DNA of 44,158 nucleotides from NCBI GenBank assembly GCA_902789425.1, contig CADANX010000001.1, positions 144,206-188,363 on the forward strand, given 5' to 3'. The stretch is from an uncultured Erysipelotrichaceae bacterium. Its GTDB lineage: Bacteria > Bacillota_I > Bacilli_A > RF39 > UBA660. Positions 1 through 44,158 of this stretch are shown here, piece by piece; within the stretch, counting starts at the first letter, position 1, and each line of letters starts with the position of its first letter. The notes beneath the pieces are model-generated. The model did no database searches, was not told where the DNA came from, and worked only from the letters and a program-made list of their open reading frames with translations. The translations under genes and the position numbers were made by a program.

Positions 1-1
1 T

Positions 2-598
2 GAGCCTTACTTCGTAAATAATAAAGTTGATATGATTTATATGGGTTCTATGCCTGATAGTAAAATAATACCAAGTATAGAAAAACTAAGAAAATATAGT
101 GCAAAAATAAAAGAATTAATAAAATCAGATGTATTATTCTTAATTACTGGTAATGCTCTTGAAATATTCTCTTCATATATTATTGAAAATAATAAAAATT
201 ATGAGGGACTACAAATATTTAATTACTATATTGAAAAGGATATGAATCATAAATATGTATCATGGTATACAGGTAAGTTTAAGAATATTGATATAGTAGG
301 ACATAAGAATCATTATTCGGTTTGTAAGAATATTGAAAATGGGTTTATTAAAACAATAAATGGTTATAGTAGTGATATAGAAAATATAAATGAAGGAATA
401 AATTATAAGAAATTTTATGCAACATATTTACTTGGACCATTCCTAATTATGAATCCTAAATTTACTAAATTTTTACTAAAAGAATTAGGTTTAAGTGATA
501 AATTAATATATGAAGAAGATTTATTAAATGCCTATAAAGAAAGAATAAATCATTTTAAAAAACCTGGTACTAGATTTGTAATGGGAGACCATGGGTAG
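2..598 (+). CDS. gatD: GatD-like class-I glutamine amidotransferase-fold subunit, glutaminase residues lost (5' partial)
   Basis: The reading frame is open from base 2, so the N-terminus lies off the left edge; ATG 32 is only an internal Met. The protein follows the GatD plan: a strand ending MIYMGSMPD where GatD has a GGG-x-D motif, the nucleophile-elbow segment LITGNALEIF, the segment VGHKNH matching GatD GFENH, and ATYLLGP matching GTYLHGP. In active GatD the elbow reads ICGGYQ and its Cys is the nucleophile; here Thr stands there (residue 39 counted from ATG 32, bases 146-148). The catalytic His of YLHGP is Leu (bases 431-433). GatD normally releases ammonia from glutamine for MurT, which amidates D-Glu of lipid II; a murT-like gene would be expected just upstream but is not visible. 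The fold assignment is firm; loss of glutaminase activity is inferred from the two substitutions. Stop is 9 bases before the next gene. Confidence 0.8.
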   Translation, partial: EPYFVNNKVDMIYMGSMPDSKIIPSIEKLRKYSAKIKELIKSDVLFLITGNALEIFSSYIIENNKNYEGLQIFNYYIEKDMNHKYVSWYTGKFKNIDIVGHKNHYSVCKNIENGFIKTINGYSSDIENINEGINYKKFYATYLLGPFLIMNPKFTKFLLKELGLSDKLIYEEDLLNAYKERINHFKKPGTRFVMGDHG

Positions 599-607
599 GA
601 GGATAAT

Positions 608-1690
608 ATGAATCCAAAACTAATTATAGATAAAGAAGCGTTTAGAAATAATACAAGAATTATTAAAAAATTATGTGAAGATAATAATGTAAGTTTATGT
701 GCAGTTGTAAAGGTTTTTCATGCAATGGATGAGCTAATTACTATTCTTCATGAAGAAGGTATTAGTGAATATGCATCATCTAGAGTAGTTCAACTTAAAA
801 ATATTAAAAAACTTTATCCACAGGATAAAACTCTTTTAATTAGAATTCCTATGATAAGTGAACTAGAAGATGTTATAAAATATGTTGATACAACTTTAAT
901 TTCTGAAAAAGATACACTTGTTAAATTAAATGAAATTGCTAAAGAAAATAATAAAGTACAAAATGTTATTATAATGGAAGATTTAGGCGATTTAAGAGAA
1001 GGTATTATTGATCAAGATAAATTAACTTCTCTTGCAGTTTTTACTGAAAATGAACTTAAAAATATTCATTTAAAAGGTATTGGTACTAATCTAACTTGTT
1101 ATGGTTCTATTAGACCAACAGAAACTAATTTAAATAAACTTATTGATACAAAACACATGATAGAAAAAGAAATTGGAAGAAATCTTGAAATTGTTTCAGG
1201 TGGTGCAACTACATCAACAGAGTTATTAATTGATGGAAATATGCCAAAAGAAATAAATCACTTAAGAGTTGGTGGTTTATTTACTACGCCTGAATATATT
1301 AAAGAATTTAAAAACTGGAAAGATTATTTACCAGAACTAAAAAATGTGTTTACAGTAGAAGCTGAAGTAATTGAATCAAATACTAAACCAACTTATCCAA
1401 TAGGTGAAATAGTAGTTGATGGTTTTGGTAATAAAATAGAATATGAAGATAAAGGTGATAGAAAAAGAATTATTATTGCACTTGGTAAATGCGATATAGG
1501 TGGTTATCTTCAACTTTATCCACATGATAAAAAGTCATATATACTTGGTGGATCATCTGATCATACAATAATAGATGTTGATGATTCATCTATTAATTAT
1601 AAAGTAGGTGACATAGTTAAACTTGATTTAGACTATGAATCAATTATGATTGGAACTCAATCAAAATATTTAAATATTATTTTTAAGTAG
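608..1690 (+). CDS. PLP-dependent alanine/ornithine racemase family enzyme
   Basis: A 360-residue fold-type III PLP enzyme of the alanine/ornithine racemase (Orr/YhfX) group. The PLP lysine is in AVVKVFH (K35). Segments LLIRIPMISELEDV, IMEDLGDLREGI and GIGTNLTCYG are close to those I recall from clostridial ornithine racemase. It would interconvert L- and D-amino acids; ornithine is the best guess, alanine or another amino acid is possible. The start is fixed by an AGGAGG ribosome site about 6 bases before ATG 608. It sits 9 bases after the GatD-like gene and 8 bases before an ATP-grasp gene, so one operon is likely, suggesting supply of a D-amino acid to a ligase acting on cell-wall precursors. 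That pathway role is inference. Confidence 0.8.
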   Translation: MNPKLIIDKEAFRNNTRIIKKLCEDNNVSLCAVVKVFHAMDELITILHEEGISEYASSRVVQLKNIKKLYPQDKTLLIRIPMISELEDVIKYVDTTLISEKDTLVKLNEIAKENNKVQNVIIMEDLGDLREGIIDQDKLTSLAVFTENELKNIHLKGIGTNLTCYGSIRPTETNLNKLIDTKHMIEKEIGRNLEIVSGGATTSTELLIDGNMPKEINHLRVGGLFTTPEYIKEFKNWKDYLPELKNVFTVEAEVIESNTKPTYPIGEIVVDGFGNKIEYEDKGDRKRIIIALGKCDIGGYLQLYPHDKKSYILGGSSDHTIIDVDDSSINYKVGDIVKLDLDYESIMIGTQSKYLNIIFK

Positions 1691-1698
1691 GTGAAAGA

Positions 1699-2694
1699 AT
1701 GTATAAAATAAAATATTTCTTTAAAAGACTTATGAATATGAGTTATAAAAGAATGTTTGAAACTATTAATTATATCCACAAAAAAACAGGTAGAAATAGA
1801 GTGTTTCTATTCTTTGACGTTATTTATTGTGGAATAAGATATCAAGCAGGATACATGGATTATAAATTATTTGAAATGTATAATTTAAATAGTAAACAAA
1901 GAAAAACTATAATAACAAGAGGTATTAATAATTCATTTATTAAAAGATTTAATAATCCTGAATTCGCAAAAATATTTCATGATAAATTATTATTTAATGA
2001 AAAATACAAAAAATATTTAGGTAGAGAATATATAAAAGTAGATGAAAATAATTATGATGATTTTGAAAAATTTGCATTAAAACACAAAGAAATAGTCATT
2101 AAACCATTTGCTGGCAGTTGTGGAAAAGGAATAGAAATAGTAAAAGTAAATAAAAATAATGTAAAAAAACTATATAAAAATATTCTTGAAACAAAAAGAT
2201 ATTTAGTAGAAGAAAAAGCCACTCAAATAAAAGAAGTAAAAAAAATACATCCAACATCTATTAATACAATGAGAGTAATTACATTAAATGGATATGTAGT
2301 AGCAGCTTATCTTAGAATGGGTAATAAGAATAATCCTGTGGATAACTTTAATTCAGAGGGGCTTGCTGCTCCTATAAATATAAATACAGGAACAATTGAT
2401 TATGTAGCTATTGATAAAGAAATGAATATATATGAAAAACACCCTATTTCTGGTGTAGAAATAAAAGGTTTTAAAATGCCTAATTGGAATAAAGTTAAAA
2501 ACTTTGCTGAAAAAGTAGCAAAAGAAGTTCCTGAAATGGGGTATGTTGGATGGGATATAAGTCAAAATGAAAAAGGACCTTACTTAATTGAGGCTAATGA
2601 ATTTCCAGGACATGATATATATCAACTTCCTCCTCATAGAACAAACAATATAGGTATGCTTCCGGTATTTATGGACGCTATTAATAGAAAATAA
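1699..2694 (+). CDS. ATP-grasp ligase (sugar-transfer-associated ATP-grasp type)
   Basis: A 331-residue protein with an ATP-grasp domain over about residues 90-325. Visible elements are the nucleotide-binding segment IVIKPFAGSCGKGIEIV, the hinge YLVEEKATQ, the phosphate/metal segment INTMRVITL, and the C-terminal metal site GPYLIEANEFPGHD. This matches Pfam ATPgrasp_ST (PF14397), a family usually found in polysaccharide or cell-wall clusters and not well characterised. ATP-grasp ligases join a carboxylate to an amine through an acyl-phosphate; D-aspartate ligase of enterococcal wall cross-bridges is a functional analogue. Spacing to the upstream racemase (8 bases) and downstream ung (10 bases) implies cotranscription. 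The substrate cannot be read from sequence. Confidence 0.75.
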   Translation: MYKIKYFFKRLMNMSYKRMFETINYIHKKTGRNRVFLFFDVIYCGIRYQAGYMDYKLFEMYNLNSKQRKTIITRGINNSFIKRFNNPEFAKIFHDKLLFNEKYKKYLGREYIKVDENNYDDFEKFALKHKEIVIKPFAGSCGKGIEIVKVNKNNVKKLYKNILETKRYLVEEKATQIKEVKKIHPTSINTMRVITLNGYVVAAYLRMGNKNNPVDNFNSEGLAAPININTGTIDYVAIDKEMNIYEKHPISGVEIKGFKMPNWNKVKNFAEKVAKEVPEMGYVGWDISQNEKGPYLIEANEFPGHDIYQLPPHRTNNIGMLPVFMDAINRK

Positions 2695-2704
2695 GGGTGG
2701 TAAT

Positions 2705-3361
2705 ATGGTAGAATTTCATAATGATTGGGATAAAGTATTAAATGAAGAAATACATAAAGATTATTTTGTAGAATTACTTGATAAGGTGAATAAATTATAT
2801 GAAGAAAAAACTATTTATCCACCTAAAAAAGATGTGTTTAATGCTTTTAAATTAAATTATAAAGATATTAAAGTAGTTATTCTTGGACAAGATCCATATC
2901 ATGGAGAAGGCGAAGCTCATGGTTTTGCTTTTTCATGTTTAAAAGTACCTATTCCACCATCACTTAAAAATATATATAAAGAACTTAAGACTGATTTAGA
3001 TATTGATAAAGATTTTAAAGATGGTAATTTATATCCTTGGGTAGAGCAAGGTGTTATGCTTTTAAATACAGGTTTAACTGTGGAAAAAGATAAACCTAAT
3101 TCTCATAAAGATTTAGGATGGCATAAATTTACAGATGCAGTTATTGAAAAATTAAATGAAAGAGAAGATCCAATCGTATTTATACTTTGGGGTAATAATG
3201 CGAGAGAAAAGAAAAAATTAATAACAAATCCAAATCATTTAATAATAGAATCAGCTCATCCATCTCCATTTTCTGCAAGAAATGGTTTCTTTGATAGTAG
3301 ACCTTTTTCAAAAACAAATGAGTTTTTAAAAAAGAATGGTAAGAAAGGAATTGAGTGGTAA
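2705..3361 (+). CDS. ung: Uracil-DNA glycosylase, family 1
   Basis: Removes uracil from DNA to start base-excision repair. The 218-residue length is typical for the family. The water-activating loop reads GQDPYHGEGEAHGFAFS (catalytic Asp63), the uracil-binding part has the downstream LWGNNA segment, and the DNA-intercalation loop HPSPFSA carries the catalytic His185. N-terminal and central segments (PPSLKNIYKELKTD, WVEQGVMLLNT) are also standard. The GGTGG ribosome site lies in the short gap after the ATP-grasp gene. The stop codon overlaps the next start as TAATG, so translation is probably coupled. Confidence 0.97.
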   Translation: MVEFHNDWDKVLNEEIHKDYFVELLDKVNKLYEEKTIYPPKKDVFNAFKLNYKDIKVVILGQDPYHGEGEAHGFAFSCLKVPIPPSLKNIYKELKTDLDIDKDFKDGNLYPWVEQGVMLLNTGLTVEKDKPNSHKDLGWHKFTDAVIEKLNEREDPIVFILWGNNAREKKKLITNPNHLIIESAHPSPFSARNGFFDSRPFSKTNEFLKKNGKKGIEW

Positions 3362-4080
3362 TGAAGATATTAAAATATAAACATGATTTAGATTTTTCAT
3401 ATGCATTTGGTGCAACATTAACATTTGAATTATTAAAAACAAAACCTGAAATAATTAATAGAGTTTTTATAAGTAATAATGCTAATAAAACACAAGGAAT
3501 AGTTGAAATAGAAGAACTTTGTAATAAAAACAAAGTTGAAGTAATATATAATGATAAAGCATTTAATATTTTAAGCCCAAAAGACAATTGTTTTGTTATA
3601 TGTGAGTTTAAAAAAACAAAAGAAAAAGTAGATGATTCTAATCATATAGTTTTAGTTAATCCATCTAATGCAGGTAATCTTGGAACTATTTTTAGAACAG
3701 CATCTGGTTTTGGATTTAATAATATTATAATAGTAGGTAATGCTGTGGATTATTATGATCCAAAAGTTGTACGAGCATCTATGGGAGCATTATTTCATTT
3801 AAACATAAAAAAATATGAAACAATCGAAGATTATATAAAAGAGTTTCCAGATCATAAAAGATATGCTTTTATGCTAAGAAATAGTAAATCAATTCATACA
3901 GTTACAAAAGAAGAAAAATATTCATTAATATTTGGTAATGAAGCAACGGGTTTACCAGATAATTATAGTGACTTTTGTGAAGCAGTAATTATTCCTCATA
4001 CAAATAATATTGATAGTCTTAATTTACCGATAGCATCATCAATAGCAATGTATGAGTTTACAAGAGATTTATATAAATAA
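3361..4080 (+). CDS. TrmH/SpoU-family RNA 2'-O-methyltransferase
   Basis: A SPOUT-fold, SAM-dependent RNA ribose methyltransferase of the TrmH family, about 239 residues. The C-terminal half has the three family motifs: NPSNAGNLGTIFRTASGFGF (motif 1), IFGNEATGLP (motif 2) and SLNLPIASSIAMYEF (motif 3), which form the trefoil knot that binds SAM. The N-terminal ~95 residues look like the small substrate-binding domain found in 23S rRNA or tRNA enzymes of the group. ATG 3361 overlaps the ung stop as TAATG; a GTG at 3355 in the same frame is the alternative and is actually better spaced from the AAAGGA at about 3344. The modified RNA and nucleotide cannot be told from sequence. A hairpin terminator follows immediately. 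Confidence 0.88.
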   Translation: MKILKYKHDLDFSYAFGATLTFELLKTKPEIINRVFISNNANKTQGIVEIEELCNKNKVEVIYNDKAFNILSPKDNCFVICEFKKTKEKVDDSNHIVLVNPSNAGNLGTIFRTASGFGFNNIIIVGNAVDYYDPKVVRASMGALFHLNIKKYETIEDYIKEFPDHKRYAFMLRNSKSIHTVTKEEKYSLIFGNEATGLPDNYSDFCEAVIIPHTNNIDSLNLPIASSIAMYEFTRDLYK

Positions 4081-4106
4081 AAAATAGCAATTAATGCTAT
4101 TTTTTT
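4081..4106. terminator. Bidirectional intrinsic terminator between the TrmH-family gene and lemA
   Basis: A nine-base-pair stem AAAATAGCA / TGCTATTTT with loop ATTAA is followed by T7 on the plus strand and, on the minus strand, by an A/T run. It lies exactly between two converging genes. Confidence 0.8.
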
Positions 4107-4644
4107 ATAGTTTAAAATCTTTTATATCATCGTCATTATGATTTCTTTCATCAAAGAAATTCTTTTCACTATATTTATGTATTTTACCAATAAAGTTATA
4201 TGGAACTCTTCTAATTAATTTATTGTAATCAACAATAGTTTCATTATAATACTTTTTATAGGCTGCTAATGATTCATCAAATTCATCAACTTCATAAGCA
4301 AGTTTATTTAAGTTATCTACATCATGTAATTCAGTATATTGTTTTCTTACAAAATTAATTTTACTTAAAGATTCAGATAATTTTCTATCAAGTTCAAAAG
4401 TTGTTACTTTTTTTTCTTTATACTTATTTAAATCTTCAATAACTTCTTTTTTAGATTTTATAGTTTCTTTTATTATATTATTCATTTCTATTAAATGATC
4501 AAATTTATTTCTTAGAGTTTCATCTATTTTTCCTTCTACTTCATTTAATTTAATTATTGAATCTTGAAACTTATTATACATTGTCCCATAAGCAATTGCA
4601 ATTGATGCAACTACTGTTAAAATAACTAATAATATTATCCACAT
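4105..4644 (-). CDS. lemA: LemA family membrane protein
   Basis: About 179 residues: an N-terminal membrane helix (WIILLVILTVVASIAIAYGTMY) followed by a long helical-bundle region. The order of family features is present: YNKFQDSIIKLNEVEGKID just after the membrane segment, a LRNKFDHLIEMNNIIKE segment where LemA has the R-x-DLIPNLV region, and the C-terminal YNKLIRRVPYNFIGKI. LemA proteins are envelope-anchored; their biochemical role is not settled. ATG 4644 is preferred over GTG 4653 because the GAGGTGG ribosome site lies 5 bases before it and would overlap the GTG. A TATAAT-like -10 box (minus strand, 4672-4667) suggests its own promoter. The acidic C-terminus (NDDDIKD) is unremarkable. 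Confidence 0.82.
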   Translation of the reverse strand: MWIILLVILTVVASIAIAYGTMYNKFQDSIIKLNEVEGKIDETLRNKFDHLIEMNNIIKETIKSKKEVIEDLNKYKEKKVTTFELDRKLSESLSKINFVRKQYTELHDVDNLNKLAYEVDEFDESLAAYKKYYNETIVDYNKLIRRVPYNFIGKIHKYSEKNFFDERNHNDDDIKDFKL

Positions 4645-4666
4645 ACATACCACCTCTATAATAAAA

Positions 4667-4672
4667 ATTATA
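4667..4672 (-). promoter_or_regulatory. -10 box of the lemA promoter
   Basis: TATAAT on the minus strand between gerQ and lemA, about 23 bases before the lemA start. No clear -35 box was recognised, so this is a positional call. Confidence 0.45.
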
Positions 4673-4680
4673 GCAAAAGA

Positions 4681-4702
4681 AAAAGAATATTACAATTCTT
4701 TT
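4681..4702 (-). terminator. Intrinsic terminator after gerQ
   Basis: Stem AAAAGAAT / ATTCTTTT with a six-base loop, followed on the minus strand by a T-rich run; it overlaps the gerQ stop codon. Confidence 0.55.
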
Positions 4703-5027
4703 AATTAAAATCTAAGTTATAATTTATATCTCCGTCAAATTCAACATAATTAAGATAAATCATTAAAATAATATATGTTTTATTAGTATTTGGATTAGTT
4801 ACAATTAAATGATCTCTTCCTGCTTCTTTTACTATTCCATTAAATATAGCATCTCTCCAGTCATTCGAATCTGGAAATGAACAATAAAATTTACCTAATT
4901 TTCCCTTATTCATTCTTAAAATATTTTCTATATAAGATTGTTCTTGATAAGTATCAGTATAGTTACTTTGCATATAACTACTATTATTTGGGTATACTAC
5001 ATTATTAGAAACATAACCATTATTCAT
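4701..5027 (-). CDS. gerQ: GerQ-like spore coat protein
   Basis: A 108-residue protein with a flexible Asn/Tyr/Ser/Gln-rich N-terminus (about residues 1-30) and a conserved C-terminal domain. The segment SYIENILRMNKGKLGKFY, then DWRDAIFNGIVKEAGRDHLIV and MIYLNYVEF, match the C-terminal half of Bacillus GerQ (YwdL), a coat protein needed for normal germination and cross-linked by transglutaminase. The start is supported by GAAAGGA about 8 bases upstream. In spore-formers it is normally made in the mother cell under late sporulation sigma factors; no such promoter was confirmed here. If the organism does not sporulate, this would be a remnant or a repurposed gene. Confidence 0.85.
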   Translation of the reverse strand: MNNGYVSNNVVYPNNSSYMQSNYTDTYQEQSYIENILRMNKGKLGKFYCSFPDSNDWRDAIFNGIVKEAGRDHLIVTNPNTNKTYIILMIYLNYVEFDGDINYNLDFN

Positions 5028-5098
5028 ATTTATTTTCCTTTCAATTAAGTATATGTAAATCTCTTAAAAATATGATAAAATATATCTGGTGATTTTTT

Positions 5099-5605
5099 AT
5101 GATTAATATAGTTTTATTTGAACCTGAAATACCAGGAAATACAGGAAATATTATGAGAACTTGTGTTGCTACAAACTCAAAACTTCATTTAATAAAACCA
5201 CTTGGTTTTTCTTTAGAAGATAAATATGTTAAAAGAAGTGCTGTAAATTATATAGAACATTTAGATTATACTGTTTATGAAAATTTTGATGACTTTAAAA
5301 GTAAAAATGAAGGAACATATTATTATTTAACAAGATATGGAAAGAAACCTCATACTTCATTTGATTATTCTGACAGTAACGAAAATATCTATTTTATTTT
5401 TGGAAAAGAAAGCACTGGAATCCCAAAAGAAATACTAAAAAATGATTTAGATAGATGTATGAGAATTCCTATGAGTCAAAATGTAAGAGCTCTTAATTTA
5501 TCTAATAGTGTTGCTATAATGACATATGAAGCTTTAAGACAGCAAGACTATAATGACTTATTTAGATATGAACCACATAAAAGTAAAGATTTCATAATTG
5601 AGTAG
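5099..5605 (+). CDS. trmL: tRNA (cytidine/uridine-34 2'-O)-methyltransferase TrmL
   Basis: A minimal SPOUT methyltransferase of 168 residues, the usual TrmL length. It would methylate the ribose of wobble nucleotide 34 in tRNA-Leu isoacceptors. The N-terminus INIVLFEPEIPGNTGNIMRTC is the family signature, followed by LIKPLGFSLEDKYVKRSAVNY, FGKESTGIPKEI and MRIPMSQNVRALNLSNSVAI, which form the SAM-binding knot. A GGTGA ribosome site precedes ATG 5099, and the gene is divergent from gerQ. It is the last housekeeping-type gene before the T4SS-like locus. Confidence 0.95.
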   Translation: MINIVLFEPEIPGNTGNIMRTCVATNSKLHLIKPLGFSLEDKYVKRSAVNYIEHLDYTVYENFDDFKSKNEGTYYYLTRYGKKPHTSFDYSDSNENIYFIFGKESTGIPKEILKNDLDRCMRIPMSQNVRALNLSNSVAIMTYEALRQQDYNDLFRYEPHKSKDFIIE

Positions 5606-5628
5606 AGTGTAAAATTAAATAAATTTGA

Positions 5629-5657
5629 TTGACAAAAGGTAAAAAAGAGTTTACTAT
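5629..5657 (+). promoter_or_regulatory. Strong sigma-A-type promoter for the VirB2-like gene
   Basis: Perfect TTGACA at 5629-5634, a 17-base spacer, then TACTAT at 5652-5657. A GAGGAGGG ribosome site follows at about 5673-5680, ahead of ATG 5688. This is one of the best promoter plus ribosome-site combinations in the window. Confidence 0.8.
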
Positions 5658-5687
5658 ATAATTAGATTATATGAGGAGGGAAGAAAT

Positions 5688-6032
5688 ATGTTTTTAACAG
5701 GAGAATGTGGAATCGATGGTTTAGAAAATATTATACATTATGCCACTATAGTAGTAACTATTATTCAAATTGCTGCTCCAATAGCATTAGTTATTTGGGG
5801 ATCTTTAGATTTATTAAAAGGTATAATTGCTGGTGATGAAAAGAAAATTTCAGCAGCTAGAAAACCATTTGTTCAAAGACTTGTTTCTGCTATAATAATT
5901 TTCTTAATTCCATGGATCGTTACATTTGCAATTAATACATTTGTACAAGATACTGTTGAATGGAAAAAATGTTATAACGCAGCTAAAAGTGCTGAAGGTG
6001 GAACAAAAGTTAGTCCAGATCCAGGTGTATAA
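5688..6032 (+). CDS. Small two-helix membrane protein, VirB2/TrbC-like pilin candidate
   Basis: A 114-residue protein with two membrane helices at about residues 17-44 and 62-84, joined by a short charged loop (AGDEKKISAARKPFVQR), and a polar C-terminal tail with one Cys. This hairpin plan is that of VirB2/TrbC pilins and of small membrane proteins that open Gram-positive conjugation operons. No signal peptide is evident. The hairpin is clearly related to the C-terminus of the next gene: both have I-x-APIxxxIxG-x-xD, then E-KI-x-x-AR-x-x-F-x-x-RL. It has its own strong promoter and a terminator right after the stop, which would favour abundant, separate expression as expected for a pilin. The pilin role is inference from topology and position. 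Confidence 0.7.
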   Translation: MFLTGECGIDGLENIIHYATIVVTIIQIAAPIALVIWGSLDLLKGIIAGDEKKISAARKPFVQRLVSAIIIFLIPWIVTFAINTFVQDTVEWKKCYNAAKSAEGGTKVSPDPGV

Positions 6033-6035
6033 TAT

Positions 6036-6063
6036 AAAAGATGAAATTTCATCTTTTTTTTTT
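6036..6063 (+). terminator. Intrinsic terminator after the VirB2-like gene
   Basis: Stem AAAAGATGA / TCATCTTTT with loop AATT, followed by a long T run. It separates the pilin-like gene from the rest of the T4SS-like locus. Confidence 0.85.
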
Positions 6064-6129
6064 GCTTTATTTCCTTTTTTTTTATTGCTATATATGTTAT
6101 ACTATTATTAATAGTAGGTGATTTTAAAT

Positions 6130-7380
6130 ATGAATAAAAAAATATATTTAATTTTATTGTCTTTTTTGTGCGTTTTTATTAATGTTCATAAGGTTTCAGC
6201 AACAACTTGTACTTATGAAATGTATCCAATTGGTATAGACGATGATTTAACTGCAAGACAAAGAAATGATATTGCAGGTAACTCTACAGTTATAATTGAT
6301 ACTACAAATAAAAAAGAGGCAACTAGCATATCTAGATTTGGAAATAATGAGAATAAAAAGTTTAGTGAAAACAGATTAACTAGTTATATTAAGAAACATG
6401 GTTGTCCTCCATATATCAAAAGAGATGGTGCTGGAGATTTAGATAAACTTAGTGAAAAACAATTTAAAGATTATTTAGGATCATTTTATGATAAAAATAA
6501 ATATCATTATCCACTTGTTCTTGTAAATGACAACGGAACAGAGACTGGTAAGTATGTTACAACAGTAACTAATTATGCTTCAAGTAAATGGACTGCTTTA
6601 AAAGCTAAAGGTGAATTAAATGCAGATCAAAAAAATTTGGAAAACTTATTTATTAACAATGTAAAAAAATCTAAAGTATATGATAATTATATTGCTAAAA
6701 ATAGCACTTGGAAATCTTATTTAAGAGCTGATGATGATAAAAAAGAATTAGAAATTAAAAAAAATGAATTAAATACTGCAAAATCAGATTATTGTTATTT
6801 TTATTGTAAGAATAAATGTAGTGTTTATTCTGATAATAGTGCTGTAAGTGGCTGTGTTAGTTCATGTAATGCTACAGATAAATCAAAATGTGAAGAAGCA
6901 TATAATGCATGTGCGGGTGATTCATATTCAGAAGAGTGTATAAAAAATCAACTTACATCAAAAGGACTTGATAGTAACTATACAGATAATAGAGAAGCGT
7001 CATTAATATCATTAGAAAATGATGTTAATACATTAAATAATACAATTAATAGTACTGCTAAAGTAAAACCAATTAATTTAAAATATGGTGAATATAAATT
7101 ACAATGTTCTGATGTTGTAGAATTACATAAATATTGGGTATTACTTGAAATACTAGCACCAATTCTTGTAATTATATTTGGAACAGTTGATTTCTTTGTA
7201 TCAGTAATATCTTCAAATGAAGAAAAAATAATTAAAGCAAGACAAAAATTTCCAAAAAGACTTGCTGCTGCATTTTTATTATTCTTAGCAGCATCAATAG
7301 TAAGTATTATTGTTAATTTATCAACTGAACCTAGTGCAAGAGATAAATCACTTATGTATTGTATTATAAATGGAAACTAA
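6130..7380 (+). CDS. Secreted Cys-rich protein with a C-terminal VirB2-like membrane hairpin
   Basis: About 416 residues. It begins with a signal peptide (MNKKIYLILLSFLCVFINVHKVSA, cleavage probably after VSA). The middle is hydrophilic and predicted exported, with a cysteine cluster at about residues 219-275 (for example YCYFYCKNKCSVY and CVSSCNATDKSKC), suggesting disulfides. The last ~80 residues form two membrane helices with loop SSNEEKIIKARQKFPKRL, homologous by eye to the preceding small protein. ATG 6130 is preferred over the in-frame GTG 6118 because TAGGTGA lies about 10 bases ahead and the signal peptide then starts normally. A -10-like TATACT lies shortly upstream. The function is unknown; a pilus or translocon-associated surface subunit is the best inference. 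Confidence 0.65.
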   Translation: MNKKIYLILLSFLCVFINVHKVSATTCTYEMYPIGIDDDLTARQRNDIAGNSTVIIDTTNKKEATSISRFGNNENKKFSENRLTSYIKKHGCPPYIKRDGAGDLDKLSEKQFKDYLGSFYDKNKYHYPLVLVNDNGTETGKYVTTVTNYASSKWTALKAKGELNADQKNLENLFINNVKKSKVYDNYIAKNSTWKSYLRADDDKKELEIKKNELNTAKSDYCYFYCKNKCSVYSDNSAVSGCVSSCNATDKSKCEEAYNACAGDSYSEECIKNQLTSKGLDSNYTDNREASLISLENDVNTLNNTINSTAKVKPINLKYGEYKLQCSDVVELHKYWVLLEILAPILVIIFGTVDFFVSVISSNEEKIIKARQKFPKRLAAAFLLFLAASIVSIIVNLSTEPSARDKSLMYCIINGN

Positions 7381-7396
7381 AAGGGAGTGAAGCTAA

Positions 7397-10183
7397 ATGT
7401 TTAGAAAAATTGGATTAGCTTTTTGTGGAATATTTTATAAATTAATTCCATCTATATATGATGTTTTTTATGATATTTCAAATGCCTCATTCTTCCAAGA
7501 AGAAGCAATTAGAAAATTATCAAATAACATTTATATATTAGTTAGCGTAGCAATGCTATTTACGATGGGTGTTCAACTACTTAAAGCTATAGTTAATCCA
7601 GATTTGTTATTAGATAATAAGAAAGGTACTGCAGCATTTTTCAAAAGAGCATTTTTATCAATTGTAATTATTACACTTGTACCAATTGCTTTTGATGCGT
7701 TATTAGAATTACAAAATACGATATTAGAAAAATCAATTATTGAAAAAGTTGTTACTGGTTATTCTGGATCTCAAGATGAATTAAAAGTAGGTCAATATAT
7801 CGCAGGTGTATCATTAAGTGAAATGCTCTATCCGGTAGATGGTGCTACGATGGAGGAAGATGCAGATGCACTTGCTTCAAGTTATAATTCAATGATAAAT
7901 GATAATGTAAAAATGTATTTTGATGACATGTATGATTATATAGCAGTAAAAAATCAAACTGAATCATCAGATGAAAAATATGTGCTTCACTTTGAATTTC
8001 TTGCATGTGCAATAACAGGTTTTGTATTATGCTATTTGCTTGTTGTTAACTGTATTGATATTTCATTAAGAATGGTTAAGTTATCACTTTTAGAATTAAT
8101 TGCACCAGTATCAATTGTTGCATACATAATTCAAGGTGAAAAATCACTTGAAAGCTGGGTAAAAGAAGTTACAAAAACTTATGCTTTAATATTTGTTAAA
8201 ATTGGTGCTTTATCATTTGCTACATATGGTATTCAACAATTATCAACATTTATGAATGATAAACAAGAAAATCCAAATGCATGGATAATTAAATTACTTG
8301 CATTAATGGGATTATTAATGGTTGTAAATGAACTTCCTAATTTGATTCAATCATTATTTGGCGTTGATTTCCAATGGAAAGGTGGAATCAGAGGAAGACT
8401 TGGTCAAATGAAAGGTGTTGGATCTCTAGCACAAAAAGGCTGGGATGGAATACGTAAAGGAATTGGATCAGGTGCTAAAAAAGCAGGACTTGCTGCGGCT
8501 GGTGGTTTATTAACAGCAGGTGGTGCAATAGGTTATCTTGGTGGAAAATATGGTAAGGTAGGTATAGATAAATTAAAGGGAACTAAAGCAGGTCAAGCAA
8601 TGGGTACTGCTACTAGAAATATTGGCTCAGCGTTTAAAACCAAAGTTGGTAATTCAAAGTTTGCTGGTGCTTTAGGTAAAGCTGGAAATTTTGTTTCTGG
8701 ATTAAATGATAAAACTAACTTTACAAATAACTTAAGTGAAGGATGGCATAAAAGTGCAGGAACTACTGCTCAAATTGGAACAGTTCTAGGTGGTATTGCT
8801 TCTGGTAAAGATTTAAAATCTATTAAGAAAGATTTAGAAGAATCACAAGCTGGTAAAGAAGCAGCATTAGCTAAGAAATATGCTAAAGAAAATGAATGGG
8901 GAGAAAAATTGGGTGTTAATTATGGTGCTCAAGCTATGACTAAACTTCCTGTTATTAGAAATGGTAGAGTTGTTAAAGATGCAGAAGGAAATACAGTTTA
9001 CGAAGATGTTAAACAAGGTAAATTCTTTTATGATGAAATTAAAGCTGCTAAAGCTGATAACTTAGCTGCTCTTAAAAAATCAAAAGCTGATGCAGTTCAA
9101 TTCCAACATGCAGAAAATTTACAAAAATTAAAAGAGGCCAGCACTATTTCTGGAAAATATAAAAGTTCTGAAGAAAAAATACTTGCATATTTAGAACAAG
9201 AAGCAAATTATGGTAGTGTAGAACATCGTGACGAGATTAATAAGGTAATTAGTTCGTTTAAATCATCAAATGATTTATCGTTAATAACTGAATCTTCTCT
9301 TAAAGGAATAGTTGGTGCCGCTACTATTGAAAATATTGGAAAAGAATCATTAAAAATGGAAAAATCATATGAGAGACTTAATAATGATTATAGAGATATT
9401 CTTGGTAATTATCAAATTAATCTTGATGATTGTTTCCATGGTGAGACAGCTACTACAGTTACATCAGGTAAATTAGATAGTTTAGTAGAACAAGCAAAAG
9501 GTACTTTAGATGCTTCTATTAGAACTGAAGATCAAAAAGCAGCAGTTGATAGATATCTTGCAACTGATGATATCTATAATAAAGTATTTGGTGGAGCATC
9601 AACAGGTGAATTTGATAATAGAGAAGCATATCTAGCTAATGAAACTGCAAAAGCCCAAGCAGAAGCAAACAATAGTAATAGTCAAAATAATAATAGTAAT
9701 ACAAATAATAATTCAAATAATAATGGTAGTAATAATAATACTTCTAATGATAATTCAAATAATAATTCAAACAATAATTCAAATAGTAATTCATCTGGTG
9801 GAGGATTCTCTGGACAAGCAGGTAATGGTCCAGTAGTAATTCCAACTGGTGGACAAAGTACTTCAGAAGGTACTCAACAACAAAGCGCACAACCACAAGC
9901 ACCTCAAGGACCACAAACTCTTGATGGAGTTACAATAAATGCTACTGATATTAAAACAAATAATATGACTGCAGATAACTTTACTTCAAACAATGTTAAA
10001 GGATTTACAGCAGGATTTAATGCTGATCAATTAAATGATTTAAAGAGAACAGTTACAGAGTCTATAAATAAACAAACTCAAGATATAAATAGAGCTATTA
10101 ATAAAGCTAATGATTCAAGTAATGAAACTATAGAAAACTTATTTGATGATTTAGAAAATGAGAATAAAAAGGATAATGAATAA
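7397..10183 (+). CDS. VirB6/TrbL/PrgH-like polytopic membrane protein with a long soluble C-terminus
   Basis: A 928-residue protein. About six membrane helices lie in the first 320 residues (near 45-67, 84-104, 200-220, 229-246, 261-283 and 294-312) with a large loop at 105-198, as in VirB6/TrbL inner-membrane channel proteins. The helix pair around LSLLELIAPVSIVAYII is typical. After residue 325 comes a Gly/Ala/Lys-rich stretch (KGIGSGAKKAGLAAAGG), a long helical charged region, an Asn/Ser-rich low-complexity linker at about 757-800 and a C-terminal helical domain. The long tail resembles those on Gram-positive VirB6 proteins and is probably cytoplasmic. GGGAGTG precedes ATG 7397. It lies directly upstream of PrgI-, VirB4- and PrgK-like genes, the PrgH-I-J-K order of enterococcal pCF10. 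Confidence 0.78.
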   Translation: MFRKIGLAFCGIFYKLIPSIYDVFYDISNASFFQEEAIRKLSNNIYILVSVAMLFTMGVQLLKAIVNPDLLLDNKKGTAAFFKRAFLSIVIITLVPIAFDALLELQNTILEKSIIEKVVTGYSGSQDELKVGQYIAGVSLSEMLYPVDGATMEEDADALASSYNSMINDNVKMYFDDMYDYIAVKNQTESSDEKYVLHFEFLACAITGFVLCYLLVVNCIDISLRMVKLSLLELIAPVSIVAYIIQGEKSLESWVKEVTKTYALIFVKIGALSFATYGIQQLSTFMNDKQENPNAWIIKLLALMGLLMVVNELPNLIQSLFGVDFQWKGGIRGRLGQMKGVGSLAQKGWDGIRKGIGSGAKKAGLAAAGGLLTAGGAIGYLGGKYGKVGIDKLKGTKAGQAMGTATRNIGSAFKTKVGNSKFAGALGKAGNFVSGLNDKTNFTNNLSEGWHKSAGTTAQIGTVLGGIASGKDLKSIKKDLEESQAGKEAALAKKYAKENEWGEKLGVNYGAQAMTKLPVIRNGRVVKDAEGNTVYEDVKQGKFFYDEIKAAKADNLAALKKSKADAVQFQHAENLQKLKEASTISGKYKSSEEKILAYLEQEANYGSVEHRDEINKVISSFKSSNDLSLITESSLKGIVGAATIENIGKESLKMEKSYERLNNDYRDILGNYQINLDDCFHGETATTVTSGKLDSLVEQAKGTLDASIRTEDQKAAVDRYLATDDIYNKVFGGASTGEFDNREAYLANETAKAQAEANNSNSQNNNSNTNNNSNNNGSNNNTSNDNSNNNSNNNSNSNSSGGGFSGQAGNGPVVIPTGGQSTSEGTQQQSAQPQAPQGPQTLDGVTINATDIKTNNMTADNFTSNNVKGFTAGFNADQLNDLKRTVTESINKQTQDINRAINKANDSSNETIENLFDDLENENKKDNE
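9668..9798 (+). repeat. AAT/AGT-rich low-complexity tract encoding an Asn/Ser linker
   Basis: About 130 bases built almost wholly of AAT, AGT, TCA and AAC codons within the VirB6-like gene, giving a flexible Asn/Ser linker. Units such as AATAATTCAAAT recur, so the tract could change length by slippage in multiples of three. Confidence 0.7.
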
Positions 10184-10201
10184 AAAGGAGTGTGATATTT
10201 A

Positions 10202-10510
10202 GTGAATACTTATTTGATTCCAGCAAACGCAAGTACTGGTAAGCTTATCTTCGGTGTATTTAGAAGAGTAGATCTTATCATATTTGTTTCAGGAATACTA
10301 GCATCATTATTAATTTTGATGATTGTCACTCCTGATAATTTAACTCAAGCAATAATATGTTTATTGCCAGTAGGAACTTGTTCATTACTTGTTGTTCCAG
10401 TTCCTAATTACCACAATATATTAATTGTTCTAACGGAATTAATTATGTTTTATTACAATAGAAGAAATTATAAATGGGAAGGTTGGTGTTATAAAGATGA
10501 GTTCAAATAA
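10202..10510 (+). CDS. PrgI/VirB3-like small membrane protein
   Basis: A 102-residue protein starting YLIPANAS-x-x-GKLIFGVFRRVDL, which fits the PrgI family (a VirB3 counterpart in Gram-positive T4SS), with two adjacent membrane helices at about 26-46 and 48-70 and a basic, aromatic C-terminus. VirB3/PrgI proteins work with the VirB4 ATPase at the inner membrane. The start is GTG 10202, behind AAGGAG about 12 bases upstream. The 3' end overlaps the next gene by 14 bases. Position between the VirB6-like and VirB4-like genes supports the call as much as the sequence does. Confidence 0.78.
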   Translation: MNTYLIPANASTGKLIFGVFRRVDLIIFVSGILASLLILMIVTPDNLTQAIICLLPVGTCSLLVVPVPNYHNILIVLTELIMFYYNRRNYKWEGWCYKDEFK

Positions 10511-11042
10511 TTCTGCAAGTACTGAAAATTGGATTCCAGTAAGAGCCATAGAAAATAATTTAATTATTCTAGATAATAAATATATGGTAACAGGTGTTAA
10601 AGTACAACCTAAAAATATATTTATATTAGATCAAATTACTCAAAATAATATAATAGAATCATTAAAAACTTTTTATAACTTAATGGACTATGAATTTTGG
10701 ATTGTAATCGCTGATAGACCAGTTGATATAAATATATATATATCACAACTTCAATTACAATTAAATGAAACTCAAAATCCATCAATTAGAAAGTTAATTC
10801 TTGATGATATAGAAAAGGCTGAAAGTTTTATAAATAACGATGTTGTTGATACAGAATTCTTTATATTATTTAAAGATAATAATAATGAAGTAATTCAAAA
10901 GAGAATAAGAAACTTAATTAATAATTTAGCTAGTTGTAGTTTAATTGCCTCTCAAGTTTCAAATGAAGATTTAAGAATGATTGTTGATAACTTCTTAAAT
11001 GGAGGTAAAAAATTTGAAATGAAGGCGGTGATTTCTCAATGA
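10497..11042 (+). CDS. Separate VirB4/TraC N-terminal-type protein
   Basis: A 181-residue soluble protein. It opens WIPVRAIENNLIILDNKYMVTGVKVQP-x-N and continues with a helix-rich region and NDVVDTEFFILFKD, the pattern of the N-terminal domain usually fused to VirB4/TraC-type ATPases. Here it is a separate gene that overlaps the ATPase gene as ATGA. The ATPase gene has its own GGCGGTG ribosome site, so this looks like a natural split with coupled translation rather than a frameshift. It probably forms a complex with the ATPase. No Walker motif is present. The role is inferred from domain similarity and position. Confidence 0.65.
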   Translation: MSSNNSASTENWIPVRAIENNLIILDNKYMVTGVKVQPKNIFILDQITQNNIIESLKTFYNLMDYEFWIVIADRPVDINIYISQLQLQLNETQNPSIRKLILDDIEKAESFINNDVVDTEFFILFKDNNNEVIQKRIRNLINNLASCSLIASQVSNEDLRMIVDNFLNGGKKFEMKAVISQ

Positions 11043-12829
11043 GTATAAAGAAAGAATTAGCACCTAAAGGACTTAGTTTTCAAGCAAATGAGTTCTTTAT
11101 AAGTGATAAATATGCAACTATATTAACTGTTGTATCTTATCCAAAATATATAGCACCTGGTTATTTATCAAATTTAACTACTGGACTTTCTGGTGTTAAA
11201 ATAGTTATTAAACATATACCAGTTGCATTTGAAATAGTATCTAAAATGCTTAATAAACAATTAGTTGAATTAAGAGAAAAATATGAAAAAGAACCAGATG
11301 TAACTTTACAAGAAAGATTAAGACAAGATTATGAATCTCTTGAAAACTTTATTAAAGTTATTACAACAAATCAATCTAAAGTATTTGATTTTCAATTACA
11401 TATAATGTTAACTGCAAGTACAAAAGAAGAATTAGATCAAAAGAAATTACAAGTTAAATCTGCTATGGAAGCTATGGAAATGGCTGCTATTCCATTAAGA
11501 TTTGAACAAGAAAAAGTATTAAAATCTTGTTTACCAATATTTGAAAAACAAGATATTGAAGATAGAATTGGAACACCAATTCCATCACCAACTTTAGCTG
11601 CAATGTATCCATTTGTATTTGATAGTATTAAAGACCAAGGATTATCATGCTTACTTGGTATAGATTTCTCTGGTGGTATAATATTATTTAATCAATTCTT
11701 ATATCAAATTAAAAAAGAACATAATAGAAATAATGCTAATATGATTATGCTAGGTACTTCTGGTAGTGGTAAATCTACAGCTGCTAAATTATTGCTTAGA
11801 TCTCATATTAGAAACGGATATAAAATAGTTGCAATAGACCCTGAAGGTGAACTTGAGGAAATGACTAAAATGTATGGAGGAGACTTCATAGATTTAGGAC
11901 GTGGTGGAGAATTTGGAATGATTAATCCACTAGAAGTAGTATTAGATGCTGATGCTGAAGAAACTGATAGAGGACTTGGTTATTCAGTTCTTACTAAAAC
12001 TCTTCAAACTATTAAAGCATTTATGAAGTATTATGATCCATCTATTGAAGAAGATGTACTTACTTTATTTAATGAAGTAGTAGTTGAAACATACCAAAGA
12101 TTTGGTATTAATGTAAATACTGATTTTTCTAAATTAACATCAGCTGATTATCCAACTATGACTGATGTATATAAAACAATTAGAGGTAGAATTCTATCAT
12201 ATGGTGAAGCTACTAGAGAAAGAGATATAATGGAAAAACTTGAAATTAAAGTTAGACCTCTTACTTTTGGTGGACTAGAACACTATTTTGATGGTAAAAC
12301 TTCAATTAAGCCTCAATCTAACTTTATAGTATTTAATATAAGAGAACTTATTAATGCTGAAGCAAATATTAAAAATGCATTATTCTTCAACATATTAAAA
12401 TATGCTTGGGGATTATGTTTAGATTCATCAATTAATACTGTATTAATGGTTGATGAAGCACATACATTACTTGGAAGTAATAACCAACTTGGTGCTGATT
12501 TCCTTGCTAATGTACAAAGAAGAGCACGTAAATATAACTCTGGTTCAATTATAATTACTCAACAACCAAGTGATTTTGCTGCACCTGAAGTTATTATGCA
12601 AGGTAAAGCAATCTTCGATAACTCATCCTACTATTTAGTAATGGGACTTAGAAAACAAGCTGTTGAAGATTTATCAATGCTTATCGATTTAAATGATAAC
12701 GAAAAAGAAAGTATTAAAAGATATAACCAAGGTGAAGCATTATTTGTCTGTGGTAGTAAGAGAATGCAAATATCTATAATTGCAACAGATGCTGAACTTG
12801 ATTCATTTGGCTCTAGAGGTGGACTATAA
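11039..12829 (+). CDS. virB4: VirB4/PrgJ-like T4SS ATPase
   Basis: A 596-residue cytoplasmic ATPase that powers assembly and transport in type IV secretion. Walker A is GTSGSGKST at residues 239-247; Walker B is VLMVDEAH with Asp472/Glu473. Other VirB4 features are VAIDPEGELEEM after Walker A, the segment GGEFGMINPLEV, and NVQRRARKYNSGSIIITQQPSDF towards the end. The N-terminal 200 residues resemble the conjugative-element VirB4 start (ELAPKGLSFQ). The start ATG overlaps the previous stop. It is about the size of VirB4 proteins in Clostridia conjugative elements. The call is firm as a VirB4-family ATPase; whether it moves DNA or protein is not known. Confidence 0.92.
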   Translation: MSIKKELAPKGLSFQANEFFISDKYATILTVVSYPKYIAPGYLSNLTTGLSGVKIVIKHIPVAFEIVSKMLNKQLVELREKYEKEPDVTLQERLRQDYESLENFIKVITTNQSKVFDFQLHIMLTASTKEELDQKKLQVKSAMEAMEMAAIPLRFEQEKVLKSCLPIFEKQDIEDRIGTPIPSPTLAAMYPFVFDSIKDQGLSCLLGIDFSGGIILFNQFLYQIKKEHNRNNANMIMLGTSGSGKSTAAKLLLRSHIRNGYKIVAIDPEGELEEMTKMYGGDFIDLGRGGEFGMINPLEVVLDADAEETDRGLGYSVLTKTLQTIKAFMKYYDPSIEEDVLTLFNEVVVETYQRFGINVNTDFSKLTSADYPTMTDVYKTIRGRILSYGEATRERDIMEKLEIKVRPLTFGGLEHYFDGKTSIKPQSNFIVFNIRELINAEANIKNALFFNILKYAWGLCLDSSINTVLMVDEAHTLLGSNNQLGADFLANVQRRARKYNSGSIIITQQPSDFAAPEVIMQGKAIFDNSSYYLVMGLRKQAVEDLSMLIDLNDNEKESIKRYNQGEALFVCGSKRMQISIIATDAELDSFGSRGGL

Positions 12830-12861
12830 AATAAAAATATGAATCAGAATCGGGTGGTAGT

Positions 12862-15800
12862 ATGATTAACAATAATAATGATGAAGATATCGAAATAATA
12901 GAAGAACTTGACAATCAAGAAGAATTGGTTGAAGATAGTCCTTCTTTTCAGCCTTCATATGATGCTACTGGTGCTGATTATGGTTCAAAAATAAGAGCAA
13001 ATCATACTAGTCCTGCTTCAATAGCTGGAACCGCTGCTGATATTAGTGCTAAAGGTGTAAAAGCTGCTGGTAATGTTGCTGATGCTGCTGGAAAAACTGC
13101 TCAAGTTACAGGAAAAGCAATGAAAGTTGCCGGAAAGGGTGCACAAGCAGCTGGTAAAGGAATAGAAGCTGCTAGTACTGCAGTAGGTGGTGCACTTAGT
13201 GCAATTCCAGTTGTAGGTGGTGTTTTGGGCGGTGCTGTTAAGGCCGCAGGTACTGGTGTTGGAAAAGGAACACAAGCTTTAGGAAAAGGTCTTGAAAAAG
13301 GCGGAGATGTTACTGAAAAAGCAGGTAAAAAAGCAGAACAAGCTGGTAAGAAAGCAAAAGAAAAAGGTAAAAAATTACAAGATAGTGCCGATAGAATAAA
13401 AAATGCTAAAGGTAAAAATTATAAAATGCCTAAAATAGGTGAAAGTGCTGTACCTAAAAAGGACGATGTTAAAGATAAAGCTAATGAACTTGGGGATAAA
13501 GCCAAGGAAGGAGCAAAAAAAGGTTTAAATGATTTAAAAGACGGAGTAAAAGATGCTGCAAAAGATATGGCAAAAGCTGGTGATATTACTCAAAAACTTA
13601 AACCTGAAAAATTTGATTTTGTAGAACAAATTAAGAAATTAAAAAGAAGACTTATTCTTTTTGGAACATTAGCTGCAATTGCATTAATGCTTGTTGCTAT
13701 TATCATTGAAGTTGTTATGTCGCCTATTTTAGAAGTTGTTGAATCACTTATGCAAAAATGGGATACAATAAAAATTGTTGAACAAAAAGGTGATAATTTA
13801 TACGCAGGTTTTGGTTTTAAAACAACAAAACAAGCATTTTTAGATGAAGTTGATTATTTATATGAAAGATATGATGAACAACTTGATATTCCATTAATTA
13901 TGGCAACTTTATATTATACTGAACAAGGATCTTATGATGAGGATTTTGGTTCATTACCAGATGTATCTGAAGATGGAGTAGATGCAAAAGCTGCAGTAGG
14001 GTCCATTAAATCATTAATTAAAAGTAGATATGAAAATGTGGATGAGAATGGTTTAAGATATACAGCTGGTAAAATATATAGATTACGAAGACTTGCAAGA
14101 AATCAGATGGAGTCACCTAATGGTATTGGTGATGCTATTCCAACAGCTGAAGAAAATATTCCATTATCAGATTTTGTTGAAGAAATGAAAGATCAATTAA
14201 GTGATGATGTCGTAAATTTATTCACCTCTCTTCCTAGTCTAACTGAGGGTGTTGATTATTTTAGAAAATTATATGAATTAATTGAAATTTATGATGGCGA
14301 AGAAACACTTGATACCACTACAGCTGGTAATAGTGAGATACTTCAAAGATGTATATATTTACTTAATTCTATTTTAGTTTTTTCTGGCGATATTACTGAT
14401 ATTCATTGGAGTGTAACTGAAGGTTTCACAGTTGATGTAGCTCGCTTTGAGGCTAATGATGATAACTACAGAAAATATTTAAAAGAATATTATATCCCAC
14501 ATATGCCTGAATTTAAACCTATGTTAGGTAAAGCAAAAGATAGAGATAAAGAAATAGATCATATAATTAGTGGTATATACCAATATGCTGAAGATTTTGA
14601 TGGAATGTTTGATTACAATAGACATGCTGATGCTGAATCAACTGATAATACTTGTGAAGGTACTATTGAACCTGATTTAGTTGAGTATTTAAAAATCCCA
14701 GTTAATGGAACTGAATTTAATTTTGATGAAGAGACAGGTTTTGGTATTTCTGGAGGAGTAAAAAATAATGGTGTTGATTTAACTGCTGATTCATCTGGTA
14801 TAACAGAAGGTGCTGAAGTTAAAGCAATTTACGGTGGAGAAGTTACTATTCATAATAATAACTGTAATACTTCAACAAATCCTTCATGTGATCCAAAAGG
14901 TAATTATGTTGAAATAAGTCATACAGTAAAAGCAACAGATAATACTTATGAGTTAATATCATATTATACTCACTTAAAAGATATATCAGTTGCTAATAAT
15001 AAAACTGTTAAAAAAGGTGATGTTATAGGACATGTAGGATCAACTGGTGATGTTACTGAACCAACACTTCATTTTGAACTTAAAAAGCAAAGTGGAGTAT
15101 ATTTAAATCCAACAAATTTATTTATTCCATGTGATTATCCAGATTATAGTGAGACAGGTGAACTTGTTGGTAAAACAGATCAAGAGAGAGTATGGTGTTA
15201 TTTAACAAATACATTAAAATACACTAAAGGAAAAGCAGCAGCTGCAATGGGTAATATATCTGTTGAGTCAGGTGGAACTTTTGCAGGATGGATTGTTCAA
15301 GGTGACACAAATGATTCAGAACATAAATTTTCTAAAGAATACACAGCAAAAGTCGATTCTGGAAAAATATCTAAAAGTGATTTTGTTCATAGGGGACCAG
15401 GCGGAGGAGGATATGGTATTGTTCAATGGACCTACTATACTAGAAAAGATAAATTATATGATTATATTAAAAAAGATTCTAGTAAGAGTATTAGTGATTT
15501 AGAACAACAACTTAAGTTTTTCCACAAGGAATCAAAAGGATATAAATGTGGTACTTATGAAAAAACTGAAGATGGACTTAACTCTATTAGATCTGGAGCA
15601 ATTAACTTTATGACATGTTATGAAGGTCCTTCTGATCAATCATCCACAGCAAAAAATCATAGAGCAGATTTAGCAGTAAGTATCTATAATAAATATAAAA
15701 AGACTAAATGTGCTAGTTCAACTAAGATTGGAAAAATAACTAAGACAACTACAAGTACTAAAGTTAAAAGTACAGATTCTAGAGAATTAAAAATTGAAAA

Positions 15801-16209
15801 ATATATTACTGCACTTAAAGAAATAGCAGATGATGATTCAGTTGGATATGCAGCAAATTCTGGAACAAGAAATATGAATCCTAATGTAGATTGTTCATCA
15901 TTTGTATATTATGGATTATATAATTCAGGTATGATTTCAAAAATGTCTTGGCCATTTTCTACAGGAACTATGGGTCCAATTTTAGAAAAAGCTGGATTTA
16001 AGAAAATGTCTTATTCTGAAAAAAAATTAAAGAATGGTGATATACTTGTTAATTCTCATCATACTGCAGTTTATCTAGAAGGTCATAAACAAATTGCAGC
16101 TCATACAGATTATGATGGAAAAAATGGAGATTCTTTAGGTACTGAAGTAAATGTATCAGAATATAAGAATCATAGATATGGTTATGAATCTATTTATAGA
16201 TTAAAATAA
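12862..16209 (+). CDS. VirB1/PrgK-like wall hydrolase: degenerate M23, phage-type lysozyme and NlpC/P60 domains
   Basis: A 1115-residue protein. An acidic N-terminus leads into an Ala/Gly/Lys-rich amphipathic repeat region (about 40-235, for example KAAGNVADAAGKTAQ), then one membrane helix at about 262-290, so the rest is outside. Around 607-757 is an M23/LytM fold, but the first zinc ligand His is Asn635 (NNGVD in place of H-x-G-x-D) and the catalytic His of H-x-H is Thr735; only Asp639 and His737 remain. Around 770-947 is a phage-tail-type lysozyme (MGNISVESGG, putative catalytic Glu802; GGYGIVQWT). The C-terminus (973-1115) is NlpC/P60-like, with Cys1011 in DCSSFV and a HHTAVYL His. It likely opens peptidoglycan locally for the secretion channel, as VirB1 and PrgK do. 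GGGTGG precedes the start. Confidence 0.85.
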   Translation: MINNNNDEDIEIIEELDNQEELVEDSPSFQPSYDATGADYGSKIRANHTSPASIAGTAADISAKGVKAAGNVADAAGKTAQVTGKAMKVAGKGAQAAGKGIEAASTAVGGALSAIPVVGGVLGGAVKAAGTGVGKGTQALGKGLEKGGDVTEKAGKKAEQAGKKAKEKGKKLQDSADRIKNAKGKNYKMPKIGESAVPKKDDVKDKANELGDKAKEGAKKGLNDLKDGVKDAAKDMAKAGDITQKLKPEKFDFVEQIKKLKRRLILFGTLAAIALMLVAIIIEVVMSPILEVVESLMQKWDTIKIVEQKGDNLYAGFGFKTTKQAFLDEVDYLYERYDEQLDIPLIMATLYYTEQGSYDEDFGSLPDVSEDGVDAKAAVGSIKSLIKSRYENVDENGLRYTAGKIYRLRRLARNQMESPNGIGDAIPTAEENIPLSDFVEEMKDQLSDDVVNLFTSLPSLTEGVDYFRKLYELIEIYDGEETLDTTTAGNSEILQRCIYLLNSILVFSGDITDIHWSVTEGFTVDVARFEANDDNYRKYLKEYYIPHMPEFKPMLGKAKDRDKEIDHIISGIYQYAEDFDGMFDYNRHADAESTDNTCEGTIEPDLVEYLKIPVNGTEFNFDEETGFGISGGVKNNGVDLTADSSGITEGAEVKAIYGGEVTIHNNNCNTSTNPSCDPKGNYVEISHTVKATDNTYELISYYTHLKDISVANNKTVKKGDVIGHVGSTGDVTEPTLHFELKKQSGVYLNPTNLFIPCDYPDYSETGELVGKTDQERVWCYLTNTLKYTKGKAAAAMGNISVESGGTFAGWIVQGDTNDSEHKFSKEYTAKVDSGKISKSDFVHRGPGGGGYGIVQWTYYTRKDKLYDYIKKDSSKSISDLEQQLKFFHKESKGYKCGTYEKTEDGLNSIRSGAINFMTCYEGPSDQSSTAKNHRADLAVSIYNKYKKTKCASSTKIGKITKTTTSTKVKSTDSRELKIEKYITALKEIADDDSVGYAANSGTRNMNPNVDCSSFVYYGLYNSGMISKMSWPFSTGTMGPILEKAGFKKMSYSEKKLKNGDILVNSHHTAVYLEGHKQIAAHTDYDGKNGDSLGTEVNVSEYKNHRYGYESIYRLK

Positions 16210-16240
16210 AAAATAGGTATTTAAAAATATCTATTTTTTT
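16208..16240 (+). terminator. Intrinsic terminator after the wall-hydrolase gene
   Basis: Stem AAAAATAGGTATT / AATATCTATTTTT with one G-T pair, followed by T's. It overlaps the stop codon region and ends the 6130-16209 gene run. Confidence 0.7.
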
Positions 16241-16242
16241 GT

Positions 16243-16248
16243 TATAAT
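16243..16248 (+). promoter_or_regulatory. -10 box upstream of the coupling-protein gene
   Basis: TATAAT 33 bases before ATG 16281 and just after a terminator. No convincing -35 was found. Confidence 0.5.
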
Positions 16249-16280
16249 ACGAATATAGTAATATTACTGGAGATGAAATT

Positions 16281-18545
16281 ATGAAATTAAAGTTAAGAGC
16301 GGATAAAAATGACTTAATAGTATTTGGTGTTGTTTGTTTATTTTTACTTTATGTTATAGCGGTTTGTATAGCAAACGTAACATCAATACTTCAAACAGGA
16401 TTAGCTACAGGGCTTAATCCTATTTATGCGTTTTATCCAAATAAAATTTTAACTACTTTTGCTATTTGGATAGCAGCTATTGGTGCTTTAATCGGTTCAT
16501 CATCTTCATATTTCTTCTCGTTTGAAAAAGGGTTTGGATATACTAGTGAGAAAAAAGAAGATGGTTATTCAAGATGGGCAAAAGCAAAAGAAATAGAAAC
16601 TGCAAAAGACGTAGTTAAAGTTCCGTTTATGGAAACAAAAGTCAAATGTGGTGGTACACCAGTTACTTATGATAAAGATAATGCTTATATTGATAATTCT
16701 AATATGCATACACTTGTTATAGGTGCTACTGGTTCTGGTAAAACAGCAGGTGTTATTAATCCGACTATGAAAATGCTTATGAAAGCAAGAGAATCTATAG
16801 TTATTACTGATCCTAAAGGTGAAATATATGAAGATAACTATAAACTTTTAAAGGATTTAGGATATGACATAGTTGTTCTTAATTTCCGTGAACCACAAAA
16901 AGGAACTTGTTGGAATCCTTATGACCTTCCTTATAAATATCAAAAAGAAGGTAATTACGATAAAGCTAATGAATTATTAAATGACTTATCAACAAATATT
17001 GTTGTAGATGGACAAAGTCAAGATCCATTTTGGCAAAATGCTGCAGCTGATTATTTAACAGGTTTAGGTCTTGCTTTATTTAATGATGCTGAATATGATC
17101 AAATTAATATTAATAGTATTAATTTAATGATAAATCAAGGTGAAGAAAAATATGGTGCATCAACATATATGAAAGAATACTTTAAAATGCAAGATCCAAC
17201 TTCACCAGTTGCTATTAACTTAGCTGGTACTGTTACTACTGCTGATGAAACTAAAGCTGGTATTATGACAGTATTACAACAAAAAGTTAAAACACTTGCT
17301 GTTACAAGAAATTTATCAGAAATGCTTTCTAAAAATGAATTTGATATGTCTACTATTGGTGAAAAACCAACAGCATTATTCTTAATAATTCAAGATGAAA
17401 AAACTACATATCATAGCTTGGCTACAATATTTATTAAACAATGTTATGAAAGTTTAGTATCTGTTGCTTATAAACATGGTGGAGCTCTTCCAGTAAGGGT
17501 TAATTTCCTTCTTGACGAGTTTGCAAATATGCCTAAAATTAAAGATATTTCAACAATGGTTACAGCAGCGCGTTCAAGACATATAAGATTTACTTTCATA
17601 ATTCAAAACTTTGCACAACTTGATAAAACTTATGGTAAGGAAGATGCACAAACAATTCGTGGTAACTGTGTTAACACTATATACTTATTAACAGGAGAAC
17701 TTAGTGCGCTTGAAGAAATAAGTAAATTATGTGGTGATAAACTTGTTAGAGTAGGTAAAGATAAAAAAGAAGAAACAAGACCGCTTGTTACAATCTCAGA
17801 ATTACAAAGAATGAAACCTGATGAGTACGTACTTGTTAGACATAGATGTCCTCCATATAAAGGTAAACTTAAAATGGATTACAAATCAGACTTAGGTTTT
17901 GGTATAGGTTCTGAATTATATGGAAAAGATGTAGTTTACCCTGAAAGAGAAATGGGAGAAGTTAAAGTATTTGATATAAAAGAATTTGTTAAAAAGAAAA
18001 AACAAGAAAAAATGGGATCATTACCAAATCAAAATCCATTTGGTCCAATGGGTGGAATGCCAAAACCACCAATGCCTAATCCTTTTGGAGGAGGTTCTAT
18101 GCCATCAGATTTTGATTTAGATAAAATGATTAAAGATATAGATAAAAAAATAGCTGAACTTGAAAAAGAAGAAGAGGAAGAAAAAAAGAAAATAGCAGCT
18201 AAAACAAGAAATGTAGCACCATCAAATACTCCTGCAGCAAATGATGATGTTATTAAGCCAACAATTCTTGATGATGAAACATATAACAAATTAATTAATC
18301 AAGCTAAAGAACCAGAAGTTAAACCAATGGCTTCTGTAAGACCTGAAGAAAAGTCAGATATTGTTGATAGTAATTCAATTAACTTTGATAACTTTAGTAT
18401 TAAAGAACCAGAGGTTAAACCAGAACCTATTAATGAAGTTAAGAAAGAAAATACTGTGGAAAAAACTGAAGAAAAAGTTCAAGACAACAACAATGATACT
18501 GATGATTCTGATGATTTCTTTGATGATTTCTTCTTTGAAGAATAA
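16281..18545 (+). CDS. virD4: VirD4/TraG-like T4SS coupling ATPase
   Basis: A 754-residue coupling protein that would select substrates and feed them to the channel. Two N-terminal membrane helices (about 13-33 and 54-76) precede the motor domain. Walker A is GATGSGKT at 148-155; Walker B is FLLDEF with Asp412/Glu413; VITDPKGE and TAARSRHIRFTFIIQNFAQLD are further family marks. After about residue 575 the tail is unusual: a Gly/Pro/Met-rich stretch (NPFGPMGGMPKPPMP), a Glu/Lys coiled segment, and a C-terminus dense in Asp and Phe (DDFFDDFFFEE). The acidic aromatic end could contact partners; that is inference. It has its own -10 box and is closed by a strong terminator. No relaxase gene is nearby. 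Confidence 0.92.
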   Translation: MKLKLRADKNDLIVFGVVCLFLLYVIAVCIANVTSILQTGLATGLNPIYAFYPNKILTTFAIWIAAIGALIGSSSSYFFSFEKGFGYTSEKKEDGYSRWAKAKEIETAKDVVKVPFMETKVKCGGTPVTYDKDNAYIDNSNMHTLVIGATGSGKTAGVINPTMKMLMKARESIVITDPKGEIYEDNYKLLKDLGYDIVVLNFREPQKGTCWNPYDLPYKYQKEGNYDKANELLNDLSTNIVVDGQSQDPFWQNAAADYLTGLGLALFNDAEYDQININSINLMINQGEEKYGASTYMKEYFKMQDPTSPVAINLAGTVTTADETKAGIMTVLQQKVKTLAVTRNLSEMLSKNEFDMSTIGEKPTALFLIIQDEKTTYHSLATIFIKQCYESLVSVAYKHGGALPVRVNFLLDEFANMPKIKDISTMVTAARSRHIRFTFIIQNFAQLDKTYGKEDAQTIRGNCVNTIYLLTGELSALEEISKLCGDKLVRVGKDKKEETRPLVTISELQRMKPDEYVLVRHRCPPYKGKLKMDYKSDLGFGIGSELYGKDVVYPEREMGEVKVFDIKEFVKKKKQEKMGSLPNQNPFGPMGGMPKPPMPNPFGGGSMPSDFDLDKMIKDIDKKIAELEKEEEEEKKKIAAKTRNVAPSNTPAANDDVIKPTILDDETYNKLINQAKEPEVKPMASVRPEEKSDIVDSNSINFDNFSIKEPEVKPEPINEVKKENTVEKTEEKVQDNNNDTDDSDDFFDDFFFEE

Positions 18546-18573
18546 GAGTGAAAAAAAATCACTCTTTTTTTTC
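18544..18573 (+). terminator. Strong intrinsic terminator after the coupling-protein gene
   Basis: Perfect eight-base-pair stem AAGAGTGA / TCACTCTT with an A-rich loop, followed by eight T's, and a second long T run further on. Confidence 0.9.
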
Positions 18574-18604
18574 GATTTTTCTTTTTTTTTTTTAGAATAT
18601 TTGA

Positions 18605-18610
18605 TATAAT
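18605..18610 (+). promoter_or_regulatory. -10 box for the giant surface-protein operon
   Basis: TATAAT within TTGATATAATTG, 35 bases before the first ATG, directly after a terminator. The -35 region is a T run with no clear match. Confidence 0.5.
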
Positions 18611-18644
18611 TGTAAATAATAGGGGAAGTATCATTTGGAGGTAT

Positions 18645-21600
18645 ATGAAGATGAAACAAAATAAAAGAAAAATATTGGCTTATTTTATAGCTTTTATAGC
18701 TTTAGCTTCTTTCGTAGGAAATATAGTTAAGGCCGAAGACGAAGTTCCACACGTGTTTGGATTTTATGCATATGACTATGATCCAATAACAGAAGAAGGA
18801 ACTGAAGATGAGTATCAGAATGAAGGTACTGTTGAGCCAGGAAAAGTAATAGCACTTGATGTTACTTATGAAGTTGGTTCTGATACTAAAACAGGTGTTT
18901 CAATAGGTCTTATTTATGATGATACAGTTTTAGATCCAATATTAGATCCAGATGAAGGAACTATCTATTATGATACATATCCAGAAAATACAAACCTTGG
19001 AGGTATCTGGCCACCTACTGGTACAGGTAAACAAACTAAATTACAAACTCCATGGAATTATAGTTCTTTAGGACAAGTTGGTAATAAATTGAATTTAGTT
19101 GTAACTGATAGTTCAGGAACACATCCACTTGAAACTTCTGGTAATATCGCAACATTCTATTTTAAAGTAAAAGAAGACGCTCGTGCAGGAACAACTTTTA
19201 AATTCCAATATGATCCAGATAGCACAATGCTTTCATATTCACCAGCTACTGAAAGAGAAGAATTAGAATTAACTGTTTATGGAGAAGCAAGTAGTGATGC
19301 TACTTTAGATACACTAGTTGTTAAAAATGGAGCTACTGAATATACTTTAGATCCAGCATTTACTTCAGGAACAACAACAAAAACATTTGAAACAGTCGTT
19401 CCAAATAATGTAAGTTCAATTGATATTGAAGCAACAGCTAAAGATTCAACTGCATCAGTAACAGCAGGAACTGGTTCACATTCATTGTCAGTTGGAAATA
19501 ATTCGTTTGACGTAGCAGTAACTGCAGGTGATGAAACTACAGTTGAAACATATCAAGTTAAAGTTTATAGATTAAGTAATACAGCAACATTAAGTAATTT
19601 ATCATTATCATCTGTTGATATTGGTGAATTTAAATCAGAAACAACATCCTATACAGCACTAGTTCCATATAGTACTAGTTCAACAACAATAACAGCTACT
19701 AAATCAGATTCAAAAGCAACAGTTGTTATTGATGGAGGTAATGTATGGTCACTTACTAATACAGGTGCTACTACAAATGATAAAGATATAGTAGTTAATG
19801 CAGAAAACTGTGATTCTAAATATAGTACAGTACCAGGTAATACATGTACATTTAAAAAATATTCAGTATCTATTACAAGAACAGCTGCATCTACAAATGC
19901 AAACTTAGCAACATTAACAGTTGACGGAACAGCTCTATCAGGACTTCCAAATACTACTGAATTTGTATTAGAAGATGTTGCAAATAATAAAACTTCAATA
20001 AATATACAAGCAACAGTTGCTGATATAAATAAAGCAACAATAACTACAACATTAGGAAATAAAAATTTGTCAATTGGTGATAACTCAATACCAATTACTG
20101 TTAAAGCAGAAGATGGTGTAACAACTAAAACTTATACAATTAAAGTAAGAAGATTAAATAATGATAATAAATTAGCTTCATTAACTGTAACTTCTAATCC
20201 AGCAGGAAGTATTAGTCCATCATTTAATCCAAGCGTATTTGATTTTTATACTTATACAGCTCCAGCTGATGCAACTGAAGTAACAATTAGTGGAACTTTA
20301 AGTGATTCTACTAATGCAACTATACTAACTGATTTATCTCAACCATTTAATATAGTAGATAATCCAGTTGTTAATGTAACTGTTCAAGCAGAAGATGGAA
20401 CACAAGGAATATATGTAATTAAATTAGTAAGAAGTAAATCTACTAATAATAATTTAGCTTCATTAGGTGTAGATGGATATACAATTTCTCCAGCATTTGC
20501 AGCAGGTACTCCAAATTATACATTAACAGTACCAGCTTCAGTATCTAGTGTTAATGTAACAGCAACTTTAGATGATTCAAGAGCTTCAATAGTTAGTGGA
20601 ACAGGTAATCAAGATTTAACTTATGGTGATAATAATATTGAAGTTAAAGTAAAAGCTGAAGATAACTCAACTAATTCTTATTTCATAAAAATAACAAGAG
20701 AAAAGAAAAATATAGCTACATTATCAGACTTAAAAGTTGATGGTGTTACAGTAACTGGCTTTGCTTCAGATACTCCAGAATATACTTTACCAAGTGTAGC
20801 GTTTGAAAAGAGTACAATTAAAATTGAAGCAACTGCAACTGATTCAGATGCAACAATTTCAGGTACTGGTGATAGTATAGCGTTAAGTACAGGTGATAAT
20901 AAATTATATGTAACAGTAACAGCTCATGATGGCATTACACAAACATCTTATATATTAAATATAGAAAGAGCTCAAGATTCTAATGCATATTTAAGTGATT
21001 TAAAAGTTAATGGAGTAACAATTGATGGATTTAATAAAGAAACACCAACTTATTCATTAACTGTTGAAAACAATGTAACATCTTTAACAATAACTCCAAC
21101 TACTGAATCTACAGCTGCTACAGCAGTAGTTTCAGGAAATTCTGGATTTGTTACTACAGGAAATAATGCAATTGATATTTTAGTAACAGCAGAAGATGGG
21201 ACTACTAATACATATACAATTAATGTAACTAGAAAGAAATCATCTAATTGTGATTTATCTGGTATAGGATTAAGTAGTGGTGCTTTAGATCCAGCATTTA
21301 ATGCAGATAAGATTAATTATACTGTTAATGTTTCAAGAACAGTTGAAAATATAACAATTACTCCAACTCTTGCTGATTCAACTGCATCATATACAATTTC
21401 AGGTCCATCATCACTTGAACTTGGTGATAACGTATTTGAAATTAATGTAACAGCAGAAGATGGAACTTCAACTAAAAAATATACAGTTGTAGTTAATAGA
21501 AATAAATCTTCAAATGCATATTTAAGTGATTTAAAAGTAGATGGTTCTACTGTTACAGGATTTAATAGAGAAACTCCATCTTATACAGTAAATGTAGCTA

Positions 21601-24600
21601 CTGATGCAACAAAAATTACAATAGCTGCTACTGCTGAAGATTCACTTGCAAGTATTACAGGTGATGGTGAAATTACATTAACTGATGCAACTGCATATGA
21701 TGTAATAGTAACAGCAGAAGATGGAACTACAAGTTTAACATATACAATTAATATAAATAGATTACAATCAAGCAATAGTTTATTACAAGGATTATCTATT
21801 GCTCAAACTGGTATTTCTCCAGCATTCGATCCAACTAAAACTGAATATACAGCATCCGTTGATTATTCAGTTACTAGTATAGATATTATTGCTACTGCTG
21901 CTGATTCAAAAGCAACAGTAACAGGAGCTGGTACTAATATAAGTTTACCTACTGGTACTACAAGATTTACTATTAAAGTAATAGCAGAAGACACAAGTTT
22001 TACTGAATACTTTATAGATGTAACAAGAGCAAAAAATAATAATGCATTATTATCAAATATTACAGTAAGTGAAGGAACATTGGATCCAAAATTCGATGCA
22101 GCTACAACTTCATATACAGTAGAAGTAGATAATGATGTTAAATCTATTACAGTAACAGGTTATTTACAAGATAGCGCTGCTACTTTAACTGGAAATGATA
22201 CTTATACATTAGATCCAGGTGATAATCCAATAGATCTTATTGTATTAGCAGAAAATGGAACAACAACTGAAACTTATACTATAGTTGTAAAAAGAGCAAG
22301 ATCAGCTGATGCAACATTAAAATCATTAACTGTATCAAGCGGTACTTTAGATCCAATATTTGCTCCTGGAGATAAAGAATATGCAATAACAGTAGATAAC
22401 GAAATTGAAAATGTAACTATTACTGCTGAACCAAATAGTGATGAAGCATCTGTTTCTATCTCAGGTAATAATAATTTACCTGTAGGAACTCAAAGAGCTA
22501 CAATTACAGTAACAGCAGGAGATGGATCAATAGATTATTATTATATTGATATAACTAGAAATCCTTCTAGTAACAATTTCTTATCAGCATTAAGTGTAAC
22601 TGATGTAAATGGTACTGAATATATTTCATTTACAGATAATACAGTAACTTCATATAATGTTACTGTTGAAAATGACATTGACAAAGTAACAATTAGTGCA
22701 ACAGCAGATGACTTAACAAGTACAGTAGAAGGTACAGGTGAAAAAACTAATTTACCTGTTGGGGAAGTTACAGAATTTGATGTCATAGTAACTAGTGCTG
22801 CTAATATACCTAGAACATATAAAATTAAAGTTTATAGAAAACCTAATTCAAATAGTAATTTAGGAAGTTTAACTGTAAGTAAAGGTACATATACTCCTTC
22901 ATTTGCAGTAGATAAATATAATTATGAAATGACTCTTGATTCTGATGATACTGAACTTACTATAACAGCTACTCCAGAAGTAGCTTCATCATCAGCAATT
23001 ATTACTCAAACAAGTATGACAGGTGCTGAACCAGTATCAGGAACAGGAACATTTACTTTAGCAGCTGGAGCTAATACATTCCAAATAACAGTAAATGCAG
23101 CAGATGCAACATCTTCTACATATACATTAACTGTTAATAGACCAGCTAGTACAAATGCAACACTTACATCATTATCAGTTTCAGAAGGTGACTTAGATCC
23201 AGAATTCTCACCTAATCATACTAAATATACGGTTTCAGTACCAAATACAACTGATTTAATAACTATTACAGCAGTTGGTGCAGCTGGAACAAAAGTTACT
23301 GGTGATGGAATAAAATCATTAAGTGTTGGAAAACAAACATTTGATATTATAGTAACAGCAGAAGATGGAACAACTACTGAAAATTATTTTATTGATATAA
23401 CTAGAGATGGTTCTAGTAATAATAAATTAAGTGATTTAACTATTGATGGAACTACAATTGAAGGATTTAGTCCAGATGGAGATCAATATACAATTAACGT
23501 TCCTAATGATAAAGATACTGTAGAGATTGGTGGTTCAGTTGCTGATCCTACAGCAGAAATAACTGCAGGACTTGGTTCACATACATTAAGTACAGGTAAT
23601 AATGTAATAGATGTACAAGTTACAGCAGAAAATGGTGATGTTAATACATACCAAATTACAATTAATAGAGCTAAAAATTCAAATGCTTACTTAAAAACAT
23701 TAGTAGTAGCAGAAGATGATCTTTCACCAGAATTTAATAAAGAAACTACAACATATTCAGTTACAGTACCTAATGAAGTAAGTTCATTAAATATAACAGC
23801 TACTCCAGAAGTAACAACTTCAGGTGTAACTATATTAAATAATAATTCATTTACTGTTGGTTCTAACACTGTAACAGTAAGAGTTACAGCAGAAGATGGA
23901 ACTTCAAAAAGAGATTATGAAATTAATGTAACAAGACAACCTTATGCAGATAACTTCTTATCATCATTAACAGTAAAAGGTAGCGATGATGTAGATTATA
24001 CTTTATCACCAGAATTTAATAAAAATACTTTAGCATATGAAGTTGCTATACCTTCTTCATTAAGTTCAGTTAATATCGCTGCAACATTAGAAGATTCATC
24101 AGCAACAATAACAGGTGATGGAAATGTTCCAATTTCATCATTACCTCAAACTCAAAAAGTTAAAGTAACAAAAGATGGAATTACAAGAACATATAGAATT
24201 AAATTTATACCTGGTTTATCAGGTGATAATAAATTATTAAGTTTAGGTGTTAATCCAGGAACACTTACACCAGCATTTAATAAAAATACTGATCGTTATA
24301 AAGTAACATTACCAGAAGGAACAACTTCAATTAATGTATCTGCAACTGCTAATAATTCAGATGCAGTAGTAATTGGAACTGGTAGTCATACTTTAACTGC
24401 TGGTAAAAATAATATTGAAGTATCAGTAACAGCTGCTAATGGTAGCGTTAATACATATAGTATTGAAGTAACAGTATCAAACGGTGAAACTGAAAATAAA
24501 TTAGATACATTAACAGTTTCAGAAGGAACACTTACACCAGTATTTGACCCTGATACTAATTTATATGAAGTAACAGTAGATTCTACTACATCAACAATTT

Positions 24601-25424
24601 CAATTGATGCTACAGGTTCAAATACAATTACTGGTCTTGGTGAAAAAACATTAAGTGAAGGTAATAATATATTTGAAGTTAAATCAATAGATGATAATGG
24701 AAATGCAAATACATATCGTATAGTAGTTACAAAACCACTATCTGACCCAACAGCTATAATGGCTCCAGAACTTGCATATCTAGCTATTGACAAATATGAT
24801 ATATCTCCATCATTTGATCCAAGTATGACATCATATTCTGCAACTCTTGCAGGTGAAAGTGCAGCAACAGTTGTAGCTTATGCTAAGAACCCTGCTGATA
24901 CAGTTGTCGTTACTGGAAATGATGATTTAAATAATAACAATAATATAACAATTACAGTAACTAATACGAATGGTGATTCAAAAATATATTCAATTTCAGT
25001 TTCAACATTCTTAAATAAATTAAAAACAAATGTATATCCACTTGATAATACATATGTAGATAAAGTACCAGCATTTAGATCAGTTGGTGATATTAAAAAT
25101 GACTTTGTAAATCCAAATGAATACTTAAAAGTATATGATGCTGACGGTGCATTACTTTCTGATGATGCTGTAGTTGGTACAAATTATAAAATTTCACTTG
25201 AAAAAGATGGAGTTGAACATGATTATAAATATTTCATAGTAATTAAAGATGTTAATGGTGATGCAGATGTATCGATATCAGATATAGTATTAGTAAGAAG
25301 ACATATCTTAAATAACATAGTACTGTCAGAAGCTCAGTTAAGAGCAGGTATGGTAAATGATGATACCGAAGTTGATGTATCAGACTTAATATTAATAAGA
25401 AGAACTATATTGGAGCGTGAGTAA
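18645..25424 (+). CDS. Giant secreted surface protein: cohesin-like N-terminus, ~21 cadherin-like beta-sandwich repeats, C-terminal dockerin
   Basis: About 2,259 residues. A signal peptide (ILAYFIAFIALASFVGNIVKA) is followed by a cohesin-like beta domain at about 33-215. From about 216 to 2123 I count 21 units of 85-100 residues of the cadherin-like beta-sandwich type (PF12733), each running N-x-x-L-x-x-L-x-V to V-T-A-E-D-G-x-x-x-x-Y-x-I-x-V-x-R; the last is divergent. The C-terminus is a type-I-like dockerin: D2202 opens DVNGDADVSISD with all calcium positions, and a second loop at 2236 (MVNDDTEVDVSD) has Met at the first position. It has no membrane or sortase anchor. The start may be ATG 18651, better spaced from GGAGG. 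It is coupled to the membrane-anchored cohesin-like gene that follows, so dockerin-cohesin docking is the likely attachment. An extended adhesin or stalk is the inferred role. Confidence 0.85.
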   Translation: MKMKQNKRKILAYFIAFIALASFVGNIVKAEDEVPHVFGFYAYDYDPITEEGTEDEYQNEGTVEPGKVIALDVTYEVGSDTKTGVSIGLIYDDTVLDPILDPDEGTIYYDTYPENTNLGGIWPPTGTGKQTKLQTPWNYSSLGQVGNKLNLVVTDSSGTHPLETSGNIATFYFKVKEDARAGTTFKFQYDPDSTMLSYSPATEREELELTVYGEASSDATLDTLVVKNGATEYTLDPAFTSGTTTKTFETVVPNNVSSIDIEATAKDSTASVTAGTGSHSLSVGNNSFDVAVTAGDETTVETYQVKVYRLSNTATLSNLSLSSVDIGEFKSETTSYTALVPYSTSSTTITATKSDSKATVVIDGGNVWSLTNTGATTNDKDIVVNAENCDSKYSTVPGNTCTFKKYSVSITRTAASTNANLATLTVDGTALSGLPNTTEFVLEDVANNKTSINIQATVADINKATITTTLGNKNLSIGDNSIPITVKAEDGVTTKTYTIKVRRLNNDNKLASLTVTSNPAGSISPSFNPSVFDFYTYTAPADATEVTISGTLSDSTNATILTDLSQPFNIVDNPVVNVTVQAEDGTQGIYVIKLVRSKSTNNNLASLGVDGYTISPAFAAGTPNYTLTVPASVSSVNVTATLDDSRASIVSGTGNQDLTYGDNNIEVKVKAEDNSTNSYFIKITREKKNIATLSDLKVDGVTVTGFASDTPEYTLPSVAFEKSTIKIEATATDSDATISGTGDSIALSTGDNKLYVTVTAHDGITQTSYILNIERAQDSNAYLSDLKVNGVTIDGFNKETPTYSLTVENNVTSLTITPTTESTAATAVVSGNSGFVTTGNNAIDILVTAEDGTTNTYTINVTRKKSSNCDLSGIGLSSGALDPAFNADKINYTVNVSRTVENITITPTLADSTASYTISGPSSLELGDNVFEINVTAEDGTSTKKYTVVVNRNKSSNAYLSDLKVDGSTVTGFNRETPSYTVNVATDATKITIAATAEDSLASITGDGEITLTDATAYDVIVTAEDGTTSLTYTININRLQSSNSLLQGLSIAQTGISPAFDPTKTEYTASVDYSVTSIDIIATAADSKATVTGAGTNISLPTGTTRFTIKVIAEDTSFTEYFIDVTRAKNNNALLSNITVSEGTLDPKFDAATTSYTVEVDNDVKSITVTGYLQDSAATLTGNDTYTLDPGDNPIDLIVLAENGTTTETYTIVVKRARSADATLKSLTVSSGTLDPIFAPGDKEYAITVDNEIENVTITAEPNSDEASVSISGNNNLPVGTQRATITVTAGDGSIDYYYIDITRNPSSNNFLSALSVTDVNGTEYISFTDNTVTSYNVTVENDIDKVTISATADDLTSTVEGTGEKTNLPVGEVTEFDVIVTSAANIPRTYKIKVYRKPNSNSNLGSLTVSKGTYTPSFAVDKYNYEMTLDSDDTELTITATPEVASSSAIITQTSMTGAEPVSGTGTFTLAAGANTFQITVNAADATSSTYTLTVNRPASTNATLTSLSVSEGDLDPEFSPNHTKYTVSVPNTTDLITITAVGAAGTKVTGDGIKSLSVGKQTFDIIVTAEDGTTTENYFIDITRDGSSNNKLSDLTIDGTTIEGFSPDGDQYTINVPNDKDTVEIGGSVADPTAEITAGLGSHTLSTGNNVIDVQVTAENGDVNTYQITINRAKNSNAYLKTLVVAEDDLSPEFNKETTTYSVTVPNEVSSLNITATPEVTTSGVTILNNNSFTVGSNTVTVRVTAEDGTSKRDYEINVTRQPYADNFLSSLTVKGSDDVDYTLSPEFNKNTLAYEVAIPSSLSSVNIAATLEDSSATITGDGNVPISSLPQTQKVKVTKDGITRTYRIKFIPGLSGDNKLLSLGVNPGTLTPAFNKNTDRYKVTLPEGTTSINVSATANNSDAVVIGTGSHTLTAGKNNIEVSVTAANGSVNTYSIEVTVSNGETENKLDTLTVSEGTLTPVFDPDTNLYEVTVDSTTSTISIDATGSNTITGLGEKTLSEGNNIFEVKSIDDNGNANTYRIVVTKPLSDPTAIMAPELAYLAIDKYDISPSFDPSMTSYSATLAGESAATVVAYAKNPADTVVVTGNDDLNNNNNITITVTNTNGDSKIYSISVSTFLNKLKTNVYPLDNTYVDKVPAFRSVGDIKNDFVNPNEYLKVYDADGALLSDDAVVGTNYKISLEKDGVEHDYKYFIVIKDVNGDADVSISDIVLVRRHILNNIVLSEAQLRAGMVNDDTEVDVSDLILIRRTILERE
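19291..25014 (+). repeat. Tandem array of about 21 coding repeats (~270 bases each)
   Basis: Each unit encodes one cadherin-like beta-sandwich. Units differ clearly at protein level, but the segment encoding VTAEDG recurs nearly unchanged: GTAACAGCAGAAGATGG starts at 21183, 21447, 21708 and 23352, and also at 26172 in the next gene. Confidence 0.8.
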
Positions 25425-25425
25425 T

Positions 25426-27174
25426 ATGAGAAAAATGAATAGAGTATTTAAATTATTAACAATTATAATATTAAATGTATTATTTACATTTAATGTTTAT
25501 GGAATAGAAAAGCAACCATATGTAGCTGAATTCACAGCTCCAGCTAGTGCTAAACAAAATAGTGAATTTACTGTATCATTTACAGCAAAATCAATCGAAG
25601 CTGGTTTTGATGGATACCAATTCGTTGCCAGCTTTGATGATACAAAATTAACACTTGTATATGATGAAGAAAATGATACTTATGGTGAAGTAAATCTACT
25701 TAATAAATGGGATTTATTCTTAACACCTAATTCATCTAGTGTATTCTCAGTTATGGGTAGTGATTTAAAAGCACCAGCTTTTGAAAAAACATCAGATACA
25801 AAATGTATGACAATGAAATTTAAAGTACTTCCAAACGCATCAGGAAGTACAACAATAACTTTTTCTGAAATAAAAGGATCTAGAGGTAATGGTAATCCAT
25901 TAATAGCAGAAGGATCATCAGTAACAATAAATATTACTGATGGTTCTACTGTTAATCCAACTAAATCTAGTGATGCAACACTTAAATCATTAGGTGTAAG
26001 TAGTGGATCATTATCACCAGCATTTAGTCCTTCAGTAGATACTTATAAAGTATCAGTTGGAAATGATGTTACAAAACTTGATGTTAGTGCAATAACAAAT
26101 GATCCAAAAGCTAAAGTAGCTATTTCTGGTAACACAAATTTATCAGTTGGTAAAAATAATGTTATTGTTCAAGTAACAGCAGAAGATGGAACTAAAAAGA
26201 ATTATGTAATTGAAGTAACAAGAGCTTCAGGAAGTGGAAGCACAACATATAAACCTACATCAAAATCAAATAATGCTGATCTTAAAAACATAACTGGTAT
26301 ACCTGGTCTTAACTTTGATCCAGATAAAACTAATTATGATGTTGTAGTACCATTTGATGTAACAAATATTAATGTAGGTGCAACACCATCATCTTCAAAA
26401 GCAAAAATAGTTATTTCACCAACAAAATTAAGTGATTTAAAAGTAGGCGAAACACAAACAGTTACTATTTCTGTTAAAGCAGAAGATGGAACATTAAAAG
26501 TTTATACTGTTAATGTTAAAAGAAGTCAATACAAGAGTGAAACAGATCTTGAAAAATTAAAAGTAGATGATACTGAATTAAATCCAAATTCAGATGGTGA
26601 ATATAAAATTACTATTCCAAGTAATAAAACTTCAGTATCAGTTAGTGCTATACCTAAGAGTCAAGGTTCAACAGTTAAAATTATTGGTAATAATAATTTA
26701 AAAACTGGTAATAATAAAGTAATAGTACAAGTTACTGATAAAAATGGATTTACTAAGAGTTATATAGTAAATGTAGAAAGACAAAAAGAATTATCATTCT
26801 TCAACTTTGTTGACAAATTCTGGTATTTATTCTTACTATTACCATTCTTAATTATGTTAGTATTATTATACTATTATGATAAAAATAAAAAATATCTTGC
26901 AGTATTAGATGAAAAAGAAGACGAAGTTCGCGAGAAATTAGTTGAAAATTATTCTCCTACTAATATTGACAATAAAGTCTATATAAGTTATAATTCTAAT
27001 AACAGCATAGGATATGTAGATAACGACGAAACAGACTCTTTAGAAGCAAATGTTGACAGACTTTTAAATGATAGTTCTATACCTGAAGTAGAAAGAACTG
27101 TTAATTATGTTAAAAAGGGTGTTGACGACATCGAAAGAGAATATGAAATAAAAGAAAAATTAAGAAAGAAGTGA
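25426..27174 (+). CDS. Membrane-anchored cohesin-like protein with three cadherin-like repeats
   Basis: About 582 residues. A signal peptide (VFKLLTIIILNVLFTFNVYG) is followed by a cohesin-like beta-sandwich at about 25-185 (VAEFTAPASAKQNSEFTVSF ... KCMTMKFKVLPNASGSTTITF). Three PF12733-type repeats follow to about 450, then a membrane helix (FWYLFLLLPFLIMLVLLYYY, ~465-484) and a charged cytoplasmic tail of ~100 residues. With the membrane helix near the C-terminus, the cohesin sits farthest from the cell. The preceding gene ends in a dockerin one base before this start, so the two products are an obvious candidate pair. ATG 25426 is chosen over GTG 25417 because the TTGGAG site is only one base from the latter. 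Cohesin identity rests on fold pattern, not a search. Confidence 0.78.
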   Translation: MRKMNRVFKLLTIIILNVLFTFNVYGIEKQPYVAEFTAPASAKQNSEFTVSFTAKSIEAGFDGYQFVASFDDTKLTLVYDEENDTYGEVNLLNKWDLFLTPNSSSVFSVMGSDLKAPAFEKTSDTKCMTMKFKVLPNASGSTTITFSEIKGSRGNGNPLIAEGSSVTINITDGSTVNPTKSSDATLKSLGVSSGSLSPAFSPSVDTYKVSVGNDVTKLDVSAITNDPKAKVAISGNTNLSVGKNNVIVQVTAEDGTKKNYVIEVTRASGSGSTTYKPTSKSNNADLKNITGIPGLNFDPDKTNYDVVVPFDVTNINVGATPSSSKAKIVISPTKLSDLKVGETQTVTISVKAEDGTLKVYTVNVKRSQYKSETDLEKLKVDDTELNPNSDGEYKITIPSNKTSVSVSAIPKSQGSTVKIIGNNNLKTGNNKVIVQVTDKNGFTKSYIVNVERQKELSFFNFVDKFWYLFLLLPFLIMLVLLYYYDKNKKYLAVLDEKEDEVREKLVENYSPTNIDNKVYISYNSNNSIGYVDNDETDSLEANVDRLLNDSSIPEVERTVNYVKKGVDDIEREYEIKEKLRKK

Positions 27175-27178
27175 TATT

Positions 27179-27706
27179 ATGGCAAAGAAAAAAGAAATTA
27201 AAGAAGAAGTAGTTGTAGAAGAAAAAGTTGAAAAAAAAGAAGCTAAAAAAGAAGTAGCAAAAACTCTTCCAAAAAGTGAAAGAATTACTAAAGCTGTTAA
27301 AGTTTGCGTTTTATCTGTAGTCTTAATCGTTGTTCTTGTAGTTGTATTTGTAGTTGCTAGACCAGGAAGAAAATCTTTAGAAGATAGTTTAAATTCAAGC
27401 TTAAAATCTATGGGAGAAACTTTCTATACTGATTTCTATTATACTGAAATCTCTAAAAACAAATCTAAAGCTGAAGTTTCAGAATTCTTAGAAAAATTTA
27501 AAGATGTAGGAATCAAAGTTAATCTTGATAACTTAGAAAGATATAACGATGGAAAGAATAAAGAAGAAATAGCTAAATTTAAAAATAAAGATGGTAAAGC
27601 ATGTAACAAAAATACTACACAAGCAGTTATTTATCCAAAAAGTCCTTATGGAAAAACAGACTATACAGTTGATGTAGTACTTGACTGTGGATTTGATAAA
27701 AAATAA
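27179..27706 (+). CDS. Single-pass membrane protein of unknown function, end of the surface-protein operon
   Basis: A 175-residue protein I do not recognise. Residues 1-40 are very Lys/Glu-rich and cytoplasmic. A membrane helix spans about 41-62 (VCVLSVVLIVVLVVVFVVA), followed by a ~110-residue domain probably outside the cell, with two cysteines (in GKACNKN and VLDCGFDKK) that could form a disulfide. The external part has alternating helix and strand character and ends immediately after the second Cys. It lies 4 bases after the cohesin-like gene, with GTGATATT as the gap, so it is cotranscribed, and is closed by a terminator. It may be an accessory to the surface complex; this is inference from position only. 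Confidence 0.7.
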   Translation: MAKKKEIKEEVVVEEKVEKKEAKKEVAKTLPKSERITKAVKVCVLSVVLIVVLVVVFVVARPGRKSLEDSLNSSLKSMGETFYTDFYYTEISKNKSKAEVSEFLEKFKDVGIKVNLDNLERYNDGKNKEEIAKFKNKDGKACNKNTTQAVIYPKSPYGKTDYTVDVVLDCGFDKK

Positions 27707-27727
27707 GATTTATATCTTATTTTTTTT
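27701..27727 (+). terminator. Intrinsic terminator closing the surface-protein operon
   Basis: Stem AAATAAGAT / ATCTTATTT followed by T's; it overlaps the stop codon of the small membrane-protein gene. Confidence 0.8.
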
Positions 27728-27742
27728 ATGCATAAAATATGT

Positions 27743-27748
27743 TATAAT
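27743..27748 (+). promoter_or_regulatory. -10 box for the ABC exporter pair
   Basis: TATAAT in ATGTTATAATTAG, about 31 bases before ATG 27779. An AAAGGA ribosome site follows. Confidence 0.5.
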
Positions 27749-27778
27749 TAGAAAGCATGAATTTAGAAAGGATAAATT

Positions 27779-29536
27779 ATGATAAACATATTTAAAAGTT
27801 TAAGATCAAAAGATTATTTTTATATATTAATAATAATTATATTAATATTATTTCAAGTATGGCTTGATTTAAAATTACCTGATTACATGTCTGAAATAAC
27901 AAGGCTTGTTCAAACTTCAGGTAGTGAAATGAATGAAATACTAAAAAATGGAATGTACATGTTATTATGTGCTTTTGGTAGTTTAGCTTTAACTATTGTT
28001 TCCATTTTAATAACTGCTAATTTATCAGCTAATTTTTCTTTAAATACAAGAAAAAGATTATTTAAAAAAGTAGAAAGTTTAAGTTTAAAAGAAATAAAAG
28101 AATTTTCAACAAGTAGTTTAATAACTAGAACAACAAATGATATCACTCAAGTAGAAATGTTACTTGCTATGGGACTTCAAATTATTATTAAATCACCAAT
28201 AACTGCATTCATGGCAATTACTAAAATTTTTGGTAAAAACTATAGTTGGAGTATGGTTACTTTAGGTGCTGTTTTAGTATTAATGAGTGTTATCGTAATA
28301 CTTAGTATTTTAGTAGTACCTAGATTTAAAACAATTCAAAAGTTAACTGATAGTATTAATAATGTTACTAGAGAAAACTTAACAGGGATTAGAGTAGTTA
28401 GAGCATTTAATGCAGAAAAATATCAGGAAGAAAAATTTGATAAAGTAAATGAAGATTTAACTCGTCAATTATTATTTAATCAAAAAGCATTTGCTGTTTT
28501 ATCACCAGTAATGTATTTAGTAATGTATTTTTTAACATTAGTAATATATTTTATGGGTGCATATTTTATAATGAATTCTGTTCTTAGTGATAAACTATCT
28601 TTATTTAGTGATATGATTGTTTTTTCTTCATATGCTATGCAAGTTATTATGTCATTTTTAATGATTGCATTTATATTTATTTTTCTTCCAAGAGCTAATG
28701 TATCTGCTAAAAGAATAAATGAAGTATTAAACACAAAAAGTAGTATTAAAAATGGAACAAAAACATCTGGTGAAACAAAAGAATGTCATGTTGAATTTAA
28801 AAATGTTTCGTTTAAATATCCTGATGCACAGGATTATTTACTTAAAGATATTTCTTTTGAAGCATCTAAAGGAGAAGTAATTGCTATTATTGGTTCTACT
28901 GGTAGTGGTAAAAGTACTTTAATTAACTTAATACCAAGATTTTATGATGTCACTGAAGGTGAAGTTTTAGTAGATGGTATAAATGTAAAAGAATACGATT
29001 TAAATTACTTAAATAATAAGCTTGGTTATGCTACTCAAAAAGCAGTATTATTTAATGAATCAATTAATGATAATATAGCTTTTGGTAGTTCTAAAAACAA
29101 AATAACAAAAGAAGATATTAAAGAATCAATTAGAATAGCACAAGGAAAAGACTTTGTTGAAAAAATGGATGATAAATATAATAGTGTTATTTCTCAAAAT
29201 GGTACTAATATATCTGGTGGACAAAAACAAAGGTTATCAATAGCAAGAGCAATTGCTAAGAAACCTGAAATATATATTTTTGATGATTCATTTAGTGCTC
29301 TTGATTATAAAACAGATTTAACTCTTAGAAAAGAACTTAAAAAAATAACTAAAGATGCTGTTACTATAATAGTTGCTCAAAGAATAGGTACTATTATGAA
29401 TGCAGATAAAATAATAGTTCTTGATAATGGAGAAGTTAAAGGAATTGGTTCACATAAAGAATTACTAAAAAAATGTGAAGTGTATAAAGAAATAGCATAT
29501 TCACAATTATCAAAGGAGGAGTTAAATAATGCATAA
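27779..29536 (+). CDS. ABC exporter half-transporter with degenerate catalytic site
   Basis: A 585-residue type-IV-fold ABC exporter: six membrane helices in the first ~320 residues, then the nucleotide-binding domain. Walker A is GSTGSGKST from residue 372; the signature is ISGGQKQRLSIARA; Walker B ends IYIFDDSFSALD, where the catalytic Glu is Asp503. Such a substitution marks the degenerate half of heterodimeric exporters (BmrC/BmrD, TM287/288 type), whose partner keeps the Glu. That partner is the next gene, overlapping by 8 bases. Substrates could be drugs, lipids or peptides; nothing in the sequence decides. AAAGGA precedes ATG 27779. Confidence 0.92.
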   Translation: MINIFKSLRSKDYFYILIIIILILFQVWLDLKLPDYMSEITRLVQTSGSEMNEILKNGMYMLLCAFGSLALTIVSILITANLSANFSLNTRKRLFKKVESLSLKEIKEFSTSSLITRTTNDITQVEMLLAMGLQIIIKSPITAFMAITKIFGKNYSWSMVTLGAVLVLMSVIVILSILVVPRFKTIQKLTDSINNVTRENLTGIRVVRAFNAEKYQEEKFDKVNEDLTRQLLFNQKAFAVLSPVMYLVMYFLTLVIYFMGAYFIMNSVLSDKLSLFSDMIVFSSYAMQVIMSFLMIAFIFIFLPRANVSAKRINEVLNTKSSIKNGTKTSGETKECHVEFKNVSFKYPDAQDYLLKDISFEASKGEVIAIIGSTGSGKSTLINLIPRFYDVTEGEVLVDGINVKEYDLNYLNNKLGYATQKAVLFNESINDNIAFGSSKNKITKEDIKESIRIAQGKDFVEKMDDKYNSVISQNGTNISGGQKQRLSIARAIAKKPEIYIFDDSFSALDYKTDLTLRKELKKITKDAVTIIVAQRIGTIMNADKIIVLDNGEVKGIGSHKELLKKCEVYKEIAYSQLSKEELNNA

Positions 29537-31535
29537 AGGAAAACATTCTTCTTTTGAAAAAGCAAAAGATTTTAAAGGATCTATTAATAGATTATTCTTT
29601 GAACTTAAAAGTTATAAAGTATTTATATATATTTCTATATTTTTAGCTATTTTAGGCAGTGTTTTATCTATAGTAGGACCAAATAGACTATCAGATATAA
29701 CTGATGAAATTTCAAAGGGTTTAATAGTAGATAAGAAGAGTTTAAATAAACTTACAAAAGCTATTAAAAATAATTATGAAAGAAAAGAAATAGTTGTTAA
29801 TAATGTTAAAGTAAGTTTTAATGATCAAATAGCTTTTATTAGTACTTTTAATAAAATGAATAATAGTAAGAATAGTAATGTAAAAAAAGATAATAGTGCT
29901 AGTGATTTTTATAAGAACTATGAAAAATTACCAAAGTCAATTAAAAAAGTAATAGAACCTAAAATGAATATAAAAAGAATAAAACAAATAGCAATACTAC
30001 TTTCTTTAATATATATTTTTAGTGCTTTATTTACTTATTTAGAATCTTTAATAATGGCCATTATTTCTAATAAGTTTGCAAAAGAATTAAGAGAAAAAAT
30101 ATCAAGAAAAATAAATAAATTACCATTATATTATTTTGATAATCATACAACAGGTGATATTATGAGTAGAGTTACAAATGATGTAGATACTATTGCTCAA
30201 AGTATGAATCAATCTTTAGCTACTCTTGTAAGTAGTGTAACATTATTTTTAGGAACAATACTTATGATGTTTATAACTAATTATGTTATGGCATTTACTG
30301 CTATTGCATCTAGTTTTATTGGTTTTATATTTATGGGATTAATTCTAAAAAATTCTCAAAAATATTTTTCAGCTAGACAAAAGGAAATAGGTAATATAAA
30401 TGGTTTTATCGAAGAAGTTTACTCTGGTTTATCAGTAGTTAAAGTATATAATGCAGAAAAAGAAACAAATGATAAATTTGATAAACATAATAAAAAAGTA
30501 TATACAGCATCTAAAATGAGTCATTTTTTAGGTGGTATGATGCAACCAATGATGGGATTTATTGGACAACTAGGTTATGTATGTGTATGTATTGTTGGTG
30601 CACTTCTTGTAATGAATAATAAAATTACTTTTGGTGTAATTGTTGCATTTATGGCATATGTTAGATTATTTACCTCTCCATTATCACAAATAGCACAAGC
30701 ATTTAATTCACTTCAATCAACAGCCGCTGCATCAGAAAGAGTATTTGAGTTTTTAGATTCAAAAGAAATGAAAAAAGAAAAAAGTAAATTTGATATAAAT
30801 AATTTAAAAGGTAATATTGAATTTAAAAATGTTTCATTTAAATATAAAAATAATGAATCAAATACTATTAAAAACTTTAATGTAAAAGTAAAAAGTGGTC
30901 AAAAAGTAGCTATAGTAGGACCTACTGGTGCTGGTAAAACAACTATGGTTAATTTACTTATGAAATTTTATGATATTGATAGTGGAGATATATTAATAGA
31001 TGGTATTTCTACTAAAGATTTAACAAGAGAAGAAGTACATAGTTTATTTACAATGGTTCTACAAGATACTTGGTTATTTGATGGAACAATAAGAGATAAT
31101 ATTATTTATAATAAAAAAGGTGTAACTGATAAAGAACTTGATGAAGTTTGTAAAACCGTTGGAATAGATCATTTTATTAGAACACTTCCTAAAGGTTATG
31201 ATTCAGTTATTAGTGATAATTCATCTGTTTCTGCAGGACAAAGACAATTACTTACAATAGCAAGAGCTATGCTTAATGATTCAGTATTCTTAATACTAGA
31301 TGAAGCAACAAGTAATGTTGATACTAGAACTGAAGAACTTGTTTCTAAAGCAATGGATAAATTATCAAAAGGAAAAACATCTTTTATAATTGCTCATAGA
31401 CTTAGTACTATAAAAAATGCAGATTTAATTTTAGTTATGAAAGATGGTAATATTATTGAAAAAGGAACACATAATTCTTTAATGAAAGAAAAAGGATTTT
31501 ACGCAGATTTATATAATTCGCAATTTGAGTTATAA
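29529..31535 (+). CDS. ABC exporter half-transporter, canonical ATPase site, with external insertion
   Basis: A 668-residue partner of the preceding exporter. Walker A is GPTGAGKTT, the signature reads SVSAGQRQLLTIARA (SAGQ in place of SGGQ) and Walker B ILDEATSNVD retains the catalytic Glu. Its extra length comes from a hydrophilic insertion of about 90 residues between the first two membrane helices (about residues 60-145, Lys/Asn-rich), expected outside the cell. An AAAGGAGG ribosome site inside the end of the first gene drives translation from ATG 29529. Together with the degenerate half it should form a heterodimer with one hydrolytic and one weak ATP site. Confidence 0.92.
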   Translation: MHKGKHSSFEKAKDFKGSINRLFFELKSYKVFIYISIFLAILGSVLSIVGPNRLSDITDEISKGLIVDKKSLNKLTKAIKNNYERKEIVVNNVKVSFNDQIAFISTFNKMNNSKNSNVKKDNSASDFYKNYEKLPKSIKKVIEPKMNIKRIKQIAILLSLIYIFSALFTYLESLIMAIISNKFAKELREKISRKINKLPLYYFDNHTTGDIMSRVTNDVDTIAQSMNQSLATLVSSVTLFLGTILMMFITNYVMAFTAIASSFIGFIFMGLILKNSQKYFSARQKEIGNINGFIEEVYSGLSVVKVYNAEKETNDKFDKHNKKVYTASKMSHFLGGMMQPMMGFIGQLGYVCVCIVGALLVMNNKITFGVIVAFMAYVRLFTSPLSQIAQAFNSLQSTAAASERVFEFLDSKEMKKEKSKFDINNLKGNIEFKNVSFKYKNNESNTIKNFNVKVKSGQKVAIVGPTGAGKTTMVNLLMKFYDIDSGDILIDGISTKDLTREEVHSLFTMVLQDTWLFDGTIRDNIIYNKKGVTDKELDEVCKTVGIDHFIRTLPKGYDSVISDNSSVSAGQRQLLTIARAMLNDSVFLILDEATSNVDTRTEELVSKAMDKLSKGKTSFIIAHRLSTIKNADLILVMKDGNIIEKGTHNSLMKEKGFYADLYNSQFEL

Positions 31536-31550
31536 CATTTGCGTTTTTTT
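31519..31550 (+). terminator. Intrinsic terminator overlapping the exporter stop codon
   Basis: Stem CGCAA / TTGCG followed by seven T's. The stem is short and the loop long, so it may be weak. Confidence 0.5.
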
Positions 31551-31554
31551 ATGC

Positions 31555-31560
31555 TATAAT
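31555..31560 (+). promoter_or_regulatory. -10 box for the CmpB-family gene
   Basis: TATAAT directly after the T run of the upstream terminator and 24 bases before ATG 31584. Confidence 0.45.
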
Positions 31561-31583
31561 ATAATAAATAGGAAGTATGTAGT

Positions 31584-32099
31584 ATGATAAGAATAAAAAA
31601 AGGTTTAGAAGCTGATTATATAGTATTTGTATTCTTCATTTGTTCTATAGTAGCTTGGTTTTTAGAAATGCTATATTCTCTAATATTTCGTTTTGTTTTT
31701 GTAATTCCAGGATCTTTATATGGACCATGGTGCCCAATATATGGAGTTGCGGCTTTATTTTTACTTTTGTTTATTAATAAAGATGTAAAAAAATCAAAAG
31801 TATTTTTAGAAATGTTTTTTCTGACATCTATTATTGAATATTTAGGATCTATAATAACAGATAGATTATTTAATATTACTTTTTGGGATTATAGTGATTT
31901 TATGTTTAATATAAATGGAAGAATATGTTTATTAATGACATTAGTATTTACTTTTATGTCTGTTATATTTTTATATTTTTCAGAACCAAAACTAGAAAAA
32001 ATATATTATAAAAATAGAGATGCAATATATAATAGTAATAAAGTGTTATTAATAATTTTTATGATTGATTTATTTATAAAACTATATATGACTGGGTGA
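31584..32099 (+). CDS. Putative ABC-transporter type IV (CmpB, PF06541) family membrane protein
   Basis: A 171-residue protein with about four to five membrane helices. Family marks are the early WFLEMLYSL segment, the PGSLYGPWCPIYGVAA loop and FFLTSIIEYLGS. The family is named as a putative ABC transporter subunit, but its function is not demonstrated, and no ATPase is directly fused here. The stop TGA lies 4 bases before the next gene, whose ribosome site (GGGTGA) overlaps this gene's end, so the two are probably cotranslated. Confidence 0.8.
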   Translation: MIRIKKGLEADYIVFVFFICSIVAWFLEMLYSLIFRFVFVIPGSLYGPWCPIYGVAALFLLLFINKDVKKSKVFLEMFFLTSIIEYLGSIITDRLFNITFWDYSDFMFNINGRICLLMTLVFTFMSVIFLYFSEPKLEKIYYKNRDAIYNSNKVLLIIFMIDLFIKLYMTG

Positions 32100-32103
32100 T
32101 ATT

Positions 32104-33186
32104 ATGAATATATTTAATTATATAGAAAAATATAAGAATATATCTTTTGAAAAAGAAAAGTTTAATGAGATTGATAATCTTATTTTTTCTTTACTTATTT
32201 ATTTAGATTTTAATAATATAATTAGTAATAATAAAGAAAGTATTACTTTATATGAAGCAGCATCAATTTTTTTTAGTAAATATACATATAAAGATGTTAA
32301 AAAAATAGGTATATCACCAAAGGAAGCTTATAATGTATTAAAAGAAATATACATATCAGAAAGATATTCATCTGTAGTATTAAGTAATTATATTTATATA
32401 GGTGATAGAAATAAACAATTTAGTGCACTTACATATGAGTTTAATAAATGTAAGTATATTGCGTTTGAGGGTACTGATGAACTACTTAGTGGTTGGAAAG
32501 AAGATTTTATGATGGCATATATTTATCCAGTTACATCTCAAAGTTATGCAATTAATTATTTAAGAAAAGCTATTTCTATATTTGATAAAGAAGTATATGT
32601 TGGTGGACATTCTAAAGGTGGTAATTTGGCTCTAGTTTCATCTATGAATCAAAGTTTTATAAAAAGAAGTAAAATAAAAACAATTTATAATAATGATGGA
32701 CCAGGTCTTAGAAAAAAACAAATTGAATCTAAAAATTATAAAAGAATAAAAAATAAATATATACACATTGTTCCTGATTATAGCTATATAGGAATACTTT
32801 TAAGAGATGAAGAATATTATGTAGTAAAATCAAATTCAAAAGACATAATGAGTCATAGTATGTGTAGTTGGGAAATAATTAACAACAAATTAACTATAAG
32901 TGAACTTAGTGATTTTAGTAAAATAACTGCACTAAGTATTTTAACTTGGCTTGATAGACATAGTGATAAAGAAAGACAAATGATTATTGATAGTATTTTT
33001 AATTCGCTAGAGGCCTCTGGTGTATACTATACAAGAGATATAAGAAAGATAAAATCGGTACTTTCCATAATTGAAAATTTAAAAAATATTGATGATAATT
33101 CTAAGGCATTAATAATTGATTTTTTGAAATATAATATTAATACAATTATGAGTAATAATAAAGAAGAAAAAAATAATAATTTATAG
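32104..33186 (+). CDS. Mbeg1-like (DUF2974) alpha/beta hydrolase
   Basis: A 360-residue soluble protein with a lipase-type nucleophile elbow GGHSKGGNLA (Ser170) preceded by YIAFEGTDELLSGWKEDF, the pattern of Mbeg1-like proteins. The acid and His of the triad probably lie in the C-terminal half: NNDGPG follows the elbow, and HIVPDYSYIGILL and SHSMCSWEI contain candidate residues. There is no signal peptide, so it is probably cytoplasmic. An esterase or lipase activity is expected from the fold; the substrate is unknown. It appears to be in one operon with the CmpB-family gene. Confidence 0.85.
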   Translation: MNIFNYIEKYKNISFEKEKFNEIDNLIFSLLIYLDFNNIISNNKESITLYEAASIFFSKYTYKDVKKIGISPKEAYNVLKEIYISERYSSVVLSNYIYIGDRNKQFSALTYEFNKCKYIAFEGTDELLSGWKEDFMMAYIYPVTSQSYAINYLRKAISIFDKEVYVGGHSKGGNLALVSSMNQSFIKRSKIKTIYNNDGPGLRKKQIESKNYKRIKNKYIHIVPDYSYIGILLRDEEYYVVKSNSKDIMSHSMCSWEIINNKLTISELSDFSKITALSILTWLDRHSDKERQMIIDSIFNSLEASGVYYTRDIRKIKSVLSIIENLKNIDDNSKALIIDFLKYNINTIMSNNKEEKNNNL

Positions 33187-33207
33187 CAAAAAAATTATTG
33201 TTTTTTT
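33172..33207 (+). terminator. Intrinsic terminator after the hydrolase gene
   Basis: Eleven-base-pair AT-rich stem AATAATAATTT / AAATTATTGTT (one G-T pair) followed by T's. It overlaps the stop codon. Confidence 0.65.
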
Positions 33208-33220
33208 ATACTCTATGTTT

Positions 33221-33226
33221 TATAAT
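33221..33226 (+). promoter_or_regulatory. -10 box for the MacB/FtsX-type transporter
   Basis: TATAAT 35 bases before ATG 33261, followed by a GGGGAGG ribosome site. Confidence 0.5.
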
Positions 33227-33260
33227 GAATTTGTGTTTAATAGAATTTGGGGAGGTTTAA

Positions 33261-33971
33261 ATGAAAGATTTTATTGTTTTTGATAACGTAACAAAATCCT
33301 ATAAAATAGGTGAAAAAGAATATAATGCGTTAGATGGTGCATCTTTTTCTGTTTCAAAAGGTGAATTTGTAGTTGTTTTAGGTCCTTCAGGAGCAGGTAA
33401 AAGTACACTACTTAATTTAATTGGTGGTATGGACGAAGCTACTAGTGGAGAAATTATTGTTAATAATAGAAAAATATCTGATTATAAAGAAAAAGAATTA
33501 ACTAAATATAGAGCTGAAAATATAGGATTTATATTTCAATTTTATAATATACTTCCAACACTTACAGTTTTAGAAAATGTTCAAATTATAAATGATATAG
33601 TTCAAAAACCAAGAGGTGCTAAAAGAGTTTTAAAACAAGTTGGACTTATTAATCATATAAATAAATTTCCATCTGAACTTTCTGGAGGAGAGCAACAAAG
33701 AGTTTCTATAGCAAGAGCAATAGCTAAAGATCCTCAAATAATACTAGCTGATGAACCAACAGGTGCACTTGATTCAAAAACAGGTGCTGAAGTATTAAAA
33801 CTTTTAAAAGAACAATGTGATAGAGATAATGATAGGAATACAGTTATAGTTGTTACTCATAATACTTTAATTAGTGAAATAGCAGATAGAGTTATTAAAT
33901 TAAAAAATGGAAAAGTTGAATCAGTAAAAGTTAACAAAAATCCAAAATCAGTAGATGAGGTCACTTGGTAA
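33261..33971 (+). CDS. ABC transporter ATP-binding protein (MacB/LolD type)
   Basis: A 236-residue stand-alone ATPase. Walker A is GPSGAGKST, the signature is LSGGEQQRVSIARAIAKDP and Walker B is IILADEPTGALD, with the H-loop in VVTHN. The phrase ADEPTGALD and the start YKIGEKEYNALDGASFSV mark the MacB/LolD/FtsE-like group that pairs with FtsX-fold permeases. Such systems do not pump through the membrane in the usual way but transmit force, and in Firmicutes many serve in peptide-antibiotic resistance or lipoprotein handling. The stop overlaps the next start as TAATG. Confidence 0.94.
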   Translation: MKDFIVFDNVTKSYKIGEKEYNALDGASFSVSKGEFVVVLGPSGAGKSTLLNLIGGMDEATSGEIIVNNRKISDYKEKELTKYRAENIGFIFQFYNILPTLTVLENVQIINDIVQKPRGAKRVLKQVGLINHINKFPSELSGGEQQRVSIARAIAKDPQIILADEPTGALDSKTGAEVLKLLKEQCDRDNDRNTVIVVTHNTLISEIADRVIKLKNGKVESVKVNKNPKSVDEVTW

Positions 33972-36340
33972 TGCTTAAAACTAAAATTAAAAGAGATGTA
34001 AAAAAAGATTTATCTCAATATGTAACTATATTTTTAATGATTTTTATAGGTATATTTATATATACTGGTATTAATGCTTATATGATAGGTATGCAAAAAA
34101 GTGCAGATGATTATTATAAAGAGAATAATTTACAAGATTTTAATGCATATGGTAGTTTTAAAGAAAAAGATATAGATACAATAAAAAATATAAAAAATGT
34201 AAAAGACGTTAATGCTATTTTAACTTTACCAGAACTAGCTAGTGTTGCTAATAAAGATAAACATAAAGTAAGAGTAAATTATATAAATGATAATACTGTT
34301 TCTAAATTCTATATTGTAAAAGGTGAAAAGTTTAAAAAAAATAAAAATGGTATATGGCTTGATTACTATTATGCAAAAGAAAACTGTCTTAAAATAGGTG
34401 ATATATTAGAACTTAATTATGGTGATGTATTAATAAAAAATAAAATAAAAGGATTTATTACAGTACCAGATAAAGTAATGGATGTAAAAGATGAAACAAG
34501 TTTAATACCATCTCATGAAGATTATGCAAATATATATATTAGTTCAAAATATATTTCAAGAAGAATAATGAGATATCAAATAATGAAAGAACAAAATATT
34601 GAAAGCAAAGAAAAATTTGAAGAATTAATGCCATCATTTAATTATAAAGATTATATTAGATATAATAAAATGATTATTGATGTAGATAATAAGAAAAATA
34701 TAAAAAGTGTAAAAGAAGAAGTTAAAAAATTTAAAAGAACTCAAGCTATAGTTGATATTAAAAATGAATTATCTTATTCATCTTATCAAAGTGAAATTGA
34801 TGAAGGTAATAGTTTTATAGGTATATTTTCAGGTTTATTTATATTTATAGCATTACTTTCTGTTATTACAACTATGACAAGATTAATTAAAAGAAAAAGA
34901 ACTGAAATAGGTACATTAAAAGCATTAGGATTTAGTAAAAAAGTAATTACTATATATTATATGCTTGAAAACTTTAAACTATCATTCTGGGCATGTATTA
35001 CAGGTATGATAACAGGTTATTTTGTATTAGGTAAATATTTTATTGATTTAGAAATGACATATTATGAAATACCTAATTATAAAGCAGGTTTTGATATTAA
35101 AAATATATATGTATCAATATTTTCTATAATATGTGTACTTATATTTACATATTTATCAACAAGAAAAATATTAAAATTAAATGCTGCTGAAACACTAAGA
35201 GCAGAAAGACCTAAAGTAAATATTAAAAGTATTGAAATGACTAAAAGTGGTATATTTGAAAGACTTAGTTTTTCAGATAGATGGAACATAAGAGATATAC
35301 TTAGAAATAAAATGAGAACATTTATGGGATTTGCTGGAATAATTGGTTGTATGATACTTTTAGTTTGCGCTTTTGGTATTAAAGATACAATTGATGAATA
35401 CTTAAAAGTACAATTTAATAAATTAAATAATTATGAATATAAAATAAATATTCCAGAAGAAGTTTCAGAAGAAGAATTAAATCACTTATATACAAAATAT
35501 GGTGATAAAACATCTAAAAGTGTTCAAGTAGAAATAGCTGTAAATGATAAAATTATTTCTAATAATATATTTATAACTAATGCAGGTGATTTAGTTAGAT
35601 TTATGGATGAAAATAATAATTATTTAACTATAAAAGATGGTGTATATATAACAAGAAAACTTGCACAAAATGAAGGTTATAAAATAGGTGATAAAATTAA
35701 ATGGCATATATATGGTTCTGATAAATATTATGAAACAAAAATAATTGGATTTAATAAAGATCCACAAAATCAAAATATTACAATGAATAAAAAATATTAT
35801 GAATCATTAGGTTTAAAATATATACCTGATTCATTATATACTAACAAAGATTTAAAAAATGTAACAAATATAAAAGGAATACTATCTTTTCAAAGTAAAG
35901 ATGAACTTAAAACAGGTGTTGATACAATGCTTGATGTAATGAAATCAATGATTGCAATTATATCATTTGTTGCTGTATTTCTATGTATTATAATTATATA
36001 TAATATTGGTGTACTTTCTTTTGCAGAAAAGAATTATCAATTTGCTACATTAAAAGTACTAGGATTTAATAATTCAAAAATATCTAAAATATTTTTAAAA
36101 CAAAATATATGGATAAGTATATGTGCAACAATTATTGGTATTCCAATAGGTATATTTGTTGTTAAAAAAATATTTATAAGTGCACTAAGTGCAGAATATG
36201 ATTTTGAAATAAAAATATCATTCTTATCATTATTAGTTTCTACATTAATTACACTCTTAACAGCATTTTTAGTAAGTAAAGTATTAGGACTAAAAATAAG
36301 AAAAATAGATATGGTAAGTAGTTTAAAAGGCAATGAATAA
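33971..36340 (+). CDS. FtsX-family ABC permease, large two-domain form
   Basis: About 789 residues. One N-terminal membrane helix and a ~230-residue external domain are followed by three helices with the FtsX motif (TRLIKRKRTEIGTLKALGFSKK). A fourth helix starts a second external domain (~470-650), and the last three helices repeat the motif (NYQFATLKVLGFNNSKI). This is the duplicated permease plan seen in Firmicutes. ATG 33971 overlaps the ATPase stop; GAGGT at about 33959 serves as ribosome site. The in-frame TTG 33965 is less likely. Together the two genes form one transporter; the substrate is unknown. Confidence 0.92.
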   Translation: MLKTKIKRDVKKDLSQYVTIFLMIFIGIFIYTGINAYMIGMQKSADDYYKENNLQDFNAYGSFKEKDIDTIKNIKNVKDVNAILTLPELASVANKDKHKVRVNYINDNTVSKFYIVKGEKFKKNKNGIWLDYYYAKENCLKIGDILELNYGDVLIKNKIKGFITVPDKVMDVKDETSLIPSHEDYANIYISSKYISRRIMRYQIMKEQNIESKEKFEELMPSFNYKDYIRYNKMIIDVDNKKNIKSVKEEVKKFKRTQAIVDIKNELSYSSYQSEIDEGNSFIGIFSGLFIFIALLSVITTMTRLIKRKRTEIGTLKALGFSKKVITIYYMLENFKLSFWACITGMITGYFVLGKYFIDLEMTYYEIPNYKAGFDIKNIYVSIFSIICVLIFTYLSTRKILKLNAAETLRAERPKVNIKSIEMTKSGIFERLSFSDRWNIRDILRNKMRTFMGFAGIIGCMILLVCAFGIKDTIDEYLKVQFNKLNNYEYKINIPEEVSEEELNHLYTKYGDKTSKSVQVEIAVNDKIISNNIFITNAGDLVRFMDENNNYLTIKDGVYITRKLAQNEGYKIGDKIKWHIYGSDKYYETKIIGFNKDPQNQNITMNKKYYESLGLKYIPDSLYTNKDLKNVTNIKGILSFQSKDELKTGVDTMLDVMKSMIAIISFVAVFLCIIIIYNIGVLSFAEKNYQFATLKVLGFNNSKISKIFLKQNIWISICATIIGIPIGIFVVKKIFISALSAEYDFEIKISFLSLLVSTLITLLTAFLVSKVLGLKIRKIDMVSSLKGNE

Positions 36341-36353
36341 TTGTCTTTTTTTC
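36326..36353 (+). terminator. Intrinsic terminator overlapping the permease stop codon
   Basis: Nine-base-pair stem AAAGGCAAT / ATTGTCTTT (one G-T pair), then T's. Confidence 0.75.
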
Positions 36354-36401
36354 TTTAAAAAAATAATTAAAAGTGTTATTATAAATAAAAGGAGAGTAGT
36401 T

Positions 36402-36713
36402 ATGGAAAAAAATAATAATTCATATTTTGACGGAGGTTTACTTCAACTAATAGGTTGGAAATTACTAGGTGGATTTTTAACAATAATTACATTTGGAATA
36501 TGTTATCCATGGGCATTATGTATGGTTTATGGATGGGAAGCAAAACATACTGTTGTTGATGGAAAAAGATTAAAATTTGATGGATCTGCTATTGGACTAT
36601 TTGGTCTTTGGATTAAATGGTTACTATTAATTATTATTACACTAGGAATATATAGTTTCTGGGTACAAATATCATTAAAAAAATGGATAACTAAACATAC
36701 TCATTTTGAATAA
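36402..36713 (+). CDS. DUF898 family membrane protein
   Basis: A 103-residue protein with two hydrophobic helical segments (KLLGGFLTIITFGICYPWAL and WIKWLLLIIITLGIYSFW). The repeated T-x-GI-x-x-PW / T-LGIYSFW pattern and the cytoplasmic KHTVVDGKRLKFDG loop are typical of DUF898 (YjgN-like). Function is unknown for the family. ATG 36402 is chosen because GGAGAG lies 7 bases ahead; the upstream extension of the frame would run through the preceding terminator. Its stop overlaps the next start (TAATG). Confidence 0.8.
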   Translation: MEKNNNSYFDGGLLQLIGWKLLGGFLTIITFGICYPWALCMVYGWEAKHTVVDGKRLKFDGSAIGLFGLWIKWLLLIIITLGIYSFWVQISLKKWITKHTHFE

Positions 36714-36943
36714 TGTTTGATAATGATTTTTTAAGATATTTAGTAGTAACAGATCAAATAGATGAATTTTTAGGTAATGATTTATCTAGTGAAATAAAAG
36801 AATTATTACTTGAAATAGTAAAAGAATATAAAAATAATAATATTTCAGAAGATGAAGTAATAAATTATTTAAATCAAGTACATAAAAAATATAAAGTAAG
36901 TAATAAATTATTATTAGATTACTTTAATAATAATTTAGATTAA
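36713..36943 (+). CDS. Small acidic helical protein, unknown
   Basis: A 76-residue, largely helical, acidic protein that I do not recognise. It has an EIKELLLEIVKEYKNNNISEDEVINYL segment and no membrane helix or cysteine. The start overlaps the DUF898 stop as TAATG with no clear ribosome site of its own, so it would depend on coupled translation. The next small gene follows after 12 bases. The arrangement makes it probably a real gene. Confidence 0.6.
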   Translation: MFDNDFLRYLVVTDQIDEFLGNDLSSEIKELLLEIVKEYKNNNISEDEVINYLNQVHKKYKVSNKLLLDYFNNNLD

Positions 36944-36955
36944 GAAAGGATTATT

Positions 36956-37168
36956 ATGGGTTTATTAGATTTATTATTAAATGATGAAGAAGATAAGAAA
37001 AAAAAGAAAAAAGATTTAGCAGATACAGAATATACAGATGAACAATTAGATGACTGGGGACTTGATGATATTCAAAAAGAACAAGTAAAAGAAGGCTATG
37101 AATACCCATGGAGTTTTGAAGAAGAAGATAAAGAAGATGATGATTATTATAAAGAAGATGATGATTAA
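36956..37168 (+). CDS. Small highly charged acidic protein, unknown
   Basis: A 70-residue protein with a short hydrophobic start (MGLLDLLLN), a Lys run (KKKKKKD), a middle segment TEYTDEQLDDWGLDDIQKEQVKEGYEYPWSFEEED, and an Asp/Glu/Tyr tail. The DDWGLDDIQKEQVKEGYEYPW part looks like a conserved peptide, the rest like disorder. A good AAGGA ribosome site precedes ATG 36956. The opposite strand also has an open frame here, but it has no ribosome site and is simply the mirror of the biased composition. Confidence 0.6.
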   Translation: MGLLDLLLNDEEDKKKKKKDLADTEYTDEQLDDWGLDDIQKEQVKEGYEYPWSFEEEDKEDDDYYKEDDD

Positions 37169-37178
37169 TCATCTTTTT
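37155..37178 (+). terminator. Intrinsic terminator after the acidic protein gene
   Basis: Stem AAGATGAT / ATCATCTT with a five-base loop and a short T run. It overlaps the coding end. Confidence 0.65.
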
Positions 37179-37203
37179 AATTGATAAAAAATAAAATAGA
37201 TTA

Positions 37204-37209
37204 TATAAT
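37204..37209 (+). promoter_or_regulatory. -10-like box before the diguanylate cyclase gene
   Basis: TATAAT 25 bases before ATG 37229. No clear -35. Confidence 0.35.
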
Positions 37210-37228
37210 AATTATAAGGAGACTTAAT

Positions 37229-38302
37229 ATGAAAGATATTGAAGAACTTTGGGAAAAAAGAAAAGATACTCAAGGTAAAATAGAGTTAACTGTTTTCTTT
37301 GTAAATATATTCTTATTTTTATGTCATATTTTCTTTATGATTATATATGCAGTTATAGGTCATACATTCATGAGTATAATAAATATCTTTTCAATTTTAT
37401 TATATTTATACTATATACCAAGAAGTTACAAAAATATAGATCAATATATGGGAATGGCTTTCTTAGAAATATGGATTCATCAAATATGCGGAATACTATC
37501 TTTTGGATGGACTCCATGTTATCAAAATTGGTGTTTTGGAATGCTAGTTGCTTATTTTTTACCTGCTTTTAATCCTGAAGTAAAAAGTGCAAAACAAAGA
37601 CCAATGATATATGCAATAATAATTATTATTTCATATTTCTTTATGGCAACATTTTATCCATTACTTCATTTAGATATGACAATAGAATTAGATATTTACA
37701 AAAATAGTATTTTATTTATAGCTAATAATAGTTTTGCATTTATAGCAATTTCACTATTTGCATTATTCTATACATCAAGTTCTTATAAAAAAGAAAAAGA
37801 ACTATCAAAAAAAGCAGAATATGATGAACTAACTGATTTATATAATAGGCATGCAATTAATGAAATATGTACAAAACTTGTTAGTATTGCAAAAGAAAAA
37901 AATAAAGCATATCATGTAGCAATACTTGATATTGACTTCTTTAAAAAAATAAATGATAAATATGGACATCCATCAGGTGATTTAGTTCTAAAAAAAATAG
38001 CTAATATTTTAAAAAAACATTCGGTAAAAGGAATAATCCCAGGAAGATGGGGAGGCGAAGAGTTTGTTATGTTTGCACCTCATTATCTTAGTTATTCAGT
38101 TTTTACAAATATTTTAGAAAAAATGAGAAAAGAAATAGAAGAAGAACAATTTGAAATAGAAAATAACAAATTAATAAAAGTAACTATTTCAATAGGATCA
38201 ACATCAATAAAAGATTATATAACAGTAGAAGATGCTATATCAAAAGCAGATACAAATCTATATCAAGCTAAGAAAACAGGTAGAAATAAATTAGTGAAAT
38301 AA
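37229..38302 (+). CDS. Membrane diguanylate cyclase (GGDEF)
   Basis: A 357-residue protein that would make cyclic di-GMP from two GTP. Five to six membrane helices fill the first ~190 residues and likely sense a signal; the GGDEF domain follows (~195-357). The active-site motif is GGEEF at 275-279, with LDIDFFKKINDKYGHPSGD upstream and SIGSTSI downstream, so the catalytic set looks intact. The RxxD inhibitory site is missing before GGEEF, so product inhibition there is not expected. ATG 37229 is fixed by AAGGAG about 8 bases upstream. No c-di-GMP phosphodiesterase or receptor gene is in the window. Confidence 0.93.
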   Translation: MKDIEELWEKRKDTQGKIELTVFFVNIFLFLCHIFFMIIYAVIGHTFMSIINIFSILLYLYYIPRSYKNIDQYMGMAFLEIWIHQICGILSFGWTPCYQNWCFGMLVAYFLPAFNPEVKSAKQRPMIYAIIIIISYFFMATFYPLLHLDMTIELDIYKNSILFIANNSFAFIAISLFALFYTSSSYKKEKELSKKAEYDELTDLYNRHAINEICTKLVSIAKEKNKAYHVAILDIDFFKKINDKYGHPSGDLVLKKIANILKKHSVKGIIPGRWGGEEFVMFAPHYLSYSVFTNILEKMRKEIEEEQFEIENNKLIKVTISIGSTSIKDYITVEDAISKADTNLYQAKKTGRNKLVK

Positions 38303-38315
38303 AATTCACTATTTT
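38292..38315 (+). terminator. Intrinsic terminator after the diguanylate cyclase gene
   Basis: Stem TAGTGAA / TTCACTA with loop ATAAAA and a short T run; it includes the stop codon. Confidence 0.75.
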
Positions 38316-38340
38316 AGGTTCATTTTTTAAAATCATATGT

Positions 38341-38440
38341 TATAATGAATTCATCAGCAAGAGCTGATTAAATTTTATTTTCTTATAATAGTTATTTAAT
38401 AACTATAAAAAGTCTATTTATATAGGCTTTTTATTTTTTA
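38341..38440 (+). ncRNA. Possible small RNA with three hairpins and own promoter
   Basis: A perfect TATAAT (38341-38346) lies in a gene-free stretch. About 7 bases later begins a series of three hairpins: ATCAGC-AAGA-GCTGAT (38353-38368), ATAGTTAT-TTA-ATAACTAT (38388-38406), and AAAAAGTCTA / TAGGCTTTTT (38407-38432, one G-T pair), the last followed by a T-rich run like a terminator. The arrangement promoter, structured region, terminator, with no open frame, is what a ~85-nt small RNA would look like. It matches no RNA family I recognise, and the -35 is weak. Confidence 0.35.
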
Positions 38441-38447
38441 TAAAAAT

Positions 38448-38470
38448 GCTCTCTTCCCCCTGAAGAGAGC
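38448..38470. other. Perfect GC-rich inverted repeat
   Basis: GCTCTCTTC / GAAGAGAGC with loop CCCCT, the most GC-rich structure in this gene-free stretch. On the plus strand no T run follows; on the minus strand ATTTTTAT follows, so it could be a minus-strand terminator, though no minus-strand gene lies to its right within range. Confidence 0.6.
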
Positions 38471-38523
38471 AAATAGTTTATATTTTGTTGAAAATAAAGG
38501 GTAAAATGCATATAAATTTATTT

Positions 38524-38542
38524 TAGGTACTAAGCTAGGTAC
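38524..38542. repeat. Short direct repeat TAGGTAC
   Basis: TAGGTAC occurs at 38524-38530 and again at 38536-38542, 12 bases apart, about one helical turn. This could be a protein-binding site or part of an attachment site; nothing else supports either. Confidence 0.35.
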
Positions 38543-38554
38543 ATAAATTTAAAA

Positions 38555-38590
38555 AAAATACTAATTTTTTATATAAATTATTAGTATTTT
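38555..38590. promoter_or_regulatory. Inverted repeat upstream of the AbiEi-type gene, candidate operator
   Basis: Eleven-base arms AAAATACTAAT (38555-38565) and ATTAGTATTTT (38580-38590) separated by 14 bases, ending 15 bases before the -35 box. AbiEi antitoxins are known to repress their own promoters by binding inverted repeats, so this is a candidate site; weak termination is the alternative. Confidence 0.45.
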
Positions 38591-38605
38591 ATTTTTATAA
38601 TAGTA

Positions 38606-38634
38606 TTGACATTTGTACTGATAAAATATAAAAT
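38606..38634 (+). promoter_or_regulatory. Promoter of the AbiEi-type gene
   Basis: Perfect TTGACA (38606-38611), 17-base spacer, TAAAAT (38629-38634), followed by an AAAGGAG ribosome site. Confidence 0.7.
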
Positions 38635-38664
38635 AATGGTGTAAAAGTCAAAAGGAGAATGTAT

Positions 38665-39291
38665 ATGAAAAAGATGACTATAAAAGAGTTTAGAGATCAA
38701 AGTAATATTGAGATAATACAAGAACTAATGAAGTATAATAATGGATATATTACATCTAAACAATTAACTGAAATGGGTATTCATAGAATGTATCTTAATA
38801 TTATGGTAGATAGAGGAATCATAGAAAAAATAGATAATGGAATATATTTAGATGTTAATAAATTTCCAGATTCTTATTATGTACTTAATTTGAATTTACC
38901 AGGTATTATATATTCTCATATGACTGCATTATATTTTCATGGATTATCAATTAAAGCACCTGATAGCAAGTATGATGTAACTGTTAAGAAAAATTATAAT
39001 AGTGTTAAATTGAAAAATCATAATGTATTTTATGTATCTGATGATATATATGAATTAGGATTAACGGAAGTGAAAACACCATTTGGGAATATTGTTAGAG
39101 TATATGATATTGAAAGATGTATATGTGATATTATAAGGTCTAAAAAAAGAATGGATAATGAACATATTAAATATAGTTTAAGAGAATATATTAAGAGAAA
39201 GGATAAGGATCTTGTTAAACTTTCTAAGTACGCAGATAAAATGGGTATTAAAAAAGAAGTAATGGATTTATTGGAGTGGTTTTATGAATAA
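38665..39291 (+). CDS. AbiEi-type antitoxin / transcriptional regulator
   Basis: A 208-residue protein. The N-terminal ~60 residues form a winged helix (NGYITSKQLTEMGIHRMYLNIMVDRGIIEKIDNGIYLD), and the rest is the AbiEi domain, with YSHMTALYFHGLS and VRVYDIERCICDIIRSKKRMD as recognisable marks. AbiEi proteins neutralise the AbiEii nucleotidyltransferase toxin and repress their own promoter in type IV toxin-antitoxin systems. No AbiEii gene follows; instead a 68-residue zinc-ribbon gene overlaps this one by 8 bases. ATG 38665 is preferred over 38659 because AAGGAG is 7 bases from it but only one base from the other. Confidence 0.85.
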   Translation: MKKMTIKEFRDQSNIEIIQELMKYNNGYITSKQLTEMGIHRMYLNIMVDRGIIEKIDNGIYLDVNKFPDSYYVLNLNLPGIIYSHMTALYFHGLSIKAPDSKYDVTVKKNYNSVKLKNHNVFYVSDDIYELGLTEVKTPFGNIVRVYDIERCICDIIRSKKRMDNEHIKYSLREYIKRKDKDLVKLSKYADKMGIKKEVMDLLEWFYE

Positions 39292-39490
39292 GATAATAGT
39301 TAATAAAATTAAATGCAAAAAATGTGGAGATGTTATTGAATCAACATATAGACATGATTTTAAATTTTGTAAATGTGGAGCAGTTGCAGTTGATGGTGGA
39401 AAAGATTATTTAAGAAGATTAGGATATGAAGAAGATTATGAAGAATTATCCAAAATAGAAAAAGATAACGATAAAAATAGCAAAAAATAA
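39284..39490 (+). CDS. Small zinc-ribbon protein (DUF7695-like)
   Basis: A 68-residue protein with two cysteine pairs, KCKKCGD and KFCKCGA, suggesting one bound zinc ion, followed by VAVDGGKDYLRRLGYEEDYEELS. I recall this pattern from a small uncharacterised Firmicutes family (DUF7695). It overlaps the AbiEi gene by 8 bases and has a TTGGAGTGG ribosome site inside it. It lacks the nucleotidyltransferase motifs of AbiEii, so it is not the usual toxin. Whether it is a toxin, a co-regulator or just a linked gene is unknown. Confidence 0.7.
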   Translation: MNKIIVNKIKCKKCGDVIESTYRHDFKFCKCGAVAVDGGKDYLRRLGYEEDYEELSKIEKDNDKNSKK

Positions 39491-39493
39491 TAC

Positions 39494-39544
39494 TTTCCAA
39501 AAGTTGTCGAATTTTGGTAGTTTTGGAAAAATATTTCCAAAACT
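39494..39544. promoter_or_regulatory. Palindromic operator-like site before the AAA_14 ATPase gene
   Basis: A perfect inverted repeat, AGTTTTGGAAA (39519-39529) and TTTCCAAAACT (39534-39544), with spacer AATA. A third half-site TTTCCAAAAG lies at 39494-39503. The right arm ends on the first base of the TTGACT -35 box, so a bound protein would block polymerase. Confidence 0.7.
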
Positions 39545-39572
39545 TGACTTTATATCAAATTTAATATATACT
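39544..39572 (+). promoter_or_regulatory. Promoter of the AAA_14/DUF4143 ATPase gene
   Basis: TTGACT (39544-39549), exactly 17 bases, TATACT (39567-39572). An AGAGGTG ribosome site follows before ATG 39592. Confidence 0.8.
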
Positions 39573-39591
39573 TATAGCAGAGGTGAAAACT

Positions 39592-40797
39592 ATGATAGAA
39601 AGAACAGAGTACCTTGAACAATTAAAAAGGTTTAAGGATAAAGATTTAATCAAAGTTGTTACTGGAATAAGAAGATGTGGTAAATCTACATTATTTGAAT
39701 TATTTATAAATTATTTAAAAGAAACTGGTGTTAAAGATGATCAAATAATAAAGATAAATCTTGAAGATGCTGATTATAATTTTGAAAGTTATAAGGAACT
39801 ATATGATTATGTAAATAAAAAAATAGATTCAAAGAAAAATTATTATGTTTTCTTAGATGAAGTTCAAAATGTTCCTAAATTTCAAAAAGCTGTTGATAGT
39901 TTATATATAAAGAAAAATGTTGATGTATATATAACAGGTTCAAATGCTTATATGCTATCTGGAGAATTAGCAACATTATTATCAGGAAGATATGTAGAAA
40001 TAAAAATGTTACCTTTATCATTCAAGGAATATCTAAGTGCATTTAATAATTCTGATAAAAGTCGTTATGAATATTTTTTAGACTATATGAAAAATGGTGG
40101 TATGCCAGGTAATATATCAATACTTCAAGATAATCCTAATGATTTGGATACATACTTGGAAGGTATATTTACTACAATAGTTTATAAAGATATAATAACT
40201 AGAAATAATATAACAGATAAAATGCTATTAGAAAGTGTTTTAAAATTTATATTTGATAGTATAGGTAGTCCAATATCTACTAAAAAAATAAGTGATACAT
40301 TAACAAGTAAGGGAATGTCTACAAGTAATCATACAGTTGAAAATTATATTTCTGCATTTGTAGAAAGTTTCTTAATATATAAAGCTGAAAGATTTGATGT
40401 TAAAGGTAAGAACTTACTTGCAAGAGACTACAAATATTATGTTGTTGATCAAGGATTAAGAAGTTATTTATTAGGTAAAAAAGCTGATAGTGACATAGGG
40501 CATATATTAGAAAATATAGTTTATCTTGAATTATTAAGAAGAGGTTATAAAGTATATGTTGGTAAGGTTGATGATTTAGAAGTTGACTTTGTTGCTGAAA
40601 ATAGAGATGGCTTAAAATATTATCAAGTAGCATTAACAGTTAGAGATGAAAAAGTATTAGAAAGAGAACTAAAATCATTACAAAAAACAGGAGACCATTA
40701 TCCAAAATATTTAATAACTTATGATATGGATATGGAAGCTGATTATGATGGAATAACAAAAATCAATGTAGTTGATTGGTTATTAAATAAAGAATAA
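39592..40797 (+). CDS. AAA_14 / DUF4143 family P-loop ATPase
   Basis: About 401 residues. Walker A is GIRRCGKST at 25-33, Walker B is YYVFLDEVQ at about 84-92, and the sensor region reads VYITGSNAYMLSGELATLLSGR. The C-terminal third is DUF4143-like, with the nuclease-fold segment IGHILENIVYLELLRRGYKVYVGKVDDLEVDFV and YYQVALTVRD; the Glu, Asp and Gln of a PD-(D/E)XK-like core are there in order (E of LENIVYLE, EVDFV, YQV). This family is common and often multi-copy in gut bacteria and archaea; its role is not established. ATG 39592 is preferred over GTG 39583, which lies inside the AGAGGTG ribosome site. It has its own palindrome-controlled promoter. Confidence 0.9.
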   Translation: MIERTEYLEQLKRFKDKDLIKVVTGIRRCGKSTLFELFINYLKETGVKDDQIIKINLEDADYNFESYKELYDYVNKKIDSKKNYYVFLDEVQNVPKFQKAVDSLYIKKNVDVYITGSNAYMLSGELATLLSGRYVEIKMLPLSFKEYLSAFNNSDKSRYEYFLDYMKNGGMPGNISILQDNPNDLDTYLEGIFTTIVYKDIITRNNITDKMLLESVLKFIFDSIGSPISTKKISDTLTSKGMSTSNHTVENYISAFVESFLIYKAERFDVKGKNLLARDYKYYVVDQGLRSYLLGKKADSDIGHILENIVYLELLRRGYKVYVGKVDDLEVDFVAENRDGLKYYQVALTVRDEKVLERELKSLQKTGDHYPKYLITYDMDMEADYDGITKINVVDWLLNKE

Positions 40798-40809
40798 AAG
40801 AAAAAGAAT

Positions 40810-40859
40810 AAAAAGGGCAAATATTATATTATTTATAGGTATATTTTGCTCTTTTTTTT
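40810..40859 (+). terminator. Intrinsic terminator after the AAA_14 ATPase gene
   Basis: A long stem with AAAAAGGGCAAA on the left and TTTTGCTCTTTTT on the right (one G-T pair, one bulge), a long AT loop, then T8. Confidence 0.85.
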
Positions 40860-40877
40860 GATGTAAGGAGGTAAGAA

Positions 40878-43763
40878 ATGACAAAGCTAAAAAGGAAGTA
40901 TTATAAAGTTAATCTTGAAAATCCAATTAAAAGCAAAAAAGATGACATATTTGGCTATGATTATGAGGTTAAAAGAATTAAAAATGCAATTAAAGATGAT
41001 GCGAATGTTATTGGGATTGTTTCTAAATATGGATCAGGCAAATCATCATTAATACAATTATTAATTAATAAATTGTTTTTTTTAAGATATAAAATTATAA
41101 GAGTTAATCTTTGGGATAATAAATTAAAAATTAGAGATGAAGGTAATGAAAGTATTCCATCGGAAAAATCAATTGTAAGATTACATAAGACATTTTTAAG
41201 ACAAGTATCTTCTCAGACGAGAAAATATAATTCAGCATATATAAATAGAAGGATTAATGCTAATTATGGCGCTGCAAAAATATCTTTTCCTAGCTTTATT
41301 AGCTTGTTTAAATGGTTTTTAGTTTATGTTTTATTATTAGTTGGATTGTTATATATAACATGTAAATTTGGATTTGATATTTCATCATTTAATGACATTA
41401 GCCTAGATGATAAAAAGAATTTCATTTTATATATTGTTCCTAAAATACCAACTATTATAATAGGTTTTGCTTTTTTCTACATAATATTTAATAAAGAAGT
41501 ATTATTTTCCTTTTGGAATAATTCTAAATCACGAGAAATAACTGAGGAAGATACAATTCAAATATATAATGAATTATTTGGTAAAAAAATTAAATTTTTG
41601 CCTAGATTAAGAAAAATAATAATAATTATTGAAGATTTAGATAGAATTGAAAATAATGATATAGTAGAATTTTATTTAAATGAATTTTATCGATTATATA
41701 TTGAAGGAAATGAACAAAATAGAAATGGTATTACATTAATATTTTGTTTAAAAGATAATAAAAAAGATAGTTCAGAGTCAAAATATATAAAAATATTTGA
41801 TTATATTTCATATATTAATCAAATTAATATTGATGATAAAGAAGAAGTATTAAGACAATTGATTATAAGAGATGATTTATTATATGATTTATCTTTTGAT
41901 AAAGAAAATAAAATAATAGATATTTCTAAATTATCATGGCTTATTGAAGGGCAAAGTATCAATATTAGAACGATTAAAAGAAGAATAGAACATTTTAAAA
42001 ATATATATTTAATGATATGTTCACGTGGAAAATCTAAGAATAATAAAAATGAAGATTTAGATATAAACATAGTTACATGTTCCTTTGTAGCATATTTAAA
42101 AACTGAGTTTAATGGTGAACTTGATTATATTTTAAACCATTATGATTCAAATGGAGCAAATTATATAGATATATATGTTAATAAGAAAGTAATTGGTGAA
42201 AATATAAATGGTGATAATATACCATCTGAAGATAATGATACAGAAGGAATAAAAGTTGTCGAAAAATTGATAATTAATATGATAAATAGTGGTTATATAG
42301 ATTCACAATATAAAAAGTATTTTTATAATTTTCCAAAAGGCACAAAGATATATACCACAACTGAAAAATACGTATCAGATACTATTACCACTAACACCAT
42401 TATTGATAAGGATAATCTTTCGAATATTATAATGACATTTAATAAAGTTGATAGTAGTTTTATTACTGATAGAATAAAAAATGTTATTACTTTAGGAAAA
42501 GATGTGCCGAATGTAGCGTTGTTTGAATCAAAAGCATTTCAATCTGCTAAGTTGATTAATAAAAATAAATTAAATGATAGATTTAAAAATATATTGTCAT
42601 TAAAAGATATAAATATTGAATCTATATGTAAAACAATTGATTTATTAAAAGAATCAAATATAGATAAAAATGAATTGGTTGGATTTATATCGAATATAGT
42701 TACCGAAAATATTAATAATGAAGAAATTGAATTAGATACTATAAGTAGATTTAGGAATTCATTGATTAATTGTTTTGATTTAAGTATTATAAATTTTGAG
42801 GATTTATATAATAAACATCAAATCACCGAGAACGAAATTAAGAAAATTAATAATTTAGATGTATTAATTGCAGTTTCAAAATTAATTAATCATGATGACA
42901 ATGTTGATACTTTAATCTGCAAACAATTTGATTCGATTGATAATAATTATAATAAAGGTGGTTACTTGCCACAATTGTTTGATATAATTCATAATTATAA
43001 ATTGATTTATGGTATAAATATTGATTATTTATCATTGTCTGATAAACATAAAATATATCAAATGGCAGTTAATAAGAACATTAGTGGTGATGAAATGTTA
43101 GAATTGCTTTTATATCTTGATTATATAGATAATACTATTGCTGATGAATTGCTATCGCAAAATGTTACAAATGAGGATAGACTTATAGATTATCTAAATA
43201 AGCAAACAACATGTACTACAAAATGTATTAACTATATTAATAAAAGCAAAAAATTATATAATATTTCTAACGTAATATTTGACGCTTTAGATAAGAATAG
43301 TGAAAAATATCATGCATATTATTTGTATAGGAACCATAAAATTGATGATCTATGCGATAATAATATGATTTTAAATATCTTTCTTAATTATTCTGAAGTC
43401 ACTTTATATTTTAAAAATAGTGATTTAATTAATGTTTTGAAGCAACAAAAGGTTTATAAAAAATTTAATATTACTAATGTTACAAAAGAAAAGATAATAG
43501 TACTAACAGGCATACGTCAAACTAAAGATATAGCAAAGACTATTATGCAAAATAATGAAATATCAGGTGATATCAAATGTGTCTATTTAGAAAATATATC
43601 TGATGTTAATTCTGATACTGCTAAATATATTATGTCTTTAATTGATCAATCAACACCGGTTGAAATATTGAAATCAATAAATAAAAATAAAAATAAAATA
43701 TATTCTTCACTTGATTTGTTTAATAAAATAAAATTTTCTAAAGAATTAAATAAGTTAATATAA
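40878..43763 (+). CDS. YobI/KAP-like membrane P-loop NTPase
   Basis: A 961-residue protein. Walker A lies in GIVSKYGSGKSSLI (about 46-59), and Walker B is IIIIIEDLDR (247-256). Between them two membrane helices (~143-162 and ~184-207) are inserted, the hallmark of the KAP NTPase superfamily; the start DIFGYDYEVKRIKNAI and the WSW-like continuation fit the YobI branch. The C-terminal ~600 residues are helical, Asn/Asp/Ile/Lys-rich, and carry no motif I recognise; they may be a sensor or effector-contact region. KAP NTPases occur in several phage-defence contexts, so defence is a fair guess given the integrase next door, not a demonstrated role. Leucine TTG is used more here than in the window's core genes, a sign of separate origin. 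A strong AAGGAGG site precedes the start. Confidence 0.78.
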   Translation: MTKLKRKYYKVNLENPIKSKKDDIFGYDYEVKRIKNAIKDDANVIGIVSKYGSGKSSLIQLLINKLFFLRYKIIRVNLWDNKLKIRDEGNESIPSEKSIVRLHKTFLRQVSSQTRKYNSAYINRRINANYGAAKISFPSFISLFKWFLVYVLLLVGLLYITCKFGFDISSFNDISLDDKKNFILYIVPKIPTIIIGFAFFYIIFNKEVLFSFWNNSKSREITEEDTIQIYNELFGKKIKFLPRLRKIIIIIEDLDRIENNDIVEFYLNEFYRLYIEGNEQNRNGITLIFCLKDNKKDSSESKYIKIFDYISYINQINIDDKEEVLRQLIIRDDLLYDLSFDKENKIIDISKLSWLIEGQSINIRTIKRRIEHFKNIYLMICSRGKSKNNKNEDLDINIVTCSFVAYLKTEFNGELDYILNHYDSNGANYIDIYVNKKVIGENINGDNIPSEDNDTEGIKVVEKLIINMINSGYIDSQYKKYFYNFPKGTKIYTTTEKYVSDTITTNTIIDKDNLSNIIMTFNKVDSSFITDRIKNVITLGKDVPNVALFESKAFQSAKLINKNKLNDRFKNILSLKDINIESICKTIDLLKESNIDKNELVGFISNIVTENINNEEIELDTISRFRNSLINCFDLSIINFEDLYNKHQITENEIKKINNLDVLIAVSKLINHDDNVDTLICKQFDSIDNNYNKGGYLPQLFDIIHNYKLIYGINIDYLSLSDKHKIYQMAVNKNISGDEMLELLLYLDYIDNTIADELLSQNVTNEDRLIDYLNKQTTCTTKCINYINKSKKLYNISNVIFDALDKNSEKYHAYYLYRNHKIDDLCDNNMILNIFLNYSEVTLYFKNSDLINVLKQQKVYKKFNITNVTKEKIIVLTGIRQTKDIAKTIMQNNEISGDIKCVYLENISDVNSDTAKYIMSLIDQSTPVEILKSINKNKNKIYSSLDLFNKIKFSKELNKLI

Positions 43764-43768
43764 AAAAC

Positions 43769-43794
43769 GACCTAGCCCATTAAAGGACTAGGTC
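43769..43794. terminator. Bidirectional terminator between the YobI-like gene and the integrase
   Basis: Stem GACCTAG / CTAGGTC with two more C-G pairs inside and loop ATTAAA. T runs follow on both strands (TCTTCTTTTTT on plus, CGTTTTTTAT on minus). The integrase stop codon lies inside the stem-loop. Confidence 0.85.
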
Positions 43795-44158
43795 ATCTTC
43801 TTTTTTATTATCTAAATCTTCATCATAATCATAATACTCAGTATCTTCATAATCAATAATTGTTTCTCTAGATTCGGGTAATTCTTTTTGCTTACTTTCT
43901 AATAATTTAGTATTTTGTACTTCAATTATTTGGACTATATTTTCAAGTCTATTTTGATACATATGAGAGTAGGTATTAAGAGTTTCATCAATTTTAGAAT
44001 GCCCTAAATATTTAGCTACTAATGTTATATTAGCACCACTATCAATTAATAGAGAAGCGCAACTATGCCTAAAATCATGAACTCTAATATCTTTAACTCC
44101 AGCTTTAAAAGCATTCTTAGTTTTTCTATCTCTTAAAGTAGTTTCAGGTAATGGATCA
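43780..44158 (-). CDS. Tyrosine recombinase / integrase, C-terminal part (5' end beyond the window)
   Basis: The minus-strand frame is open from the right edge; Met at 43962 is internal. The visible 125 residues hold the C-terminal half of the catalytic domain: VHDFRHSCASLL with the catalytic His and second Arg (H-x-x-R), YLGHSKI with the conserved His, and LNTYSHMY with the nucleophilic Tyr. Spacing fits phage- and Tn916-type integrases (the LGHS-x-x-x-T-x-x-Y-x-H rule). An acidic tail of about 50 residues rich in Asp, Glu and Tyr follows the core. The first catalytic Arg and the DNA-binding N-terminus lie off the window. It implies a mobile element at the right edge; the att sites were not found. 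Confidence 0.93.
   Translation of the reverse strand, partial: DPLPETTLRDRKTKNAFKAGVKDIRVHDFRHSCASLLIDSGANITLVAKYLGHSKIDETLNTYSHMYQNRLENIVQIIEVQNTKLLESKQKELPESRETIIDYEDTEYYDYDEDLDNKKEDDLVL

Follow-up and report, generated by a model that had tools for sequence, protein, structure and literature searches.

Two adjacent genes in the window (the whole 44,158-nucleotide stretch of DNA analyzed here) very probably encode a non-cellulosomal cohesin-dockerin surface tether and belong to a cassette that is reused in the family for several cargoes. In this cassette, the gene for a dockerin-ended cargo would be followed directly by the gene for its membrane-anchored receptor; here the cargo is a giant protein, P0001, and the proposed receptor is the product of the next gene, P0002. 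We propose that signal peptides export both proteins, that a C-terminal helix keeps P0002 in the membrane while a three-repeat stalk presents its cohesin outward, and that P0001, which lacks an anchor, binds this cohesin via its C-terminal dockerin, presumably in a calcium-dependent manner. With its dockerin held by P0002, the long repeat stalk of P0001 would project from the cell. This predicted docking is well supported by sequence comparison.

P0001 (18645 to 25424, forward strand; 2,259 amino acids) was delineated from its open reading frame, its domains, and its topology signals. It starts with a signal peptide and a cohesin-like domain, continues with at least 21 Cadherin-like beta-sandwich repeats, and closes with an X-like module and a C-terminal dockerin. 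The dockerin (25245 to 25421) scores 26.1 bits against Pfam Dockerin_1 (PF00404) as an isolated C terminus and 29.1 bits in the genome search, both above the cutoff of 22.9 bits, and 21.5 bits, just below it, when the whole protein is scanned. It also matches the sequences of the PDB dockerins 4uyp, 2ccl, and 1ohz (E values of 7e-5 to 1e-3). Judged as two F-hand loops with Asp or Asn at positions 1, 3, 5, and 12, the first loop (25248 to 25283, DVNGDADVSISD) is complete, and the second (25350 to 25385, MVNDDTEVDVSD) carries Met at position 1 instead of Asp. The helix segments of both repeats are alike (SDIVLVRRHIL and SDLILIRRTIL). An AlphaFold2 model of the isolated dockerin reached a pLDDT of only 44 and was left out of the evidence. 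Immediately N-terminal of the dockerin lies the X-like module (24987 to 25241); as far as translations compared by eye and alignment indicate, this stretch precedes other dockerins of the family as well.

The signal peptide is the sole hydrophobic segment of P0001, and neither a C-terminal hydrophobic stretch nor an LPXTG motif nor any other membrane or wall anchor was found in it. We therefore rejected sortase, S-layer, or membrane anchoring of P0001 by its own C terminus, as the dockerin forms its end. The presumed stalk is an array of Cadherin-like repeats (PF12733; 19293 to 24986) matched in 21 stretches (E value of 7e-196). Because no ligand-binding domain was identified in P0001, calling it an adhesin is a guess. 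The repeats and the cohesin-like N terminus had been overlooked by the initial annotation.

P0002 (25426 to 27174, forward strand; 582 amino acids from the ATG at 25426) comprises a signal peptide (25426 to 25503), a cohesin domain as the proposed receptor for the P0001 dockerin (25504 to 25959), three Cadherin-like repeats (PF12733; E value of 1.4e-27), one transmembrane helix at about residue 460 (about 26803 to 26871), and a cytoplasmic tail of about 100 residues. The cohesin assignment draws on profile, orthologue, and fold searches. Against Pfam Cohesin (PF00963, cutoff of 24.1 bits), the N-terminal domain scores 22.2 bits (E value of 1.7e-4), about 2 bits too low, but its syntenic orthologue in a second species (genome G006, locus L049) clears the cutoff with 37.1 bits. 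Furthermore, the family profile A4 matches the NagJ cohesin with an E value of 3.5e-8. Thus, the initial annotation was right in describing an anchorless, dockerin-ended protein with one complete and one Met-initiated loop, followed after a single base by a gene for a product with a cohesin-like N terminus, three stalk repeats, and a C-terminal helix, with the qualification that the dockerin passes its profile cutoff and the P0002 cohesin does so only in the orthologue.

That single base, T25425, separates the P0001 stop codon from the P0002 start codon, and a ribosome-binding-site-like GGAG motif, read from the sequence, lies within the end of P0001 (25412 to 25415, forward strand), 10 nucleotides upstream of the ATG, a position that suggests that the two genes may be translationally coupled. 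Directly downstream of P0002 is a gene for a small membrane protein (27179 to 27706, forward strand), homologues of which also follow the giant/anchor pair in two relatives, G006 and G007. The pair is conserved in G006 and in G007, where a contig end interrupts it. Compared with G006, the docking domains of P0001 and P0002 (25% and 34%) are less conserved than the stalks (39% and 47%). Searches for P0002 relatives found none in viral contigs, only Cadherin-like repeats in plasmids, and three loci in genome contigs, only one of which (L039) was informative.

The arrangement recurs throughout the family. Across 78 family genomes, 28 of 55 Pfam cohesins were preceded on the same strand by a dockerin, 49 to 158 nucleotides upstream of them, where about 0.025 would be expected. 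Among the open reading frames that were fetched, an anchored protein followed the C-terminal dockerin protein in 63 of 83 cases, mostly across gaps of 3 to 17 nucleotides; these loci are not independent, because they were picked by dockerin matches and many are orthologous. The source genome contains a second dockerin/anchor pair (contig C8, L043), which had likewise escaped the initial annotation. The commonest dockerin cargo in the family is a SagB-like glucosaminidase, papain-like proteases and a leucine-rich-repeat protein being others, and the dockerin proteins scanned carry glucosaminidase, protease, leucine-rich-repeat, or repeat domains. No cellulase or xylanase was found among them, nor was a multicohesin protein found in a search of the source genome, and we rejected a cellulosome on these grounds; the bacteria of this family apparently lack cellulosomes. 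The initial claim that carbohydrate-active enzymes are absent is correct for the two genes alone; elsewhere in the genome, the best dockerin sits on a SagB-like glucosaminidase that has its own anchor. We found no published description of the two-gene cassette, a weak negative given that most subscription journals were outside our coverage.

Dockerin and receptor also change together in evolution, as measured on 55 autolysin-type pairs rather than on the giant pair, for which only two relatives are sequenced. In these pairs, the dockerin correlates with the N-terminal domain of the adjacent anchor (r = 0.655; partial r = 0.58, reached in 0 of 2,000 permutations) better than with its own catalytic part (r = 0.37) or its own X-module (r = 0.28), and the correlation between the N-terminal domain and the remainder of the same anchor is 0.32. 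Dockerin class and N-terminal domain class coincide in 52 of the 55 pairs, each changing 9 to 10 times on the tree of the catalytic domain. A strict test restricted to well-supported branches yielded four independent pairs and no contradictions, a number too small for significance. Joint recombination of neighboring segments may have contributed to the covariation; the weak correlation of the dockerin with the X-module that flanks it on the opposite side argues against this being the whole cause. Recurrence and covariation together are much stronger evidence for docking than a single locus.

Short Ig-like anchor domains of roughly 85 to 110 residues, which Pfam does not recognize as cohesins, occur in anchors paired with dockerins of the classes DYVxIKNxIM, ADLLRMRQHLL, and DFAKxKSHLL. 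It is quite possible, though we would stop short of calling it probable, that the cassette is a modular dock-and-anchor system, that the anchor's socket, these short Ig-like forms included, has been swapped repeatedly in step with the recognition residues of the dockerin, and that the giant pair is among the lineages that keep a full-length cohesin. If so, the cohesin is not the only receptor fold of dockerins, which would also have several others, unrelated or strongly reduced.

The strongest competing explanation is that the pairs are not exclusive. In this scenario, which we consider rather unlikely, P0002 and an unlinked anchor would accept any dockerin of the genome, and P0001 would act as a scaffoldin-like adaptor whose tip holds an additional dockerin protein. 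Such a network could make use of the four dockerins, among six matches in the source genome, that are interrupted at contig ends and have no adjacent anchor, and of the cohesin anchor that lies beside hrcA-grpE-dnaK on contig C11 with no neighboring dockerin. In addition, the N-terminal domain of P0001 (18834 to 19202) exceeds the curated cohesin cutoff, with 27.3 bits in the search of the source genome and 28.5 bits in isolation, and six other genomes of the family have cohesin and dockerin near each other on the same strand, mostly in the same frame. However, the homologous N terminus of the G006 giant is not recognized by Pfam as a cohesin, and strict gene pairing together with the class-by-class covariation of adjacent partners favors specific pairs.

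It is far less likely that P0002 carries at its N terminus a generic domain of the immunoglobulin-like or adhesin kind and that the dockerin-like end of P0001 binds another target, such as the cohesin on C11 or a polymer of the wall. The subthreshold Pfam score and the Met in the second calcium loop would fit this explanation, as would the first match in a PDB fold search with the AlphaFold2 model of the domain (nine strands, judged against the nine-stranded jelly roll of solved cohesins; pLDDT of 61.5, a low confidence), which was 9ifr, a CLIPPER domain of a fibrillar adhesin and not a cohesin. Against it, ranks 2 to 9 and 12 of the same search are cohesins, 2jh2, 2vo8, 6kgf, and 2w1n being among the best matches of this low-confidence model; the orthologue is clearly a cohesin; and gene pairing and covariation extend over the family.

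The initial annotation had further placed the tether near a secretion machine, the type IV secretion-like locus beside the pair; a functional link to this locus is not supported, while the tether to a membrane anchor is. TraG/VirD4, a VirB4-like ATPase, and a multidomain wall hydrolase are encoded directly upstream on the same strand, and in one relative (G008) giant surface genes, four of them with dockerin ends, also follow TraG. Yet a terminator-like hairpin with a T-tract (18544 to 18566, forward strand) directly follows the TraG/VirD4 gene and lies between the secretion genes and P0001. TraG is kept across the genus with different downstream genes in most relatives, ordinary genes following it in G005, G006, G009, G010, and G011. 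G006, the only relative to have the intact giant pair as well as TraG, carries TraG on contig C9 and the pair on contig C7. The link is therefore positional only, we rejected P0001 and P0002 as type IV secretion components, and it is very doubtful that P0001 belongs to the apparatus or serves, as PrgB does for pCF10, as a mating adhesin anchored by P0002 near the channel.

If P0001 and P0002 form a tether, this family of reduced genomes would use cohesin-dockerin binding as a general means of holding secreted proteins at the membrane, with one adjacent receptor gene per cargo, and the cassette would indicate how giant surface proteins that otherwise lack an explanation are likely to be anchored. 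Since plug and socket covary in more than 50 sequenced pairs, the family also offers a natural collection of potentially orthogonal pairs for decoding dockerin specificity.

Cohesin-dockerin binding is usually presented as what holds cellulosomes together. Outside cellulosomes, the cohesins closest to the P0002 domain by sequence profile and by fold are those of Clostridium perfringens NagJ/GH84C and GH33 (2jh2, 2w1n, and 2vo8). In the glycoside hydrolases of that species, cohesin and dockerin both reside on secreted enzymes, whereas the P0002 cohesin sits on a dedicated membrane anchor. The commonest cargo of the family has a catalytic domain like that of SagB, the glucosaminidase of a peptidoglycan release complex (NCBIfam NF052642), but it scores far below the SagB cutoff, ends in a dockerin, and has a separate anchor gene next to it. 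In Ruminococcus champanellensis, scaffoldin B docks through an X-module and dockerin on cohesin E, which is covalently attached to peptidoglycan, the cargo being a cellulose-binding and cellulose-digesting cellulosome network (PMC7456326). Similarly, an X-type module and C-terminal dockerin would dock a large surface assembly on an anchored cohesin here; unlike in R. champanellensis, a membrane helix serves as the anchor, the cargo consists of a repeat stalk in which neither an enzyme nor a cellulose-binding module was identified, and the two partners are encoded by adjacent genes. A use apart from cellulose degradation, namely adhesion, has also been proposed for cohesin and dockerin proteins of syntrophic sulfate reducers and ANME archaea, with adjacent domains reported (PMC10553843); those lineages are unrelated, and the available part of that report describes no cassette with covarying plug and socket.

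The giant exported protein P0001 (18645-25424; 2259 residues) is most likely tethered to the cell by the product of the following gene, P0002, through cohesin-dockerin binding. As the initial annotation had proposed, the giant ends in a dockerin (26.1 bits on the isolated end against a Pfam cut-off of 22.9) and has no anchor of its own, the signal peptide being the sole hydrophobic segment found. It carries at least 21 Cadherin-like repeats (Pfam, E 7e-196). The dockerin sequence matches the solved dockerins 4uyp (E 7e-5), 2ccl (1.6e-4), and 1ohz (1e-3); a single-sequence structure model was unsuccessful. The dockerin's second calcium loop is imperfect, although the recognition segments of its two repeats (SDIVLVRRHIL and SDLILIRRTIL) are alike, as expected under dual binding.

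P0002 (25426-27174) indeed starts one base past the stop of P0001, and a GGAG motif, read 10 nt upstream of its ATG, suggests that translation of the two genes may be coupled. The annotated stalk and helix were borne out: a signal peptide and three Cadherin-like repeats (E 1.4e-27) are accompanied by a single membrane helix, at around residue 460, and by a tail some 100 residues long. The cohesin-like domain itself falls slightly below the Pfam cut-off (22.2 bits, E 1.7e-4), whereas that of its syntenic counterpart in a second species of this genus (orthologue L049, genome G006) reaches 37.1 bits. A profile of five sequences, P0002 among them along with cohesins stronger than its own, had the NagJ cohesin of Clostridium perfringens as its top match (E 3.5e-8), with cellulosomal cohesins next. 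An AlphaFold2 model of the domain (two rows) has nine strands at modest confidence (pLDDT 61.5, pTM 0.60); a PDB fold search with it placed an adhesin CLIPPER domain first and cohesins at ranks 2 to 9 and 12, the best matches having E 3e-5 to 3e-4.

The arrangement recurs. Dockerins are present in 61 and cohesins in 38 of 78 family genomes, and 28 of 55 cohesin matches (25 genomes) sit 49 to 158 nt downstream of a same-strand dockerin (expected, about 0.03). An anchor with a signal peptide, Cadherin-like repeat, and C-terminal membrane helix follows 63 of 83 fetched C-terminal dockerin ORFs, mostly after 3 to 17 nt; several of the remaining 20 are truncated at contig ends. On contig C8 of the same genome, a protein of 657 residues whose dockerin is perfect (58.8 bits) precedes, by 9 nt, a 483-residue membrane-anchored protein. 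G006 also has the giant pair, as does G007, where a contig end interrupts it; in both, the same small gene lies downstream.

Across 55 autolysin-type pairs, dockerin distances correlate with those of the neighbouring anchors' N-domains (r 0.655), against 0.37 with the dockerin's own catalytic part, 0.28 with its adjoining X-module, and 0.32 between the N-domain and the rest of the anchor. Such figures can be inflated when sequences are related or when adjacent stretches of DNA are exchanged together. The best available control is the low value for the X-module, the dockerin's neighbour on its other side. The partial r is 0.58 given catalytic part and anchor remainder (equalled in 0 of 2000 permutations), and the correlation persists among distant pairs, though more weakly in the quarter that lies furthest apart, and also when most of the window's genus is left out. 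On the catalytic-domain tree, dockerins switch class 9 times and N-domains 10 times, with agreement in 52 of 55 pairs; the well-supported branches leave only four independent pairs, none contradicting. The giant pairs of the window and G006 fit this picture, the dockerins (25% identity) and P0002 N-domains (34%) being less conserved than repeat array (39%) and stalk (47%).

Among the cargoes of these cassettes, the most frequent matches a SagB-like glucosaminidase (NCBIfam NF052642) with E-values of 1e-10 to 1e-25, well short of the curated cut-off, and frequently has an SH3_3 domain; papain-like proteases, leucine-rich repeats, and bacterial Ig repeats also occur. The earlier statement that carbohydrate-active enzymes are absent holds for the giant pair but fails at genome level, where a dockerin-bearing glucosaminidase is present; the enzyme class, however, is wall hydrolysis and not plant-fibre degradation. 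Two dockerin-ended proteins with GLUG motifs, L086:344-3217 (G026; also an M6 peptidase domain) and L097:2486-5311 (G104), have DYVxIKN-class dockerins and no cohesin anchor downstream.

The strangest aspect is that many family anchors adjacent to canonical dockerins of other recognition classes have, in place of a recognised cohesin, a short Ig-like domain. These N-terminal domains, on the anchors of many autolysin-dockerin pairs (L079-L084, L087-L089, L112, L117, L118, L124-L127, L137-L144, L043, L039), span about 85 to 110 residues, contain Cys in some classes, and have no Pfam cohesin match; each class pairs with its own dockerin recognition motif. They are possible new dockerin receptors.

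Further dockerins of the window's genome lie at contig ends (L045:1-228, C13; L046:17669-17851, C15; the end of L047, C17; L048:1-198, C18), and three are almost the same (VLGDIDENGLINVTDQT...); they probably represent a giant-gene family that the assembler has collapsed. N-terminal portions (2999+ and 988+ residues) with ALK/LTK glycine-rich and cadherin-like domains lie on C4 and C15. In G006, a 1 Mb genome, L095-L096 (C2) hold an open reading frame some 7,120 residues long, its dockerin end near the contig end. A cohesin and cadherin-like membrane anchor adjoining hrcA-grpE-dnaK (L044:6638-7900, C11) has no dockerin neighbour; similar open frames of 415 to 430 residues occur in most genus members, and it could be a receptor for the orphan giants.

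TraG/VirD4 and other type IV secretion genes lie directly upstream of P0001. A functional link to this machinery is not supported: a terminator-like hairpin (18544-18566) immediately follows TraG, TraG (in 10 of 12 genus genomes searched) and the giant pair lie apart in G006, and ordinary genes lie downstream of TraG in G005, G009, G010, and G011. In G008 (L100, L109-L110; contig C17), TraG is succeeded by a surface protein of 4992 residues and by four proteins that end in dockerins, so surface genes may tend to settle at this site. The 4992-residue protein is membrane-anchored; the four, about 1,250 to 1,330 residues each, form a tandem array (one split between fetched pieces), the first with papain, lectin-like, and Listeria-Bacteroides repeat domains. 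Within the window's secretion locus, a 1115-residue protein (12862-16209) combines, by domain match, three wall-cleaving modules, Phage_lysozyme2, M23 peptidase, and NlpC/P60-like, in one chain.

The N terminus of P0001 is itself a Pfam cohesin match (28.5 bits, cut-off 24.1), overlooked initially. That the giant also carries another dockerin protein there, like a scaffoldin, is conceivable, though less likely than not. The P0001/P0002 system is not a cellulosome. Its tether would work in the way that cellulosomes are attached to the cell (PMC7456326), and it resembles the noncellulosomal cohesins of C. perfringens in sequence. Cohesin/dockerin adhesins have also been proposed for syntrophic sulfate reducers (PMC10553843).
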